A stretch of DNA of 64,000 bases from Nakamurella panacisegetis (GTDB lineage: Bacteria > Actinomycetota > Actinomycetes > Mycobacteriales > Nakamurellaceae). This document shows, in pieces, positions 1 to 64,000 of the stretch; positions within the stretch are counted from its first letter, which is position 1; each line of letters opens with the position of its first letter. The notes beneath the pieces were generated by a model, which was given only the letters and a program-made list of their open reading frames with translations, was not told the DNA's origin and ran no database searches. The DNA lies in the NCBI RefSeq assembly GCF_900104535.1, contig NZ_LT629710.1, forward strand, positions 3,197,501 through 3,261,500, written 5' to 3'. The translations under genes were made by a program, and so were the position numbers.

Positions 1-1165
<1,165 letters not shown>

Positions 1166-1268
1166 CACAAAAATGCTACGCGTCCACTGTGCGGTTCTGA
1201 AGAGACGGAACCGACGAGCACCCACCGGTCTAGCCACAGGTGGTGTGCCCCCGAACATCTTCATAGAG
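1166..1268 (+). other. 23S-5S internal transcribed spacer
   Basis: This is about 100 bases between the 23S 3' end and the 5S gene. No tRNA is visible in it. It is expected to be removed during rRNA processing. Confidence 0.7.
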
Positions 1269-1385
1269 TTACGGCGGTCATAGCGAGAGGGAAACGCCCG
1301 GTCCCATTCCGAACCCGGAAGCTAAGCCTCCCAGCGCCGATGGTACTGCAACCGCCAGGTTGTGGGAGAGTAGGTCGCCGCCGGA
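1269..1385 (+). rRNA. rrf: 5S ribosomal RNA
   Basis: The 117-base segment begins with ttacggcggtcatagcg and ends with gtcgccgccgg, which pair to form helix I. The internal cccattccgaacccggaag block is the conserved 5S loop region. It follows the 23S gene in the normal operon order and is followed by a strong hairpin. Confidence 0.96.
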
Positions 1386-1396
1386 ACACCATTCCC

Positions 1397-1444
1397 AAAA
1401 GGGGAGGTCATTTGCGAGTAACTTCGCACGTGACCTCCCTTTTT
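1397..1444 (+). terminator. Intrinsic terminator of the rRNA operon
   Basis: The arms aaaggggaggtca and tgacctccctttt form a long stem and are followed directly by a run of T. It sits just after 5S and closes the rrn operon. About 240 bases then separate it from the first protein gene. Confidence 0.9.
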
Positions 1445-1684
1445 GTCGTTCCACCCGCCGGGTTGACATCCTGGCGAATCCAGGGAGGCTGGATGGAGTG
1501 CGACGCTTCGGCGCCGTACACCGCACGGCCCACTGACGGGTCAGGCTCAGTCGATTCGGCTCTCGCTTGACCCCGAGCATCACCCGATCTCCGGACATGA
1601 CCTTGATGTCCAGGTCCGCCGGCGCGGAAGCGCACCGGCCAACCACGTACACCGCAGTCCCAAATACACAGCGATGGAGTAGCC

Positions 1685-4609
1685 ATGACGAACCCAGGCG
1701 ACGGCGACCGGCCGGCCCGTAGAAGCGAACGGCGCGGCGGCGATGGCCGTGATGGTGGTCAAGGCGGCTCCCGCAACAGCGGTGGCCCTCAGGGTGACCG
1801 CCGGTCCGGCACTGACCGTCCCTTTGTGTCTCGTGACAGGCCCTTCGCTGATCGGCCGTCATCCGACCGCGCTGCCCCGCGGGCTGATCGGCCCGCTTAC
1901 GGGCGAGCCGCAGACGCTCCCCGCGGAGAGCGGCCGTCGTACGACCGCGGCGCTCCTCCGCGTGGCGACCGTCCCGCTTACGGCCAGGCTCGTGATGGCC
2001 AGTCCCGCGGCAGCGGTCAGGGCTCGCGACCGTTCGAGCGCCGGCCCCCTCAGGACGACCGCGGCTTCGGCGACCGTCCGGCCCGGTCTGGCGACCGTCC
2101 GTATCAGGAGCGTCCGGCCCGCTCCGGCGATCGACCGTTCCAGGGCCGACCGCCCCGCAACGACGACCGCCCGTATCGACCGGCCTCGGATCGTCCCGGC
2201 ACCGATCGATCCGGCTCCGACCGGCCGAGCTACGGCCGGCCGCCCCGGGACGATCGTGCACCGCGCGCCGACCAGGCCCAGCGCGACGAACGTCCGCGCT
2301 CGGACCGGCCCAGCTACGGCCGTCCTCCGGCCGATCGCGGCGGGTTCGATCGTGCCCCGCGCCGAGACACGGACCGCCCGTACAACGACCGAGGTCAAGG
2401 TGACCGCCCGGCGTACGGGCGCCCCGCCCAGTCCGATCGTGGTGGCCGCCCCTCCGGCTTCGAGAGCCAAGGACGCGCGCCGCGCGACGGCGACCGCCCG
2501 TACGGTGACCGGCCGTCGTTCGGGGGCCGTCCCGAACGCGGGGGCGAGCGTCCGGCCGACGATCGCGCACCGCGTCGCGACAGCGGCTCGTCGTTCGATC
2601 GGCGACCGCCGCGGTCCGACGACCGGGGGCCGTCGGATCGTGCGCCGCGTGCCGAAGGGCAGCGACCTTGGTCCGAGCGTCCGCCGCGTGAGAGCGACCG
2701 TCCGTCCTTCGGTCGTGGGCGAGATGACCGGCCGCCTGCGGTGGGGGATCGACGTCCGCCCCGCGACGGCGATCGTCCGGCCTACGGCCGACCGACCCGC
2801 GACGCGGATCGACCCACCTTCGGGCGTCCGCCGCGTGAGGACCGTCCGCCGCACCGCTACGACCGGGATGAACCGTTCTCCGGGGAAAGCTCCCGGCCGG
2901 CACCGAAGCGCACCGACTTCGGGAGCGACCTGAGCCGCGGCTTCGGAGCCGACACCAGAGGGCGTGATGAGCGCCCGGCTCGCGACGCGCGCCCGGCTCG
3001 TGATGAGCGCCCGGCTCGCGACGCGCGCCCGGCTCGTGATGATCGTCCGGCTCGTGACGAGCGTCCGGCTCGCGACGCGCGCCCGGTGCGCGACGATCGT
3101 GCGCCCAGGAGCGATCGCCCGGTCCGTGAGGATCGGCCGTCCCGTCCGTGGCAGGACCGCAGTGCAGCGCCCGATTCCCGTGGGCCGGCCCGCGCGTACG
3201 GAGATCGACCGGAACGAGGATCGGCACCGGAACGGGCGAACCGACCCGATCGTGGTGAGCGCCCGGCATGGCGGGACAAGCCGGCCGCGGACCGTCGTCC
3301 GGCCGGTGAACGACCGTCGAGCGCCTGGGCTGACCGTGAGGCCCCGAGGTTCGAACGACGAGAGCCCGACCGGGGCTCGCGTGTCCGCGAGGATGAGATC
3401 GGCGAGCGCTGGCCGGAGATCCCCGAGTGGGCCGATCCGCGCGAGCTGGACGCCGAGGTCCGTCGGGACCTGCGGGGTCTGAGCAAGGAAGGTAGCGAGT
3501 TCGTCGGCGCCCACCTGTTCATGGCCGGCATGCTGGCCGAGGAGGACCCGGCCCTGGCCTGGCGTCACGCCCGGGCAGCTCGTTCGAAGGGTGGCCGGAT
3601 CGCCGTCGTACGGGAGACCGTCGGGCTGGTGGCCTACCACGCAGGCGAGTGGGCCGAGGCCATCGCGGAGTTGCGCGCGGCCCGGCGGATGAGTGGCGGG
3701 CCGGGGCAGTTGCCGGTCATCGCGGACTGCGAGCGCGCACTCGGACATCCGGAGAAGGCGATTGAACTGTCCCGCTCGGCCGAGGCGGCCGATTTGGATC
3801 CGGCGTCGGCGGCCGAGTTGCGCATCGTCGTCGCGGGAGCCCGCGCCGACCTCGGACAGCTCGATGCGGCGATTGCCTCGCTGGAGACCGCCGTGAACTC
3901 GGACAAGGTCGAGCCGTTCAGCGCTCGGCTGTTCTACGCCTACGCCGATCTGCTGCTGCAGGCCGGTCGCCGCGACGAAGCGATCAACTACTTCATGCGG
4001 GCGGCCGAGATCGATGTGGACGAGGAGACCGACGCCGGTGACCGACTGACCGAACTCGCCGGGGGCGACGTCGTCACCGACGAGGACCTCAGTGACGAGG
4101 AGGCCCTCGACGGCGAGCTCGATGCCGATCTGATCGATCCGGCCGATCAGGGTCAGTCCGCTGAATCGGGCGACGACAGCAGCGGCGACGCGACCAGTGG
4201 GTCAGTGTCCGACGTCGACGAAGGCACGCAGACCAGCGTTGCCGGAGCCGGTGCTTCCGGGATCGGCGTCCGTCACATGGAGGGCTCGGAAACTGCCGGG
4301 ACCGACGCGGCCGGCTTCGAGGCCGCCGCCGACGAGGCCGCCGCCGATGAGACCGATGGCGACGAGGACGGCGACGTGTCCGACGTCGACGGCGCGGGAG
4401 CCCCGGACTACAGCGACGTCGACTTCGACGCCGAGGACCCGGATGCGCAGGAGATCGTCGACCAGGCGTCGTCTGCGGTCCAGGTCGATGACGAGCAGCC
4501 CAACGACGCCCTCGACGAGAGCATTGAGCGGGAGAAGCTGCCGGAGCGTCCGGCGTCCCGTCCGTCGGGACTGGGCTCCCTGTTCAGCCACGACGAGGGG
4601 GGCCGGTGA
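1685..4609 (+). CDS. TPR protein with very long disordered R/D/P/G-rich N-terminus (Rv1691-like)
   Basis: The 974-residue product has three parts. Residues 1 to about 560 are low-complexity repeats of Arg, Asp, Pro and Gly (variants of RPSYGRPPRDDR and ARDERPARDARP). Residues about 565-790 form a helical TPR-like domain (WPEIPEWADP..., then AWRHARAARSKGGRIAV, GEWAEAIAELRAARR, GRRDEAINYFMRAAEID). Residues 790-974 are strongly acidic. Position at the head of the tlyA-recN cluster matches Rv1691 of M. tuberculosis, which is a plain TPR protein, so the long charged extension is the unusual part. No enzymatic motif is visible. It may scaffold RNA or ribosome-associated partners, but that is inference. 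The stop overlaps the next start. Confidence 0.85.
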   Translation: MTNPGDGDRPARRSERRGGDGRDGGQGGSRNSGGPQGDRRSGTDRPFVSRDRPFADRPSSDRAAPRADRPAYGRAADAPRGERPSYDRGAPPRGDRPAYGQARDGQSRGSGQGSRPFERRPPQDDRGFGDRPARSGDRPYQERPARSGDRPFQGRPPRNDDRPYRPASDRPGTDRSGSDRPSYGRPPRDDRAPRADQAQRDERPRSDRPSYGRPPADRGGFDRAPRRDTDRPYNDRGQGDRPAYGRPAQSDRGGRPSGFESQGRAPRDGDRPYGDRPSFGGRPERGGERPADDRAPRRDSGSSFDRRPPRSDDRGPSDRAPRAEGQRPWSERPPRESDRPSFGRGRDDRPPAVGDRRPPRDGDRPAYGRPTRDADRPTFGRPPREDRPPHRYDRDEPFSGESSRPAPKRTDFGSDLSRGFGADTRGRDERPARDARPARDERPARDARPARDDRPARDERPARDARPVRDDRAPRSDRPVREDRPSRPWQDRSAAPDSRGPARAYGDRPERGSAPERANRPDRGERPAWRDKPAADRRPAGERPSSAWADREAPRFERREPDRGSRVREDEIGERWPEIPEWADPRELDAEVRRDLRGLSKEGSEFVGAHLFMAGMLAEEDPALAWRHARAARSKGGRIAVVRETVGLVAYHAGEWAEAIAELRAARRMSGGPGQLPVIADCERALGHPEKAIELSRSAEAADLDPASAAELRIVVAGARADLGQLDAAIASLETAVNSDKVEPFSARLFYAYADLLLQAGRRDEAINYFMRAAEIDVDEETDAGDRLTELAGGDVVTDEDLSDEEALDGELDADLIDPADQGQSAESGDDSSGDATSGSVSDVDEGTQTSVAGAGASGIGVRHMEGSETAGTDAAGFEAAADEAAADETDGDEDGDVSDVDGAGAPDYSDVDFDAEDPDAQEIVDQASSAVQVDDEQPNDALDESIEREKLPERPASRPSGLGSLFSHDEGGR
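2966..3085 (+). repeat. 36-bp in-frame tandem repeats encoding DERPARDARPAR
   Basis: Near-identical 36-base units (gatgagcgcccggctcgcga and following) encode a 12-residue DERPARDARPAR-type peptide, with Asp-Glu/Asp-Asp exchanges between copies. They lie in the disordered part of the TPR gene and are likely to vary in number between strains by slippage or recombination. Confidence 0.8.
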
Positions 4610-5637
4610 CCGGCAGCCCGGCTCTGGCCGATCGATTCGACGCTCTGCTGCTCGACCTCGACGGCACCGTGTACCTCGGGGGTCAGGTGATCCCCGAGGT
4701 CGTGGAGTCGCTGACCGCGGCTGCGGCACGCGGCGCCCGGCCGATGTTCGTGACGAACAACGCGTCCCGGCATCCGGCCGATGTGGCCGACTCGTTGAAC
4801 GGCATGGGCGTGGCCGCCCAGGCGGCCGACGTGTTGACCTCTCCGGAGGCGGCCGCCGCGATGCTCGCCGAAACCCATCCGGCCGGGTCGAAAGTGCTGA
4901 TCGTCGGGGCCGCGGCCCTATCCGACGCGGTGGCCGACGCCGGGCTGGTCCCGGTCCGGCTGGCCGCGGACGCCCCGGTCGCCGTCGTGCAAGGGCACTC
5001 GCCCGACACCGGATGGCGTGATCTGGCCGAGGCCTGCATCGCGATCCGCTCCGGCGTCGACTGGGTGGCCAGCAACACGGACACCACCCTCCCGACCGAT
5101 CGAGGTCTCCTTCCCGGGAACGGCGCCATGGTGCACGCTCTGATGGCGGCCACCGGTCTGGCTCCGCGGGTGGCCGGCAAGCCGAATCGCCCGCTGCTGG
5201 ACGAAGCGGTACGCCGCGCCGGCTCCACGTCGCCGTTGGTGGTCGGCGACCGCCTGGACACCGACATCGAGGCTGCGGTCCTGGCCGATATGCCGAGCCT
5301 GATGGTCCTGACCGGTGTATCGACCGCGGCCGACCTGCTGGCCGCGCCGCCGTCCCGCCGGCCGACGTTCGTGTCGTTCGACCTGCGTGGTCTGCTCGAC
5401 CCCGACCTCGTGGCCGAGTTGGACCCGACCCTGCCGTCGGGCTGGACGGTCGACCGGCGAGACGGATCACTGATGTTGTCCGGCTCCGGATCGGGCGACG
5501 GCGCGCAGCTCCGGGCCCTGGCCCAGTTGGCCGCGGCGGCGTGGAAACACGAGATGACGACGGTCAGTGCCGTCGGTGAACCGGCGGCGGCTGTGTTGAC
5601 CCGCTTCGGGCTTGCCGACGCCGCCACGGCGGACTGA
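4606..5637 (+). CDS. HAD-superfamily phosphatase (NagD/Rv1692-like)
   Basis: The 343-residue protein starts with a GTG that overlaps the previous stop (GTGA). Motif I is LLDLDGTVYLGG near residues 14-24, motif II is FVTNN near residue 48, and the C-terminal VVGDRLDTDIEAA carries the acidic metal ligands. This is the NagD-type capped HAD family. The syntenic M. tuberculosis protein Rv1692 is reported as a glycerol-3-phosphate phosphatase, so a role in phospholipid polar-head recycling is plausible. The substrate cannot be read from sequence. Confidence 0.9.
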   Translation: MTGSPALADRFDALLLDLDGTVYLGGQVIPEVVESLTAAAARGARPMFVTNNASRHPADVADSLNGMGVAAQAADVLTSPEAAAAMLAETHPAGSKVLIVGAAALSDAVADAGLVPVRLAADAPVAVVQGHSPDTGWRDLAEACIAIRSGVDWVASNTDTTLPTDRGLLPGNGAMVHALMAATGLAPRVAGKPNRPLLDEAVRRAGSTSPLVVGDRLDTDIEAAVLADMPSLMVLTGVSTAADLLAAPPSRRPTFVSFDLRGLLDPDLVAELDPTLPSGWTVDRRDGSLMLSGSGSGDGAQLRALAQLAAAAWKHEMTTVSAVGEPAAAVLTRFGLADAATAD

Positions 5638-5709
5638 TCCATCCGGCTGGGCTAGCGTGGAGTCGACGAGACCGTCGGCCGACGGCCGGAGGGAAGCAGG
5701 AGGAACTCG

Positions 5710-6057
5710 ATGGACCAGCACCCACCCGGCAACCCGACGCCGAGTGTGGTTCCGCCCGGCCCGGTGGACCAGGTTCACGCTCTGGACGCCGTCGACGACG
5801 AACTGGCCCGACTGGCCGGAATGACCACTGCCGAACAGGTCGAGGTGTTCTCCCGCATTCACCAGCAGTTGACCTCGGCACTGGCCGCGACGGGAAGCCA
5901 GACCGGAGGTGGCCCCAGCGGTCCGGCGACCCAGCCGCCGAGCGGTCAGCAACGCCCGGGCCAGCAACAACCCGGCCAGCACCGTCCCGGTCAGCCGTCG
6001 GGCACGGTGCCAGGCGGGCACCGACCGGGCCAGCCGTCCGGGCCGCGGGGTCGCTGA
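5710..6057 (+). CDS. Small Q/P/G-rich protein of the tlyA cluster (Rv1693 position)
   Basis: A strong ribosome-binding site (aggaggaactcg) precedes the ATG. The 115-residue product has a helical N-terminal half (HALDAVDDELARLAGMTTAEQVEVFSRIHQQLTSAL) and a disordered Gln/Pro/Gly tail with RPGQ repeats. It occupies the position of the small unknown protein Rv1693 between the HAD phosphatase and tlyA, and tlyA starts on the very next base. Function unknown. Confidence 0.8.
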   Translation: MDQHPPGNPTPSVVPPGPVDQVHALDAVDDELARLAGMTTAEQVEVFSRIHQQLTSALAATGSQTGGGPSGPATQPPSGQQRPGQQQPGQHRPGQPSGTVPGGHRPGQPSGPRGR

Positions 6058-6864
6058 GTGCGCCGCGCACGACTGGACGCCGAACTGGTTCGCCGGAAAC
6101 TGGCTCGATCGCGGGAACATGCGGCTGACCTGATCAAGGCGGGCCGGGTGCAGGTCTCCGGGCAACTCGCGACCAAGGCGGCAACGGCGGTGGATCCGGC
6201 CGCGCCACTGCTGGTCACCGAGGACGTCGCCGACGAGAACTGGGCGTCCCGCGGTGCGCACAAACTGATCGGCGCGCTGGACGCGTTCTCGAGCGTGACG
6301 GTGGCCGGCCGCCGTTGCCTGGACGCCGGCGCCTCGACCGGAGGCTTCACCGACGTCCTGCTCCGCCGGGGCGCGGCCGAGGTCGTCGCCGTGGACGTGG
6401 GCTACGGCCAGTTGATCTGGCGCCTGCAGAACGACGAGCGGGTGCACATCTTCGACCGGACCAACGTCCGGACCATGACCCCGGAAGACGTCGGCGGTCC
6501 GGCCGAGTTGATCGTGGCCGATCTATCGTTCATCTCGTTATCCATGGTGCTGCCCGCGTTGATCGCGTGTGCGGCCCCCGGCGCCGACCTGGTGCCGATG
6601 GTCAAACCGCAGTTCGAAGTGGGCAAGGAACGTCTCGGGTCCGGGGGTGTGGTCCGGGACCCGGCTCTGCGGGCGACCGCGGTCGCCGAGGTCGCCGCCG
6701 CGGCCGGGCGGCTGGGCTGGGGAGTGGCCGGCGTGGTCGCCTCGCCCCTGCCTGGTCCCAGCGGGAACGTGGAGTTCTTCGCCCATCTCCGGGCCGACGC
6801 ACCGGTTGATCCGGAACTGACGCGGGAACTGATCCGCGTCGCCATCGAGGAAGGCCCGTCATGA
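6058..6864 (+). CDS. tlyA: TlyA rRNA 2'-O-methyltransferase
   Basis: The 268-residue protein has an N-terminal S4 RNA-binding domain (RLDAELVRRKLARSREHAADLIKAGRVQVSG) and an FtsJ-type SAM fold with the binding loop CLDAGASTGGFTD near residues 88-100, plus VAVDVGYGQL and MVKPQFE. TlyA methylates 2'-O of specific 16S and 23S rRNA cytidines and its loss confers capreomycin resistance in mycobacteria. The GTG start abuts the preceding stop. The stop overlaps the NAD kinase start (ATGA). Confidence 0.95.
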   Translation: MRRARLDAELVRRKLARSREHAADLIKAGRVQVSGQLATKAATAVDPAAPLLVTEDVADENWASRGAHKLIGALDAFSSVTVAGRRCLDAGASTGGFTDVLLRRGAAEVVAVDVGYGQLIWRLQNDERVHIFDRTNVRTMTPEDVGGPAELIVADLSFISLSMVLPALIACAAPGADLVPMVKPQFEVGKERLGSGGVVRDPALRATAVAEVAAAAGRLGWGVAGVVASPLPGPSGNVEFFAHLRADAPVDPELTRELIRVAIEEGPS

Positions 6865-7754
6865 CCGAACGCCGCATTCTGCTGGTTGCGCACACCGGTC
6901 GCGCCGACATCTATTCCACCGCAAGGCATGTGAAGAAGACGCTCGAGGCCGCGCAGATGGAACTGCTTGCCCTACCGGGTGAGGGGAGCGAGCTCGACCT
7001 GGCCATGCTCGACGACCCGTGGGCGATCGCCGACGGCGAGACATCCCCGGTGGAACTGGTACTGGCGCTCGGTGGTGACGGCACCCTGCTCCGAGCGGCC
7101 GAGGCGGCTCGACCGTTGCGGGCGCCGGTGATCGCCATCAACCTCGGCCGTGTCGGCTTCCTGGCCGAGGCCGACGCCGACCGCCTCGACGAGGTGCTCG
7201 GCGCGATCATCGCGAAGACGTACTCCCACACGCACCGGATGACGGTCGACGTCGACATCGAGCACAACGGCCGGATCGTCGACACCTGCTGGGCGCTCAA
7301 CGAGGTCAGCGTCGAGAAGGCCACCCGGGAGCGGATCCTCGACGTGGTGGTCGAGGTCGATGGGCGAGGCGTCTCGGCCTTCGGGTGCGACGGCGTGCTC
7401 TGCGCCACCCCGACCGGGTCCACTGCCTACGCCTTCTCGGCCGGCGGCCCCATCATGTGGCCGGACGTCGAGGCCCTCCTGGTCGTCCCGTCCAACGCCC
7501 ACGCCCTGTTCTCGCGGCCCATGGTGGTCTCACCGGACTCCGTCGTCTCCATCCACATCGACCCCTCCGGGCACGACGCGATCATCGCCTGCGACGGCCG
7601 CCGTACCCATGAGGTGCCGCGCGGCAGCAAGGTGCACGTGCGCCGGGGCGCGCAGGCCGTGACCATGATCAAACTGGGTGACCAGCCCTTCACCGACCGT
7701 CTGGTCGCGAAGTTCTCACTGCCGGTCCACGGATGGCGCGAACGCCGGTACTGA
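6861..7754 (+). CDS. nadK: NAD kinase
   Basis: The 297-residue protein carries the NAD kinase signature LALGGDGTLLRAAE (GGDGT at about 71-75), the NLGRVGFLAE motif and the second conserved block GVLCATPTGSTAYAFSAGGPIMWP. It phosphorylates NAD to NADP in the cytosol, using ATP or polyphosphate in actinobacteria. The four-base overlap with tlyA indicates co-transcription and translational coupling. recN follows after 60 bases, as in mycobacteria. Confidence 0.97.
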   Translation: MTERRILLVAHTGRADIYSTARHVKKTLEAAQMELLALPGEGSELDLAMLDDPWAIADGETSPVELVLALGGDGTLLRAAEAARPLRAPVIAINLGRVGFLAEADADRLDEVLGAIIAKTYSHTHRMTVDVDIEHNGRIVDTCWALNEVSVEKATRERILDVVVEVDGRGVSAFGCDGVLCATPTGSTAYAFSAGGPIMWPDVEALLVVPSNAHALFSRPMVVSPDSVVSIHIDPSGHDAIIACDGRRTHEVPRGSKVHVRRGAQAVTMIKLGDQPFTDRLVAKFSLPVHGWRERRY

Positions 7755-7814
7755 TCGGCCAATGCCACCGCGGAGTGGCCCGGTGATGTCGGCGCCGTCC
7801 GATAGCGTGGCAAC

Positions 7815-9602
7815 GTGCTCACCGAACTCCACATCAGCGGTCTCGGGGTGATCGACGACGCCGTCATCGAACCCCACACCGGGTTCACCGTGGTGACGGG
7901 CGAGACCGGCGCCGGCAAGACCATGGTCGTCACCGCGCTCGGCTTGTTGACGGGCGGGCGCGGTGACGCCGGACGGGTCAGGGTCGGCGTCGACCGCGCT
8001 GTGGTCGAGGCCCGGATCGCCGGACCGCTGGGTGACGCCGCACTCAAGACGCTGGACTCGGTCGGCGGCAGCACGGACGACGACGGATCGGTCATCCTCG
8101 TCCGTTCGGTCGGCGCGGATGGCCGCTCCCGCGGTCACATCGGGGGCCGCGCGGCGCCACTGAGCGCATTGGCCGAGATCAGCGAGCCGCTGATCGCCGT
8201 GCACGGCCAGTCGGAGGCGATCAGTCTCCTGCGCGGCGGACGGCAGCGGGCCGTACTGGACCGATTCGCCGGGTCGGACGCCGAGCTGGCCGCCTACCGC
8301 ACAGCCCGGATCGCCTGGCAGCAGGCCGTTTCCGACCTGGCCGACCGGACGTCGCACGCGCGTGAGCGAGCCCAACGGGAACAGTTGCTCCGCCTCGGCG
8401 TCGACGAGATCGGCAAGGTCGACCCGCAGCCGGGGGAGGACGTCGATCTGATCGCGGAGGTTCGCCGGCTGGAGAACGCCGACGCCCTGCGGTCCGGCGC
8501 ACAGCAGGCCCTCCAGGCTCTGACCGGCGAGTCGTCACCGGACGAACCCAATGCGGTCGGCCTGGTCGAGGGAGCGCGGAAGGTGCTCGAGGCGACATCG
8601 GACGAGCGACTGACCGCGGCCGCCGCCGCGCTGCACAGCGTGTCCGCGGTGGTGCTGGACACCGCCTCCGACCTCACGTCCTTCCTCGGTGATCTGGACG
8701 CCGATCCGGAACGGCTGGAAACGCTGCTGAACCGGCAGGCGGTACTGCGATCGCTCACCCGGCGGTACGGCGCGGACATCAACGCGGTGCTGGCCTGGCG
8801 TGCGGAAGCGGAAGCCGAACTTCGGACCCTCGACTCGTCCGAAGAGGCACTGGCCCAGCTGCGCGGCCGGTGCGCCGAGTTGGCCGCCGCCACGGCCGCG
8901 GCGGCGGTCGCGCTGACGAAGCGACGGCGGAAGGCGGCCGCCGAACTGGGGGAGCGGGCCACCGCGGAGCTCGCCCACCTGGCGATGGGCCGGGCCACTC
9001 TCTCGGTCACAGTCACGCAGCGGGCGGCGGATCCGGAGGCATCCGACGGACTGAAGGTCGGCCGCTCCTGGGTGAGCGCCGGCGTCGACGGGGTCGACCA
9101 GGTCGAGTTCGCGATGGTGGCTCACGCGGGAGCGCCGTTGCTGCCGATCGCCAAAGGTGCGTCCGGAGGCGAGCTCTCGCGCGTCATGCTGGCCGTCGAG
9201 GTGGTGCTGGCCGGCGCCGATCCGGTGGCCACCATGGTGTTCGACGAGGTCGACGCCGGAGTCGGCGGCCGAGCGGCGACCGAGATCGGACGACGGCTGG
9301 CCATGCTGGCCACCGATCACCAGGTGATCGTGGTGACTCACCTGGCGCAGGTGGCCGCCTTCGCCGACCGTCACTACGTGGTCGACGCCGGGCCGGGCGA
9401 CGCGGTCGGGTCGTCGGCCGTCCACCAGGTGGAGAACGCGGCCCGGGAACTCGAGTTAGCCCGGATGCTCGGTGGTACCGACGGGGCCAGTGCTCGAGCG
9501 CATGCCTCGGACCTGCTGACCGCGGCCGGATCGGCCCGACCGGTCGGCGCCGGTCCGTCGGGCCGCACGGCAGGCAAACGAGCGGCCCGCACCCCGGGCT
9601 GA
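7815..9602 (+). CDS. recN: DNA repair protein RecN
   Basis: The 595-residue SMC-like ATPase has Walker A GETGAGKT at residues 29-36, a central coiled coil rich in Ala, Glu and Arg, the ABC signature KGASGGELSRVML near 445 and Walker B TMVFDEVDAGVGG followed by VTHLAQVAAF. RecN acts in double-strand-break repair by tethering DNA ends. The GTG start was chosen from similarity at the N-terminus (LTELHISGLGVIDDAVIE). Length is normal for the family. Confidence 0.96.
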   Translation: MLTELHISGLGVIDDAVIEPHTGFTVVTGETGAGKTMVVTALGLLTGGRGDAGRVRVGVDRAVVEARIAGPLGDAALKTLDSVGGSTDDDGSVILVRSVGADGRSRGHIGGRAAPLSALAEISEPLIAVHGQSEAISLLRGGRQRAVLDRFAGSDAELAAYRTARIAWQQAVSDLADRTSHARERAQREQLLRLGVDEIGKVDPQPGEDVDLIAEVRRLENADALRSGAQQALQALTGESSPDEPNAVGLVEGARKVLEATSDERLTAAAAALHSVSAVVLDTASDLTSFLGDLDADPERLETLLNRQAVLRSLTRRYGADINAVLAWRAEAEAELRTLDSSEEALAQLRGRCAELAAATAAAAVALTKRRRKAAAELGERATAELAHLAMGRATLSVTVTQRAADPEASDGLKVGRSWVSAGVDGVDQVEFAMVAHAGAPLLPIAKGASGGELSRVMLAVEVVLAGADPVATMVFDEVDAGVGGRAATEIGRRLAMLATDHQVIVVTHLAQVAAFADRHYVVDAGPGDAVGSSAVHQVENAARELELARMLGGTDGASARAHASDLLTAAGSARPVGAGPSGRTAGKRAARTPG

Positions 9603-9677
9603 CCCGACCGGGGCCTCCCGTTCGCCACCACCGCGTGCGGGACGATGATCCGAACACGTCACGACGATGGGATTCCT

Positions 9678-10202
9678 GTGAGACTGAGCCTGAAACCGGC
9701 AGCGGCGGCGCTGCTGGCCGCCACCCTCGCGCTGACCGCCTGCACATCCTCGTCCGGCACCTCGCCCAACCCATCGAGCCGAGCGTCGATCTCGGCGCCG
9801 TCCTCCGGTGCCGGCACCACCACCTCCGTCACCGCATCGGGGACCGCCAAGTCCTCCACCTCGGCGGGCCGCAACACCAAGCCGACGGCTCTGCCGTCGG
9901 GCGTCACGGCCCAGACGTTGCCGACCTCGGTGGCCAACGTGGTCGACAAGCGCAAGAACGTTGCGATCACCTCCTGCGCCGCGGTCAGTGGGGGCTGGGG
10001 CGCGAAGGGCACCGCGGTGAACCGGTCGCCGAAACCGGTGACGTACACGATCACCATCTTCTTCACCACCACGCAGGCGACGACCCTGGCCTCGGCGGCA
10101 ACGAAGGTGACGGTCAAGTCCGGTCAGACCGCCAAGTGGAGCGCATCGGCGAAGTTGAAGGCGCCGCGCACCATGCTCTGCGTGCTGCGCGGCGTCGGCT
10201 GA
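9678..10202 (+). CDS. Predicted lipoprotein of unknown function
   Basis: With the GTG start the product is 174 residues and begins with a signal peptide (RLSLKPAAAALLAATLALTAC) ending in an LTAC lipobox, so it should be lipidated and exported. A Ser/Thr-rich linker follows, then a compact domain (ITSCAAVSGGWGAKGTAVNRSPKPVTYTI and following) resembling small immunoglobulin-like extracellular domains. An ATG 33 bases upstream gives a poorer signal peptide and was not chosen. No specific function is recognised. Confidence 0.75.
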   Translation: MRLSLKPAAAALLAATLALTACTSSSGTSPNPSSRASISAPSSGAGTTTSVTASGTAKSSTSAGRNTKPTALPSGVTAQTLPTSVANVVDKRKNVAITSCAAVSGGWGAKGTAVNRSPKPVTYTITIFFTTTQATTLASAATKVTVKSGQTAKWSASAKLKAPRTMLCVLRGVG

Positions 10203-10382
10203 GAGCGGCAACCCGACACCGGGACGAGCGATCCCGGAGGCCATCGGTAGGGCGCTGAGCTTCCGGTCCCGGCTCCCGTAGCCCGCCGGATTCGGCCGCG
10301 ATCCAGGCGATTTTCGTCCCCATCAGGCGATTCGTCGCCGCGCCTCCCGCATTCGGGCCGGACGTGCTGTCAATATCGGCCC

Positions 10383-11548
10383 ATGAAACTCTTGTCACGC
10401 CAGTCACGTGCGTTGCCAGGAGTCACGGGCGTCGCACGGGTGTCGCGACGTAGTGACACCTTGCTCAGTCGATTGGGCGACGGCGACATCGCCGTCGTCG
10501 ACCACATCGACCTGGACCGGGCCACCGCGGATGCGTTGGTCAAATCCGGAGTCATCGCCGTGGTCAACGCCGCGCCGTCAATCTCCGGCCGCTACCCGAA
10601 CCTCGGTCCGGAGATCCTGGTCGCGTCCGGGGTCATCCTGATCGACGGTGTGGGAGAGAAGATCTTCTCCCTGCTCAAGGACGGGGCCAAGGTCCGGCTC
10701 GACGGCAATGCCGTCTACCAGGGCGAGGACCTGATCGCCGAAGGGATCGAACAGACCCCCGAATCGGTCGCCGACCTGCTCATCGAGGCCAAGGCCGGCA
10801 TGTCGGCCCAGCTCGAGGCCTTCGCGGCCAACGCCATCGAATACATGAAGCGGGAACGCACCCTGCTGCTCGACGGAGTCGGCATCCCCGAGGTGGCGAC
10901 CAAGATCGCCGGCCGTCAGGTGCTGATCGTCGCCGCCGGAGCCGACACCAAGGCCGAGCTGAAGTCGTTGAAGAAGTACATCTCCGACTATCACCCGGTG
11001 CTGATCGGGGTCGACGGGGGCGCCGACGCGCTCCGGACGGCCGGCTACAAGCCGAACCTGATCATCGGCAACCCGGAGGAGATCGGTCCCGACACCCTTC
11101 GCGGTGGCGCGGAGGTCGTGATCCCGGCCGACATCGACGGGCACGCTCCTGGCCTGGAGCGGTTGCAGGACCTGGGTCTTGGCGCCGTCACCTTCCCGGC
11201 CACCGGTACCACCGAGGACCTGGCCCTGCTGCTCGCCGACGCCCGTGACGCCAGCCTCATCGTCACCGTCGGGATGCACACGACGCTCACCGACCTGCTC
11301 GACCACAAGGGCGGCTCCGCCTCCACCTTCCTGGTGCGGATGCGGGTGGCCAACAAGATCGTCGAGGCGCCGGCCGTCGCCCGGCTGTACAAGGCCAGGA
11401 TCTCCTGGTGGCTGGTCGCCCTGTTGCTGATCGTGGCCGTCGCGGCCATCGTCGCGGCACTGCTCGTCTCCGACGTTTCGCACACCTACATCGATCTCGC
11501 CAGACAGTGGTGGAACGACTTCGTCAACTGGGTCAAGGGGCTTTTCTG

Positions 11549-11549
<1 letters not shown>
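10383..11549 (+). CDS. steA: SteA-like cell-separation protein (Rv1697-like)
   Basis: The 388-residue protein has a cytosolic part with a thiamin-pyrophosphokinase-like fold (VLIGVDGGADALRTAGYKPNLIIGN) and one C-terminal membrane helix (WWLVALLLIVAVAAIVAALL) before a short tail. Its order next to a DUF3186 protein and pyrG matches Rv1697-Rv1698. In Corynebacterium the SteA-SteB pair works in septal peptidoglycan cleavage with RipC-FtsEX. Its stop overlaps the next start (TGATG), as expected for a two-protein complex. Confidence 0.88.
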
Positions 11550-15056
<3,507 letters not shown>

Positions 15057-15064
<8 letters not shown>

Positions 15065-16013
15065 ACCGGTCGCCGCGGAGCCGTCGGCGGCGCTGCGGTC
15101 GGCGCTGCGCGGCTATCTGGACCACCTCGCGGTCGAACGGGGTGTGGCTCGCAACACGTTGCTGGCCTACCGCCGCGACCTGGAGCGGTACCTCACGTTC
15201 TGTGCCGAGGCCGGGTTGGACGCGGTGAACGACATCCGGCCGGAGCACGTCTCGGGCTATCTGATGGCCCTGCGCGAGGGGTCGGAAGGCCACCCGGCGC
15301 TGGCCCCGTCGTCGGCGGCGCGGGCGGTGGTGGCGGTTCGGGGGTGGCACCGGTTCCTGCTGGCCGAGTCGGCCACCGCCGACGATCCCTCCGGCGACGT
15401 GCACCCGCCGGCGGCGGCGAAACGGCTGCCCAAGGCGCTGCCGGTGGAACTGATCACGGCGATCCTGGAATCGGCCTCCGGGGACGACCCGCGATCCCTC
15501 CGCGATCGGGCGTTGCTGGAGTTCCTGTACGCCACCGGTGCCCGGATCAGCGAGGCCGTCGGACTCGACCTGGACGACCTCCCGGACGCCGGCGCGCCGG
15601 TGGTCCGCTTGCGGGGCAAGGGATCCAAAGAGCGAATGGTTCCGGTGGGCTCGTTCGCCACCGACGCCATCTCGGCCTATCTGGTGCGGGGCCGGCCGGC
15701 CCTGGCCGCGGCCGGCAAGGGTACGCCGGCCGTCTTCCTGAACATCCGCGGCGGACGGCTGTCCCGGCAGTCGGCGTGGACGGTGCTGCGTGACGCGGCC
15801 GAGAAGTCCGGCGTCTCCGCGCAGCGAGGACCGGTGTCCCCGCACACCCTGCGGCACTCCTTCGCCACCCACCTGCTGGAGGGCGGCGCCGACGTCCGCT
15901 CCGTCCAGGAGCTTCTCGGCCACGCGTCGGTGACGACCACCCAGATCTACACGCTGGTGACGGTCGACTCGCTGCGGGAGATCTACGCCCTGGCCCACCC
16001 ACGAGCCCGCTGA
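15057..16013 (+). CDS. xerD: Tyrosine site-specific recombinase XerD
   Basis: The 318-residue protein has a SAM-like core-binding domain ([29 protein letters not shown]) and a catalytic domain with the Arg in [11 protein letters not shown], Lys in [36 protein letters not shown] and its Tyr. It resolves chromosome dimers at dif with XerC during division. Clustering with parA and scpAB makes this a chromosome-maintenance block. Confidence 0.95.
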
Positions 16014-16123
16014 TCGGACAGCGATGGGCGGGTTCGGCGCGCCGTCGCCGCGCGGGTCGTCTTGGTCCTTTGGCCCCCGCGCCTCTACCCTGGGGTGGTC
16101 GTCGGGATGACGACAGGAGAGAA

Positions 16124-17338
16124 GTGGGAGTATCGGGACCGATGAGCCATCCGGACGACGCAGCGTGGATCGCCGCCGCCGGGGCACCCCGACCCGCGGA
16201 TGCATCCTCCGCGGACATCTTTCCCCGTTACGACCGGCCGGTTCCGGCCGCTACAGCGACCGATGACGCCGCCGATCCGGACCCCCAGGTCCAGGAGTCG
16301 GTCGACGTGGCCGAGGTGGTCTCCTCTTTCGAACCGGTGGCCGACGACGCGCAGATCCACGTCGACGACGCGTTCGACCCGATCGCCGAGGCGCAGGGCA
16401 CACCCGACCGCGAAGTGGCCGAAGTCGATGCGGTTGAGTCGGACGACGCGACGCCCGGTGACCAGGAGATCGTCCCGGCCCTGATCCCGAAGCCGGCTCC
16501 CGCCGAGGCCGAACTGGGCCCCACCGGCCGTCCACGGCGCGTCATCCCGGAACCGGCCGTCCTGAACTCGCACGGCCCGGCCCGGGTCATCGCCATGTGC
16601 AACCAGAAGGGCGGGGTCGGCAAGACGACCACCACCCTGAACCTCGGGGCCTCGCTGGCCGAGTACGGCCGACGGGTGCTGCTGGTCGACCTGGATCCGC
16701 AAGGGGCACTGTCGGCCGGGCTCGGGGTGCCGTCGCACGAACTCGACCACACCATCTACAACCTGATGCTCGAGCGGAACACCACGATCACCGACGTGCT
16801 GGTGCCGACCCGCGTCCCCGGGCTCGACCTGCTCCCGGCCAACATCGACCTGTCCGCGGCCGAGGTCCAGCTGATCAACGAGGTGGGCCGCGAGCACACC
16901 CTGGCCCGGGCGCTGCGGCCGATGTTGCACGAGTACGACTACATCCTGATCGACTGCCAGCCGTCCCTCGGGCTGCTCACGGTGAACGCCCTGGCGTGCG
17001 CGCACGGCGTGATCATGCCGGTGGCGGCCGAGTTCTTCTCCCTCCGTGGGGTGGCCCTGCTGGTCGACACGATCGACAAGGTCAAGGATCGGATCAACCC
17101 CGATCTCGAGGTTGACGGGGTGCTCGTCACCATGTTCGACGGACGCACCGTCCATGCCCGTGACGTGGTCGCGATGCTCGTGCAGCGGTTCGGCGACGAG
17201 GTCTACGACACCGTGGTCTCCCGGACCGTGAAATTCCCGGAGACGACGGTGGCCGGCGAGCCGATCACCACCTACGCCCCGACATCGCCTGCGGCCGAAG
17301 CGTTCCGCGCCCTCGCACGGGAAGTGATCGCAAGATGA
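16124..17338 (+). CDS. ParA-family ATPase with acidic N-terminal extension (Rv1708-like)
   Basis: The GTG start is preceded by aggaga; an ATG 18 bases later is the alternative. The 404-residue product has about 150 disordered, acidic residues, then a full ParA/Soj domain with the deviant Walker A NQKGGVGKTTTTLNLGASLAE near residue 160, the switch LVDLDPQGALSAGLG and LIDCQPSLGLLTVNAL. It lies directly before scpA with an ATGA overlap, as Rv1708 does. This is the condensin-linked ParA paralogue, not the parAB near oriC, since no parB is present. It probably helps chromosome organisation. Confidence 0.9.
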   Translation: MGVSGPMSHPDDAAWIAAAGAPRPADASSADIFPRYDRPVPAATATDDAADPDPQVQESVDVAEVVSSFEPVADDAQIHVDDAFDPIAEAQGTPDREVAEVDAVESDDATPGDQEIVPALIPKPAPAEAELGPTGRPRRVIPEPAVLNSHGPARVIAMCNQKGGVGKTTTTLNLGASLAEYGRRVLLVDLDPQGALSAGLGVPSHELDHTIYNLMLERNTTITDVLVPTRVPGLDLLPANIDLSAAEVQLINEVGREHTLARALRPMLHEYDYILIDCQPSLGLLTVNALACAHGVIMPVAAEFFSLRGVALLVDTIDKVKDRINPDLEVDGVLVTMFDGRTVHARDVVAMLVQRFGDEVYDTVVSRTVKFPETTVAGEPITTYAPTSPAAEAFRALAREVIAR

Positions 17339-18192
17339 CCACGCGGGCGGGGACCCTACCCCCGGCCGCGGTATCGCTGGAATCCGCCGATTCTTCGGTG
17401 CTGCCCAGCACGCGGCCGTCATTCCACGTGCATCTGGAGAATTTCGAGGGTCCGTTCGATCTGTTGCTGCAATTGATCGGGCAACGGCGAATGGACGTCA
17501 CCGACGTGGCGCTGCACACCGTCACCGACGATTTCATCCGGCACATCCGCACCATGGGCCCGGACGTCGATCTCGGGGTGGTGACCGAATTCCTGGTCGT
17601 GGCGGCGACCCTGCTCGACCTGAAAGCGGCCCGGCTGCTGCCCGACGGCGAGGTGGAGGACAACGCCGACATCGATCTGCTCGAGGCGCGCGACCTGCTC
17701 TTCGCGCGGCTCCTGGCCTACCGGGCGTACCAGCAGGTCACCGTGCTGTTCCAGGAGCTGGAAGCCAGTGCGCTGCGCCGGTACCCGCGCGCGGTGACGC
17801 TGGAGGACCGCTACCTGGGCCTGCTGCCCGAGGTGCAACTCGGCATGGACGCCGAGACATTCGCCGAATTGGCGACCTCGGTGTTCCGGCCGAAACCACC
17901 GCCGCCCGGAGTTTCGCTCGACCACATCCATTCCTCGCCGGTGTCGGTGGCCGCGCACACCGCTGCCATCCGGGAATTGCTCGAGCTGCGGCGGGTGGCC
18001 ACGTTCGGCGAATTGATCGCCGGATGCACCCAGACGATGGAGGTCATCGCGCGCTTCCTGGGTCTGCTGAACCTCTTCCGCGAGGCTGCGGTTGCCTTCG
18101 ACCAACCGGAACCGTTGGGGCTGTTGACCGTTCGGTGGACCGGCGACGAAGCGGACCCGGCCGGTATCGCCGTCGACGAGGAGTACGAGTGA
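17335..18192 (+). CDS. scpA: Segregation and condensation protein A
   Basis: The 285-residue kleisin has the typical N-terminus FHVHLENFEGPFDLLLQLIGQRRMDVTDVALHTVTDDF and a C-terminal winged helix (FGELIAGCTQTMEVIARFLGLLNLFREAAV). ScpA bridges the SMC heads in bacterial condensin together with ScpB. Its ATG overlaps the parA stop and its stop overlaps the scpB GTG, so the three are translationally coupled. Confidence 0.94.
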   Translation: MTTRAGTLPPAAVSLESADSSVLPSTRPSFHVHLENFEGPFDLLLQLIGQRRMDVTDVALHTVTDDFIRHIRTMGPDVDLGVVTEFLVVAATLLDLKAARLLPDGEVEDNADIDLLEARDLLFARLLAYRAYQQVTVLFQELEASALRRYPRAVTLEDRYLGLLPEVQLGMDAETFAELATSVFRPKPPPPGVSLDHIHSSPVSVAAHTAAIRELLELRRVATFGELIAGCTQTMEVIARFLGLLNLFREAAVAFDQPEPLGLLTVRWTGDEADPAGIAVDEEYE

Positions 18193-18941
18193 ACACACAG
18201 GACGCCGACGTGGCGATGACGCCGGACGTGATCAATCGAAATTCGCCGACTGACGCCGCGCCGACCGACGCCGCGCTGGACGACAGCGCTTCGGTCGACG
18301 CCTCGCTGGACGGCTCGGCGCTGGACGACAGTGCTTCGGTTGGCCCGGTGCCGGACGACTCGGCCCTGGAAGACCTGCCGCTGGAGGCCACCTTCGGCGT
18401 CGTCGCGGACGAAGACGTCGTCGGCGCGCTCGAGGCGGTCCTGCTGGTGGTCGACTCGCCCGTCACCGAGGCGTCGCTGGCCACCGCGATTGGACACGGC
18501 GCCGATCGGGTGCAGGCGGAATTGTTCCGGCTGGCCCAGCGCTATACAGATGCCGGCTCCGGTATCGAGCTGCGGCAGCTCGGCGGCGGTTGGCGCTTCT
18601 ACACCCGCGACCGGTTCGCCCCGGTGGTGGAACGTTTCGTCTTGGACGGCCAGCAGACCCGGCTGTCCAAGGCGGCCCTGGAGACCCTGGCCGTCATCGC
18701 CTATCGGCAGCCCGTCACCCGGGCCCGTATTGCCGGCGTCCGCGGCGTCAACGTCGACGGCGTCATCCGCACCCTGGTCGCCCGTGGCCTGATCGAAGAG
18801 GTCGGAACGGACGCCGAGACCGGCGGCCTGCTCTACCGCACCACCGAGTTGTTCATCGAACGACTCGGGCTCTCCAGCCTCGAGGATCTTCCTTCCCTTG
18901 GCCCCCTGCTCCCGGAAATTGACTCCCTCGAAGATGACTGA
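18189..18941 (+). CDS. scpB: Segregation and condensation protein B
   Basis: The GTG start at the GTGA overlap gives 250 residues. The first 80 are a disordered acidic stretch with DDSASVDASLDGSALDDSAS-type repeats, unusual for ScpB, and the rest is the double winged-helix domain (VVGALEAVLLVVDSPVTEASLA, LSKAALETLAVIAYRQPVTRARIAGVRGVNVDGVIRTL). It binds ScpA as a dimer in the SMC complex. The stop overlaps the next start. Confidence 0.93.
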   Translation: MNTQDADVAMTPDVINRNSPTDAAPTDAALDDSASVDASLDGSALDDSASVGPVPDDSALEDLPLEATFGVVADEDVVGALEAVLLVVDSPVTEASLATAIGHGADRVQAELFRLAQRYTDAGSGIELRQLGGGWRFYTRDRFAPVVERFVLDGQQTRLSKAALETLAVIAYRQPVTRARIAGVRGVNVDGVIRTLVARGLIEEVGTDAETGGLLYRTTELFIERLGLSSLEDLPSLGPLLPEIDSLEDD

Positions 18942-19764
18942 CAACACACCGTCCAAGAAGCGCACGTCCACCCGCCTGAAGAACACCGGCCGGATCAACC
19001 CCGGTGACCTCGACAGCGACACCGGCGACGACGCCAACGCCGACGGCGTGCGCCTGCAGAAGGTGCTGGCCGCGGCCGGCGTCGCCTCCCGCCGCAAGGC
19101 CGAGGAGCTGATCAAGCTCGGCCGGGTCAAGGTCGACGGCATCGTCGTCAAGGAGATGGGCCTGCGCATCGACCCGGCGAACGCCGTCGTGCACGTCGAC
19201 GGCAACCGGATCGTGGTCAAGGAGGACAACGTCTACCTGGCCCTGAACAAGATGCCGGGAATGCTGTCCACCATGTCGGACGAACTGGGCCGCCCCCACA
19301 TCGGGCAGCTGCTGGTCGACCGGCCGGAGCGGCTGTTCCACGTCGGCCGCCTGGACATGGACTCCGAGGGGCTGCTGCTCCTGACCAACGACGGTGAACT
19401 GGCCCACCGGCTCACCCACCCGTCCTACAACGTCATGAAGACCTACATGGCCGAGATCCCGGGACCCGTCCCGCGCGACCTCGGCCGCCGCCTGCGGGCC
19501 GGCGTGGAACTGGACGACGGCATCGCCAAGGTCGATCACTTCGAGGTGGTCGACCTGCACGCCGGTCGGGCCGTGGTCGAGGTGGTGCTGCACGAAGGTC
19601 GCAAGCACATCGTCCGCCGCATGCTGGCCGAGGTCGGCCACCCGGTGTCGCGGCTGGTCCGGACCAAGATCGGCGACGTCCAGCTCGGTCACCAGCGTCC
19701 GGGCACCCTGCGCAAGCTGAACCCGGTCGAGATCGCGTTGCTCTACAAGGCGGTCGGCCTGTGA
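18934..19764 (+). CDS. rluB: 23S rRNA pseudouridine synthase, RsuA/RluB family
   Basis: The 276-residue protein has an S4 domain (RLQKVLAAAGVASRRKAEELIKLGRVKVDG) and the RsuA/RluB catalytic signature FHVGRLDMDSEGLLLLTNDGELAHRLTHP with the essential Asp in GRLD. It isomerises a uridine in rRNA; RluB (23S) is favoured by synteny with Rv1711. The first 40 residues are a basic tail. The ATG overlaps the scpB end and the stop overlaps cmk. Confidence 0.92.
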   Translation: MTDNTPSKKRTSTRLKNTGRINPGDLDSDTGDDANADGVRLQKVLAAAGVASRRKAEELIKLGRVKVDGIVVKEMGLRIDPANAVVHVDGNRIVVKEDNVYLALNKMPGMLSTMSDELGRPHIGQLLVDRPERLFHVGRLDMDSEGLLLLTNDGELAHRLTHPSYNVMKTYMAEIPGPVPRDLGRRLRAGVELDDGIAKVDHFEVVDLHAGRAVVEVVLHEGRKHIVRRMLAEVGHPVSRLVRTKIGDVQLGHQRPGTLRKLNPVEIALLYKAVGL

Positions 19765-20492
19765 CCACGGCTTCCCCTGGGTCGCGATCGTCGGGCGAGA
19801 AGTCGGGTGAGGCCGGCAGCTTCATCATCGCCATCGACGGTCCGTCCGGCACCGGTAAGTCAACCGTGGCCCGCCGGGTCGCGGCCGAGCTCAACGCCGG
19901 CTACCTGGACACCGGCGCGATGTACCGGATGGTGACGTTGTCGGTGTTGCGGGCCGGGGTCGACCCGGTCAACGACACGGCCGTCGTCAACGTGTTGGAG
20001 GGCTTGAACTTCTCCTCGCCGCTCAGCCCGGGGCACCAGACCCACCTGCTCGACGGCGAGGACGTCACGGACGAGATCCGTGGCCAGGCCGTCACTCTCG
20101 CCGTCACCCCGGTATCGGCGAACCCGGCCGTGCGGGCGTGGCTGTTCGATCGTCAGCAGTTGCTGGCCCACTCCGGACGCATGGTGGTGGAGGGTCGCGA
20201 CATCGGCACCGTCATCGCGCCGGAGGCCGATCTCAAGATCTACCTGACGGCCGATGCGGCCGAGCGGGCCCGCCGTCGACACACCCAGAATGTCGGTGCC
20301 ACGGTCGGGGGCGGCCTGGACCTCGCGGCCGTCGCCCAGGATCTCGAACGGCGCGACACCCACGACTCGCGACGCGTTCACGCGCCGTTGCAGGCCGCGC
20401 CGGACGCCGTCGTCATCGATTCCTCGCAGTTGGCCCTGCCCGAGACGGTCGCGAAGGTGCTGGAACTGGCCGCGGCTCGGGGCATCCGGTGA
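19761..20492 (+). CDS. cmk: Cytidylate kinase
   Basis: The 243-residue protein has the P-loop IAIDGPSGTGKSTVARRVA near residue 25, the NMP-binding YLDTGAMYRMVTL and VVEGRDIGTVIAPEADLKIYLTA, the hallmark of bacterial CMP kinases. It phosphorylates CMP and dCMP. The GTG overlaps the upstream stop and the stop overlaps the acyltransferase start, matching the M. tuberculosis order. Confidence 0.96.
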   Translation: MTTASPGSRSSGEKSGEAGSFIIAIDGPSGTGKSTVARRVAAELNAGYLDTGAMYRMVTLSVLRAGVDPVNDTAVVNVLEGLNFSSPLSPGHQTHLLDGEDVTDEIRGQAVTLAVTPVSANPAVRAWLFDRQQLLAHSGRMVVEGRDIGTVIAPEADLKIYLTADAAERARRRHTQNVGATVGGGLDLAAVAQDLERRDTHDSRRVHAPLQAAPDAVVIDSSQLALPETVAKVLELAAARGIR

Positions 20493-21175
20493 GGTGGCGC
20501 CATCTCGGTGGCGCCGGCGACCCGACACCGCAGCACGCCGGCCCGGTCGGTATGGATCGCGGCCGCCGGATCGGCATCGTGCTGTCCGCCCTGCTGTACC
20601 GGCTCACGGTGGCCGGTATCGACCGGGTACCGGCGACCGGCCCGGTGGTGCTGGTGGCCAACCACTCGAACTTCTGGGACGGACCGGTGCTGTTCGGGGC
20701 GCTACCCCGACGGGTGTCGTTCCTGGTCAAGGCGGAGGCCGTCACGGGTCCGTTGGGATGGTTGCTGCGCAACGTCGGGCAGTACGCGATCAACCGGGCA
20801 GCGCCCGAACGCGGCACCCTGCTCGACGCGCTGGCCCAGCTCAAGGCCGGGGGAGTGATCGGGATCTTCCCCGAGGGCACCCGCGGCGACGGCAACGTGC
20901 ACCAGGTCTCCAGCGGGGCCGGTTGGCTGGCCGCGCGGGCCGGGGCGGCGGTGCTCCCGGTGGCGGTACGTGGTACCGCGCGCCCGGCGGGGGCGCGCCG
21001 TCGGTTCCGGCCGCGGGTGCGAGTACTGATCGGCGATCCGTTCCCGATCCCGGTCGGTGCCGGGAAGAAAGCGGTCGACACCGCCACCGATCTGATTCGA
21101 GATCGCTTGTCCGCCTTGGTTGTTGAGTTGGACGAGACGATCGACGCTGTGAAAAACAAGAAGGCAACCAAATGA
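20489..21175 (+). CDS. plsC: 1-acyl-glycerol-3-phosphate acyltransferase family protein
   Basis: The 228-residue product from the overlapping GTG has the acyltransferase motifs [11 protein letters not shown] (the NHxxxxD catalytic pair), [10 protein letters not shown] and [10 protein letters not shown]. PlsC-type enzymes acylate lysophosphatidate at the membrane to form phosphatidate. It sits in an uninterrupted run between cmk and der. The exact acyl acceptor is not shown by sequence, so the symbol is by family only. Confidence 0.88.
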
Positions 21176-22617
21176 CAGAGAATTTTGACGGACTCGCGGC
21201 CGAGCAGGCCGCTGGCGACGGTATCTGGTCCGAGGAAGCGGAATTCGCGGGCTGGGAGGATGGCGGTTTCGGCGACGAGATGGGCGGCCCGGTCGTCCCG
21301 ACGCCCACCCTGGCCATCGTCGGACGGCCCAACGTCGGCAAGTCGACGTTGGTCAACCGCATCATCGGCCGTCGCGAGGCAGTCGTCCAGGACATCCCCG
21401 GCGTCACCCGCGACCGGGTCTCCTACGACGCGCTCTGGGCGGGCCGGAAGTTCACGGTGGTCGACACCGGAGGCTGGGAGCCCGACGCCCAGGGGCTGGC
21501 CGGTGAGGTCGCGCTGCAGGCCGAGCGGGCCATGAAGACCACCGACGCCGTGCTGGTCGTGGTGGACGCCTCGGTCGGGGCGACCCACACCGACGAAGCC
21601 ATCGCCAAGGTGCTGCGGCGGTCCAAGGTGCCGGTGATCCTGGTCGCGAACAAGGTCGATGACGAGCGCACCCTGGCCGACGCGGCTGCGTTGTGGAACC
21701 TCGGCCTGGGCGAACCGTTCCCGGTGTCGGCGTTGCACGGCCGCGGATCGGGTGACCTGCTGGACGCCATCATGGCCGCGATGCCCGAGGCGCCGTCGGA
21801 GTTCGCGGCGAACCAGGGCGGACCGCGCCGCGTGGCGCTGCTGGGCAAGCCCAACGTCGGCAAGTCCTCGCTGCTGAACCGGCTGTCCGGAGAGTCCCGG
21901 TCGGTGGTCGACTCGGTCGCCGGCACCACGGTCGATCCGGTCGACTCGCTGGTCGAGTTGGACGGTGAGGTCTGGCGGTTCGTCGACACCGCGGGGCTGC
22001 GCAAGCGGGTCCACCAGGCCAAGGGCATGGAGTTCTACGCCTCGTTGCGAACGCAGTCGGCGCTGGAGTCGGCCGAGGTCGCGATCGTGCTGATCGACTC
22101 GTCGGAGCCGCTGTCCGAACAGGATCAACGGGTGATCACCATGGTGATCGAGTCCGGCCGGGCCCTGGTGATCGCGATGAACAAGGCCGACCTGGTCGAC
22201 GGCGACCGCCGTACCGAGATCGAGCGGGAGCTCGACCGTGACCTGGCCCGCGTGCAGTGGGCCGAGGTGATCAACATTGCGGCCAAGACCGGCCGCGGTG
22301 TGCATCGTCTGGCGCCCGCGCTGCGGACGGCGCTGGACTCCTGGGACAAGCGGATCCCCACCGGGCAGCTCAACTCCTGGCTGGGCACCCTGATCCAGGG
22401 GACGCCGCCGCCGGTCCGCTCGGGCAAGCAGCCCAAGGTGTTGTTCGCCACCCAGGCCGGGAACCGTCCGCCGACTTTCGTGCTGTTCACCACCGGTTTC
22501 CTCGAGGCCGGCTATCGCCGGTTCATCGAACGCCGGCTCCGGGAGGACTTCGGCTTCAAGGGCTCCCCGGTGCGGGTCAACGTGCGGGTCCGCGAGAAGC
22601 GCGGCGCGAAGAAGTAG
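21172..22617 (+). CDS. der: Ribosome biogenesis GTPase Der (EngA)
   Basis: The 481-residue protein contains two tandem GTPase domains, with G1 loops [10 protein letters not shown] and [11 protein letters not shown]3 DTGG and DTAG, and G4 NKVD and NKAD, followed by the KH-like C-terminal domain. The doubled domain is diagnostic of Der, needed for 50S assembly. A 40-residue acidic N-terminal leader precedes the first domain. ATGA overlap with plsC. Confidence 0.97.
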
Positions 22618-22626
22618 TCATCGCCG

Positions 22627-22653
22627 GGGTGCCTGGTCTCAGGCCAGGCACCC
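22627..22653. terminator. Bidirectional hairpin between convergent genes
   Basis: The arms gggtgcctgg and ccaggcaccc form a perfect 10-base stem in the 38-base gap between der and the convergent gene, a position where a shared terminator is expected. No T run is present. Confidence 0.65.
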
Positions 22654-22655
22654 GG

Positions 22656-23120
22656 TCAGCGAGCGGCGACCATCGAGATCAGCTTGGCCAGCCGCCCGGT
22701 GCGGGTCGAGTTGTGTTTTGCCGAGTTGATCCAGGTGGCGAACTCGCGTTGGTGGCTCTGGGCCAAGCCGCGGAACTTCTCCATGAGACCGGCGTCCAGC
22801 AGTGCTTTCTCGACGTCCGGGGCGAGGACCACGACCTGCTCGGCCTCGTCCAGAGTGAGCCGAACATGCACCTGATCGCCGACCCGCTTGCCCAGACGCG
22901 TTTCGATCGCCGCGAGCACGCCGAGACGGTGGGTGCCCTGATACGGCGCGATGGACCCGCGATATTCGATTCCGTCGAAATGGACCAGGACCGGGACACG
23001 ACCGGCGACCCTGTACCTGGAACTCACGTCGGCCGGTACCGTCACCCAGCTGCCGCCGCGCTCGCCGGATTCCAGGGCAGCGTCGAATTCCTGCGGGCCG
23101 GGATCAGTCCACGTTGACAT
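22656..23120 (-). CDS. DUF1905 / YdeI (OmpD-associated) family protein
   Basis: The 154-residue protein has the DUF1905 beta-barrel part (SWVTVPADVSSRYRVAGRVPVLVHFDGIEYRGSIAPYQGTHRLGVLAAIETRLGKRVGDQVHVRLTLDE) and the C-terminal YdeI-like helical region (ALLDAGLMEKFRGLAQSHQREFATWINSAKHNSTRTGRLAKLISM). Such proteins are widespread in actinobacteria with no firm biochemical function. It is a single gene. Confidence 0.85.
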   Translation of the reverse strand: MSTWTDPGPQEFDAALESGERGGSWVTVPADVSSRYRVAGRVPVLVHFDGIEYRGSIAPYQGTHRLGVLAAIETRLGKRVGDQVHVRLTLDEAEQVVVLAPDVEKALLDAGLMEKFRGLAQSHQREFATWINSAKHNSTRTGRLAKLISMVAAR

Positions 23121-23130
23121 GACGACCAGT

Positions 23131-23880
23131 TTATTCCGGAAGGATCTCTTCGCCTGCTGGAAGCAGACCGGCCGCGATCAACTCGACCGTCACCGCCACC
23201 GCGATCGCCTGGACCAGCAGCAGCGCCACCAGCACCAGCACCTGCGTGGCGCCGGCCTGCCACGGTGACGCTCCGGCCAGCAGCACCCCGACGAACGCGC
23301 CCGGCAGCGTCACCAGGCCGACCGTCCGGGTCTGATCCATGCCGGGAATCAAGGCCAGGGCCGCCGCCGGCCGGGCCACCAGGATCACCGCGTCCCGCCG
23401 CATCAGACCGATCGACAGCGCCGCCTCGTACTCGCCCCGCCGGGTGTGCAGTTCATCGGCGGTTCGCCGGCCGGCCAGCGACGTCGCGGTCATGGCTCCG
23501 CCGATCAGGATGCCGGCGCTGGGCAGCACCGCCACCGGGTGCAGGGGGACGACGGTGCTGGCCAGGATCAGGGCGAGCGCGGGCAGCAGCCCGGACAGGA
23601 TGGGCACCACCGCCCACCAGGAGCGGGGTTTCAGGGAACCGGTGATCCGCTTCGCCGAGGTCGCGCCACCGATTGCCACCATCACGATCAGGAAGGCGGC
23701 GGTCAGCCACAGGGACCTCAGGACGAACCCGATGACGAGGCTGACCGCTGCCAGCTGGACGATCGCGCGGACGACGGCGATGATGGTGTCCCGGGCGCGC
23801 CCGAGACCCTGCAACTTGACGACCAGCGCGGCGGCCGCGGCCAGAACGGCCAGCAGTACCGCGAGGAGCGGGCCGATCAT
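23131..23880 (-). CDS. UPF0014 / FetB-family membrane permease
   Basis: The 249-residue protein has about seven hydrophobic helices and the conserved family blocks IVQLAAVSLVIGFVL, PLHPVAVLPSAGILIGGAMTATSLAGRR and PGMDQTRTVGLVTLPGAFVGVLLAG. FetB homologues partner with an ATPase (FetA) in metal export. No ATPase gene is adjacent here, so the partner must be elsewhere or the protein acts differently. Confidence 0.87.
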   Translation of the reverse strand: MIGPLLAVLLAVLAAAAALVVKLQGLGRARDTIIAVVRAIVQLAAVSLVIGFVLRSLWLTAAFLIVMVAIGGATSAKRITGSLKPRSWWAVVPILSGLLPALALILASTVVPLHPVAVLPSAGILIGGAMTATSLAGRRTADELHTRRGEYEAALSIGLMRRDAVILVARPAAALALIPGMDQTRTVGLVTLPGAFVGVLLAGASPWQAGATQVLVLVALLLVQAIAVAVTVELIAAGLLPAGEEILPE

Positions 23881-23979
23881 GACGGTGGTCAGGGTGCGTG
23901 CTCCTCGGATGCCGGGCGAAAGCGGTCCGGACCATCATGCGCGCTGCGGTATTCTTGTCACGCCCGGCATGCCGGGTGG

Positions 23980-24054
<75 letters not shown>

Positions 24055-24058
24055 AGAC

Positions 24059-24106
24059 AGAAAGGCCAGGTCGGAGAGCAATTAGCTCTCTGACCTGGCC
24101 TTTTGT
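24059..24106 (+). terminator. Terminator after tRNA-Pro, probably phage-derived
   Basis: Long complementary arms (aaaggccaggtc...gagagc and gctctc...gacctggccttt) enclose an aatta loop and are followed by tttgtg. It lies on the prophage side of attL, so the integrated phage supplies the 3' end for the tRNA transcript. A different hairpin on the host side of attR seems to be the original terminator. Confidence 0.85.
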
Positions 24107-24142
24107 GTATCCGGGGAACGATCAGACGGGGCCTGACGATTG

Positions 24143-24233
24143 GGCCGAGTTGTGCCAGATTGGGCCCAATGTGGCCGAGCTAGTCCCAATCCAGTCCCAA
24201 TCGAGCCCCAACCCAACCCCGCACAACTCGGCC
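24143..24233. promoter_or_regulatory. attP left arm: inverted and direct repeats, candidate integrase arm sites
   Basis: A perfect 13-base inverted repeat (ggccgagttgtgc at 24143 and gcacaactcggcc at 24221) encloses a 12-base palindrome attgggcccaat at 24159 and two direct copies of agtcccaatc at about 24182 and 24193. A close match to the latter pair occurs beside attR at 60366-60382. This is the position expected for integrase arm-type and bending-factor sites. The assignment is inferred. Confidence 0.55.
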
Positions 24234-24237
24234 AAAC

Positions 24238-24375
24238 TCAAAACAAGGTCGGGAGCTCGACGGCGAACAGGTCGAGTTGCTCCTCGGCCGGGGCCGGCGG
24301 GGCTGGAACGGGCCCGAATAGAGGCGGCGTCGTCCCCCCATCCCGCGGGATCCACTCGGCCGAGGGCTCGGTCAT
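24238..24375 (-). CDS. 45-residue protein with beta-clamp-binding motif
   Basis: The ATG overlaps the methyltransferase stop (ATGA), indicating coupled translation. The product is acidic and proline-rich, and its residues 33-37, QLDLF, exactly match the canonical bacterial sliding-clamp binding pentapeptide (QL[S/D]LF), followed by a second hydrophobic patch LPTLF at the C-terminus. A tiny clamp-binding protein could recruit something to, or block, the host replication clamp. Too short for most gene finders, but the overlap and motif support it. Confidence 0.7.
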
Positions 24376-25301
24376 GCGACGACGGGGGCGACGACTACAG
24401 AGGCGACGGCCTCGGCGAGCCGGGGCGGGACGGCGTTCGCGATCTGTAGGAACTGGGCGGTTCGGGTGCCCTGCCACGGGTAGTCGGCGGGGAACGATTG
24501 GAGCTGACCGGCCTCGGCCGGGGTGAGCTGGCGGCCCTTGCCCGCGGGGTCGGTGACGGTCCAGCTCCGGGCCTTCTCGGTCACCGTGAACGAGGGCAGC
24601 GCGTTGTCCCGGAGGTCGCGGGCCCGGTAGGTGAGCCCGTCGTCGCGGTCGTTCCGGCGCGCGAACCCGTGCGAGCCCTGACCGATGACGGTCGCGGCGC
24701 CGAGGCGGCCCGACGTCGGCGAGGGGAGCTTCACGTCGAGCGCCACGCGGGAGGCGACGAGCACGGCCCGGCGGCGGTCCTGGGGTACGCCGTAGTCGGC
24801 GGCGTTGAGGATCCCGACGTCGACGGACCAGCCCATCGCGAGCAGCTCCTCGGCGTACCACTCCCAAACGGGGAGGACGCTCGGCACCTGCTCCAAGATC
24901 AGCCACTCGGGATCGGCGCCGACGAGTAGGCGCATCGGCTCGGCGACCAGAAGCGACTTCAAGTCGTCCACGGTGAGGAAGTAGTCGAGGCGGCGGTCCT
25001 CGCCCGCGGCGGCCGACTTGATCAGGTCGCGGATCGCGTCGAGGTCGCCCCGGCCGAGCTGCAACCCGGCGGCACTGAATCCCTGGCACGGCGGCGACGC
25101 GATCAGGCCCTCGGGCGAGCGGATGCTCTCCGGCCGTACCGAGTAGACATCGCCCCGGCGGCGATCGTGACCGGCCGCGGTAGCGGTCGAGCACGCGAGC
25201 TGGTCGAGCTCGACGCCGAGCACGTCGACGCGGCCGAGGTTGCGCAGGCCTTCATCCCATCCGCCCGGCCCGGCGAACAGGTCAACGATCACGCGGCTCA
25301 C
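24372..25301 (-). CDS. Orphan C5-cytosine DNA methyltransferase
   Basis: The 309-residue enzyme has motif [10 protein letters not shown] (7-15), motif IV with catalytic Cys72 in SPPCQGFS, motif VI as LEQVP (137-141, in place of the usual ENV), motif VIII QDRRR (174-178) and motif X QIANAVPP near 290. It transfers methyl from SAM to cytosine C5. The motif VI change places Gln after Glu; the essential Glu is kept. The target-recognition region (about 185-270) is short. No restriction endonuclease is adjacent, so it is probably an anti-restriction or regulatory methylase. GTG start overlaps the previous stop. Confidence 0.92.
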
Positions 25302-25558
25302 TTCTCGCCCGTCGGGGCGAGGGACTGCTCGTCACTCGCTAGCGCGTCACTCGCTAGCGCGTCACTCGCTAGCGCGTCATTTTTGGGAGAGAGAGCCGCC
25401 ACGAGGCGGGCTTGCCGGTCGCGGTGAGCGGTCCAGCGGGCGAGGCGACGGGCGTCGCCCCCGATGTGCGAGAGGTCCTCGACAATGCGGCTCAGGTTCG
25501 CGAGCTCGGCGCGCTCCTCGGCGAGACGGGCGTCGAGCTCGCGGTCGGCGGCGGTCAC
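25298..25558 (-). CDS. Coiled-coil protein with C-terminal DALAS repeats
   Basis: The GTG start overlaps the upstream stop (GTGA). Of 86 residues, 1-55 form charged amphipathic helices ([19 protein letters not shown] and [20 protein letters not shown]), and residues 61-75 are three exact repeats of DALAS. The repeats are encoded by three perfect 15-base copies that resemble the operator palindrome of this cassette, so the tail may be a by-product of DNA-level function. Function unknown. Confidence 0.72.
25335..25379 (-). repeat. Three 15-bp tandem repeats resembling the cassette operator
   Basis: Three exact copies on the minus strand read tgacgcgctagcgag, in frame inside the preceding gene and 35-80 bases before the methyltransferase start. 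Each copy plus the next three bases matches the 18-base palindrome tgacgcgctagcgcgtca at 15 positions. They could be operators or roadblocks controlling the methyltransferase. Confidence 0.75.
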
Positions 25559-25758
25559 TTGGCGAGCCCGGCGATCTGCATCGCCTGAATGGCCTTCATT
25601 CGAACCCACGCGGCAGCCTCGGCGGCGGCGGCGTCGAGCGAGTAGCCTCCGGCGTTCACGAGCCTTAGAGCCTGACGGCGCGCGTCCGCTTCCATCTTCG
25701 GCGTGATGAACTGCTCCCACGCGGGGCGAGGCGTTGACGCTTCGATCGTTTCGCTCAT
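25555..25758 (-). CDS. Small protein of unknown function (67 residues)
   Basis: An ATG preceded by gaggag gives a 67-residue protein with helical content ([47 protein letters not shown]). No family is recognised. It is the first gene after a palindrome-containing promoter, with a leader of about 30 bases, and heads the operon that includes the DALAS protein, methyltransferase and clamp-motif protein. Confidence 0.7.
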   Translation of the reverse strand: MSETIEASTPRPAWEQFITPKMEADARRQALRLVNAGGYSLDAAAAEAAAWVRMKAIQAMQIAGLAK

Positions 25759-25794
25759 GGCAGGGTCTCCTCGGTGCGGTGGGGGTTGGGTACA

Positions 25795-25823
25795 ACTATG
25801 ACGCGTTAGCGCGTCATTGTCAA
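25795..25823 (-). promoter_or_regulatory. Promoter with 18-bp palindrome between -35 and -10
   Basis: On the minus strand a consensus -35 ttgaca (25818-25823) and -10 catagt (25795-25800) are spaced by exactly 17 bases. The near-perfect palindrome at 25799-25816 (tgacgcgctaacgcgtca) fills the spacer. A repressor bound there would block RNA polymerase. It drives the 67-residue gene and the methyltransferase operon. Confidence 0.75.
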
Positions 25824-25824
25824 A

Positions 25825-26052
25825 TCAGAACCAGCCGATCGAGCGGCGCATATCGCCACGGGCGGCGGCCATCGCCTCGCGCTTGGTCCGCTCGTATCCG
25901 GTCATGCCTTCCCGCGGCATCCGGTCGGCGTCGAGCACGGCGTAATACCACTTCTGGTCGGTGCCGTACTCGGCGCTTGCGTCGGTCTTGCTGAGGACAA
26001 CCTCGGCCGGGAACGGGCGGGCGACAGGGAGCGTGATCGGTGACGTCGACAC
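25825..26052 (-). CDS. Small protein of unknown function (75 residues)
   Basis: The GTG start follows gaaagg at normal spacing. The product (ITLPVARPFPAEVVLSKTDASAEYGTDQKWYYAVLDADRMPREGMTGYERTKREAMAAARGDMRRSIG) looks like a small alpha/beta protein with a C-terminal KREAMAAARGDM helix. No family recognised. A strong hairpin separates it from the gene upstream. Confidence 0.65.
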   Translation of the reverse strand: MSTSPITLPVARPFPAEVVLSKTDASAEYGTDQKWYYAVLDADRMPREGMTGYERTKREAMAAARGDMRRSIGWF

Positions 26053-26078
26053 GGTGGAAACCTTTCGGGGGAGAGGGT

Positions 26079-26106
26079 GCGCGGCTCTCGGGATTGAGAG
26101 CCGCGC
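26079..26106 (-). terminator. Hairpin inside the attL cassette
   Basis: Perfect 11-base arms gcgcggctctc and gagagccgcgc enclose a six-base loop, just after the stop of the 157-residue gene. There is no T run, so it may be an attenuator or RNA-stability element. Confidence 0.6.
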
Positions 26107-26120
26107 GGGGCGGGCGAGGG

Positions 26121-26594
26121 CTAGGCGTAGAAACGGCGGCCGGTCGAGGCGTCGAACGTCACGCGACGCTCGTAACCGTCGGCGTCGAATACGGCCATGA
26201 CGCCCATTCGCATGAGGGCGGCATCGGTCTGTGCGGCGTAATAGGCGCCACTCTCAGGGGTCACGAACTCCTCGCCCGCGGCGTTGGTGATCGACCACGT
26301 ACGGGCCTCGGCCTCGGCGGCGGCGGTGAACAGCTCCACGAAGTGCCGCACGTCCTCGCCACCCCAAGAGCGGGAGAGCTCGGCGCGGAACGCGGCGGGG
26401 TTGGTCGGCCAGATGAGCGCCGAGAGCGCGTCGACGGTCGCCGAGATGTGGTCGAACGGCGCGCCCTTGCCTGCGGCGATCGCGAGGGACTCCGCGCCGG
26501 CTGCCTTTATGTACGCGGGGTAAAGGCTGTTGAGTACGTCGACGGCTTCGGTCTGCGTGGCGGTGAGCGGGGCGGCGGTTGCGGTGGTGGTCAT
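26121..26594 (-). CDS. Protein of unknown function (157 residues), probably leaderless
   Basis: The ATG lies seven bases after a -10 element (acaatg on plus, 26602-26607) with no room for a ribosome-binding site. The product is mostly helical in its first 110 residues (EAVDVLNSLYPAYIKAAGAESLAIAAGKG, HISATVDALSALIWPT, DVRHFVELFTAAAEAEA) and ends in a small beta-rich part (MAVFDADGYERRVTFDASTGRRFYA). No family recognised. Divergent from the HTH gene and sharing its operator region, so it may be the key effector of this cassette. Confidence 0.75.
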   Translation of the reverse strand: MTTTATAAPLTATQTEAVDVLNSLYPAYIKAAGAESLAIAAGKGAPFDHISATVDALSALIWPTNPAAFRAELSRSWGGEDVRHFVELFTAAAEAEARTWSITNAAGEEFVTPESGAYYAAQTDAALMRMGVMAVFDADGYERRVTFDASTGRRFYA

Positions 26595-26601
26595 GCCGAG
26601 A

Positions 26602-26630
26602 ACAATGACGCGCTAGAGCGTCATTGTCAA
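26602..26630 (-). promoter_or_regulatory. Leaderless promoter with operator palindrome
   Basis: On the minus strand, ttgaca (26625-26630) and cattgt (26602-26607) are 17 bases apart and the palindrome tgacgctctagcgcgtca at 26606-26623 fills the spacer. The -10 ends seven bases before the ATG of the 157-residue gene, so the transcript should start at or next to that ATG. Confidence 0.75.
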
Positions 26631-26648
26631 GTGGGAGACGTTCGACGG

Positions 26649-26671
26649 TTGACGCGCTAGTGCGTTACTGT
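26649..26671 (+). promoter_or_regulatory. Divergent leaderless promoter with third operator copy
   Basis: The palindrome variant tgacgcgctagtgcgtta (26650-26667) leads into a -10 tactgt at 26666-26671, again seven bases before an ATG. The -35 hexamer is poor here, suggesting a weaker promoter. It would express the small HTH gene and permit autoregulation. Confidence 0.65.
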
Positions 26672-26678
26672 GCCGACC

Positions 26679-26906
26679 ATGGCAGGAAAGAAGCGAGACA
26701 CGCTCACGACAGCGGAGGCGGCGGCGCTCGCGGGGATCACCCCGTCGGGCCTCAGATCGACCCGCTCGCGCGTCCTCCGGCTCACGGGCGTCGAGCTACA
26801 GGCGGACCGGTCAACGTGGCCTGACGGTAGGACTCCGCTCTACGACGGGCCCAAGTTCCGAGCGTGGCTCGCGTCGCGGCCCGGTAGTGGGAACTTTCGG
26901 AGGTAG
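26679..26906 (+). CDS. Small HTH DNA-binding protein, candidate regulator of the attL cassette
   Basis: The 75-residue basic protein begins MAGKKRDTLTTAEAAALAGITPSGLRSTRSRVLR, a helix-turn-helix of the excisionase/MerR type (TTAEAAALAGITPSGLRSTRSR), followed by a wing-like segment (GRTPLYDGPKFRAWLAS). The ATG seven bases after a -10 was preferred to a GTG three codons earlier. Placed between divergent promoters carrying the palindrome, it is the obvious candidate for the protein that binds it. That link is inference. Confidence 0.75.
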   Translation: MAGKKRDTLTTAEAAALAGITPSGLRSTRSRVLRLTGVELQADRSTWPDGRTPLYDGPKFRAWLASRPGSGNFRR

Positions 26907-26969
26907 CTGCACACCGTTCGCGGTCGTACTGCATACTGCGGGGCCGATCAACCGAACGTAAAGGATCAC

Positions 26970-27359
26970 ATGACAGAGCCGCTGCCCTCCCCGTACGCCA
27001 CCAGCCAGCCGAGCGCGGCGACCTATCCCGCGCCCCCTCAGTACGCCGAACAGCCGGTCGCGCCCTACCCGGCGGCATACCCGCCCGTCGTCGCGCCCGG
27101 CCCGAGTGTCGTCTACGTCCAGGCGCCCGCGCCGGTGGCCGGTCCCTACGTCCCTCAGAAGTCGGTCGGGGTCGCTTACGTGCTCTGGTTTTTCCTCGGT
27201 GCGCTCGGCGTCCATCAGTTCTACCTCGGTAAGACGGGCCGCGGGATCCTCTACCTGTTCACGCTCGGCGGTTTCCTGATCGGGCTCGCGATCGACCTGT
27301 TCACCATGGCGGCACAGGTTCGCCAGGTCAACGCGCAACGCGCCGTCGGCATCCGGTAG
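26970..27359 (+). CDS. TM2-domain membrane protein, prophage moron
   Basis: The 129-residue protein has a Pro/Tyr/Ala-rich cytosolic N-terminus (to about residue 65), then a TM2 domain of two membrane helices with the conserved loop: SVGVAYVLWFFLGALGVHQFYLGKTGRGILYLFTLGGFLIGLAIDLFTM. It is preceded by aaagga. It lies on the strand opposite to the phage structural genes and ends in a terminator, so it is probably expressed in the lysogen and modifies the host envelope. Mechanism unknown. Confidence 0.85.
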   Translation: MTEPLPSPYATSQPSAATYPAPPQYAEQPVAPYPAAYPPVVAPGPSVVYVQAPAPVAGPYVPQKSVGVAYVLWFFLGALGVHQFYLGKTGRGILYLFTLGGFLIGLAIDLFTMAAQVRQVNAQRAVGIR

Positions 27360-27374
27360 CCACAACGCACAAAA

Positions 27375-27408
27375 CGCGCCCCCCTCGCCCGTAGGCAAGG
27401 GGGGCGCG
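27375..27408. terminator. Bidirectional terminator between TM2 gene and phage late operon
   Basis: Perfect 11-base arms cgcgcccccct and aggggggcgcg with a 12-base loop lie between the convergent TM2 gene and the last late gene. On the minus strand the stem is followed by a short ttttg run, favouring termination of the late transcript here. Confidence 0.8.
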
Positions 27409-27414
27409 CTGCGT

Positions 27415-28869
27415 TCAGGGTCCGACCACTGCCGATACGGCCGAGGCGTAGGCGTCGGCCCCCGCGTCGGACAGGTGGATCACGTCGCCCCCGGCGGTGC
27501 CCGGCGTCGCGCCGTTGCCCCAGTAGGCGAGCGCGTTCCAGTAGGGCCAGGAGTTGCGGCCGATCGCCCACATGTCGACCAGCGCGGCGCCGTACGCGTG
27601 GCACACGCCGAGCGCCTTCGCGACCATCGCCGAGTAGTTGCCGAATGCCGAGTCGTAGTTGCCGATGTGCGGCATGACGACCAGGAGATCCGGCCCACCG
27701 TCGGCGACACTGCGCGCGTTCGACAGGAACGCCGAGAGGTTGTGCAACCAGCCCTCGGCGCTCACGCTCGGGACGACCAGCGCCGAGCCGGTCCCGTGCG
27801 CCGCGGTCGTGTACGCCGACAGCGACGCCGAGGCGGCGGTCGATGCGAACACATAGACCAGTTCGGTCCCGATGAGGTACTGACCGGGCGCGACGTACGC
27901 CGAGACGGGCAGCACGTTCACGCCGGCCGCAACTGCTGCCGTGAGGGTGATCCCCGTCGCGGTGGTGCTCTGCGAATCGTTGGCGGCCAGGGCGTACACC
28001 AGCAGATCGGCGGGGTTGCTCGGGCCGCCCGACCACGCGGCGGCGCCGAGCGCGCTCGTGTCGGCGAACCCGGCCGAGAGGGCGCCGTACTTGCTGAAAT
28101 TGTCGACCACGACTCCGGCCGCATTGCGCGCCTCGATGCCGATTAGGTAGAGCGAGTTTGCCCCGGTGCCCGCGTAGTTGATCGTCAGGGAGTAGGTCCC
28201 CGTCGGTGCCGCAACCTGCGTGGCTTGAATGGCGAATGTCGCGCCGTCGGCGATGGGAACCGCTGCGCCGCCGTTGATCTGGTAGGACCACGGTGCGAAC
28301 CCGCCCGACAGGGTGTAGATCGTCAGCGCGGTACCGCGGAGACCGGAGATCACCTGTTTCGCGCCGACGGCCTGCGTGGAGATCACGCACGCGCCGGGCC
28401 CGTAGGGGGTGCTGTACTGGGACCATGCTCCGGTGGCGGCCCAGTAGTACCCGGCCGCGGTGTAGGCGGTGACGGCCCCGGCGGGGATGCTGGCGGCCGA
28501 GGAGGCGAACGCAAGCGACGCCGACGAGCCGTTGAACCCGGATCCCCCGTCGCCGAACTTGGATTGCAGCGCGGCGGCGACCCGAGCCGGCCAGGACCGG
28601 GCGCGGGGGTTGCTGGTGTAGTACCCGGCGGCCACCGAGTCGCCGACGACGGCGACGCGGGTCAGCCCACCGCCGGCCAGCTTCGCCCGGTACTTGGCGC
28701 CCCAGTCGGACGGGACATGCAGGCCGGTTCCGGCGAGCTTGCCCGCTGCCGACGTGAACGGCGAACCGTCGGGGTTGAGCAGCACCACGCGGCCCGTGTC
28801 CTGCCCGTTCTGCGGGGGGGTGTCGGCGGCCGAAACGACGGTCAAGAACTGTGCGGCATTCGGGGCCAC
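27415..28869 (-). CDS. SGNH/GDSL-family hydrolase, phage tail- or lysis-associated
   Basis: The 484-residue protein has a tail-fibre-like N-terminus (TPPQNGQDTGRVVLLNPDGSPF), block I RVAVVGDSVAAGYY with the catalytic Ser near residue 78, a Gly/Ala/Ser-rich beta-structured insert from about 90 to 390, and the C-terminal DxxH dyad (Asp462, His465 in GGDVIHLSDAGADAYA). SGNH enzymes cleave ester or acetyl groups. It follows the holin as the last late gene. It may be a tail-borne deacetylase/depolymerase or an additional lysis esterase. GTG start. Confidence 0.85.
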   Translation of the reverse strand: MAPNAAQFLTVVSAADTPPQNGQDTGRVVLLNPDGSPFTSAAGKLAGTGLHVPSDWGAKYRAKLAGGGLTRVAVVGDSVAAGYYTSNPRARSWPARVAAALQSKFGDGGSGFNGSSASLAFASSAASIPAGAVTAYTAAGYYWAATGAWSQYSTPYGPGACVISTQAVGAKQVISGLRGTALTIYTLSGGFAPWSYQINGGAAVPIADGATFAIQATQVAAPTGTYSLTINYAGTGANSLYLIGIEARNAAGVVVDNFSKYGALSAGFADTSALGAAAWSGGPSNPADLLVYALAANDSQSTTATGITLTAAVAAGVNVLPVSAYVAPGQYLIGTELVYVFASTAASASLSAYTTAAHGTGSALVVPSVSAEGWLHNLSAFLSNARSVADGGPDLLVVMPHIGNYDSAFGNYSAMVAKALGVCHAYGAALVDMWAIGRNSWPYWNALAYWGNGATPGTAGGDVIHLSDAGADAYASAVSAVVGP

Positions 28870-28873
28870 CCGG

Positions 28874-29125
28874 TTACTCCTTCGCTTCGTGCTTGCCGGG
28901 CGGATCGGCCTCGGCGTTCGGGATGCTGTAGACGGCGATCGCCGAGAGGACCGCGACCGCGCCGAGCATGATCGACGCGGCGCGGGAGCCCGCGACGAGC
29001 GCCGCGGCCGAGCCGAGTAGCGGGATCAGGAACGCGGCGATCGCCTTCGCGGCGACGAGCAGCTCGCGCGCCTTCTCGATCAGGACGGCGACGCGCTCGG
29101 CCGGGGTCGGCTTCGGCGTCGTCAC
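28874..29125 (-). CDS. Holin-like small membrane protein
   Basis: The 83-residue protein has two close hydrophobic helices (AIAAFLIPLLGSAAALVAG and ASIMLGAVAVLSAIAVYSIP) after a charged N-terminal helix and ends in a charged tail (EADPPGKHEAKE), a typical holin arrangement. The GTG overlaps the stop of the endolysin gene. Assignment rests on size, topology and neighbourhood. Confidence 0.8.
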   Translation of the reverse strand: MTTPKPTPAERVAVLIEKARELLVAAKAIAAFLIPLLGSAAALVAGSRAASIMLGAVAVLSAIAVYSIPNAEADPPGKHEAKE

Positions 29126-29967
29126 TTGCGCACCTCGCCGAGAATCAGGTCGAGCTTTGCGTTCAGCGCCTGGCCGTTGTCGTGCCGGGCGTCGGCGAGT
29201 GTCGCGACGTCGGCGCGGACCTCGCGCTGCACCTGCTGGACGTCGGCGATCAGCCGGCCGAACCCGGACGCGGGCGCCGGGCCGGAGCCGTCGGGGTCGA
29301 TCAGTGCGCCGAGGACGGCCTGAGCGATCTCAGCGGCGAATGCCTTGCGCTCTGCGGGGGATGCCATGAGGTCATCAATCCAATCTGTCTGCGGTGCGGT
29401 GGTCGCGGGGGCGGCGGGGGCGGCGGGCGCCTTCATGTAGGCGCGCCACGCGTCGAGGTCGTAGTTCTCGGGGTCGGACTTGCGGCCGGGCGCGAACTCT
29501 CGGTGTCCGCAACAGAACTGGTCGACGTCGTAGCCGTAGGCCAGGGCCAGGGCGCGCGAGCCGACCAGGATCGAACGGGCCAGCTCGGGCGACCAGGGGT
29601 TGCCGATCGTGTGGTCGGTCTCGATGCCAGCGCATCGGGTGTTACCGCCGTCGGCGGGGATCGAGCCCCACCCGGGGCCCTTGCCGGCGTGCCACTTCCG
29701 GCCGGCGGCCATGCAGTACCACACGCCGGTGCGGGACACCCAGAACTGCGAGCCGTCGTGCCCGAGCGGGGCCATGTTGGCGGGCACGTTGGCATCGTTG
29801 CTCGGGTCGTCGTCGTAGCCGAGCCCCATCCCGTCGTGGTGCAGGATCAGCCCGAGGTTCATGAACTGCCCGTCGGACTCGCCACGCTCGGCCCAGCCGG
29901 GCATCTCGACAACGGTCAGACCGGCCGCGCGGAGAACGTTCGCGGCATTGGCAAGGGGAAGGGTCAC
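29122..29967 (-). CDS. Endolysin, N-acetylmuramoyl-L-alanine amidase (Amidase_2)
   Basis: The 281-residue enzyme has the amidase_2 zinc site with His43 in LILHHDG, the KWHAGKG block near 91-97, GIETDHTIG and His155/Asp165 in CCGHREFAPGRKSDP. It cuts the bond between MurNAc and the stem peptide. The C-terminal 95 residues contain a Pro/Ala linker and a helical segment (DVQQVQREVRADVATLADARHD) that may bind the wall or oligomerise. Overlaps genes on both sides by four bases. Confidence 0.93.
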   Translation of the reverse strand: MTLPLANAANVLRAAGLTVVEMPGWAERGESDGQFMNLGLILHHDGMGLGYDDDPSNDANVPANMAPLGHDGSQFWVSRTGVWYCMAAGRKWHAGKGPGWGSIPADGGNTRCAGIETDHTIGNPWSPELARSILVGSRALALAYGYDVDQFCCGHREFAPGRKSDPENYDLDAWRAYMKAPAAPAAPATTAPQTDWIDDLMASPAERKAFAAEIAQAVLGALIDPDGSGPAPASGFGRLIADVQQVQREVRADVATLADARHDNGQALNAKLDLILGEVRK

Positions 29968-30347
29968 GGGATGGGCCTCTCGGGGTCGGGGGTCGGCGCG
30001 AGCGTGGCGAGACGTTGGAGGATCTCGCGCATCTCGTCGTCACGGGCGGCGGTCACGGCGGCCAGCGCCGAATCCTGTCGGGTCTGGTCGCGCTTCACGT
30101 TGACCAGCTCCCGGGTATTGCGGGCGGTCGTCGCGTCGACCCGTTCCAACGCCTTGCCGATCTCAGGCAAGACAGCCTCGATCCGGTCCACGGCATCGCG
30201 GAGGGAGCCTCCCGAGTTGGGTTTGAGCTCGTGCTCGATCGCCTCGGCCGTGCGGACGGAGCGGCGCCCGATGTGCAGGAGCGGAATAGTCACGGAGGCG
30301 ACCAGCGCGAGACCGCCGACGATCGCGATCCAGAGTTGATCGCTCAC
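29964..30347 (-). CDS. Phage membrane-anchored protein, DUF2746-like
   Basis: The 127-residue protein has one N-terminal membrane helix (LWIAIVGGLALVASVTIPLLH) and a coiled-coil tail (SLRDAVDRIEAVLPEIGKALERVDATTARNTRELVNVKRDQTRQ). Similar proteins accompany the lysis cassettes of actinobacteriophages and may be a second holin or spanin-like part. GTG overlaps the upstream stop. Confidence 0.75.
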   Translation of the reverse strand: MSDQLWIAIVGGLALVASVTIPLLHIGRRSVRTAEAIEHELKPNSGGSLRDAVDRIEAVLPEIGKALERVDATTARNTRELVNVKRDQTRQDSALAAVTAARDDEMREILQRLATLAPTPDPERPIP

Positions 30348-31345
30348 GCGGGAAACGCCGTGATGTGCATCCAGCTCAGGGACGAGTTACCGGTGAAACC
30401 GGCCGAGGTCGTGCCGGTCACCTTGGAGGCGATGAGCTGCGCTGAAATCGCGGTGTTCGCGGCGAGATCCATCGACATGCCGAGGACGATCGTCGCACCG
30501 ACGGCGGCGCCTCGCACGCTCTTGACGTCGGTCCCACCCATGCGCGCGGAGATCGACGCGACGTCGGCCGCTGCGCCGCCGGTGCTGATAAATGCCGCGG
30601 CGTCGATCACGAGGACCTGCGCGTACGGCTTCGCGGCGATGGTGATCCCGTTGCTGATCCCGACGACTGAGCCGACGGCGGCGATCGTGCCGCCGACCAT
30701 GGGCGCTTCATAGCGGATCGGCACCCTGGTCAAATCTTCGGGCGCCCAAATTGACCAGCCGGTGCCCGAGTTGACGCCGATCTTGTTCGCCACCGAGTCG
30801 TAAACCTGTTGCCCCATGGGGACAGTCGGCGCGGAGGCGAGTGCGCCGGGGAGGAACACGAGCCCGCCGGCTGACGCGGTGTAGACGCGCGTGTCGGTGA
30901 GGTTCGCGCCGGTGATCGAGGACACCGACGCGCCGACGGCGACGCGGGCCAGGACCAGCGACCGGGCGGGCGTCGCGGGGGTCGCCGTCGACACGCCTGT
31001 CACAACCTCGACGGAGGCGCCCGACGTTGCGTCGCCTGCCTCGATATCGCGGACGCGGAGGATCACGAGGTCGGTTCGGGCGACGGTCGTCGCGGCGGCG
31101 ATCGCGACGGTGGCGGCGGCGTCGACGCTCACGATGTACCCGGAGATCATCGCCTGCCCGGCGATGACGCTGAGGTTCATGCCGGAGACGGGGACGACGG
31201 CGAGCGGCGACGTCGCGGAGGGGATCACCCCGTCGCGGGGGAGCAAGCCCGCGCCGGAGGTCTGCGCGAACGCGGCGCTATGCCCGAGACGGTCGACCGC
31301 GGCCGAGTAGGAGCCGGTCTGCGTGTAGAGGGCGGTTACTGCCAT
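30344..31345 (-). CDS. Minor tail protein / tail fibre
   Basis: The 333-residue, Ala/Val/Thr-rich protein starts AVTALYTQTGSYSAAVDRLGHSAAFAQTSGAGLLPRDGVI, typical of actinophage proteins behind the tail-tip genes, followed by repetitive beta-structure (VVTGVSTATPATPARSLVLARVAVG). It probably forms part of the receptor-binding apparatus. No enzymatic motif. Confidence 0.75.
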   Translation of the reverse strand: MAVTALYTQTGSYSAAVDRLGHSAAFAQTSGAGLLPRDGVIPSATSPLAVVPVSGMNLSVIAGQAMISGYIVSVDAAATVAIAAATTVARTDLVILRVRDIEAGDATSGASVEVVTGVSTATPATPARSLVLARVAVGASVSSITGANLTDTRVYTASAGGLVFLPGALASAPTVPMGQQVYDSVANKIGVNSGTGWSIWAPEDLTRVPIRYEAPMVGGTIAAVGSVVGISNGITIAAKPYAQVLVIDAAAFISTGGAAADVASISARMGGTDVKSVRGAAVGATIVLGMSMDLAANTAISAQLIASKVTGTTSAGFTGNSSLSWMHITAFPA

Positions 31346-31381
31346 GAGGCGGGCCTCCGAGAATCGTTGCGGGAGAGGGGA

Positions 31382-32092
31382 TTAGTACGGTTGGGCGACG
31401 ATGATCGCCGAGGATGCCGAGGCAGCGTTCGCGGCGGCGGTACCGGCGGCGCCGTACAGGAATCGGCACTTGTAGACCCCGCCCACTTGCAGGCCGGTCA
31501 CGAGCCCGATCAGGGGGACGGTGACCGGTTGCCCGGTCGAGGCGGCAAACGCGGCGATCTTGCCCACTCCGGTGCCGGGCGCGTAGACCTCGGCCCCGGC
31601 GAGCGTCCGAACCTGCAACGCGGCGACCGGTCCGTCGGTCATCGCGCCGTTGCCCTGAATGCGGGCCGACCCGGTGATCAGGATCTTTCCCGTCGGCGTG
31701 GTGACGGTGACCTCGGGACCGACCGCGACGAAACTGATCGGGCTCGCGGCGCTGATCGCGACGGAGGCGCCCTGAGTGGCGACACGGATCCCAAACAGGG
31801 CCTGCCCCACGGGGAGAGCGGTCACCCCGTCGTCGTCAACCACGGTGAGGCTCTGCGTCACCACGGACCCGCCGGTAATGGTCGAGCCGTCGATCCGGCC
31901 GGTCATGCCGAACGAGCCGTCGGCGAGCTGCCCGAACCGTGCGCGCTCGACGCCGTTACCGTCCCGGGCGATCAGAGCTCCGGCGACGATCGCCGAATTG
32001 CCGAGCCGGGAACCGTTTTCGAGATCGGACACGCGCCGACGGAGGTCGGCGAGCTCGTCAGTCGCCCCGGCGTAGGACGGAATTGCTCCCAT
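31382..32092 (-). CDS. Minor tail protein
   Basis: From the ATG that follows the preceding tail gene closely, the product is 236 residues, beginning with a short coiled coil (DELADLRRRVSDLENGS) and then beta-rich repeats (VAGALIARDGNGVERARFGQLADGSFGMTGRIDG). The N-terminal trimerising-type helix followed by a beta shaft is a common phage tail-tip design. Function inferred from position. Confidence 0.72.
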   Translation of the reverse strand: MGAIPSYAGATDELADLRRRVSDLENGSRLGNSAIVAGALIARDGNGVERARFGQLADGSFGMTGRIDGSTITGGSVVTQSLTVVDDDGVTALPVGQALFGIRVATQGASVAISAASPISFVAVGPEVTVTTPTGKILITGSARIQGNGAMTDGPVAALQVRTLAGAEVYAPGTGVGKIAAFAASTGQPVTVPLIGLVTGLQVGGVYKCRFLYGAAGTAAANAASASSAIIVAQPY

Positions 32093-32094
32093 GG

Positions 32095-33306
32095 TCAGGC
32101 CCCCGGAATGTCGTTGTATGTGGTGATCGAGAGGGCGAGGAGCTCCGACCCGGCGGCCGGCGGGGCGATGGTCCACCCGAGGATGCGCACCCGAGTGAAA
32201 AACCCGTCGGGGAACGCTGGGGTCGGGTCGATCGCGATCCACACCCGGTCGCCGATGCGGAAGTCGCCGACGCTCGGCTCGGCGTCGACGGTGGAGACCC
32301 GCCCGTCGGCCCGTTCAAGCTGCGCGGTCGCGGCGATCGTCACGGTCGGCGGGAGCTCGGGCGACTGGGAGATCGAGAGCAACGCGGCGGCGTGCGCGTT
32401 GATCGTGGCTTGCACGTTGACGCTCGATCGAGACTCGGCCGTTTCGAGGAACGGGTACCCGGCGTCAGTGAGGACTGTTGATGTGGCGACGCCGACCACC
32501 TTGTCGGACGCTTCGCCCGCGCCGAGCGAGTAGGCGCGGGACGCGAGACGCGTTCCGTCCTCGTCCATCGCGAATGCCCGGATATTGCCCGGGGAGGCGC
32601 CCTGCCCGCCGAGCTCCAAGACGAGCGGCTGGTCGATACCGGCCCGCGGGTAGGCGAGCGTCAGCGTCCGGACGACGGACCGCCGGCCGCCGATCGCGCC
32701 CCAGTCGGTGTCGATCGTGTAGTCGAATCCGCCCGCCACGTTCGCGAGCTCGGAGATCCGCTGGCCTACGGTGCCGTCTGCCCGGGCGTAGGTGCGGTCT
32801 CGGACCTGTCCGGAGACCGGGGCGGCCGGGATCGTCAGCGCGACGGCACCGACGCCACCAGGGCCCCCGCCGTACGCGGTAGCGGCGAGGGCCCGGGCGA
32901 TCGCCAGTTGATCGACCCCGGCGAACTTGGCGGCGGCGACCTGGCGAAAGTCGGCGTAACGGATCATCTCGGCGCCGATCAAGGCGAACGAGTCGAGATT
33001 GCCGCTCGGCGTGCGCTTCCAGATTTGCCACTCGCCGACGCACACCCCGTCACGGTCGATCGCGACGGTGTATTTCGCCGGAGTGGTGAGCTCCCGCCAC
33101 TCACGGAGCAGCGGGGCGGCGGCATCCGAGCGGGCGGCGTCGGTGAGGTTCGCGAACTCGGGGAGAGCCAGCACCGACGACAGGTCGAGCGTCGCCGAGA
33201 AGGCCCCGCCGGTCATGTGCCGCTCGGCCTTTACGTCGGTGAGCGGGAGCTCCCCGACGACCAGACCGCTTGTCGCGAGACAGACCAGATATGTGTATTG
33301 AGCCAC
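32095..33306 (-). CDS. Tail-tip protein (Tal/baseplate-like)
   Basis: The 403-residue protein begins QYTYLVCLATSGLVVGELPLTDVKAERHMTGGAFSATLDLSS and has a central segment (GTVGQRISELANVAGGFDYTIDTDWGAIGGRRSVVRTLTLAYPRAG), features shared by actinophage minor tail proteins that follow the distal tail protein. It probably forms the tail hub. GTG start. Confidence 0.8.
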   Translation of the reverse strand: MAQYTYLVCLATSGLVVGELPLTDVKAERHMTGGAFSATLDLSSVLALPEFANLTDAARSDAAAPLLREWRELTTPAKYTVAIDRDGVCVGEWQIWKRTPSGNLDSFALIGAEMIRYADFRQVAAAKFAGVDQLAIARALAATAYGGGPGGVGAVALTIPAAPVSGQVRDRTYARADGTVGQRISELANVAGGFDYTIDTDWGAIGGRRSVVRTLTLAYPRAGIDQPLVLELGGQGASPGNIRAFAMDEDGTRLASRAYSLGAGEASDKVVGVATSTVLTDAGYPFLETAESRSSVNVQATINAHAAALLSISQSPELPPTVTIAATAQLERADGRVSTVDAEPSVGDFRIGDRVWIAIDPTPAFPDGFFTRVRILGWTIAPPAAGSELLALSITTYNDIPGA

Positions 33307-33321
33307 GGCGTCACGCTCCGA

Positions 33322-34182
33322 TCAGGTCCAGGCGTCGCGCCATGCGACGGTGAGCGTTCCGGTGCCGGAGTCGGCGCCGAAATAGATCTGCGACGTGCCC
33401 GGCTCGATCGCGAAAAACTGCGAGTCGAGGGTGAGGAACTGGCGGCGCGAGGACATGCCGAGCCGAACCGACCGGGGGGTTCCCTCGCCGATGACCAGTT
33501 GCTCGCCCGCATTTACGTCCATGAGCGCGGCGATCCGCGGGCCGCCGACCAGCCGAACCGAAGGGTTCGACAGCGGGCCGGAGAACGTGAACCGCGCCCA
33601 GGTGCGCGCGTCGCCCACATTCGTCACGGTGACGAGCCCGGACGATCCGCCGGGCCCGTAGACCCGGGGGAAGGTCAGCGGGTAGACGCGGCCACCGCCG
33701 GCCGAGAACCGGGCGGTCGTCGCCGACTTCTCGACGGCGCCATACCGGCTCGGGTCGTGCGCGTAGAGCGACAGGGACCAGCTCGCCGACGTCGGCCCGG
33801 TGCGCGTCGTCATGGTCTTACCGGCGAGCCTGACGAACGCCTGCCGGGCAAGCCCGGTGAGCGCCTCCTCGAACACGAGCGGCGCCGTGCGGACGGTGCC
33901 GCGGAGGACCGCGGCCACCCGGTCGAGCGCCATTTGAAGCGCCCGCTTGTCCGGGGCGACGACGGTCCCCGACAGCGTGATAGTGCGGGAGCCGAACGGA
34001 GCGGGCCCGTCGAGGTCGCCGTCGGCCATTTCGAGCGGCGTCGGGTTGCCGCGGGGGTCGATGCCCCCGTGCCAACCTTCGACCGTTTCCAGGGCCCACA
34101 GGCAGCCCGCATCATCGACGTCAGGGGCGGGCCCGTCCATTGCGGACCAGCCCGCCACGGACACCCGATTTTCCCACGCCAC
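33322..34182 (-). CDS. Distal tail protein-like (Dit)
   Basis: The 286-residue protein lies directly after the tape measure gene, where Dit proteins occur. An N-terminal beta domain (GGIDPRGNPTPLEMADGDLDGPAPFGSRTITLSGTVVAPDKRALQMALDRVAAVLRG) resembles the Dit belt fold, and the C-terminal half is a galectin-like beta region. Its GTG overlaps the tape measure stop. Confidence 0.82.
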   Translation of the reverse strand: MAWENRVSVAGWSAMDGPAPDVDDAGCLWALETVEGWHGGIDPRGNPTPLEMADGDLDGPAPFGSRTITLSGTVVAPDKRALQMALDRVAAVLRGTVRTAPLVFEEALTGLARQAFVRLAGKTMTTRTGPTSASWSLSLYAHDPSRYGAVEKSATTARFSAGGGRVYPLTFPRVYGPGGSSGLVTVTNVGDARTWARFTFSGPLSNPSVRLVGGPRIAALMDVNAGEQLVIGEGTPRSVRLGMSSRRQFLTLDSQFFAIEPGTSQIYFGADSGTGTLTVAWRDAWT

Positions 34183-37028
34183 TAGACGCGCCCGAACGTG
34201 AGCCGACGGTCAACCTCGCGGGCGAGATCGGCCGGAGACTGGCCGGGGAGTTGGTAGATATTGATGGTCGCGCCTCCTCTGTTGCCGCTCTCGTTGAGCG
34301 CGTCGAGCACCACAGACCGCATGAGCGGCTCTGGTGTGACGATCTCCCGTTGCCCGGCCTCGGCGACCCTGACGATCGAGCCGCCGGGGGTCGGTTCCAT
34401 GACGCCACCGTTTGCGAGCGACGGAATGTGCCCGATGTTGAATCCGATATGCGCCCCGCCGAGCCAGCTCGGGAGGTCGATCGAGATCGAGTTGATCTTG
34501 TCGATCGCCCAGTTGACCATGTGAATAATGCCGTTGATCGGCGCTTTCACAATGTCCCCGATGGTCGAGAACGCGTTCCCGACAGCCGTCCCGATGCCGC
34601 CGAGGATCCGGCCGGCGGTGTCGACAATGCCTTGCCACAGACCGGAGAAGAACCCGCCGATTTTGCCGAACACGCCGGTTATCCAGGTGTAGGCGGCCTG
34701 TAGCGGGCTCACGATGTACGACTTGATCAGGTTCCACGCGCTTTGCGCGCCGCTCTTGATCGTTGACCAGATCCCACCGATGAACGACGAGATCCCGTTG
34801 AGCGCGCCGCGGAACACGCCGGTTATGCCCGACCAGATCCCCCCGAACACGTTCGAGATCGCCGACCAGGCAACCGAAACGGCGCCCCTGATCACGGACC
34901 ACGCGGCCGACAGGACGCCAGTGATCAGCGAGAGCGCCGTCGTAACAACGTTTTTGATCTGCGCCCAGACACCCGAGATGATGCCCTTGATCCCGTTCCA
35001 AACCTTCGACCAGTTGCCCGAGATCAGGCCGGTCACAACCTCGATGATGCCTTGAACGATCTTCATCGCCGCCGAGATCGTCCGGGCGATGTACCCGAAC
35101 ACAGTCGTCACAACGGGAATCAGCTTGTTGATGATCGGGATCAGCACCGACGCGAGGGTCTGAATCACCGGTGCCAGCGCGCCGAGGAGCACTTGCAGCG
35201 CCGGGGCGACCGCTTGGAACAGCGAGGCGAGCGGCGGCAGGAGCGAGGCGATCAGCGTCGTGATGACGGGCAGGATCTGAGCGAACGCTCCGGCGATCGT
35301 GATCAATAGCGGTTGGATTGCCGTAAACGCCTGCGCCAGCGCCCCGGCCAGCATCTGCGCGACCTGAGCGATCACCGCGGCGATCTGCGGGAGGATCGGC
35401 AGTAGCGCATGGAAGATCAGCGAGAACGGATTCAGCAACGGCAGGAGCTGCGCGAACACGGGCAGGAGCTGCCCGAAGATCGGCGCCAGCGTCGAGAACA
35501 CGCTCGCGATCGCGGGCCCGAGGATCGAGCCGATCTCGCGGAAGATGGGGAGGACGGACCCGAACGCACCGACGAGCGCGCCACCGACGACGGGGGCGAG
35601 CTTGTCGAACACGCCGCGGACGTTCGCCCCGGCCTTCCCGAACGCGTTGAGGTCCTTCGCGGGGCCCTTGACGTCGCCGGACGTGATCCCGGAGATGAAG
35701 TCGGCGAACCCGCCGGCCGCGGCCTCCCCGCTCTCGCGGATCTTGAACAACCCACGGACGATCGGCGAGTCCTCGGAGATCCCGGGCGCCCACTTCTTCG
35801 GGTCGTAGTCGCCCGAGATCAGGATCGCGAGGGCGCCTCCGACGCTCTTCGCCGAGCTGGTCGCCTCCCCGGCCAGAGCGACGAGTCCCGAGGTCACGGG
35901 AGTGATCAGCGGGAGCAGGCCCGTTCCGATCGCCGAGCCCATCGTTCCGAACACGCGCCCGAGGGTGCCGAGCTGCGCGGAGATGGTGCCGCCGACGGCC
36001 GAGTCGAGCTTGCCCGCGGCGCCCGCGACGTCGCCGAGTCCCTTCGCTGCGGTCCCGAGGTCGAGCGCGTAGAGCGCCTTCCCGAGATCCTCCGACTGAG
36101 TGCCGAACAGCGACGTCGCGATCGCGGCCTTCTCGGCCGGATCCTTGACGGCCCTCAGCTTGTCGAGGACCTGTTGAGTCGCGGCGCTCGCGCTCGGGCC
36201 ACCCTTGGCAATGTCGGCCTGCATCTTCGCGGCGCTGAGCCCGAGGGAGTCGTACGCGGCGGTCGTCGTCTTGCTGCCGTCGATCGCCCGGATCGAGAAT
36301 TCTTTGAACGCGTCGGCGACGAGATCGCCGTCGCGGGCCCCGGCCTGCAAGCCCTGAGAGATCAGCCCGGTCGCGGCGACGCCGGTAATCCCGAGCTTTG
36401 CGAACTGCCCGCCGTACTCGTTCAGTGTGTCGAGGAAGTCCCCGCTCTTGTCGGCGCCCTTCTGGAATCCGGCGGTGATGATGTCGAGCGCCTGGTCGGC
36501 GTCCTTCGCCATGCCGTTTTTCAGGAGCTGCCCGACTGCGACGGAAACCCCGCCGACGTCCTGGTCGAAGGTCTGCCCGAGGGAGATCGCGCGGCCGGTG
36601 ATCCGCTGCAACGTCTTGTCGGACGCCTTGTCCATCCCGCCGACGTTCTGAATCACACCCTTGATCGAGTCGGCGACGTCGCCCAGAGAATCGCCGTAGT
36701 TGGACGAGTAGAGCGCGCCCGCGACGGTGCCGAGCCTGCCCGACTCTTCGGCCGTGGCGCCGAGCTGCGCGCCCAGCTCGGTCGTCACGGCCTGCGTGTC
36801 GATGCCCTTCGCGATCGAGCCGCCGAGGGCCCCGGCGATGAGCGCGCCCGCGCCCAGAATGCCGACCTTTGCCAGCTTCCCGAACTTGGACCCGAACCCA
36901 CCGCCGGCGGCCTCGCCTGCCTTCTCAGCCTCGCCCTGTAGTCCGCCGAATTGACGCGTGATATCGGACCCGAGTCCCCGCGTCGAAGAGACGATATCGA
37001 CGTATGCCGTTGCGAGGTTGATCGCCAC
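34182..37028 (-). CDS. Tape measure protein
   Basis: The 948-residue protein is the longest phage product, as usual for tape measures, and sets tail length. It begins AINLATAYVDIVSSTRGLGSDITRQFGGL, contains an early hydrophobic stretch (VGILGAGALIAGALGGSIAKG), long helical regions and a central run of hydrophobic repeats (LLPVFAQLLPLLNPFSLIFHALLPILPQIAAVIAQVAQMLAGAL) that may insert into the host membrane. At about 1 residue per 1.5 A a tail near 140 nm is expected. Confidence 0.95.
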   Translation of the reverse strand: MAINLATAYVDIVSSTRGLGSDITRQFGGLQGEAEKAGEAAGGGFGSKFGKLAKVGILGAGALIAGALGGSIAKGIDTQAVTTELGAQLGATAEESGRLGTVAGALYSSNYGDSLGDVADSIKGVIQNVGGMDKASDKTLQRITGRAISLGQTFDQDVGGVSVAVGQLLKNGMAKDADQALDIITAGFQKGADKSGDFLDTLNEYGGQFAKLGITGVAATGLISQGLQAGARDGDLVADAFKEFSIRAIDGSKTTTAAYDSLGLSAAKMQADIAKGGPSASAATQQVLDKLRAVKDPAEKAAIATSLFGTQSEDLGKALYALDLGTAAKGLGDVAGAAGKLDSAVGGTISAQLGTLGRVFGTMGSAIGTGLLPLITPVTSGLVALAGEATSSAKSVGGALAILISGDYDPKKWAPGISEDSPIVRGLFKIRESGEAAAGGFADFISGITSGDVKGPAKDLNAFGKAGANVRGVFDKLAPVVGGALVGAFGSVLPIFREIGSILGPAIASVFSTLAPIFGQLLPVFAQLLPLLNPFSLIFHALLPILPQIAAVIAQVAQMLAGALAQAFTAIQPLLITIAGAFAQILPVITTLIASLLPPLASLFQAVAPALQVLLGALAPVIQTLASVLIPIINKLIPVVTTVFGYIARTISAAMKIVQGIIEVVTGLISGNWSKVWNGIKGIISGVWAQIKNVVTTALSLITGVLSAAWSVIRGAVSVAWSAISNVFGGIWSGITGVFRGALNGISSFIGGIWSTIKSGAQSAWNLIKSYIVSPLQAAYTWITGVFGKIGGFFSGLWQGIVDTAGRILGGIGTAVGNAFSTIGDIVKAPINGIIHMVNWAIDKINSISIDLPSWLGGAHIGFNIGHIPSLANGGVMEPTPGGSIVRVAEAGQREIVTPEPLMRSVVLDALNESGNRGGATINIYQLPGQSPADLAREVDRRLTFGRV

Positions 37029-37031
37029 TTG

Positions 37032-37436
37032 CTACCACCCGAGCCAATCTTTCATCGCGTCGAGCTCCATGTGAGAGCCACCGAACGTGGTCTCGTTTTC
37101 GTCCTCGACGCCAGGGCGTCGGTATGCCTTCGGCTTCTTCGCGCCCTTGCCGGATAGGGCGAACCGCAACCACTGCAACTGGTCCACCACATCGGCGAGG
37201 ATCCAGCTATTCGGATCCCATTCGGCCTGCTCGGGGTTCGCCACTCGGAACAGAGCGGAGTCTCGCGGCGCGTTCCGGCAGTAGGCCAAAAGGTCGCGCC
37301 ACGAGACCCGACTCGGAACATCTGCGAGGGTCCAGCCCATCGCGAGCAGGTCAGCCGCTATCGCGTCCCAGTGATCCTCGGGGAGCGCGAGCAGGCCAAT
37401 TATTCCCCCAGCGACGCGCCCGAGTGCCGACCCCAA
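37032..37436 (-). CDS. Tail assembly chaperone, downstream frame (-1 product), DUF5361-like
   Basis: The open frame overlaps the end of the upstream chaperone gene and has no good start of its own (only a TTG). Its product (LPEDHWDAIAADLLAMGWTLADVPSRVSWRDLLAYCRNAPRDSALFRVANPEQAEWDPNSWILADVVDQLQWLRFALSG) resembles the C-terminal extension of actinophage tail chaperones. Expression by -1 slippage on gggggaa is likely, yielding a fused G-GT type protein. Confidence 0.8.
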   Translation of the reverse strand: MGSALGRVAGGIIGLLALPEDHWDAIAADLLAMGWTLADVPSRVSWRDLLAYCRNAPRDSALFRVANPEQAEWDPNSWILADVVDQLQWLRFALSGKGAKKPKAYRRPGVEDENETTFGGSHMELDAMKDWLGW

Positions 37437-37720
37437 GCCTTGTAGAGCCGCGCGAGCTCGGCGTCCTTGATCTCATCGAGCAAGTCGATCTGATCCTCGG
37501 CGAACCATTCGAGGACGAGGACCATCGCGGCGCTCTCGCCCGCGTGGGTGATCGTGCGACGCTGGCGGAACGTGAGCTCGACGGTCGCCATGCTCGGGAG
37601 CGTGATCGTCTCGCCGGTCGACAGCTCGAACGAGAAGTCGTCAGCGTTGCGGGTCGGCGCCTTGGGCCGGGTCGGGCCCTTGGCGGTCGAGCGGCGGGGG
37701 GTCGGGGATGATGCGGCCAT
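37400..37720 (-). CDS. Tail assembly chaperone, upstream frame
   Basis: The 106-residue product (start ATG with ggag eight bases upstream; another ATG lies 15 bases earlier) has a basic Pro/Thr-rich N-terminus and a conserved core (DDFSFELSTGETITLPSMATVELTFRQRRTITHAGESAAMVLVLEWFAEDQIDLLDEIKDAELARLYKAW). It sits between the major tail protein and the tape measure, the fixed place for the G-type chaperone. It ends at a slippery site. Confidence 0.85.
   Translation of the reverse strand: MAASSPTPRRSTAKGPTRPKAPTRNADDFSFELSTGETITLPSMATVELTFRQRRTITHAGESAAMVLVLEWFAEDQIDLLDEIKDAELARLYKAWGRHSGASLGE
37403..37409 (-). promoter_or_regulatory. Programmed -1 frameshift slippery site
   Basis: On the minus strand the last codons of the upstream chaperone read ctg ggg gaa taa. 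The heptamer g ggg gaa immediately precedes the stop and would let the ribosome move back one base into the overlapping frame. Such a shift at this place is conserved among long-tailed phages. Confidence 0.75.
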
Positions 37721-37769
37721 TTGCGGTGGCTCCATTCAGGTTTGGGGGGCGGCGATGATTCTTGGGGGG

Positions 37770-37817
37770 TGACGACGGGCCGGGGGAACCACCGCCGGAA
37801 AGCCCGGCCCGTCGTCA
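37770..37817 (-). terminator. Long hairpin downstream of the major tail protein gene
   Basis: The 15-base arms tgacgacgggccggg and cccggcccgtcgtca are perfectly complementary. The hairpin lies between the major tail protein and the chaperone, where partial termination or RNA stabilisation would lower expression of later genes. No T run follows. Confidence 0.65.
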
Positions 37818-37825
37818 GTCAGGGG

Positions 37826-38404
37826 TTACGGAACGAAAACGCCGTCGTTCCAGAAGATGTAAGCCTTGGTGCCGGTCGCGTCGGGGTAGGCGGTCACGGT
37901 GACGGGGTACTTCACCGCGTCGTCGTTGAGGTAGGTCACGTCACCACGTTCGGTGACCTGCCCGTCGGGGAGGATGATCCGGCCGCGCCGCAGACCGTCG
38001 GAGATTTCCAGTACCCACTGGAAGTGCAGCAGCTCGGCCGCGGTGACCTTGATCGCGAGCTTCGCGCCGACGGCCGGGCCGGCGACGGTCGCGACGACGT
38101 TCGCCTCGCCGTAGTAGATGCCGGTCGAGACGCCGTTGACCTCGATCATCTCGAACGCGTACGTCACGTCATGCGAGGTCTGCACCTTGCGAACGGTGTC
38201 GCCACCCCACGCGACGATGCTCGACGAGTCGGTCGACGTCGACTCGGTGACTCCGGCGTCGGAGATGTAGCCGACGGCGACATGGGCGGGCAGCAGGGCC
38301 GCGGCCTCGGAGATCGGGAGGGCGGTCGTCAGCGGGGCTTTCAGGACCCCGCCGGTGGCGAGTGGCTTACCGATCGCCACGTTCTTTGCATTGGGTGAAC
38401 CCAT
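37826..38404 (-). CDS. Major tail protein
   Basis: The 192-residue protein (GSPNAKNVAIGKPLATGGVLKAPLTTALPISEAAALLP and following) has the length and starting pattern of siphovirus tail tube subunits (lambda gpV-like), with a beta-rich core around SHDVTYAFEMIEVNGVSTGIYYGEANVVATV. It precedes the chaperone frames and is followed by a hairpin, consistent with strong expression. Confidence 0.85.
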   Translation of the reverse strand: MGSPNAKNVAIGKPLATGGVLKAPLTTALPISEAAALLPAHVAVGYISDAGVTESTSTDSSSIVAWGGDTVRKVQTSHDVTYAFEMIEVNGVSTGIYYGEANVVATVAGPAVGAKLAIKVTAAELLHFQWVLEISDGLRRGRIILPDGQVTERGDVTYLNDDAVKYPVTVTAYPDATGTKAYIFWNDGVFVP

Positions 38405-38440
38405 GGGGGATGCCTTTCGTTCGGGGGTTGAGGGGGAGGG

Positions 38441-38851
38441 TCAGATCGCTTGGGCGCGCATGGCGACTTGGGCCGACCAGACGTAGCGGGGCGAGCCGGT
38501 GTCGGGGTCCGGTTGCTCGGCGGGGAAGGACAGCTCTGTCGCCGAGTACAGGACCGCGGGGCCGGTGTACCGGTCGGGCATGGCCAGGACCAGGGCGGCG
38601 ACGAGCGACGCCAGGTCGGACGCTGCGGGGTCCGATTCGGCCCAACAGTCGAACGTCAGGATCGGCGACGCCACGACCAGGGAGACGCGACCAGGGCCGC
38701 CGGTGACGGCGACCCGGATCAGGCGGGCGGGCCGAGGGTTGGGGATCCGCCCGGCGACGGTCACGGGGAGCTCGCGCGCGGCGAACTCTGCGGCCAGATA
38801 CTGGACTGCGACGGCGATCGGATCCGGGGCGACCAGGATCTCGGCGCTCAC
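38441..38851 (-). CDS. Tail terminator protein
   Basis: The 136-residue protein (VQYLAAEFAARELPVTVAGRIPNPRPARLIRVAVTGGPGRVSLVVASPILTFDCWAESDPAASDLASLVAALVLAMP) resembles actinophage tail terminators of the DUF3168 type and lies just before the tail tube gene. It would cap the tail tube and join it to the neck. GTG overlaps the previous stop. Confidence 0.78.
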   Translation of the reverse strand: MSAEILVAPDPIAVAVQYLAAEFAARELPVTVAGRIPNPRPARLIRVAVTGGPGRVSLVVASPILTFDCWAESDPAASDLASLVAALVLAMPDRYTGPAVLYSATELSFPAEQPDPDTGSPRYVWSAQVAMRAQAI

Positions 38852-39093
38852 CTTCCGGCGTCCAGCGCGCCGAGCAACTTGTGCTCGCGCGCGTCGGCGG
38901 CCCGGGCCTCGGGCGTCGCGGTGCGGACGGTCACGCGGTTACGGTTGCGGCCGATCCACGATTGCGCCTCGAACCCTGCGCCCGCGGCGGCGGCCACCCG
39001 CCGGCCGCGCGCCACGAGATCGGCCTCGACCTCGGGGGAGCGCCGCAACTCGCGGAACCCCTTCTCGTTGAGGACTATTCGGGTCCGTCCCAT
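38848..39093 (-). CDS. HK97-gp10-like neck/tail completion protein
   Basis: The 81-residue product starts at an ATG overlapping the previous stop (TAATG). Its sequence (GRTRIVLNEKGFRELRRSPEVEADLVARGRRVAAAAGAGFEAQSWIGRNRNRVTVRTATPEARAADAREHKLLGALD) matches small neck proteins placed between head-tail stopper and tail terminator in actinophages. Confidence 0.75.
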   Translation of the reverse strand: MGRTRIVLNEKGFRELRRSPEVEADLVARGRRVAAAAGAGFEAQSWIGRNRNRVTVRTATPEARAADAREHKLLGALDAGR

Positions 39094-39446
39094 TAGCCGT
39101 CGACCTTCCGTAGCTCGATCACTTGGCCGGGGGTCCGACCTGTGTAGGGGCTGCGCCACCTGGCGGGCTCGCCGTCGACCTCGAACCGCCCGGGCCACCC
39201 GTCGACCTCGCATTGATCCAGCGGGCCCACAGCGGCCGACCAGGGGGCGTAAACGGTGAGCGCGACGGGCACGCCTTCCCGGGTCGGGTCGGCGATCTCG
39301 CCTTGTGCACCTGGCGCGACGGCGCATCCCGCGACCAGCACGGCCGGGGCGTACCGCTTCACGGCGTTACCGTGCGAGTCGGTCTCGCCCGGGGCGAGCC
39401 GGGCGAATACCCGGACGTCGACCCCGTGGGCCAGCGGGGGCGGCAC
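39093..39446 (-). CDS. Head-tail stopper protein
   Basis: The 117-residue protein (VDVRVFARLAPGETDSHGNAVKRYAPAVLVAGCAVAPG and GWPGRFEVDGEPARWRSPYTGRTPGQVIELRKV) is beta-rich and resembles phage head-closure proteins, in the expected place. GTG overlaps the upstream TAG. Confidence 0.75.
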   Translation of the reverse strand: MPPPLAHGVDVRVFARLAPGETDSHGNAVKRYAPAVLVAGCAVAPGAQGEIADPTREGVPVALTVYAPWSAAVGPLDQCEVDGWPGRFEVDGEPARWRSPYTGRTPGQVIELRKVDG

Positions 39447-39925
39447 TACGACCAGTCCAGAACGGCGCCGCTCGACAGCGACGACAATGACACTGGGACC
39501 AGGCTCCCGAGGTCGCCGACGAACGTCCCGGACGCGGCGGCCGGAGTCGGGTCGATGGTGAACGCCTTCCGGCTCTGCGCCTTCGGCCCGTACCCGAGCA
39601 ACCGTCGCTCGTCATCGTTGAGGGTCAGCGCGCCCGGCGTGTCACCCTCGAACGTGCTCGACGTGTTGAACGGGCCCGTCGTCTCGGCGACGGTGCGGAG
39701 CTTGGTCGGGTTGCGGAACGCACGCTCGACCATCGAACAAACAACCATCGTGACCCGCGCGGCGGGCAACGCCTCGGAGTCGATCGAGGCTTGGATGCCG
39801 GGCAGCTCGGAGAGGATCGTCTGCTCGGCGTCGCCGATCTTGACGGCGATTTTCGGGTCGGATACCTCGGGCGCCCCCGGTCCGATCCATCGGTCGATGA
39901 ACTGTTGCGGGGTCGCCCAGGGCAT
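39446..39925 (-). CDS. Head-tail adaptor (Gp19/Gp15/Gp42-like)
   Basis: The 159-residue protein begins PWATPQQFIDRWIGPGAPEVSDPKIAVKIGDAEQTILSELPGIQASI and contains the helical pattern VTMVVCSMVERAFRNPTKLRTVAETTGPFNTSSTF followed by LNDDERRLLG, typical of the Gp19-type adaptor of actinophages. It links portal to neck. Confidence 0.82.
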   Translation of the reverse strand: MPWATPQQFIDRWIGPGAPEVSDPKIAVKIGDAEQTILSELPGIQASIDSEALPAARVTMVVCSMVERAFRNPTKLRTVAETTGPFNTSSTFEGDTPGALTLNDDERRLLGYGPKAQSRKAFTIDPTPAAASGTFVGDLGSLVPVSLSSLSSGAVLDWS

Positions 39926-39931
39926 CGCGGC

Positions 39932-40090
39932 TTACTCGCTCTTCTTGCCGTCGACGTCCTCGGCCGGGGTGGCGGCCTTCGGTCGCCGCGGCTTGGACTC
40001 GGAGTAGAGACCGGTCTCGATCAGGGTGTCGGCGATGCTTTCGGCCGTGTCGAACTTGCGGCCGGTGGAATCGAACAGGATGCGCGCCAT
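39932..40090 (-). CDS. Small head protein (52 residues), below usual gene-finder size
   Basis: An ATG preceded by aaagg starts a 52-residue frame: ARILFDSTGRKFDTAESIADTLIETG followed by a basic tail (LYSESKPRRPKAATPAEDVDGKKSE). Small proteins of similar form lie between capsid and adaptor genes in actinophages. It ends seven bases before the adaptor start. Function unknown. Confidence 0.7.
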   Translation of the reverse strand: MARILFDSTGRKFDTAESIADTLIETGLYSESKPRRPKAATPAEDVDGKKSE

Positions 40091-40132
40091 GGGTGGTTTC
40101 CTTTGCAGCGGAGGGGAATCGGGGGGGTAGAC

Positions 40133-40167
40133 CGCGCGCCGGTCGGAGGCATACCGACCGGCGCGCG
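40133..40167 (-). terminator. Hairpin downstream of the major capsid gene
   Basis: Perfect 14-base arms cgcgcgccggtcgg and ccgaccggcgcgcg with a seven-base loop lie just after the capsid stop. Together with the hairpin before the gene it frames the capsid message. Confidence 0.7.
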
Positions 40168-40181
40168 ATGAGCAGGGCCGA

Positions 40182-41084
40182 TCAGACGGCGTTGGTGAAC
40201 CGGACGATCGAGGCGGCGTCGTTCACGAGGAACCCGTACTCGGCTTCGGCCAGAATGGCGACGAGGTTGTTCTCGAACAGCGACGTCAACACGCCGTTGA
40301 TCGTGACGGCGGCCTCGGTGCTCACCTTGTAGGTGATGCCACCGACGGCGCCCCATGCCACCTGCGACCAGTCGCCGGCGTAGCCGAGGATCTTCGGCGT
40401 CGCCGAGTAGATGCCCGGCGACAGGAACGACGGGCGGCCCAGCAGGCGGCCCGCGCGGATCGGTCCGGCCTCCTCGGTGTACGGGGCTTCGAGGAACAGC
40501 GGGCGGCCTGCGGTGTCCTTCGCGCCGTTGAGGATCGGCTCGAACCGGTTGTCGAACGCCGAACCGGTCCACAGCTTGTCGGCGTTGACGAGCACGCCGA
40601 GCCCGGCGTTCAGGTCGTCGTACACGGCGGTGGCGGCCGGGGTGGTGCCGGTCAGCTCGACGGCGGTCGAGCCGGTGTCGAGGTTGGTCGAGAACGGCGA
40701 GCCGGTGCCGTGCGCGGCGGCCAGGTCGAACGCGGTCGCGAACGCCTCGCCAACCTGGTTCTTCACCAGATCCATGTAGCCGGCGGGGTTGGCGCGGACC
40801 ACTTCGGCCGACACGACGGCGATCGCGGTCAGCTTCTTCGGGTCCATCGTCTTGAGCGCGACGGCGGCCGAGCTGACGCCCTTCGGCGCGCCCTCACCGG
40901 TCCAGCTCGCGGCGATCCGGCCGGTCACGACGGGGATCGACTGCCCGTTGATGCCGAGCTGCACCTGAGTGCCCAGTCGCTGGACGAACGAGGAGCGCGC
41001 GGCCCGCTCGAAGATCGGGGCCGACTGCTCGCGGTTCAGGAATCCCGCGAAATCGGAGAGCTTGGTGGGTGCGGTCACGGCCAT
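40182..41084 (-). CDS. Major capsid protein, HK97 fold
   Basis: The 300-residue protein (AVTAPTKLSDFAGFLNREQSAPIFERAARSSFVQRLGTQVQLG, then VVSAEVVRANPAGYMDLVKNQVGEAFATAFDLAAAHG) shows the N-arm, E-loop region and P-domain helix pattern of HK97-type capsids. The scaffold gene precedes it. Hairpins on both sides suggest high, separately tuned expression. Confidence 0.9.
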   Translation of the reverse strand: MAVTAPTKLSDFAGFLNREQSAPIFERAARSSFVQRLGTQVQLGINGQSIPVVTGRIAASWTGEGAPKGVSSAAVALKTMDPKKLTAIAVVSAEVVRANPAGYMDLVKNQVGEAFATAFDLAAAHGTGSPFSTNLDTGSTAVELTGTTPAATAVYDDLNAGLGVLVNADKLWTGSAFDNRFEPILNGAKDTAGRPLFLEAPYTEEAGPIRAGRLLGRPSFLSPGIYSATPKILGYAGDWSQVAWGAVGGITYKVSTEAAVTINGVLTSLFENNLVAILAEAEYGFLVNDAASIVRFTNAV

Positions 41085-41120
41085 TTGTGGCGCCTTTCAT
41101 TGGGGAACGGGGGACGCAAA

Positions 41121-41148
41121 AGCCCCGGACCGCTTGGGGTCCGAGGCT
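41121..41148 (-). terminator. Terminator-like hairpin between scaffold and capsid genes
   Basis: On the minus strand arms agcctcggacc and ggtccggggct (10 of 11 paired) are followed by ttttg, an intrinsic-terminator layout inside the late operon, 22 bases after the scaffold stop. It may be leaky or serve as a processing site. Confidence 0.7.
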
Positions 41149-41170
41149 CGGGTGGTGCGATGGTCGACGG

Positions 41171-41734
41171 TCAGTCGGAGATGTTCAGCGCGCCTTTCAA
41201 CGCGTTGAGCAACGAGTCCTCGTTGAGCCCCGGCGCGGCCGGGGTCTTGCCGAGGGTCGGGTTCTGCAAGTTCGCGCGGCGGGCCAGCTCGGCGGCGGCG
41301 GCGATCTCCTCCGGCGTCTGCTTGCCCCCGAACTCGGAGAGCAGAACGTCGGCGTCGGCCATGAGCTCGGCCTCGGTGGAACCGACCAGCCGGGCGGCCT
41401 GGCCGCGCGTGAGCCCCTTGTCGAGCGCCACGGAGTAGCGGAGCCCGGTCAGCTCGGCCGTGCTGAGCTTGCGGGCATTCGCCGCCTCGGCGTCGGCGCG
41501 CTTCTGCTCCGCGCTGCGCGTGGTGTCGCGGAGCGCGGCGAGCTCGGCCGCCGCGGTGCTGCCCGCGGTGGCCTGCGCCTCCCACGTTTTGGCCTGAGCG
41601 AGCTCGGCGGCGACGGCGGCCGGGTCCTTCCCGGCGAAAAGCGTTTCCCAGGTGGCGGGCGGGAGGGCGTCGCCCGCCGGAGGGGCGTCACCTGCGGGCT
41701 TACCGAGCAACAGCTCGGCTGCGGAATCGGGCAT
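41171..41734 (-). CDS. Capsid scaffolding protein
   Basis: The 187-residue protein from the ATG at 41734 is Ala/Glu/Lys-rich and helical (LAQAKTWEAQATAGSTAAAELAALRDTTRSAEQKRADAEAANARK), with a basic/helical C-terminus (LARRANLQNPTLGKTPAAPGLNEDSLLNALKGAL). Scaffolds of this type lie immediately before the capsid gene and direct procapsid assembly. The longer in-frame extension upstream overlaps a different gene and was rejected. Confidence 0.82.
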   Translation of the reverse strand: MPDSAAELLLGKPAGDAPPAGDALPPATWETLFAGKDPAAVAAELAQAKTWEAQATAGSTAAAELAALRDTTRSAEQKRADAEAANARKLSTAELTGLRYSVALDKGLTRGQAARLVGSTEAELMADADVLLSEFGGKQTPEEIAAAAELARRANLQNPTLGKTPAAPGLNEDSLLNALKGALNISD

Positions 41735-41760
41735 GTCGGGATCCTTCGGGGTCGGGGTGG

Positions 41761-41952
41761 TTACGGATGGGGGAGCGTGTCTCCGGCTGCGGCGACAAAT
41801 GCTCGCCACCACAGCGCGGCCCAGCGGGCGGCCGGGAGCTCGTCTCCGGTGCGCCAGCCTGGCGGTTCCCAGGGTTGGCCGGCGAGCCTGAGCTCGCCCG
41901 CGGCGGTGCCCAGCTCGGCCGCTCGCGCGTCGGCTTGCGGTGTGAGGCTCAT
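41761..41952 (-). CDS. Small protein between MuF-like and scaffold genes (63 residues)
   Basis: The ATG overlaps the stop of the MuF-like gene. The product (SLTPQADARAAELGTAAGELRLAGQPWEPPGWRTGDELPAARWAALWWRAFVAAAGDTLPHP) is Trp-rich near its end with no recognised family. Translational coupling supports it. Confidence 0.65.
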   Translation of the reverse strand: MSLTPQADARAAELGTAAGELRLAGQPWEPPGWRTGDELPAARWAALWWRAFVAAAGDTLPHP

Positions 41953-43514
41953 CGGTAGAGGTCCTGTCTCTCGCGGCGATTCGCGCCGGTGCGGGACACA
42001 AGGTCAGCCTTGAAGTCCTCGAACGTGTCGCGGCCACCGATCGAGTCCCAGAACTCGCGGAGCTCGGAGCTCGCCCACCTTTCGGCGAACGCGGCGGGCC
42101 CGGTGAAGAGCCCCGCGTCGTCCAGGTGGAGCGGATTCTCCGGGGGGAGATCGGCGCGGCGCTGCCCTTCGGCGTTCAGGAGGCGACCGTTCGTGACGTC
42201 CTCGGCCTCGACGTAGGTTTGCGCGACCTGCGTGCGGTACCGCTCGCGGGCGATCTGGTCGAACGTGCGGCCGGTGTCGCCGTAAGCGCGTGCCTCGGCG
42301 ACGATCTCGCGCATCCTCTGACGCTCGAACGTGATCCCGGTGACCTCTTCCACGGCGTCGTAACCGTCCATGCCGTCGGCGATGAGCTGGTTGATCCGCT
42401 CTTGCTCTGCCTCTTTCGCCATGGCGCGGCGTTCGCGGGCCCGGATCTTGTCGGTCTCGGCCTTCTCCCGACGCGTGTACTCGCGTTCGATGAGCTTGAT
42501 TGCGATCTCGTCGTCGGCCTCGTAGGCGGCGCTGAGCGTGGCGTCGAGGTCGTCGTCGGCGAGCTTGCGGAGCTCGGCCGAGCGTTCCTTCCCGGCGGCG
42601 GTGGCGGCCTGGCGCTCGGCGGCGGCGGCGGCCTTCGCCTCCTCGGCGGCCTTCGCGACCGCCCGAGCCTGGACGGCCTGCGCGACCTTCGCGGCCTGCG
42701 CGGCGATCGCATCGGCCGTGCTCGCGCCGATCGAGAGGGTCTCGGCGATCGAGGCGTCGCGGGCTGCGGCCCCGGCCTGATCCTCCGCGGCGACGCGGGC
42801 GATCGCTCGGGCCTCGACCTCCTTCGCGTGAAGGTTCATCGCCCTGATTGCGTCGGCTCCGGAGAGCCCGCGGGTCACCGCGGCGTACTCGTTGAACAGC
42901 GCCTCGGCGTCGTAGGGCAGGAGCTCGCCCTTCCCGATCCGCTCGGGAGTGCAGTTGCAATGGTCGTGGTAGTCGTGCCCGCCGGCGGTCTCTTTCGAGT
43001 GGTACACGGCGCCCCGACCGGCGAGCATTTGGCAGAATCCGCACGAACCGGAGCGGGGGACTCGGGCGTAACGCACACCTTCGCGGGCGGCGTTCCGCTC
43101 GATCGTCGCCCGCCCGGCCACGCGGACGAGCCGGGGCGTCGCCGAGTTGAGGTTCCGCCCGAGCTCGGCGATCGAGGCGGCGTCGCCCCCGTCCGGGGTC
43201 CACAGCGGGGACAGGGCCCAGCGTGCGACAGCCGAGACCTGAGCCGGGGCGGCGCCTCGCGCGAGCGTCGGGCGGAACGGTGACCGAACGTTGTCGGAGT
43301 CTCGGGCGATCTCGTAGAACTCCGACGCGACCGTCGCCGAGACGTTGCCATACTGCGTGACGATCGCGGGAAGGGCCCTTTGCATCGCCCGGGCGGCGGC
43401 CGGCGGGTTGTTCATGTCGAGCGTTCCGATCAGGGCCCGCGTGTCCCTGACGACCAGCGCGTCGAGCGCGGCATTCGCTTGCCGCATCTCGGCGCGCTGG
43501 TTGTCGGTGAGCAT
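41949..43514 (-). CDS. MuF-like minor head protein (phage VG15 type)
   Basis: The 521-residue protein has an N-terminal helical head-binding part and the MuF/VG15 Cys-His block near residues 150-190 (RYARVPRSGSCGFCQMLAGRGAVYHSKETAGGHDYHDHCNCTPERIG), then a long charged coiled coil (about 230-400). It is injected with DNA or sits near the portal. Good ggagg ribosome site. Confidence 0.88.
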   Translation of the reverse strand: MLTDNQRAEMRQANAALDALVVRDTRALIGTLDMNNPPAAARAMQRALPAIVTQYGNVSATVASEFYEIARDSDNVRSPFRPTLARGAAPAQVSAVARWALSPLWTPDGGDAASIAELGRNLNSATPRLVRVAGRATIERNAAREGVRYARVPRSGSCGFCQMLAGRGAVYHSKETAGGHDYHDHCNCTPERIGKGELLPYDAEALFNEYAAVTRGLSGADAIRAMNLHAKEVEARAIARVAAEDQAGAAARDASIAETLSIGASTADAIAAQAAKVAQAVQARAVAKAAEEAKAAAAAERQAATAAGKERSAELRKLADDDLDATLSAAYEADDEIAIKLIEREYTRREKAETDKIRARERRAMAKEAEQERINQLIADGMDGYDAVEEVTGITFERQRMREIVAEARAYGDTGRTFDQIARERYRTQVAQTYVEAEDVTNGRLLNAEGQRRADLPPENPLHLDDAGLFTGPAAFAERWASSELREFWDSIGGRDTFEDFKADLVSRTGANRRERQDLYR

Positions 43515-43529
43515 CGGCGAGCCTCCGGA

Positions 43530-45005
43530 TCAGGCGGTCGGCGCGGCCCCTGAGTCAGCCGGAGCGACGACAGGGGCGGCGGCGGGTGTGGCGGGAGCCG
43601 AATTGGCGGCCAGCGTCGACAGCGACGAGATCAGCCCCGCGGCTTCGCCTCTCCGGCGGTCCGAGTGGATTCGCTCGATGGTCTCGGGCGAATACCCGAG
43701 CTCTTCGAGCGTGACGTCGGAATCGGCGGGCAGGATATTCGCCTGCACCTTCTTGATCACCTGATCGGTGGTCGCGGCCGGTGTCGGCGTCCCGAACTCC
43801 ATCCACACGGTCGAGATCGCGCGGGCCTCGTCGGGGATCGAGCCGTCGCGGATCAGCAACGAGAGGCGCCCGACGTTCGCCCATGACGCACCGAATCCGA
43901 GCGCGCGGTTCTTGCGCCGGATCACCATGCGCGCCTGAGCGGCGTCGATCGCCTCGGCTGAGCTCGGGTTCTCGGTGACAAAGCCGAGATATGAGGCGGG
44001 GATCGCCGTCTCGCCCGAGAACAGTTGCGAATACATGCGGATCTGATCGAAATACGGTTGCGGCGAGGCGGCGGCGAACTGTTGCACGGTCGGCAGGTTG
44101 CCGTCCTCGTCGCGGGCGAGTGCCAGGAACCGCCCGAGGTACGCCTCCCACGGCGACACCTTCGACCCGTCGGCCCGCTTGAACGTGTCCTCGTCGGCGC
44201 CCAACACGGCGCGTTGCGGCGAACCGAAGAACTCGCGGGCGAGCTCCGCGCCGAGCATCGTCCGGGTCGCGCCCGCGGTGAACGCGATAACGGCCCGGTT
44301 GATCTCAGAGCGCCCCCACGGCCGGTCGGTGCGCGGGTTGTTGACCAGCGGGACCAGGAGCACGGCGTCGAGGTTGTGAACGCGGCGGTCGAGAACGGTC
44401 AGCTTGCCGTCGCGGTCTCCGAGGGTGATCGTCTGGTCGGGCAGCATGAGCGACGCGCCCGTGACGGTGCCGGTGTCGTCCGTGTCCAACAGGAGACCGG
44501 CGGTCACGCGCCGCTCTCGCCGGTTCCAGATCGCGGCGGTCGACGTCGGCGACTCGATCGAGACCAGGACCTCGGGCTCGTGCGCGGTGACCCCGGCCGA
44601 GAGTGCCGCGAAAGATGGCCCGTAGATGAAGCAATCGGCGTGAGCCATGGTCGATTCGGCCGTGAGGTTGTTCTCGGTCCACATCTGCCCGAGCCCGAGG
44701 TCGGCCCCAGACGGGACGCGCAACGTCTCGGCGCGGAGTCCCTCGTTCAGCACGTCCACGGCCATAGCCGGCCACCCGGCGACGGCCTCGATCCCCTGGA
44801 ACTGAGGGGGAACAGCGATCCCGATGTGTTTGAACTCGTGCCGGAGGTCGTAGAGGGCGCGCTTCCGGCGGTTCTTCCCGGCCTTGCCGATGATGGTCGA
44901 GCCGAGCCGCATGAAGAGTCCGAGCTCGTCGTCGGTCAAGCCGACCACCTGCGACGGTGACGATTCCGTGGTTTTCGAGACACTGAGCGAGGGCGTCAGA
45001 ATCAC
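43530..45005 (-). CDS. Portal protein (SPP1 gp6-like)
   Basis: The 491-residue protein has the portal pattern MRLGSTIIGKAGKNRRKRALYDLRHEFKHIGIAVPPQFQGIEAVAGWPAMAVDVLNEGLRAETL early, the FGRSEI-like PWGRSEINRAVIAFTAGATRTMLGAELAREFFGSPQRAVLG, and ETAIPASYLGFVTENPSSAEAIDAAQARMV. It forms the dodecameric DNA gate. GTG overlaps the terminase stop. Confidence 0.93.
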   Translation of the reverse strand: MILTPSLSVSKTTESSPSQVVGLTDDELGLFMRLGSTIIGKAGKNRRKRALYDLRHEFKHIGIAVPPQFQGIEAVAGWPAMAVDVLNEGLRAETLRVPSGADLGLGQMWTENNLTAESTMAHADCFIYGPSFAALSAGVTAHEPEVLVSIESPTSTAAIWNRRERRVTAGLLLDTDDTGTVTGASLMLPDQTITLGDRDGKLTVLDRRVHNLDAVLLVPLVNNPRTDRPWGRSEINRAVIAFTAGATRTMLGAELAREFFGSPQRAVLGADEDTFKRADGSKVSPWEAYLGRFLALARDEDGNLPTVQQFAAASPQPYFDQIRMYSQLFSGETAIPASYLGFVTENPSSAEAIDAAQARMVIRRKNRALGFGASWANVGRLSLLIRDGSIPDEARAISTVWMEFGTPTPAATTDQVIKKVQANILPADSDVTLEELGYSPETIERIHSDRRRGEAAGLISSLSTLAANSAPATPAAAPVVAPADSGAAPTA

Positions 45006-46543
45006 AGCAGCATTCCTCCGCTTCGTTTCTTTCGAGGTTTCGCGAGCACGGCGTTACGGGCCCCGTTCGCCATGACGGCACAGAACAGAAGGTCGATCTT
45101 GCGGGGCGAGTGCTTCTTCTCTTTCTTGAACGAACCGGCCTCGGTGGCAACGGCGTTCAGAACGTGACGCGTCAGCGCGCCCCCGTTCGGTTCGTTGTGC
45201 CCGATCGTGCCCGAGACCAGATCGGTTAGGAACTGTTGCGCGAGCGGGATGACCCGCTGATTCGTCGGTGGGATCCGGAGCACCCGGCGGCGGTGCGCGC
45301 GGGACCATTCCAGAACGTCCGACTCGTAGAAAGACGGGTCGGCCCAGAGCATCTCGACGTCGTATTCGGCGAACAGTTCCTCGATCGACGCGTTCACTTC
45401 GTCGCGGTCGACGGTCCACTCGGGGTCGTCCGGATCCGGTTCCCACAGTTTGTGAACGGCGAGAACGCCGGTCTCGATCGACTGCACGACGATCCCGGTT
45501 GCATCGCCGGAAACCGAACCGTCGAATCCGGCGGTCACGCGTTCGCCCATGACGACTCCGGAGAGCCTCAGTTGCGCGGCCCACTTCGGCGCCGATATGA
45601 AGTCGTCGCCGAATGTGCGGATCCACTGGTTCAGCCGGAACCGTTGGAACCCCGCGAACCCTGCGGTTCCGGCCGAGGCGATCGCCGAGCGGAAGTCGGC
45701 TGGGTCGAGGAGACCCTCGGCGAGATTCGGGTTCGCCCGTGCCCAGTTGCGCGGATCCGTCGGGTCGGCGTCGTCGGGGACTCCCCACCACCACATGCCG
45801 AACGACGGGTCGTCAATCTCCCCGGCGGCTACCCGCCGGCCATGCTCGACCAGGCGGCCGAGGAGAGTGTCAGTGTTCGATCCTGCGGTTGTGATGCCGA
45901 CGACGAGCGACTCGGGGCGGTCGCCCGAGCCTGACACCAGAGCTTCCCACAGCTCATCTCCCCGGTGATTGGATGGACTAGAGGGCCAGCCGTGCAACTC
46001 ATCGGCCACGACGAGGGAAGGCCCGAGCCCGTGCGCGCGCATGGCGTCGGCGGATAGGGCCCGGTAAATGGCGCCACGGCTCGGGACCTCCAAGACGTCG
46101 CGGTACACCTTGACGAGCCGGGAGAGGGCGGGCGAGTCGATGACCTGTTGCCGCGCTTCTGAGAACACGATTCGCGCTTGCGCCCGGTCGCCGGCGGCCG
46201 AGTACACCTGCGCGCCTTGCGGTCCGAAGATCAGGTGTTGCAGGGCGAGCGCCGTCCCAAGTAGCGACTTGCCGTTCTTGCGGGGGAGACCGATCAGGGC
46301 CCGACGGAACCGGAGGAGACCGGTCAGCGGGTCGCGTTCCATCAGAGATCGGAGCAACCAAGCCTGCCACGCGGCCATGCGGAGCGGCTCGCCCGCGCGG
46401 AACCCGCGGGAGGCTTTCAGCAGCGCGGCCGAGAAGTCGACCACATCGTCGCCGTCGGTCCAGCGGGACCGGCTCGGCGTCCAGAGGGCCGGGGCCCAGC
46501 TCGGGTCAGGCCCCGGCAGCACCAGCGGCGCGGCGTTCGTCAC
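45002..46543 (-). CDS. Terminase large subunit
   Basis: The 513-residue protein has the ATPase Walker A-like GLPRKNGKSLLGTALALQHL near residue 90, Walker B SLVVADELHGWPS, and an RNase-H-like nuclease domain starting at VTAGFDGSVSGDATGIVVQS with later acidic residues. It cuts and packages DNA. Its GTG lies within the small subunit gene by 38 bases. Confidence 0.95.
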   Translation of the reverse strand: MTNAAPLVLPGPDPSWAPALWTPSRSRWTDGDDVVDFSAALLKASRGFRAGEPLRMAAWQAWLLRSLMERDPLTGLLRFRRALIGLPRKNGKSLLGTALALQHLIFGPQGAQVYSAAGDRAQARIVFSEARQQVIDSPALSRLVKVYRDVLEVPSRGAIYRALSADAMRAHGLGPSLVVADELHGWPSSPSNHRGDELWEALVSGSGDRPESLVVGITTAGSNTDTLLGRLVEHGRRVAAGEIDDPSFGMWWWGVPDDADPTDPRNWARANPNLAEGLLDPADFRSAIASAGTAGFAGFQRFRLNQWIRTFGDDFISAPKWAAQLRLSGVVMGERVTAGFDGSVSGDATGIVVQSIETGVLAVHKLWEPDPDDPEWTVDRDEVNASIEELFAEYDVEMLWADPSFYESDVLEWSRAHRRRVLRIPPTNQRVIPLAQQFLTDLVSGTIGHNEPNGGALTRHVLNAVATEAGSFKKEKKHSPRKIDLLFCAVMANGARNAVLAKPRKKRSGGMLL

Positions 46544-47039
46544 GGGCGCGCCTCAATTCGTCCATCTCATCGCGAACCCGGACCTCGGCGAGCCCGAGGC
46601 GGGAGCGATCAGCGGGACTGAACCCGAGCATTGAGAGCCACGCCGTGCGCTGCGTTCTCAGCTCGCGGAGCTGCGTCACGCTCGGGTGAGTCACGCTGGC
46701 GCCGTTGCTCATCTCGTACCATCGGCGATCGGGTTCGGCGCCGAGCCAGTTTCGGAGCGTGCCGATCTCGTCCTCGGCCTCGCACAACATCGTCACAAGC
46801 GGCGAATCCGCGGCGGGCGAAAGCCACGACTTGCCAGCGCCCCACACGTCGGACCAGAGCGCCGAGCCAGCGTCGCCGAGCTGGACCGGGGCGACCGGCG
46901 GGAGCCCGAGCGAGTCGAGCCCCTCGCCGATCCCCGGCGCGTCAGGCAGCGCCCGGCCGCCGGGGTTACCCGCGGCCCGCTTCTGCTCTGTCGGCTTCGG
47001 TGGTCGACCGTTCGGCCGGCCGGTTGGAGTCGCACCCAT
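46506..47039 (-). CDS. Terminase small subunit, P27 family
   Basis: From the ATG with a good ggagg site the protein is 177 residues. The opening GATPTGRPNGRPPKPTEQKRAAGNPGGRALPD is diagnostic of P27-family small terminases, followed by a helical part (ALWSDVWGAGKSWLSPAADSPLVTMLCEAEDEIGTLRNWLG, then LREL..RTAWLSMLGFSPADRSRLGLAEV). It recognises the packaging site. Confidence 0.92.
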   Translation of the reverse strand: MGATPTGRPNGRPPKPTEQKRAAGNPGGRALPDAPGIGEGLDSLGLPPVAPVQLGDAGSALWSDVWGAGKSWLSPAADSPLVTMLCEAEDEIGTLRNWLGAEPDRRWYEMSNGASVTHPSVTQLRELRTQRTAWLSMLGFSPADRSRLGLAEVRVRDEMDELRRARDERRAAGAAGA

Positions 47040-47063
47040 GACGCGGACCTCCAACAGTTCGGA

Positions 47064-47207
47064 CTACTCGGGCGTCTTGACGCGCAAACCCTCTTCGTGG
47101 ATCAGCTCGCGGCACGCGATGGCGACCAGCTCGACGGCCTCGGCCGGGGAAAACCCTCCGGCCACGAGCTCGCGGCGGAACTCGACCAGGAAAGCGCCTG
47201 TCGTCAT
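47064..47207 (-). CDS. Small protein before the terminase (47 residues)
   Basis: The likely ATG gives TTGAFLVEFRRELVAGGFSPAEAVELVAIACRELIHEEGLRVKTPE, an amphipathic helical protein seen near terminases of actinophages. A GTG about 50 bases upstream with a gagagg site is an alternative start. Function unknown. Confidence 0.6.
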   Translation of the reverse strand: MTTGAFLVEFRRELVAGGFSPAEAVELVAIACRELIHEEGLRVKTPE

Positions 47208-47436
47208 GGGCGCGGCCGGGGCGTCGGGGGCGGGGATGGTGGGCAGTACGGGCACAGGGCAAGCCTCTCGATCGGCGGCGGTTGGGTGGAGCAGGACAGG
47301 GAGCCCGACCGCGCGCAGGCGCTCAGCCCCGGGGACATACACAGGGGGAGCAGCCGCCGCGGCGCGGTCGGGCGGTCATTGAGACAGCGATAGATGGGAT
47401 CGATCTTGGGCAGGGTGAGCGCCCGGGAGGCTCCGG

Positions 47437-47445
47437 TGTGATAAT
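47437..47445 (+). promoter_or_regulatory. Extended -10 promoter of the DUF4145 gene
   Basis: The sequence tgtgataat is an extended -10 (TGN + gataat) ending six bases before the ATG of the forward gene, so the transcript is predicted leaderless. No convincing -35 is seen, which fits an extended -10 promoter. Confidence 0.6.
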
Positions 47446-47451
47446 CGCCGC

Positions 47452-48171
47452 ATGTCTGACCAAGAAGTCGCACCCGAAGCTCAACCCGACGGCCCGTCGA
47501 TCGACGTCGAGGTGCCGCACCCGGCAGTAAGCGCGTTCACCTGTCCGCACTGCAGGACTCGTTCTCAGCAGATCCTGCTTGGCCCGGTCCGTGGCTCCCT
47601 TGGTCGGACCTACAATGACAACGACATACCCAACTGGTTAGCAACAAAATGCTTCACGTGTCATAACGTCGCCCTGTTCCATGGGCCAACGCTCAGATTT
47701 CCGGCAGCCCGAGTGGGCCCGACACCAACCCAAGACATGCCGGCGAACATCAAAGCAATCTACGAAGAGGCTCAAGAGGTTGCGGCGGTTTCGCCACGGA
47801 GCGCTGCCGCGCTACTTCGGGTTGCTCTGGAGACCATGGTGAATGAGTTGGTGTCGGGGAGCGAGAAACTCTTCCAGAAGATCGGCAAACTGCGCGCCCT
47901 CGGTGTGGACCAAGAGATCATTGACTACATGGACCTGATCCGCGGCTTCGGCAACGATGGAGCACACGCGGGTGAGGTCAATCTAGAGGACGATCCTAAG
48001 ACGGTCGCAGATCTGTTCGAGATCCTTCAGATCATCGTAGCCGACGCTATCACTCGGAAGAAGAAGAAGCAGGCCCTTCTCGGCAGGTTCTCCCAAGGTT
48101 GGCACCAGGGCAGGGAAGAGCGCGACGCGGCAGCTCAGGCCAAGGCTGATCAGTTGGGTAGCAAGGACTGA
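47452..48171 (+). CDS. DUF4145 (HEPN-like) protein, candidate defence moron
   Basis: The 239-residue protein has an N-terminal zinc ribbon (FTCPHC...KCFTCH, residues about 30-65) and a C-terminal DUF4145 domain (AAALLRVALETMVNELVSGSEKLFQKIGKLRALGVDQEIIDYMDLIRGFGNDGAHAGE) with the RxxGNxxxH pattern of HEPN-type folds. It lies against the direction of all neighbouring phage genes, between the HNH and terminase genes, with its own promoter and a less GC-rich codon choice than they have. HEPN proteins are often RNases in antiviral and toxin systems; an exclusion function in the lysogen is inferred. Confidence 0.88.
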   Translation: MSDQEVAPEAQPDGPSIDVEVPHPAVSAFTCPHCRTRSQQILLGPVRGSLGRTYNDNDIPNWLATKCFTCHNVALFHGPTLRFPAARVGPTPTQDMPANIKAIYEEAQEVAAVSPRSAAALLRVALETMVNELVSGSEKLFQKIGKLRALGVDQEIIDYMDLIRGFGNDGAHAGEVNLEDDPKTVADLFEILQIIVADAITRKKKKQALLGRFSQGWHQGREERDAAAQAKADQLGSKD

Positions 48172-48264
48172 TCGCTCGGAGAGATCGGTATCAGGCCAGA
48201 GAGCAACGGGGGGGCGGGTTTCGCGGCCGGATGCGGCGTCTATGCCACCCGTGGGAGATCCGGG

Positions 48265-48288
48265 CTGGGGGGGAGGGCTCCCCCCCAG
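48265..48288. terminator. Hairpin between convergent DUF4145 and phage genes
   Basis: The 11-base arms ctgggggggag and ctcccccccag are perfectly complementary. The position between convergent genes suggests a shared terminator, though no T run is present. Confidence 0.55.
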
Positions 48289-48290
48289 GG

Positions 48291-48569
48291 TCAGCCCTTG
48301 GCCGGGTGAGCGACCTTTGCCGAGGATAGCCGACGGTGGTCGACAATGCGTCTCGTTTCGGCGTACCGACTCAGATCGGCGGTGGTGGTGCCTCGTGCAT
48401 CGAATGTCTCATGCACTGCGCCTACCTGTAGGCCGCGCGCCTTGTGCGGGTCGCGGGTGGTGACGACGACGAGCTCCCGCATCGCGCGGTGGCTGGCCTC
48501 GTCGGTGGCGCGCTCCCGCTTCCACTGTTCGGCCGCGCGGATGGTGCCGGTGATCAGTACGTCGCGCAT
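48291..48569 (-). CDS. Phage protein of unknown function (92 residues)
   Basis: From an ATG with gagga upstream the product reads RDVLITGTIRAAEQWKRERATDEASHRAMRELVVVTTRDPHKARGLQVGAVHETFDARGTTTADLSRYAETRRIVDHRRLSSAKVAHPAKG. It has a helix and a short beta segment but no known family. It follows the HNH gene. Confidence 0.6.
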   Translation of the reverse strand: MRDVLITGTIRAAEQWKRERATDEASHRAMRELVVVTTRDPHKARGLQVGAVHETFDARGTTTADLSRYAETRRIVDHRRLSSAKVAHPAKG

Positions 48570-48579
48570 GCTCGGGTCC

Positions 48580-48924
48580 TCAGTGTCTCGGTCGTGCTCG
48601 GTTGCCTCGCCGCGCTGCATTGCCCTCGGCTGAGCTCTTGGCGCGGTGGCAGTGGGGCGCGATGTTCTGGTGAATGGGCGCGAGGTTGGCGAGGTTGTCG
48701 TCGTCGTTGGGCACCTTGTGGTCTACCTCGTCGGCGCCTGGTTGTCCGCATATCCAGCAGATGCCGTGGTCGCGGTTGAGGACGATCAGGCGGCGGGTTG
48801 ACCAGTCGGCGGGTAGGCGCGCTTTGCGGGTGCTGCCGAACCATGGGGCGATCTGGTGGGCGGCGCATCGGCCACGCTTGACGGCGAGATCAGGACAGTC
48901 GAGACACGGTGAGGGGGCGAGCAT
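48580..48924 (-). CDS. HNH endonuclease
   Basis: From the ATG at 48924 the protein is 114 residues. It has CLDCPDL...GRCAAH and the HNH core CWICGQPGADEVDHKVPNDDDNLANLAPIHQNIAPHCHRAKS with two CxxC/CxxH zinc pairs and the DHxxP-N-H catalytic motif. Phage HNH enzymes near terminases take part in DNA cutting during packaging. A further upstream in-frame ATG is possible. Confidence 0.88.
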   Translation of the reverse strand: MLAPSPCLDCPDLAVKRGRCAAHQIAPWFGSTRKARLPADWSTRRLIVLNRDHGICWICGQPGADEVDHKVPNDDDNLANLAPIHQNIAPHCHRAKSSAEGNAARRGNRARPRH

Positions 48925-49155
48925 GTCGGCCCCCGCTCTGTTGTGCTCTGCCGCGTGAGATGCCCGAGCCAAGCGCGCCGTTACCGCTCGCCGGCGGGGT
49001 GAGCTTTGCTGCTGCGGGGTTCTGGTGGCTCGCGGTGGTCAACGGTGAGCGGGGGGCCGATCAGCTCGACACGGCCCGATGGTCAGGTCGCCCGGTCACG
49101 GTGGGCGCGTCCTGCATTTGGGCATGGGGTGTCGGGCAAAAGTGTTGCACACAGG
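48925..49155. other. Gap between early and late phage genes
   Basis: About 230 bases without a convincing gene. A forward frame at 48960-49178 looks protein-like at its beginning but has poor codon use and no ribosome site. The late promoter may lie here, but no clear -10/-35 pair was found. Confidence 0.5.
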
Positions 49156-49338
49156 TCAGGGCGTGCGCAAGTGCCTAGGCGTGAAGGCTTCTCGGGAGAG
49201 CCAGCGGGCGAGGCTCGGGCCGTCGATGCCTCCGGCTCGGGTGCGGGTGATGTGTCCGCGGGAGAGCCAGGATCGGACGGTCCCGGGCTTCACGCCGTAC
49301 AGGGCGCACACGTCGGCGACCGTGAGGCGGTCGCTCAT
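49156..49338 (-). CDS. Small HTH protein, last gene of the early operon
   Basis: The ATG overlaps the upstream stop. The 60-residue product SDRLTVADVCALYGVKPGTVRSWLSRGHITRTRAGGIDGPSLARWLS is a helix-turn-helix of the excisionase/MerR type. As the last gene of the early operon it could activate late genes or silence early ones. Its 3' end contains an operator-like site (49175-49185). Confidence 0.8.
   Translation of the reverse strand: MSDRLTVADVCALYGVKPGTVRSWLSRGHITRTRAGGIDGPSLARWLSREAFTPRHLRTP
49175..49185 (-). promoter_or_regulatory. Possible stoperator (copy of immunity operator arm)
   Basis: The sequence ctaggcgtgaa is identical to the operator arm beside the early promoter (minus-strand reading of 58686-58696). 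Its place inside the end of the early operon resembles stoperators of L5-type phages, where repressor stops leftover transcription. Confidence 0.45.
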
Positions 49339-49808
49339 GCTCGGGCGCCCGGTACGGGGATGCCGACGCGGCGGCACCATGCGGCGTACTCCTCGGTCGG
49401 TGGCATGGGGAACCGCTCGCCCTCGGCGACCTGTCCGTCGGCGTGGGTCGGCCGGTTGGAGGGCTCGGGCTGGTACCCGGCGACCATCACTCGGACGGCC
49501 CCGGTGCGGAGCTCCGCGGCGGCCAGGACGGCGGCGGGGCTCACCATGGGTCGGCCGGCGCCTCCGAACCATGGGCGCCCGTCGGTGGGGTCGAGACTGT
49601 ATGTGCGCCTGACGATGTGCTCTTGCCATTCGGTGAGCGGGCCGGTGTGCTCGGTGAGCCATTCGACCACGCGGTCGGCGAGCGGCCGGTCGGCGGCGGC
49701 GCACAGTCGCTCGATGGTGCGGTCGCGGTGAGCGATGGTGCGGCGTTGTTCGCTCATGGTGGCTTCGGCCTCGGCGTGGTAGCTCTCGAACTGGGTTGCG
49801 ATGCTCAC
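49335..49808 (-). CDS. Phage early protein of unknown function (157 residues)
   Basis: The product from the overlapping GTG has an N-terminal helix (FESYHAEAEATMSEQRRTIAHRDRTIERLCAAADRPLADRVVEWLTEH) and a Pro-rich second half (YSLDPTDGRPWFGGAGRPMVSPAAVLAAAELRTGAVRVMV). Not recognised. Confidence 0.65.
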   Translation of the reverse strand: MSIATQFESYHAEAEATMSEQRRTIAHRDRTIERLCAAADRPLADRVVEWLTEHTGPLTEWQEHIVRRTYSLDPTDGRPWFGGAGRPMVSPAAVLAAAELRTGAVRVMVAGYQPEPSNRPTHADGQVAEGERFPMPPTEEYAAWCRRVGIPVPGARA

Positions 49809-50584
49809 GGGGTGATCTCCTCGGGGTCGGTGTCGAGCGTGGATTCGGCGAGGGCGAGGACGTCTCGCGGCCCGTAGCGTCGGCCGCATGTGTGGCAGGT
49901 GATCGGGGTGTCGGGCCCGGCCCGGTAGACGGGGGCGAGGCAGTAGTCGAGGGGGCCTTCGAGCTCGGGCGGTTCGGTGTCGGCGCCCCACTCGATCCAG
50001 TCGAGCGACCAGGGCGGGCAGCGGGGGAGCCAGGAGGACACGCACGGGCCGAGGTAGATCGCCCGGTCGCGGTCGTGGGCGCGGTTGAGAGCTGTTGTTA
50101 TCGCGCGTATCTCGTCGTAGCAGTCGGTGAGGAACGGGGCGGCGAGGAGCTGCGGCCAGTACCACGGATCTTGAAGGACTGAGAGTGCGCCCCCGAGCGT
50201 GTAGATGGGTGAGTCGTCGCCCGTGAGCTCCAACAGGTTTGCGGCCCAGGCGCGGACGGCGGCGGGCGGGTAGGTGACGCTCGCGCGATCCTCGGGGTCG
50301 AGGGTGGTCCTCGGGTCGAGTAGGGCGAGGACGTCGAGGCGCAGCGGGGCGGGGCTCGCGCCGGGGGCGCCGGTGTTGGTGCGTTCCTGCGGGCCGCTGT
50401 CGAGGATCTCGGTCGAGAGGGTGAGGTAATCCCGTTCGATGGATCCCAACCATCCCCAGAGCTGGACGGTGCACCGTTCGCAGAGCTGCCCGGCGGTGTA
50501 CCAATCCCACCGCGGCGAGGGGGTCGGCCGGCCGAGCCCGGCCGGGTCGGGTTGGCGGCATCCCCGGATGCACGTCTCGATCAT
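49805..50584 (-). CDS. Phage early protein with Cys clusters (259 residues)
   Basis: The ATG overlaps the upstream stop. The N-terminus (ETCIRGCRQPDP...LCERCTVQLWGWLGSIERDYLTLS) and C-terminus (TCHTCGRRYGPRDVLALA) carry zinc-finger Cys pairs, and the middle is helical with several Trp residues. Similar zinc-ribbon proteins occur in actinophage early regions. Function unknown. Confidence 0.7.
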   Translation of the reverse strand: MIETCIRGCRQPDPAGLGRPTPSPRWDWYTAGQLCERCTVQLWGWLGSIERDYLTLSTEILDSGPQERTNTGAPGASPAPLRLDVLALLDPRTTLDPEDRASVTYPPAAVRAWAANLLELTGDDSPIYTLGGALSVLQDPWYWPQLLAAPFLTDCYDEIRAITTALNRAHDRDRAIYLGPCVSSWLPRCPPWSLDWIEWGADTEPPELEGPLDYCLAPVYRAGPDTPITCHTCGRRYGPRDVLALAESTLDTDPEEITP

Positions 50585-50949
50585 TCGCCGGTCCTGTCGT
50601 GTTCGATCGCTTCGTCGTCGCCGAATTGGCGCCAGTCGGGCCAGGTCCGGCCCTCGTTCTTGTCCTGCTTCGCTACCAGAGCGGCGACGACGGCGGCCGG
50701 TGTGGCGACTCTGAGCGCGCCGTCGAACGCCAGGATCACGACGTCCATCCATTCGGAGAGATCCTCTGGGGCGGCGGCGATCTCGGCGATCTCCGAACCA
50801 ATGTGGGCGAGGATGCCGGTCGTCCGGGGTGCCGGGCCGAAGGTCTCGCGAGACCATGCGGCTTGCCGTTCCAGGTGGGCGGCGAGGTCGACGGCGGATC
50901 GGCGGGCGTGCTCTCGCCGTCCGGCGGTGGTGTCGGCGTAGTCGGTCAT
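50581..50949 (-). CDS. DUF550 dATP/dGTP pyrophosphohydrolase-like protein
   Basis: The 122-residue protein shows the DUF550 pattern: HLERQAAWSRETFGPAPRTTGILAHIGSEIAEIAAAPEDLSEWMDVVILAFDGALR followed by KQDKNEGRTWPDW. The EIxEI and EWxDV acidic helices bind metal in this all-alpha NTP pyrophosphatase group. It may adjust dNTP pools for phage replication or remove modified nucleotides. Confidence 0.85.
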   Translation of the reverse strand: MTDYADTTAGRREHARRSAVDLAAHLERQAAWSRETFGPAPRTTGILAHIGSEIAEIAAAPEDLSEWMDVVILAFDGALRVATPAAVVAALVAKQDKNEGRTWPDWRQFGDDEAIEHDRTGE

Positions 50950-51197
50950 GCGTTGGTCCTGCGTTCCAGGGCCGCGGGGACGACGAGACCGGCGGCGAGG
51001 CGCCAGGCCCAGCGGCGCGCGTCGAGCTCCTCTTCGGCGTCGAGGTCGGCGCGTAGCTGTGCGGCCCATTCGCGCTGCGCCCGGTAGATGCTGGATGCGA
51101 TCTCGCCTCGGTTGGTGCGGTTGCGGAGCATCGGGGCGGCGACGAGATCGCGCTCGTTGACGCCGAGGAGCTCGGGGGTGACGTCGGGAATCTTCAC
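50946..51197 (-). CDS. Phage early protein of unknown function (83 residues)
   Basis: The GTG start has a strong aaagga site and overlaps the upstream stop. The product (KIPDVTPELLGVNERDLVAAPMLRNRTNRGEIASSIYRAQREWAAQLRADLDAEEELDARRWAWRLAAGLVV) is helical and charged. Not recognised. Confidence 0.65.
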   Translation of the reverse strand: MKIPDVTPELLGVNERDLVAAPMLRNRTNRGEIASSIYRAQREWAAQLRADLDAEEELDARRWAWRLAAGLVVPAALERRTNA

Positions 51198-51373
51198 GCG
51201 GTTTCCTTTGCGGGGTAGGCGGTTCGGTGCCAATGGCACTCGGCGCAATGGCTGCTCGGGTAGGTGGTGAGGGCGGGGAAGCGGCATCGGGGGTCTTGCG
51301 TGACGTGGCCGGGGCGGTGCCCGGCGAGGATCTCGTCGTCGGTGCGGTCATTGGGGCTGTCGCCCGAGCTCAC
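51194..51373 (-). CDS. Small zinc-binding protein (59 residues)
   Basis: The GTG overlaps the RusA stop. The product ends RCRFPALTTYPSSHCAECHWHRTAYPAKETA, with a Cys-X-X-Cys-His cluster that could bind zinc. Too short for a family call, but coupled translation supports it as a gene. Confidence 0.6.
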   Translation of the reverse strand: MSSGDSPNDRTDDEILAGHRPGHVTQDPRCRFPALTTYPSSHCAECHWHRTAYPAKETA

Positions 51374-51759
51374 TCGGTGACGCTCCAATCCATCGGGGCG
51401 GGCTTGTCGGGGGTGAGCTCGATTCGGCATGACGGGGTGTCGGCGAGCTCGATCCGGTAGGACTCTTCGGCGATGACTCCCCAGTGGTCCTCGGGGATCA
51501 GTCCGGCGTCTCGCATCCCGTCGAGGGCGGCTTTCATGGTGGGCGTTGAGGCGCCGACGTCGCGTTGTATGCGGTTGGTGACTACCCAAACGAACCGGGC
51601 GTGTAACGGGCCGGGGAGCGGGCCGACTGAGGCGACGATCGGGCGGGCGGTGAGCTTCGCGGCGTGCCGAATGTCGCGCGTGACGCGGGCTTTCGCGTGG
51701 GTGCCGAGCCGGTGGTTCGATCGGAGGGGAGGCGCCGGCCACGGCATGGGGACGATCAC
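51370..51759 (-). CDS. RusA-like Holliday junction resolvase
   Basis: The 129-residue product (IVPMPWPAPPLRSNHRLGTHAKARVTRDIRHAAKLTARP...FVWVVTNRIQRDVGASTPTMKAALDGMRDAGLIPEDHWGVIAEESY) follows the RusA layout, with the Asp-rich DLDN region changed to RDVGASTPTMKAALDGM. RusA resolves branched DNA in replication and recombination. The altered acidic motif makes activity uncertain. Confidence 0.78.
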   Translation of the reverse strand: MIVPMPWPAPPLRSNHRLGTHAKARVTRDIRHAAKLTARPIVASVGPLPGPLHARFVWVVTNRIQRDVGASTPTMKAALDGMRDAGLIPEDHWGVIAEESYRIELADTPSCRIELTPDKPAPMDWSVTE

Positions 51760-52136
51760 GCGGAGTGGACGAGGCGCATCGGGCCGAATGAGCGATTGAG
51801 CTCGGCCCACGGGCGGGGCGCTGGCGGGCGTATCCCGTTGCTCGACCAGAGCCCGGCGGAACGGGAGAGCTGCCAGGAGTCGCCGTCAGCGTCGAGCACG
51901 ATCGAGCCGACTCGGAGGTTCGAGAGCTGCTGCGGGGTGAGCAACGCGGGGGCGGGATCTTCGAGGATCTCGGCGTCGACAATCGAGCCGAGCTCGACCA
52001 GTTGCCCGAGGCGGGCCTCGATCGCGAGCAGGGCGTGACCGTTGCCGAGGGCGATCTCCCGGTCGGGGTTCTCGGTGGTGCGGGGGTTGATCGCTTCGCG
52101 GAGGTGTTGGGCGGCGGCGGCGCGGTGATCTGTCAT
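51756..52136 (-). CDS. Phage early protein of unknown function (126 residues)
   Basis: The ATG overlaps the upstream stop. N-terminal helix TDHRAAAAQHLREAINPRTTENPDREIALGNGHALLAIEARLGQLVELG, then a beta-rich part (LRVGSIVLDADGDSWQLSRSAGLWSSNGI). The first part resembles small phage proteins that read DxxAAAxxHL. Function unknown. Confidence 0.68.
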   Translation of the reverse strand: MTDHRAAAAQHLREAINPRTTENPDREIALGNGHALLAIEARLGQLVELGSIVDAEILEDPAPALLTPQQLSNLRVGSIVLDADGDSWQLSRSAGLWSSNGIRPPAPRPWAELNRSFGPMRLVHSA

Positions 52137-52582
52137 CGGGTGACCTTTCGGGCTCGGGTGAAGCGTTCGAGGGCGAGGCGCACTTGCTGCGGCGCGGGGA
52201 TCTCGGGGGCGGTTCGGCGGGTGATGCCGAGGTCGCGGTCGGCGAGGGCTCGGGCGGCGGCCGGGGGGTGTCCGTTCATCAGGCGGGCGTGCCAGGCTCG
52301 GCGGTATCGCTGCTCGGCCTGGTAGGGGAGACCGGGGGGGAACGGGGGCTCTCCGGCGGCGGCGATGATCCGGCGGCGGTTGGCTTTGACGGCGGCCATG
52401 AGCGAGGCGGGCATGATGCGCTCGGTGGTGGTCGAGTAGTGGGCGACGACGGCGTTCGACGCTTCTCCGAGGTCGAGGTCGCCGAGCGCGGCGGCCCAAA
52501 CCTTCGAGTCGGCCTCCCCGACGGTGCGCATGTCGAACGCGGCGCACACGCCGAGGAGCTTCGCGGCCTCGGACGGCATCAT
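52133..52582 (-). CDS. Helicase loader-like protein (G39P-like)
   Basis: The 149-residue product from the overlapping ATG starts MPSEAAKLLGVCAAFDMRTVGEADSKVWAAALGDLDLGEASNAVVAHYSTTTERIMPASLMAAVKANRRR, the pattern of phage replisome organiser/helicase loader proteins. It would load the host replicative helicase at the phage origin, consistent with no helicase gene being present. Confidence 0.75.
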   Translation of the reverse strand: MMPSEAAKLLGVCAAFDMRTVGEADSKVWAAALGDLDLGEASNAVVAHYSTTTERIMPASLMAAVKANRRRIIAAAGEPPFPPGLPYQAEQRYRRAWHARLMNGHPPAAARALADRDLGITRRTAPEIPAPQQVRLALERFTRARKVTR

Positions 52583-52728
52583 CGGCGGGCCCCGGCCGAG
52601 ATGTGCTCGGCGAGCACCCAAGCCTTGACGGTGGTGTCGTAGGCGATCGGCCGGCCGATTCCGTATGGGGTGCGGCAGCACGCGCAACGGCCGGGGGTGC
52701 TGGCCGGGGCGGGCGCGTAGAGGCTCAC
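52579..52728 (-). CDS. Tiny zinc-finger-like protein (49 residues)
   Basis: The GTG overlaps the previous stop and its TGA overlaps the next ATG. The product SLYAPAPASTPGRCACCRTPYGIGRPIAYDTTVKAWVLAEHISAGARR has a Cys-X-Cys-Cys core. It is missed by most gene finders; the double overlap is the main evidence. Confidence 0.6.
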   Translation of the reverse strand: MSLYAPAPASTPGRCACCRTPYGIGRPIAYDTTVKAWVLAEHISAGARR

Positions 52729-53609
52729 GCGGGGTCACCCGAGCGGCATCCGTAGGGCGAGCAACCGTCGGCGCTGCCTTCCTCTGCCTCAATGTCCTTG
52801 ATCAGTTCGAGCGCGTCGAGCTGGCGGTCTTTCCACTCGCCCCGCGTCACGCGGTCGATTGGGGCGATGGAGAGCGGGAGGCGCGAGCGGTGCAAGAACT
52901 GCTCGCCCCGCATCGGGACGCCGCGGCGGCCACCCTTGCGGATCTCGACGTCGAACGCCACGGCGTCGGCCCATTCTTCGGGGCGGTTGTCGCGGAGCTC
53001 GCGCCATGCTGCGTTTCCGTGGAACGGGCACCCGATGCACGCTGATTTCTCGGTGGTCCAGCCCTTGCCGTTGAGGTATCGCTCGCAGTCCTTGCGGGAC
53101 CACCCGAGGTCGAGCAACGGGTACTCGGTCGCGAGGTATCGCACGGAGTCATGGGCGCGGTTCGCCCTGTGGATCTCGTCGGTTGAGAATCCGACCCATT
53201 GCGTCGCGGTCCTGCCTTTGGGGACGCGGAGGAACCGCGGGGCGGGGGCGCCTAGGAGCTCGCGCACCTTGCGCCGGATCGGTACGAGCTTGTATTCGCT
53301 GGTGCATTGACGGCGGCCCATCCCGTCGGAGCCATCGGGGTTCTGGACGAAATACGGCGCGGAGACATAGCGACGATCCGGGTCGATCGAATCGCTCCGG
53401 AGGTTGCCGCTCGACACTCGGTAGACGGGCACTCCCGCGAGGGCGGCCTCGCGCTCGATTCGCTCCAAGTGCCGGTAGACGGCGGCCGGTTCCCATCCGG
53501 TGTCGGCGAATATGGCGCCGTCGGGCTTGGGGAGTGTGCCGTCGAGTGCGAGCAGAAATAGGGTTGTGGACTGGACTCCCGCGCCGAGCGACAGGAGGGT
53601 GAGGTTCAC
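52725..53609 (-). CDS. PAPS reductase-like / adenine nucleotide alpha-hydrolase protein
   Basis: The 294-residue protein has the PP-loop opening LTLLSLGAGVQSTTLFLLAL (an SGG-type loop), IFADTGWEPAAVYRHLERIE, GRRQCTSEYKLVPIRRKVRELLG, and the Cys pair SACIGCPFHGNAAW, plus RKDCERYL. The Cys set could hold an iron-sulfur cluster as in the DNA-phosphorothioation enzyme DndC and PAPS reductases. Related proteins are frequent in actinophages with unknown role. GTG overlaps the upstream stop. Confidence 0.88.
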   Translation of the reverse strand: MNLTLLSLGAGVQSTTLFLLALDGTLPKPDGAIFADTGWEPAAVYRHLERIEREAALAGVPVYRVSSGNLRSDSIDPDRRYVSAPYFVQNPDGSDGMGRRQCTSEYKLVPIRRKVRELLGAPAPRFLRVPKGRTATQWVGFSTDEIHRANRAHDSVRYLATEYPLLDLGWSRKDCERYLNGKGWTTEKSACIGCPFHGNAAWRELRDNRPEEWADAVAFDVEIRKGGRRGVPMRGEQFLHRSRLPLSIAPIDRVTRGEWKDRQLDALELIKDIEAEEGSADGCSPYGCRSGDPA

Positions 53610-53863
53610 TCGGCGACCGCGGCGGCGTACCGGTCGCCGTCGGCGGGTGTGCCGTCCCATGCGCTCTCGGGGACCGAGGCGACGAGCTCGGAGCGGCGGG
53701 GGAGCTGGTCGAGCCCGAGGATTTCGAGCAGTTCGTCGGCGACGGCGGCGCCGGTCACATAGTCGGAGCCGGCGAGGTTCCGGCGGGCTTGGGCGCGTTC
53801 GGCCTCGGTCCCTTTCCAGTCGCGGGAGGGGCGGATCGAGCCGAGGGTGATTGCGTTGTCCAT
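53606..53863 (-). CDS. Phage early protein of unknown function (85 residues)
   Basis: The product DNAITLGSIRPSRDWKGTEAERAQARRNLAGSDYVTGAAVADELLEILGLDQLPRRSELVASVPESAWDGTPADGDRYAAAVAE is acidic and helical. It begins a few bases after the initiator stop and its own stop overlaps the PAPS reductase-like gene. Not recognised. Confidence 0.65.
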   Translation of the reverse strand: MDNAITLGSIRPSRDWKGTEAERAQARRNLAGSDYVTGAAVADELLEILGLDQLPRRSELVASVPESAWDGTPADGDRYAAAVAE

Positions 53864-53866
53864 GGG

Positions 53867-54709
53867 TCAACGTCCGATCGAGAGTGGTTGGCGGTTGGAG
53901 TGCTGGCGCTCTTCGGCTTCGAGCCGCTGAGAGACGCTCAGGGCGTTTGTGAGGCGCTGGTCGGCCGTCGACCCTCGGGAGGGCGCCCCGGCCGACTGGC
54001 GGGGCAGGCAGGCGGGGTCATTCCACGACTCAGCGCGGAGCCAGGTCGCGGGGTACGGCGTGAATTGCGGGTCGCGGTTCGGGTCGGCCGCGAATCGGGC
54101 AGCCCCGGCGATGATCTGGTCGGCGTCGCCCTTGCGGGTTACTGACGTCCAGGCTTTGAGCGCGTCGGGGCGCTTGGCCTTCCGGGGATACGTCTCGTAG
54201 AACTCGGCGAATCGGTCGGGCTTCGGGGCGATCTCGGACGCGTCAGCGGCCAAGGTAGTTAGAGCCTGTTCCTCTGTTCCCCTGTTCCTCTGTTCCCCTG
54301 TTACAGACGCAACATTTGTCCCCAACCCTCGCGAGGGTGTCGCGAGGGTCTCGCGAATGACGGCGTTTTCGCTGGTCGGCAGGGGGTAGCGCGGCTTATT
54401 CGGCCGGTCGATCTTCTGGTGCTCCCAGCCGGTCACGTACAGGAACGGGCGCCCGTCGGCGGTGACGTATCGGACGATCAAACCGGTCGAGAAAAGGTGT
54501 TGCAACCCTCGCGAGACTGTCGCGAGGGTCTCGCGAGGGTCGTCCTCCAATGGGAACAAGTCGGCGCAAATGAGCTTCTCGACGTCGCGGCCGACCCCAT
54601 TGTCATCGACGTATTGCCACAGCCCGACGAACAGGAGACGGGTCGGCCAGTCGTGCGCGGCTATGTCCTCACTCGACCAAAACTCGGGCTTGATGCTGCG
54701 GATTCGCAC
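53867..54709 (-). CDS. Replication initiator-like protein (DnaD/winged-helix type)
   Basis: The GTG with gaggagaa upstream gives 280 residues beginning RIRSIKPEFWSSEDIAAHDWPTRLLFVGLWQYVDDNGVGRDVEKLICADLFPLEDDPRETLATVSRGLQHLFSTGLIVRY, a winged helix of phage replication proteins. The C-terminal part (FYETYPRKAKRPDALKAWTSVTR...TPYPATWLRAESWND) is typical of phage DnaD-like initiators. The gene contains clustered repeats that could be the phage origin. Confidence 0.85.
   Translation of the reverse strand: MRIRSIKPEFWSSEDIAAHDWPTRLLFVGLWQYVDDNGVGRDVEKLICADLFPLEDDPRETLATVSRGLQHLFSTGLIVRYVTADGRPFLYVTGWEHQKIDRPNKPRYPLPTSENAVIRETLATPSRGLGTNVASVTGEQRNRGTEEQALTTLAADASEIAPKPDRFAEFYETYPRKAKRPDALKAWTSVTRKGDADQIIAGAARFAADPNRDPQFTPYPATWLRAESWNDPACLPRQSAGAPSRGSTADQRLTNALSVSQRLEAEERQHSNRQPLSIGR
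54265..54303 (-). repeat. 16-bp tandem repeat in the replication gene
   Basis: Two exact copies of cctgttcctctgttcc and a partial third lie in frame, encoding the EQRNRGTEEQ segment. On the minus strand this is purine-rich and less GC-rich than its surroundings, as in unwinding elements. Confidence 0.7.
54324..54536 (-). other. Candidate phage replication origin (tcgcga-rich repeats)
   Basis: A 33-base block beginning aaccctcgcgag occurs at 54324-54356 and again at 54504-54536, each with three tcgcga cores; both encode an RETLATxSRGL peptide. Repeats within an initiator gene recall the lambda origin inside gene O. The reading as an origin is inferred. Confidence 0.5.
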
Positions 54710-54746
54710 GGGCGGTTCTCCTCTCTGTGCGGCGGTCGGGCGGGGA

Positions 54747-55220
54747 TCAGAACGGGGGCTCGGATGCGTACCCGCCACCGGCGGACGGGGGTGCCTGGCC
54801 CCACGGGTCGTCGGTGCTCGGCGCGGCCGGGGCGCGGCCTCCGGAGCTCTCGCCCTTCGGGACGCGGCGAACGGTGGCGGTGGAGTACCGGAGCGACGGG
54901 CCGATCTCCTCGACCTCAACCTCGAAAACGGTTCGCTTCTCGCCGTCCTTGGTCTCGAATGAGCGTTGAACGAGTCGGCCGACGACGATCACGCGAGAGC
55001 CTCGGGTGAGGGACTCGGCGACGTTCTCGGCGGGTTGGCGCCACAGGTTGCAGCGGAGGAACAGGGGGGCGCCGTCCTTCCATTCGTTCGATGCCTTGTC
55101 GAACGTGCGGGGGGTGCTCGCGACGGTGAAGTTCACGACGGCGGCGCCGGATGCGGTGAACCGGAGCTCGGGGTCGGCGGTGAGGTTGCCGATCAAGGTG
55201 ATTGGGGTTTCGCCAGACAT
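54747..55220 (-). CDS. ssb: Single-stranded DNA-binding protein
   Basis: The 157-residue protein starts [82 protein letters not shown], a full OB-fold SSB, then a Gly/Pro-rich linker and an acidic-aromatic tip (ASEPPF). It protects phage ssDNA with RecT and exonuclease. The start follows tgcagg. Confidence 0.96.
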
Positions 55221-55231
55221 TGCAGGGCCTT

Positions 55232-55354
55232 TCAGAACGGAGGATTGCAGCGGTGACCCTGGCCGGCGGGGCATCCGCACGGCTGGGGCTCAGGTTGGGG
55301 GAGCGGGAACAGGGGCGAGCGATCCGCGCGGATCTCGTCGCGGGTGCGGATCAT
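55232..55354 (-). CDS. Tiny protein coupled to whiB (40 residues)
   Basis: The ATG overlaps the whiB stop (ATGA). The product [39 protein letters not shown] has three Cys in a CGC...C pattern. Too short to assign; context supports translation. Confidence 0.55.
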
Positions 55355-55803
55355 TGGGCCCGACGCTTGCGCCGGAGGATGAGCTCGACGCGCTCGGTCC
55401 CGGTGAGACCTCCGGCGATCAGGTTCGGGTCCTTGATCGCGAGAGCGTCGGCGAGGCATTCGGCCCGGACCGGGCACCCTCCGCAAACGGCCTTCGCCTC
55501 GGCGACCCCTTCGGCGTCCCTCTCGTTCACGGCGAATCGCTCGGGGTCGCCGGTGGCGCACGCGGCCCGGTTGCGCCAGGTCTGCCCGGCGATGGATGCG
55601 AGAAGGTGGGCGGGTAGGCGCCGGTCGTGACGTGCGGCGGCGGCGGCCGATACACCCGTCGGCCGCGGGGCTTCGGCCAGGGCTCGGGCGGCGCAACTCC
55701 GGCAGATTCTCAGAGCCGCGCGAGCATTCTTCGAGGGGCTCTGGTTGGCGACGGTGCGGGGCTCGCCACATCGGGCGCAAGGGATGGTGATCGTTGCGGT
55801 CAT
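55351..55803 (-). CDS. WhiB-family iron-sulfur transcription factor, phage-encoded
   Basis: The 150-residue protein has a CxxC...CxxC zinc-ribbon N-terminus (IPCARCGEPRT...RICRSCAARA) and a WhiB domain with four Cys (RNRAACATGDPERF, then AVCGGCPVRAEC) and the turn GGLTGTERVEL before a basic RRKRRA tail. The 4Fe-4S cluster and turn bind sigma factor. Phage WhiB proteins can displace host WhiB2 and cause septation defects or superinfection exclusion, as TM4 WhiB does. Confidence 0.92.
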   Translation of the reverse strand: MTATITIPCARCGEPRTVANQSPSKNARAALRICRSCAARALAEAPRPTGVSAAAAARHDRRLPAHLLASIAGQTWRNRAACATGDPERFAVNERDAEGVAEAKAVCGGCPVRAECLADALAIKDPNLIAGGLTGTERVELILRRKRRAQ

Positions 55804-56030
55804 CGGCCGGCCCCGGCCCGGTAGCGCGTCGGCGTGGTGAACCAGCGCCAGAGCTGGGCGGCGACACAGACGACGAGGGGCGCCGCGAAAATGATGCACA
55901 GCGCCGCGGTCTGCCCGGAGTCGATGAACAGAGCGAACAACGCGGGCAACACGTAGTCGATCAGGGTGAGCGTCGCGGCGACGGCGATCAGCCAAAAGGC
56001 GAGCCGGGCGGCGAGCTTGGTCGGTGTCAC
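55800..56030 (-). CDS. Small membrane protein, two helices (76 residues)
   Basis: The GTG overlaps the upstream stop. The product has two hydrophobic helices (LAFWLIAVAATLTLIDYVLPALFALFI and AALCIIFAAPLVVCVAAQLWRWF) and a basic C-terminus. It is placed among early genes, so an antiholin or exclusion function is possible but not shown. Confidence 0.68.
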   Translation of the reverse strand: MTPTKLAARLAFWLIAVAATLTLIDYVLPALFALFIDSGQTAALCIIFAAPLVVCVAAQLWRWFTTPTRYRAGAGR

Positions 56031-56158
56031 AGGAGGTCCTCTGCGGGGTCGATATCGGAATCGAGGTAGTCGAGCTGGTCGTCGCGGTCGTCGTCCTCCC
56101 ACCCGGCGAGGTGTTCCTCGGTGAGCCGGGCGAGATACGCGTCGTAGTCGGGGGTCAT
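56027..56158 (-). CDS. Acidic micro-protein (43 residues)
   Basis: Both ends overlap neighbours by four bases. The product TPDYDAYLARLTEEHLAGWEDDDRDDQLDYLDSDIDPAEDLL is extremely acidic, a trait of DNA-mimic proteins that block nucleases or repressors. Missed by most gene finders because of its size. Confidence 0.6.
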   Translation of the reverse strand: MTPDYDAYLARLTEEHLAGWEDDDRDDQLDYLDSDIDPAEDLL

Positions 56159-56397
56159 GCGGCGGTGGCGGCGACCAGCTTGTCGCGGGTCTCGTCCAGT
56201 CGGGCGACCGCGGCGGCGAGTAGCCGGTCGAGGCGGGCCCGATCTTCGATTGCGACGCGCAGATCTTCGGCCAGGTCGTCACACCGGTTGTCGGCGTCCT
56301 CGCGCTCTCCGGTGAGGTTCTCGACGTGGCGGGTCAGGTTGCCGAACGCGGCGACGAGCGTGAGCATTTCGCCGGTCAGCTCGGGCAGCCCGGTCAC
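56155..56397 (-). CDS. Coiled-coil early protein (80 residues)
   Basis: The GTG overlaps the RecT stop. The product is almost entirely heptad-like (MLTLVAAFGNLTRHVENLTGEREDADNRCDDLAEDLRVAIEDRARLDRLLAAAVARLDETRDKLVAATAA). Function unknown; it may pair with the recombination proteins upstream. Confidence 0.65.
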   Translation of the reverse strand: MTGLPELTGEMLTLVAAFGNLTRHVENLTGEREDADNRCDDLAEDLRVAIEDRARLDRLLAAAVARLDETRDKLVAATAA

Positions 56398-57182
56398 GCC
56401 TTCGCCTCGGCATCGAGCACGGCGACACGGGCGGTGATGTGGTCGGCGATCTGGTCACGGGCCGGGTGTTCGGCGACGGCGCGGTACAGGCCGGCCAGCT
56501 CCTCGCGGTCGGTGCTCTCGGCGATCTGGCGGGCGAGGTCGGGGTCGATGATCCGCGGGTCGGCGACGAGCGTCGCCGGTTCGGTGTCGGGTTCGCTGGT
56601 GCCGAGCAACGCGCCGAGACCGGCCGCGCCCGAGCGCATCGGGACGGGCCCGGCCTTGACGGCGGTTGGCGCGCCGGTCTGGTCGACGTCGGTTTCGAGC
56701 TCCTCGGGCGTGTAGATCATCCCGGCGAGGACCTCCGAGCAAGCCTGGCGGACACATTCGGATTCGGCGCGGGAGCGGAGCATCGCCCGCGGGTACTTCT
56801 GCCACACGTCCTTACCGGTGAGCTTCGCGGAGCGGGCCTCCTCGATCGTCCACGTCACGGTGAACGGCGACTCGGGGTCATCTCCTCGGGCGATCTCGAT
56901 CGTGCACCGGGCGGCGCTCGATTCGATGACGCGCACTCGGTGACCGGCCCGTCGGGCAAGGGCGACCATGAGATCGGCCGACGGTGACGGCTTGCCTTCG
57001 ATCACATGCACGGAGATCACGGCATTGATCATCGGAATCGCGAGAGCCTCGGCGTAGGCCATGGCGTAGAGCACGTTCGCGGGGTTCTTGCGGTACTCCT
57101 TGGGGAGCAAGTTCGACTCGGCAACGGCAGTGGCGTAGGCCACCTTTCCGGCGGTCGCATCGTGTATCTGTAGCTCGGTCAT
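56394..57182 (-). CDS. recT: RecT-family single-strand annealing protein
   Basis: The 262-residue protein carries the RecT pattern KVAYATAVAESNLLPKEYRKNPANVLYAMAYAEALAIPMINAVISVHVIEGKPSPSADLMVALARRAGHRVRV and YPRAMLRSRAESECVRQACSEVLAGMIYTPEELE. It anneals complementary strands with the adjacent YqaJ exonuclease. ATG overlaps the exonuclease stop. Confidence 0.93.
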   Translation of the reverse strand: MTELQIHDATAGKVAYATAVAESNLLPKEYRKNPANVLYAMAYAEALAIPMINAVISVHVIEGKPSPSADLMVALARRAGHRVRVIESSAARCTIEIARGDDPESPFTVTWTIEEARSAKLTGKDVWQKYPRAMLRSRAESECVRQACSEVLAGMIYTPEELETDVDQTGAPTAVKAGPVPMRSGAAGLGALLGTSEPDTEPATLVADPRIIDPDLARQIAESTDREELAGLYRAVAEHPARDQIADHITARVAVLDAEAKA

Positions 57183-58081
57183 GAGGCACCTATCAGTGTT
57201 CGGTCGAGCGGACGTTTGGACTTCAACAGGAAGGGGCGGCCCTGGCCCTTGCGGGACCGGGATGCGATGGTCTGGCGCGTTTTCTTCTCGCCGGTGACGG
57301 CGTATTTCGCGGCGCCCATGGCGTCGAACACCTGGTTACGGGCGAGCCCGTGGCGGTCGGTGGCGGCTTCGAGCGCATCGAGTGAGTCGACGTACTCGAT
57401 CGCGAGGCGCGGGTCGAGCTGGTGGTCGGTTCCGTCGATATCGGGGGTGACGCTGCGGATGCTCTCGTATGTGGCGATCGACGCGTCGAGCTCGGGCAGG
57501 CGACCCGCTTCGAGAATGTCGAGGAACTCCTCGCCCTTGCGCTGCATCGCGCTACCGATCTTCGGGTCGTAGCGGAGCACGTACTCGCCGAACTCCAATC
57601 GCTTGCCGAGCAACGGAAACGAGATCCAGTCGAGTTGCAGGACGTGACAGGTCCACATGCCTTGCGCGGCGTAGTAGATCGGGATATGGCCGGATCCGGG
57701 CTTGCCCCATCCCACGTCATCGCCCGCGTCGGTCTTTGCCTCGATCGGCACGATCTCGCCGGTCTCCCGGTTCACAGCCAGGGCGTCAGGGTTGACGGCG
57801 GCCCAATCGAGCCCGTCGCGGTAGAACGTGCGGCCCGAGTCGGGGTGACGGTCCCACTCCGGGTGCTGCCCGAATACCCAATTGACGACGGACGGTTCGA
57901 GGTAGTGCCCGCGGCCCTGTTCGGTGGTCTGCGGCGGTGCGGTTCGGTTGCCGACCATGAGGTCGCCGAGCGAGCGGGCGGACTCCCACGGTGAGATGCC
58001 CAACACCGCGGCCATTTTCGAGGCGGTGAGGTAGCGGAGCCACTCAGCCGAGCCCGGTTCGAGTGCGGGCCCTGCCTTCAC
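57179..58081 (-). CDS. YqaJ-family viral recombinase exonuclease
   Basis: The 300-residue protein begins ...WLRYLTASKMAAVLGISPWESARSLGDLMVGNR and has the PD-(D/E)XK core (DALAVNRETGEIVPIEAKTD), then YYAAQGMWTCHV with its conserved Gln. It resects 5' ends and hands ssDNA to RecT. The GTG overlaps the upstream HTH gene stop. Confidence 0.93.
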   Translation of the reverse strand: MKAGPALEPGSAEWLRYLTASKMAAVLGISPWESARSLGDLMVGNRTAPPQTTEQGRGHYLEPSVVNWVFGQHPEWDRHPDSGRTFYRDGLDWAAVNPDALAVNRETGEIVPIEAKTDAGDDVGWGKPGSGHIPIYYAAQGMWTCHVLQLDWISFPLLGKRLEFGEYVLRYDPKIGSAMQRKGEEFLDILEAGRLPELDASIATYESIRSVTPDIDGTDHQLDPRLAIEYVDSLDALEAATDRHGLARNQVFDAMGAAKYAVTGEKKTRQTIASRSRKGQGRPFLLKSKRPLDRTLIGAS

Positions 58082-58347
58082 TGGTAGACGATTCCGGCGA
58101 CGACGAGCGGGTCCGTCGAGAGCTTGGGCAGGTCGACGCGTCGGAGGGTCAATGCTGCGTTGAGCTCGGCGCGGTCAACGCGGGTGCATTTCGGGCCGAA
58201 CGTGTAGGCGACGAGCGTGCCGTCGGCGATCCGGCGGTACACAGTCCGAGCGGATACTCCGGCCCACACTGCGGCGGCCTCGACGGTCACGAGCTCGCGG
58301 GGTGTAGCGGTCGGGTCTGCGGGGGTCGGCGTTTGGGTGTTGGTCAT
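58078..58347 (-). CDS. HTH protein, excisionase/MerR-type
   Basis: The 89-residue protein has ELVTVEAAAVWAGVSARTVYRRIADGTLVAYTFGPKCTRVDRAELNAAL, a clear excisionase-type winged HTH. A good aggag ribosome site precedes it. It may be a directionality factor or early regulator. Confidence 0.82.
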   Translation of the reverse strand: MTNTQTPTPADPTATPRELVTVEAAAVWAGVSARTVYRRIADGTLVAYTFGPKCTRVDRAELNAALTLRRVDLPKLSTDPLVVAGIVYQ

Positions 58348-58389
58348 GGTCGGTGCTCCTTGGTCGGGTTCGGTTGGCGGTGGCGGGCT

Positions 58390-58608
58390 CTATCCGAGGC
58401 GGGCGAGGTACGTCCGGATCGCGGCCGGGGCGTACATGCGACGGCGGCCGAACTTGATCGACGGAATCTCTCCTCGGCGGGCCCTGTCGCCGACATACCA
58501 TTCGCTCATGTTGAGGCGCTCGGCGACCTCAGTAACAGTTAAGTAACGTTCGGCGAGCGGGTCAACTCCTTGTGCCGCAACCTTTGTCGATCGGGCAGTG
58601 CTGGTCAT
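58390..58608 (-). CDS. First early gene: Xis/Cro-like HTH protein
   Basis: The 72-residue basic protein has YLTVTEVAERLNMSEWYVGDRARRGEIPSIKFGRRRMYAPAAIRTYLARL, an excisionase-type HTH. Being the first leftward gene after the divergent immunity region, opposite the repressor, it holds the place of cro and of xis in related phages. Confidence 0.8.
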   Translation of the reverse strand: MTSTARSTKVAAQGVDPLAERYLTVTEVAERLNMSEWYVGDRARRGEIPSIKFGRRRMYAPAAIRTYLARLG

Positions 58609-58647
58609 CGTTCGGCTCTCCTCGGCGTTGTTCGGTGGTGTGATGCC

Positions 58648-58696
58648 AAGTTATGCGGAACTAGGCGTGCATGCAACTCCGGGCATTCACGCCTAG
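58648..58696 (-). promoter_or_regulatory. Early leftward promoter with inverted operator arms
   Basis: On the minus strand, ttgcat (58671-58676) and taactt (58648-58653) are 17 bases apart. The arms ctaggcgtgcatg (58661-58673) and cattcacgcctag (58684-58696) form an inverted repeat (12 of 13) that overlaps the -35 and spacer. Repressor binding here would silence the early operon. Confidence 0.7.
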
Positions 58697-58833
58697 CTCA
58701 CATGTTCGGGAGTTACTACCCGATTACTCTTCGTATGCGCGGCAAGCGGTTGGGCCGATTAAGCAACACGCGCTCGGACGGGTGAATCATCGTGGGTTGT
58801 CGCGAACGCAAGACAGGGCCGGTGTGCAAGCGT

Positions 58834-58839
58834 TACTGT
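58834..58839 (+). promoter_or_regulatory. -10 element of the leaderless repressor promoter
   Basis: tactgt ends six bases before the GTG of the repressor; an aagaca at 58810-58815 is a possible -35 at 18 bases. The same -10 and spacing recur in the attL cassette. Lambda cI is also leaderless when made from PRM. Confidence 0.55.
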
Positions 58840-58845
58840 TTACGG

Positions 58846-59172
58846 GTGAACCTAAGAGATCTCGAAACGTGGCCCGATTACCTCGCACGTATAAGCAACG
58901 GTGCAGCTCAGGTGTCGATCGCGCGGGCGGCCGGCGTCGACGCGGGGACCATCAGCCGGTGGAAAACCGGCCGCGGGCATCCATCGCCAGAGAGTGTGAT
59001 CGAGCTGTGCAGACACTTTGAACGTTCACCCATTGAGGGATTGATAGCGGCTGGCTACCTGTTGGCCTCGGAGTGCGACCGTGTGGTAGAGGTCGTCAGA
59101 CCGATCACGGCTCGATCGAACGAGGAGATCCTCGCCGAGATCAGCCGTCGGTTTGAGGAGAAGAGCAGATGA
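58846..59172 (+). CDS. Immunity repressor (HTH_3/Xre type)
   Basis: From the GTG just after a -10 element the protein is 108 residues: NLRDLETWPDYLARISNGAAQVSIARAAGVDAGTISRWKTGRGHPSPESVIELCRHFERSPIEGLIAAGYL, a Cro/C1-type HTH, and a C-terminal tail. It is the only forward regulator by the divergent early promoter, so it is the probable lysogenic repressor. Its stop overlaps the integrase start (ATGA). A longer start 54 bases upstream lacks a promoter position. Confidence 0.85.
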   Translation: MNLRDLETWPDYLARISNGAAQVSIARAAGVDAGTISRWKTGRGHPSPESVIELCRHFERSPIEGLIAAGYLLASECDRVVEVVRPITARSNEEILAEISRRFEEKSR

Positions 59173-60416
59173 GCAGCGTTACCGATAGGTGGACGGTTCC
59201 CAATCCCGAGAAGGGGGCCAAGCCCGCCCGGATCCGCGGCCCGCTGTATGGCGTCGGCAAGCGGTGGCAGGCTCAGTGGGCCTCGCCGAACGGGACGCGT
59301 CACCGCATGGCCTTCGAGGTTAAAGGCGAGGCGCAAGCGCATATCGAGGACCAGGAGAGCAACAAGCGGGGCGGGCAGTACGTCGCGCCGAACCGGGTCA
59401 CTGTCGGCGATCTCTGGCCTCGGTGGCAGACGGTCAAGTCGCGGCTTGCCCGGACCACGCGCGAGGGCTATGACGGCGCGTGGGACCTGTACGTCGGCCC
59501 GCGGTGGGCGAACGTCCCGGTCGGCGAGGTCGACAAAGCGTCGGTCATGGAATGGTTGCCGACTTTGCGCACCCCGGCGACCTCGCGCAAGTCGCGGCGC
59601 GTCGGGCAGCCCGCGACGATCACCCCCGGCCGGCCGCTCTCGGCGAGCTGGGCCCGGCAAGTCGGCATCGTCCTAACCGGTCTCCTCGATATGGCGGTCG
59701 ACGGTCGTCTCATCCCGGCGAACCCTCTCGTCAAGATCGGCGCGGCCATGCCGAAACAGCTCCCGAGTGAGCGGCGGTATCTGTCCGTCGCCGAGGTCGA
59801 CCAGCTCCTCGCGGACGCGGAGACGGTCGGGATCGGCCTCGCGGTTCGGGTGCTGGTGTTCACCGGCATGAGGCGCGGGGAAATGGCCGGGCTTCGGGTC
59901 GGCGACCTGGACGTCGAGCGGCGGCGCCTCCGGATCTCCCGCGACGTCGACTCGCACGGCGACGTCGACAGCACGAAAACGGGACGGCATCGGGACGTCC
60001 CGATCGGGCCGACTCTGCTCGCGCTGCTGGGCGAGGCAGCGGCCGGCCGGGACCGCGACGACTGGCTCGTGCCCGCAACGGGCGGGGAGCGGCCCTGGGC
60101 GCGCGATAGTTGGCGCGGACGGTGGGCCCGGGCCTCCGCGGCGGCCGGTATCGGCGGGCTCGACACACACGAGCTCAGGCACACCGCGGCGTCATTGGCG
60201 ATCCACGCGGGGGCGAACGTCAAGACGGTGCAACGGATGCTCGGCCACGCAACGGCGAGCATGACGCTCGATATCTACGGGCATCTCTGGGACGACGAGC
60301 TCGACGCGGTGGTCGTCGCGGTCGATCTGCATATGGATGCGGAGCGCGCTCGGTTTGCTCCCGGGCCCAACCCAGTCCCAACGGCGGCCCCGGCGGGGAG
60401 GCTTCATCTGGCCTGA
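59169..60416 (+). CDS. int: Tyrosine integrase
   Basis: The 415-residue protein has an N-terminal arm-binding AP2-like part (IRGPLYGVGKRWQAQWASPNGTRHRMAFEVKGEAQAHIEDQE), a core-binding helical domain and a catalytic domain with Arg in FTGMRRGEMAGLRVGDLD, Lys in TKTGRHRDVP, HELRHTAASLA, LGHATASMTLDIYGHL and its Tyr. It joins attP and tRNA-Pro attB. Read with the repressor; its 3' end carries an arm-site-like sequence next to attR. Confidence 0.96.
   Translation: MSSVTDRWTVPNPEKGAKPARIRGPLYGVGKRWQAQWASPNGTRHRMAFEVKGEAQAHIEDQESNKRGGQYVAPNRVTVGDLWPRWQTVKSRLARTTREGYDGAWDLYVGPRWANVPVGEVDKASVMEWLPTLRTPATSRKSRRVGQPATITPGRPLSASWARQVGIVLTGLLDMAVDGRLIPANPLVKIGAAMPKQLPSERRYLSVAEVDQLLADAETVGIGLAVRVLVFTGMRRGEMAGLRVGDLDVERRRLRISRDVDSHGDVDSTKTGRHRDVPIGPTLLALLGEAAAGRDRDDWLVPATGGERPWARDSWRGRWARASAAAGIGGLDTHELRHTAASLAIHAGANVKTVQRMLGHATASMTLDIYGHLWDDELDAVVVAVDLHMDAERARFAPGPNPVPTAAPAGRLHLA
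60366..60382. promoter_or_regulatory. Right-arm integrase binding-site candidate
   Basis: cccaacccagtcccaac matches the left-arm direct repeat (24185-24201) at all but two positions. It lies inside the 3' end of the integrase gene, 70 bases from attR, as arm sites commonly do. Confidence 0.45.
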
Positions 60417-60451
60417 TCAGGGGCGATACGCGCTCGGCGCGGGTCAAACAC

Positions 60452-60499
60452 CTTGACTGGGGGTCAAGGGGTCGCAGGTTCAAATCCTGTCAGCCCGAC
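60452..60499 (+). repeat. attR: attR core (48-bp direct repeat, copy 2)
   Basis: This is identical to 24007-24054 and is a 3' tRNA-Pro remnant without the 5' part, so it is not a working tRNA gene. It lies 35 bases after the integrase stop and marks the end of the prophage. Confidence 0.96.
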
Positions 60500-60513
60500 G
60501 GGGATGATTCACT

Positions 60514-60557
60514 GAGAAGAGGCTCTGCCGGGTACCAACCGGCAGGGCCTCTTTTGT
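60514..60557 (+). terminator. Original tRNA-Pro terminator, displaced by the prophage
   Basis: The arms agaagaggc-ctgccgg and ccggcag-gcctctttt form a hairpin followed by ttttgtg, just beyond attR on the host side. Before integration it would have followed the intact tRNA gene. Confidence 0.75.
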
Positions 60558-60954
60558 GATGTCTGCCGGGACGCGCCCGCGTTTGGCCTCCTTCTGCGAA
60601 GTAATGCGCCACCGCGTCGGACCGGACCAGAGACTCGATCGCCTCGGTCTCCGTCCTCGGAGTGACGCGAGCCCACCGGGGTACGCAGTAGACCGGCCCG
60701 ACCGCACCGGGTGTGTTCGGCATTCCACACGGGCAGCTACCACCGCCCGACCAACTCTTCCGACATCGACGTAGCGACTGTCCGACGGTCTCATGGGGAG
60801 CGGGTCGGCCTGGGCGAGCGCAGACCCGCCGCGGCGGACCGTCGCGTCGCAGACCCGCCGCGGCGGACCGTCGCGTCGCCACGACGTTTGCGGCCCCGTC
60901 GTGCGGATGCGACCGGGAGACGTGTGGAGCTTGTTGGATTGCTGGCCGGGAGCG
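60558..60954. other. Gene-free host region with a 29-bp tandem repeat
   Basis: About 400 bases with no convincing gene. Two exact 29-base copies starting gcagacccgccgcggcgg stand at 60820-60848 and 60849-60877. Short open frames on both strands here overlap the repeat and lack ribosome sites. Confidence 0.6.
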
Positions 60955-62907
60955 TCAGACGTCGCGGAGAGGTGCTGGTCGGCCCAGGTGGAACCCTTGA
61001 GCGAAGTCGACTCCTTCGTCCTTCAAGAGCTTCAGGGTCTGTTCGTCTTCGACGCCTTCGGCGATCGTCTTGAGTCCGAATGCGCGAGCCAGGCTGATGA
61101 TGGCCTTGACGACGTGAAGATTGTTGGGGTGGGTGACCAGGTCGCGGACGAAATCGATATCAATTTTGAGGTGGGTGATGGGCAGTCTTTTCAGGTAGGT
61201 GAAGCTGCCGAAGCCCGTTCCGAAGTCATCCAGGGCCAATCCGCACCCGAGTTCGGCGAGCCCACGGGCAAAGGCCTCGCCCACAACGATGTCGTGCATG
61301 AGTGCGGTCTCGGTGATCTCGAAGATGAGATTGGCCGGGTCCGCATGTGCTTCCCGTATCTGCTGTTCGATGAAGGGCAAGAGGTCCGAAGCGCCGATCG
61401 AGGAGGCGGAGAGATTTGCTTCGATCACCCGGTGCTCGGTTGCGGCAAGGCGGACAGCTTGGGTGACCACCCATCGATCGATCTCGCCGATCAGCCCGTA
61501 CTTCTCCGCTACCGGCAGGAAGCTGCCCGGCAGGATGACTTCGTTGTCTCGCCCGATCATCCGCAGGAGTAGCTCCTCGCTCGGCCGGCCACCGGCCAGG
61601 GGCACGATCGGCTGGGAGTAGAGGACCAACCGGTTCTCATCGATCGCGTCACGGATGCGCCCCAGCCACATCAGCGCCTCGAGCTCGCGTTTGGCGGCCG
61701 ACCGCTCATTCTTTTCTTCGGTGATGTCGCGGAAGACCACGACAACGCCCTGCAGAAGCGATCCGCTTCGAAGCGGTGCGGAGGAATAGGCAACGGGAAA
61801 TATGGATCCATCCTTACGCGTAAAGGCGTCGTCCAGAATTCGGATGCTCCGGCCTTGAGTGCGGACTTGGAGCAGACAGCAGTCCTCGGCCGGGACCTTG
61901 GTGCCGTCAGCCCGTTGGAAATGGACCGCCGCGTGGATGGGTTTGCCGCGAAGCTCGTCTTCGGTCCAGCCGAGCATCGACGTCGCGGCCGGATTGAGGT
62001 AGGTCAGGAGGCCGTCAACATCAACGGCGAACAGGCCTTCCGCCATGTTGTCCATGACCACGGCCCGGAATTCCTCGGCTTCCTTCCGTTCGCTGATGTC
62101 GACCACGACGTTGCCGACTCCGATGGTCTCTCCGTCGACCCGCACCGGGTAGTAGCTGGCTAGCCAGTGCTGCATGCGGCGCGGTTCAGTGGCGCTACGC
62201 CTGCTCACATCCACGTTGCTGACCGTCTCGCCTCCAAGTGCGCGCCGATAGACGTCCTCGAGTTGCGGCCAGAGGTCGGGCACCAGCTCGGAGACCGTGA
62301 GGCCGAGGCAATCTTGGATGGACCGGCCGTCGATTCCGGCCAGCGTCTGATTGATTCGAGTGACCCGCAGATCGCGGTCGACCATCTTGAAACCGATCGG
62401 CGTCGCCGCGTCGATGCTCTGCAAGAGGGTGACCACCTGGGTGGCGTTCTGCTCGGCGTGACGCAGCGTGAGCTCCAGTTGCTTCTGTTCTTCGATGTCG
62501 GTTGCGGTACCGATCCACAGCCGGATCTCACCGTCAGCGTCGCGCAACGGGACGGCTCGGCAGGCGTGCCATCTGAATGCCCCGTCGAAGCGGCGAATCC
62601 GGTACTCCAGGGAATAGTCGGTGCCGGTCGTGGTTGCGTGGTGCCAGGCCTGGGCGGCCCTTTCGGCGTCCTCGGAATGGACGAGCGCGACCCAGTTCCA
62701 CCTGTAAGTGACTTCCCTGGGGTGCCCGGTGTAGGCCGTGCCCTGCCGGTTGAAATAGGTGGTGGCGCCGTCGGGTGATGCGGTCCAGACGATATGAGGG
62801 ATCGACTCGGCGATCATCTCTGCGTACTGCAGGTCCAGAACCGCGCCGTCGAACCGAACCATTGCGTCGTTGGACTCAACGGTCGCGGAGCGGAAGGAAG
62901 TCGTCAT
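60955..62907 (-). CDS. PAS-PAS-PAS-EAL c-di-GMP phosphodiesterase
   Basis: From the ATG with ggtggag upstream the protein is 650 residues with no membrane segment. Three PAS domains follow in order (IPHIVWTASPDGATTYFNRQG; MVDRDLRVTRINQTLAG; MAEGLFAVDVDGLLTYLNPAATSMLG), each ending in a PAC motif. The EAL domain has ELL for EAL (RPSEELLLRMIG), EANLSASSI, FEITETALM, LALDDFGTGFGSFTYLKRLPITHLKID, TIAEGVED and QGFHLGRP, so metal and catalytic residues are kept and activity is likely. No GGDEF domain. PAS domains may sense redox or ligands. A GTG 21 bases upstream is an alternative start. Confidence 0.92.
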   Translation of the reverse strand: MTTSFRSATVESNDAMVRFDGAVLDLQYAEMIAESIPHIVWTASPDGATTYFNRQGTAYTGHPREVTYRWNWVALVHSEDAERAAQAWHHATTTGTDYSLEYRIRRFDGAFRWHACRAVPLRDADGEIRLWIGTATDIEEQKQLELTLRHAEQNATQVVTLLQSIDAATPIGFKMVDRDLRVTRINQTLAGIDGRSIQDCLGLTVSELVPDLWPQLEDVYRRALGGETVSNVDVSRRSATEPRRMQHWLASYYPVRVDGETIGVGNVVVDISERKEAEEFRAVVMDNMAEGLFAVDVDGLLTYLNPAATSMLGWTEDELRGKPIHAAVHFQRADGTKVPAEDCCLLQVRTQGRSIRILDDAFTRKDGSIFPVAYSSAPLRSGSLLQGVVVVFRDITEEKNERSAAKRELEALMWLGRIRDAIDENRLVLYSQPIVPLAGGRPSEELLLRMIGRDNEVILPGSFLPVAEKYGLIGEIDRWVVTQAVRLAATEHRVIEANLSASSIGASDLLPFIEQQIREAHADPANLIFEITETALMHDIVVGEAFARGLAELGCGLALDDFGTGFGSFTYLKRLPITHLKIDIDFVRDLVTHPNNLHVVKAIISLARAFGLKTIAEGVEDEQTLKLLKDEGVDFAQGFHLGRPAPLRDV

Positions 62908-62962
62908 GACTCCACCGTGGGTACGCACCCCCGGGGTGTGTCAATAGGCCGGTGGGGTCCGT

Positions 62963-63364
62963 TCAACCGGGCTTTCGCTCTTGACGGTCCTGCCCCGGTT
63001 GGTAGAGCCGAGCGGCCGCCTGCCGGGAGATCTTCATGCGCTTGGCAACGTCCGTGAGCGACAGTCCGTCTTCGTCGACCAGGGTTCGCACCACACCGGC
63101 GCGCATCGTTGCGATGGCCCGTTCGTACTCACGGAAAGCGTCCGCTGCGCTCAGGCGAATTTCCCGGCCACCAGCCGCGACCAGCTGATCGACCACATCC
63201 GCCATCGAGCGACCGGCATTGTGTGCCGCGCATCCCTCCCGCAAGGCACCGACGGCCCTATCGATCGCCCGGCGGGCATCGTCACCGGCGTCTGCTACGC
63301 GCTGGACCGCGGCCTCGAAGCCATCCTCAGTGATCGCGCACTCGCCTCTGCATCCGGTGAGCAT
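62963..63364 (-). CDS. HTH DNA-binding protein (host)
   Basis: The 133-residue protein has a long helical N-terminal part (DAGDDARRAIDRAVGALREGCAAHNAGRSMADVVDQLVAAGGREIRLSAADAFREYERAIATMRAGVVRTLVDE) and a C-terminal HTH (LSLTDVAKRMKISRQAAARLYQPG). Similar proteins occur singly in actinomycetes. Target unknown. Confidence 0.75.
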   Translation of the reverse strand: MLTGCRGECAITEDGFEAAVQRVADAGDDARRAIDRAVGALREGCAAHNAGRSMADVVDQLVAAGGREIRLSAADAFREYERAIATMRAGVVRTLVDEDGLSLTDVAKRMKISRQAAARLYQPGQDRQERKPG

Positions 63365-63748
63365 GGCACGGTCAGGCGCACCCTGCTGAGCTCGCGGCGA
63401 CTGATGACGATTCGCTTCTTGGACTGGCAGCGGGTGCTCGGTGACCGGTGCCGAAGTGATGTGCGGCGACGATTACATCTGTGCGCAAGACCGGAGGTGA
63501 TAAGGATCAGGGTCCTCGAGCGGAACGCACTGCTCGCGTACCAGATGCTGGTCGAGGCCCCGGCTATCCCGACACGACAAGCGCTGTCTCTGGCGACTGG
63601 CCGGACCCGCGGGGATCCGACGGTTTGGTGGCGGGCGGCAGCGGAGGTGAACTCCCGCTGCGGCACGATGAGACATGGGCCCGGTGATTCGGGTACCGAA
63701 AGTACGACCGGACAACCAGGCCGGTCGAGGAGAGAGAAGGAGTGGCTG
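63365..63748. other. Intergenic region without a supported gene
   Basis: Short open frames exist on both strands but none has both a ribosome site and protein-like composition. It should hold divergent promoters for the HTH gene and the OsmC gene. No clear operator was found. Confidence 0.5.
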
Positions 63749-64000
63749 ATGCCATCACGCAAGGCACGTACCGAATGGAGCGGCGGACTGCAGGACGGGT
63801 CCGGCCGGGTCAGCCTGGTCAGTTCCGGCGTCGGGACCTACGACGTCTCGTTCCCGCGACGAGCGGCCGACGAAGCCGGGGGTGTCACCTCCCCTGAAGA
63901 GCTCATCGCCGCGGCCCATACGGCCTGCTACGCAATGCAGCTGTCGGCCGTGATCGGTGAGGCGGGCGGCACCGTCAAGAGCTTGATCGCCGACGCCGAG
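63749..64000 (+). CDS. OsmC-family peroxiredoxin, truncated by window end
   Basis: An ATG with gaaggag upstream opens a frame that runs off the window: PSRKARTEWSGGLQDGSGRVSLVSSGVGTYDVSFPRRAADEAGGVTSPEELIAAAHTACYAMQLSAVIGEAGG. The SPEELIAAAHTACYAM block holds the peroxidatic Cys of OsmC proteins, which reduce organic hydroperoxides. The second catalytic Cys would lie beyond the end. Confidence 0.93.
   Translation, partial: MPSRKARTEWSGGLQDGSGRVSLVSSGVGTYDVSFPRRAADEAGGVTSPEELIAAAHTACYAMQLSAVIGEAGGTVKSLIADAE

Follow-up and report, generated by a model that had tools for sequence, protein, structure and literature searches.

The window analysed here is a stretch of 64,000 nucleotides (64 kb) of the Nakamurella panacisegetis genome that holds a prophage with terminase, portal, tail and integrase genes. 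Close to the left prophage boundary lies a cassette of small genes, arranged in three units which share one regulatory sequence, present as the putative operators A, B and C (Table 1). The unit behind site A contains the genes for a 67-residue and an 86-residue protein and a C5-cytosine DNA methyltransferase, which is reached from site A via the two small genes through GTGA overlaps; the GTG of the methyltransferase gene overlaps the stop codon of the 86-residue gene. The methyltransferase matched Pfam DNA_methylase (2.1e-36), NCBIfam dcm (above the cut-off) and phrog_116 (3.6e-55). Behind site B follow the genes for the 157-residue and the 75-residue protein, and the third unit consists of the gene for the helix-turn-helix (HTH) protein at 26679, possibly together with the TM2 gene as judged from its position. 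The small cassette proteins gave no match in Pfam, PHROGs, NCBIfam or PADLOC. Relatives of the 157-residue protein were found neither in viral contigs (11 pattern stretches, 0 confirmed) nor in 50,697 phage records or 17 genomes of the family, and it was dropped as a comparative anchor for lack of relatives and of a usable single-sequence model (mean pLDDT 52). Two further features of the prophage are an 11-bp imperfect tandem repeat (AGTCCCAATCC, 3.1 copies) at 24182-24215, about 130 bases inside attL, which perhaps represents integrase arm sites, and a phosphoadenosine phosphosulfate reductase-like gene at 52725-53870 that adjoins the gene of a replication initiation protein, with RecE-/RecT-like genes further right.

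Table 1. Features of the cassette and the prophage boundaries in the window.
Feature	Position	Strand	Remarks
tRNA-Pro (ggg)	23980..24054	+	left prophage boundary; ARAGORN
C5-cytosine DNA methyltransferase	24372..25301	-	last gene of site-A unit; no visible restriction partner
86-residue protein, no family match	25298..25558	-	DALAS x3 stretch near C-terminus; GTGA overlap with 67-residue gene
Tandem array, 15 bp x 3.3 copies, 100%	25330..25379	.	operator-like 18-mer per unit, 2 mismatches
67-residue protein, no family match	25555..25758	-	first gene behind site A; leader with GAGGAG
Putative operator A	25799..25816	minus-strand promoter	-35 TTGACA 25823-25818, -10 CATAGT 25800-25795
75-residue protein, no family match	25825..26052	-	second gene behind site B
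157-residue protein	26121..26594	-	ATG 7 bases after site-B -10; predicted leaderless
Putative operator B	26606..26623	minus-strand promoter	-35 TTGACA 26630-26625, -10 CATTGT 26607-26602
Putative operator C	26650..26667	plus-strand promoter	-10 TACTGT 26666-26671, clear -35 absent; distance to operator B 44 bases
75-residue protein, predicted winged helix-turn-helix; putative autorepressor	26679..26906	+	ATG 7 bases after TACTGT; predicted leaderless
TM2-domain membrane protein	26970..27359	+	Pfam TM2 3.3e-18
Second tRNA-Pro call	60429-60499		right prophage side; ARAGORN

A motif scan of the window located the palindromes A, B and C exactly where a sequence-only reading of this DNA had reported them, with one (25799), one (26606) and two (26650) mismatches to TGACGCGCTAGCGCGTCA. 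Altogether, the window contains six matches to this consensus with at most three mismatches, compared to 0.05 expected, and none of 100 shuffles reached six. The remaining three, with two mismatches each, are the units of the 15-bp tandem array. Across the genome, matches to the relaxed pattern TGACGCGNTAGNGCGTCA with at most one mismatch are limited to the three cassette sites; those with two mismatches comprise the three units of the array and another three positions beyond the cassette. By this pattern, no site outside the cassette is as good as A, B and C. A TGACGCGCTAGTCCGTAA place at C1:1523028 was set aside, as there is no HTH relative within the surrounding 15 kb.

At A and B, a perfect TTGACA is followed after 17 bases by a -10 element of the type xAxxxT, as previously proposed, but the palindrome does not fill the spacer exactly as had been claimed: the 18-mer begins at the second base of the spacer, one base past TTGACA, and extends into the -10 element by two bases. 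Promoter A (TTGACA-17-CATAGT, 25823-25795) was found by a promoter scan (10/12; shuffle mean 0.1), whereas the -10 element of promoter B (TTGACA-17-CATTGT) is too weak for a generic scan and was read directly. At site C, TACTGT is located at the same phase as the -10 elements of A and B and the -35 region scores 0/6; because of this missing -35 element, the promoter of the HTH gene may be weak or in need of help. The proposal that the two divergent genes start seven bases after their -10 elements is borne out for the 157-residue and the HTH gene, and with such a short distance both should be leaderless. As a general description of the cassette, leaderless genes apply to only two of the three promoters, since behind A the ATG of the 67-residue gene is preceded by a leader that contains GAGGAG. 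In the set of 14 sites with at most three mismatches in the window and in the loci L016, L037 and L038 of the relatives described below, seven combine a -35 element of at least 4/6 with an xAxxxT -10 element at one fixed phase. The background for this architecture is 131 of 28,948 positions already bearing the A (0.45% per orientation), or about 0.9% if it is considered that the better of the two orientations was taken for each site. Searching 394 genomes for the promoter-plus-operator pattern with at most two mismatches yielded matches in eight; the two exact sites both belong to the Nakamurella genome and the seven other genomes have one chance-like place with two mismatches each. Among viral contigs, the pattern was found in the contig G017 only.

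As the inverted repeats are perfect or nearly so, they could also be RNA stem-loops acting as terminators or attenuators instead of operators, and a terminator-like stem is indeed called over the tandem array. We regard this as hardly credible. At A and B, at both sites of G017 and at the sites s1-s3 of L038 the repeat is positioned upstream of the predicted start and would therefore not be transcribed from that promoter, and the two terminator calls do not exceed those in shuffles (mean 1.5).

The tandem array is located inside the coding end of the 86-residue gene, 31-78 bases ahead of the methyltransferase start, and it is perfect and codes for DALAS repeats. The start coordinate of the sequence-only reading touches this array, which is absent from its text. 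The array is more operator-like than chance allows, yet it has no promoter of its own, and two sites in L038 that also lack an own promoter overlap stop codons in a similar manner. A function as methyltransferase promoter was dropped, as the strand of the methyltransferase gene shows no -35/-10 pair at the fixed phase. Possibly, the array serves as a roadblock or as a direct-repeat binding site.

The structure model of the 26679 protein is a winged HTH (pLDDT 82), and a fold comparison places this predicted structure nearest to BldC and excisionases. At the sequence level the match to Pfam MerR stays below the cut-off (E 0.097, 13 bits compared to 28.2), HTH_17 gave no match for the protein and 20.4 against a cut-off of 27 for the relative from Austwickia, and PDB contained no related sequence at E of at most 0.5, the best hits being unrelated. 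The fold would be in line with a prophage excisionase (directionality factor), in which case the palindromes would belong to another regulator; in addition, one of the seven members of the HTH family matches PHROG excisionase profiles, the HTH gene is located near attL, and the relatives in L038 lie about 2 kb before the integrase. We nevertheless consider an excisionase unlikely, because neither tRNA-Pro has an operator-like site in its vicinity, relatives are also encoded on a plasmid and next to an SSB gene, where the stretch examined shows no adjacent integrase, and two HTH_17 proteins, the usual excisionase type, already adjoin the integrase, one of them below the Pfam cut-off. These two small proteins are encoded on the minus strand next to the repressor and integrase genes, at 58081-58347 (below the cut-off) and 58393-58608 (above it), and the latter is likely of the excisionase type.

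The weak match to MerR brings up a second possibility, namely a MerR-like activator that twists the spacer DNA. Operators in the spacer are also found in MerR promoters, and at site C TTCGAC precedes TACTGT by 19 bases, a MerR-like distance. Such an activator has little chance of being the right answer: the spacers at A, B, G017 and L038 comprise 17 bases, not 19-20, in combination with TTGACA or TAGACA and need no correction, and, apart from the winged helix, the 26679 protein contains neither a sensor nor a dimer domain.

The clade of the 26679 protein is rare and the sample correspondingly small: seven proteins were found in six elements, five of them besides the window, and all contain the motif WPDxRTP. 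Protein searches identified members in a second locus of the Nakamurella genome (45%), in Austwickia, on a Mycobacterium intracellulare plasmid and in the contig L038 (two copies), and G017 (IMGVR 2751185590_000001) was found via the palindrome alone and was then shown to encode an HTH relative (E 1.3e-18). Relatives are present in 2 of 397 genomes of the order and in 2 of 394 of the class, each time the Nakamurella genome and one weak match. Phage records contained none for three queries at E of at most 0.01, and further scans of viral contigs yielded only L021 and L038. L020 (22 residues), L024 (from Streptomyces, a different type of gene with 46% over 49 residues) and the distant L040, which has neither WPDxRTP nor a TA-centred palindrome, were left out of the clade. 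G722 encodes a more distant relative (E 8e-8 to the second-locus protein) and lacks a TA-centred palindrome.

A site with at most three mismatches is located within 1.6 kb of the HTH gene in four of the six elements (six sites in the window, one each in G017 and the plasmid, five in L038), compared to none of 30 control loci of the broader HTH family phrog_597, which were taken from the best of its matches in 125 of 296 genomes. The control loci also reach sites at four (1/30) and five mismatches (7/30) and CGCTAGCG (2/30), and therefore a site with five mismatches or the bare octamer is no evidence. As the window was the query and G017 was found by its palindrome, the independent cases of palindrome plus HTH gene are two of the four other elements, the plasmid and L038, against 0/30 in the control. 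Shuffling 3 kb around the HTH gene did not reach the observed best match in any of 500 trials for the window, G017 and L038; the best match was reached in 2/500 for the plasmid, in 20% for the second locus (P 0.2) and in 73% for Austwickia. Among the contigs found by the palindrome TGACGCNCTAGNGCGTCA, four of five are without an HTH relative in the contig DNA examined.

The loci of the relatives differ in their gene content. The prophage G017 has exactly two sites with at most three mismatches, which repeat the two variants seen at A and B with unchanged orientation and each behind TTGACA, and its 3.1-Mb genome contains no further site at this threshold. Its site A heads the operon with the HTH gene and its site B a unit with LPD29 (LPD, large polyvalent protein associated domain) and DUF3560 proteins. 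A stretch of 8,207 bases of G017 is identical to one in the MAG Actinomycetales Actino_02, and the first gene behind G017 site A (L016, 4840-4960) shifts frame after about 13 residues, which is either an assembly error or real. In the phage contig L038 (IMGVR 3300046718_000201) five sites are clustered in 1.3 kb and the rest of its 32 kb is free of them. Three small genes of this contig start six bases after a CATGAT -10 element and look leaderless too. The plasmid locus (L037) was taken from one of two M. intracellulare plasmid records, and its HTH relative (3902-4309) is extended at the C-terminus by about 60 residues, a part that has no Pfam match. In the second locus of the Nakamurella genome there is no site with at most four mismatches, but core-sharing palindromes are found in the 17-base spacers of two divergent promoters, one of the SSB gene and one of a small ORF, and a third one just ahead of the HTH ATG; because of the phrog_597 control, we lowered this locus from having a site to being similar in core and promoter layout only. 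It is part of an island (L017, 5143-14818) that also encodes a Mu/rve-type transposase and in which an ATPase-like stretch occurs twice, as near-identical copies among the ORFs. The operator pairs are 34 bases apart in this locus, 44 in the window and 44 and 45 in L038, thus differing by about one helical turn, which would fit binding on the same face of the helix, although four pairs are too few for a test. The Austwickia relative (53% identity in the scan, 55-57% in alignments) has no palindrome near its HTH gene, and the Austwickia genome contains one place with three mismatches outside the locus compared to five in the reversed-pattern control.

The sequence-only reading had suggested an autonomous switch with the HTH protein at 26679 as its regulator, and the comparative evidence is in favour of it, with the plasmid and L038 found by the protein and G017 by the palindrome; speaking against it are Austwickia without a palindrome, the second locus, which is at chance level relative to the window consensus, and the four palindrome-bearing contigs in which the DNA examined encodes no HTH relative. 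The palindrome might instead be read by another host or prophage protein such as the HTH_3 protein at 58792, which its profile match clearly marks as a phage repressor, and the HTH gene could be a co-inherited passenger. This appears improbable to us, as within the genomes and records scanned the sites occur only in elements that carry the HTH gene, in four such elements with different neighbours. Moreover, the inverted repeat by the 58792 gene differs in sequence and the palindrome has no match there. In the immunity region, CTAGGCGTG and CACGCCTAG form an inverted repeat at 58663-58698 that likewise bears CTAG.

We therefore favour the interpretation that the cassette is a small prophage regulon run by the 26679 protein as an autorepressor acting on the palindrome, with a probability of about two in three. 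It builds on the sites as such and their phase relative to the promoter, on the lack of comparable sites in the rest of the genome and on the observation that they recur with HTH relatives. The winged-helix protein, probably as a dimer, would bind to the 18-bp palindrome and thereby shut out RNA polymerase, because the palindrome covers the spacer between -35 and -10 and the first bases of the -10 element. Promoters A and B, with TTGACA and a 17-base spacer, would be strong by themselves without the protein, and for this reason we assume a repressor rather than an activator. Binding to site C in its own promoter would limit the level of the protein. In the lysogen all three units (67-86-methyltransferase; 157-75; HTH, perhaps with TM2) would be held low, and upon entry of the DNA into a repressor-free cell, or after loss of the repressor, they would fire at once and fall as the repressor builds up. 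The cargo, i.e. the methyltransferase in the cassette and SSB, LPD29 and DUF3560 in the related loci, would be compatible with such a role during entry.

Several known systems share parts of this organization. The acr-aca loci (Aca1 to Aca10) are described as combining a small HTH protein of mobile elements with consensus-like promoters, small untyped neighbour proteins and an inverted repeat inside the core promoter, in several Aca families with a second one outside (PMC9410906, PMC9410881). Their promoters are reported to fire on entry and to fall as the repressor accumulates (PMC9410906). The cassette likewise has a small HTH protein in a mobile element and an inverted repeat in the predicted promoter of the HTH gene itself (site C, without -35), but it contains no known anti-CRISPR, its putative regulator is a predicted winged-helix protein, and further sites are found at divergent and at separate units, of which several are predicted to be leaderless. 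In the top-ranked Aca literature, the terms 'MerR' and 'winged helix' do not occur. No Cas1 was found in the host genome, and therefore an anti-CRISPR role would concern other hosts. The pLS20-family clade II establishment regulon (p576) is comparable in that one repressor is described to act on its own and on several strong promoters of entry genes, which fire in a naive cell (PMC8708921); this repressor is a Bacillus-borne ribbon-helix-helix protein, unlike that of the cassette. A further parallel is CvkR of type V-K CRISPR-associated transposons, reported as a MerR-type repressor of a mobile element that is made from a leaderless mRNA, diverges from a target which is leaderless as well and has a palindromic site in a promoter spacer (PMC9938897), corresponding to the predicted leaderless starts in the cassette. 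According to the same report, CvkR differs in its motif (AnnACATnATGTnnT), a spacer of 21 at Pcas12k, its larger size with an own dimer fold and its origin from cyanobacteria (PMC9938897). For BldC, filament-forming binding to direct repeats or to AT-rich DNA is described, and RdfS is reported to have no clear consensus (PMC11963761), whereas the cassette sites are a strict and recurring palindrome; BldC being the closest structural relative, its preference for direct repeats counts against the proposed binding. Compared to the BldC/Xis group including Pukovnik Xis, the cassette sites are inverted repeats; a direct-repeat arrangement is found in the array at 25330-25379. In the leading regions of conjugative plasmids, orphan methyltransferases and SSB are presented as prominent (PMC11541004), and the same types are found in the cargo; the promoters there are mostly described as single-stranded (PMC11541004), in contrast to the predicted double-strand operator in a phage. 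Autorepressors with an inverted repeat in phage early promoters as well as a MerR-type repressor with leaderless partners (CvkR, PMC9938897) are already known. The present case differs in the clade to which the putative regulator belongs, in the CGCTAGCG operator and in the occurrence of this operator in phage, prophage and plasmid alike. Titles and abstract openings of the open-licence literature gave no description of this regulator or palindrome, which does not imply its absence from print.

The pairing of palindrome and protein in other mobile elements may mark genes that are used on cell entry. To our knowledge, only few anti-defence genes are known in actinobacterial hosts. For archaeal viruses, it has been described that anti-defence genes were found via a shared regulatory sequence (PMC11065993). 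As a bolder and clearly tentative idea, which we think will rather not hold, the proteins with WPDxRTP might represent a new Aca-like winged-helix clade marking entry or anti-defence regulons in actinobacterial phages, plasmids and islands. If so, the core CGCTAGCG in a 17-base spacer would flag anti-defence genes, with the 157-, 86-, 75- and 67-residue proteins as candidates. If the regulon exists as proposed, the protein motif and the DNA motif would jointly point to entry-induced genes in actinobacteria, a winged-helix type would be added to the repressors that time entry genes, and the cassette would provide a simple, naturally occurring group of leaderless genes that share one operator.
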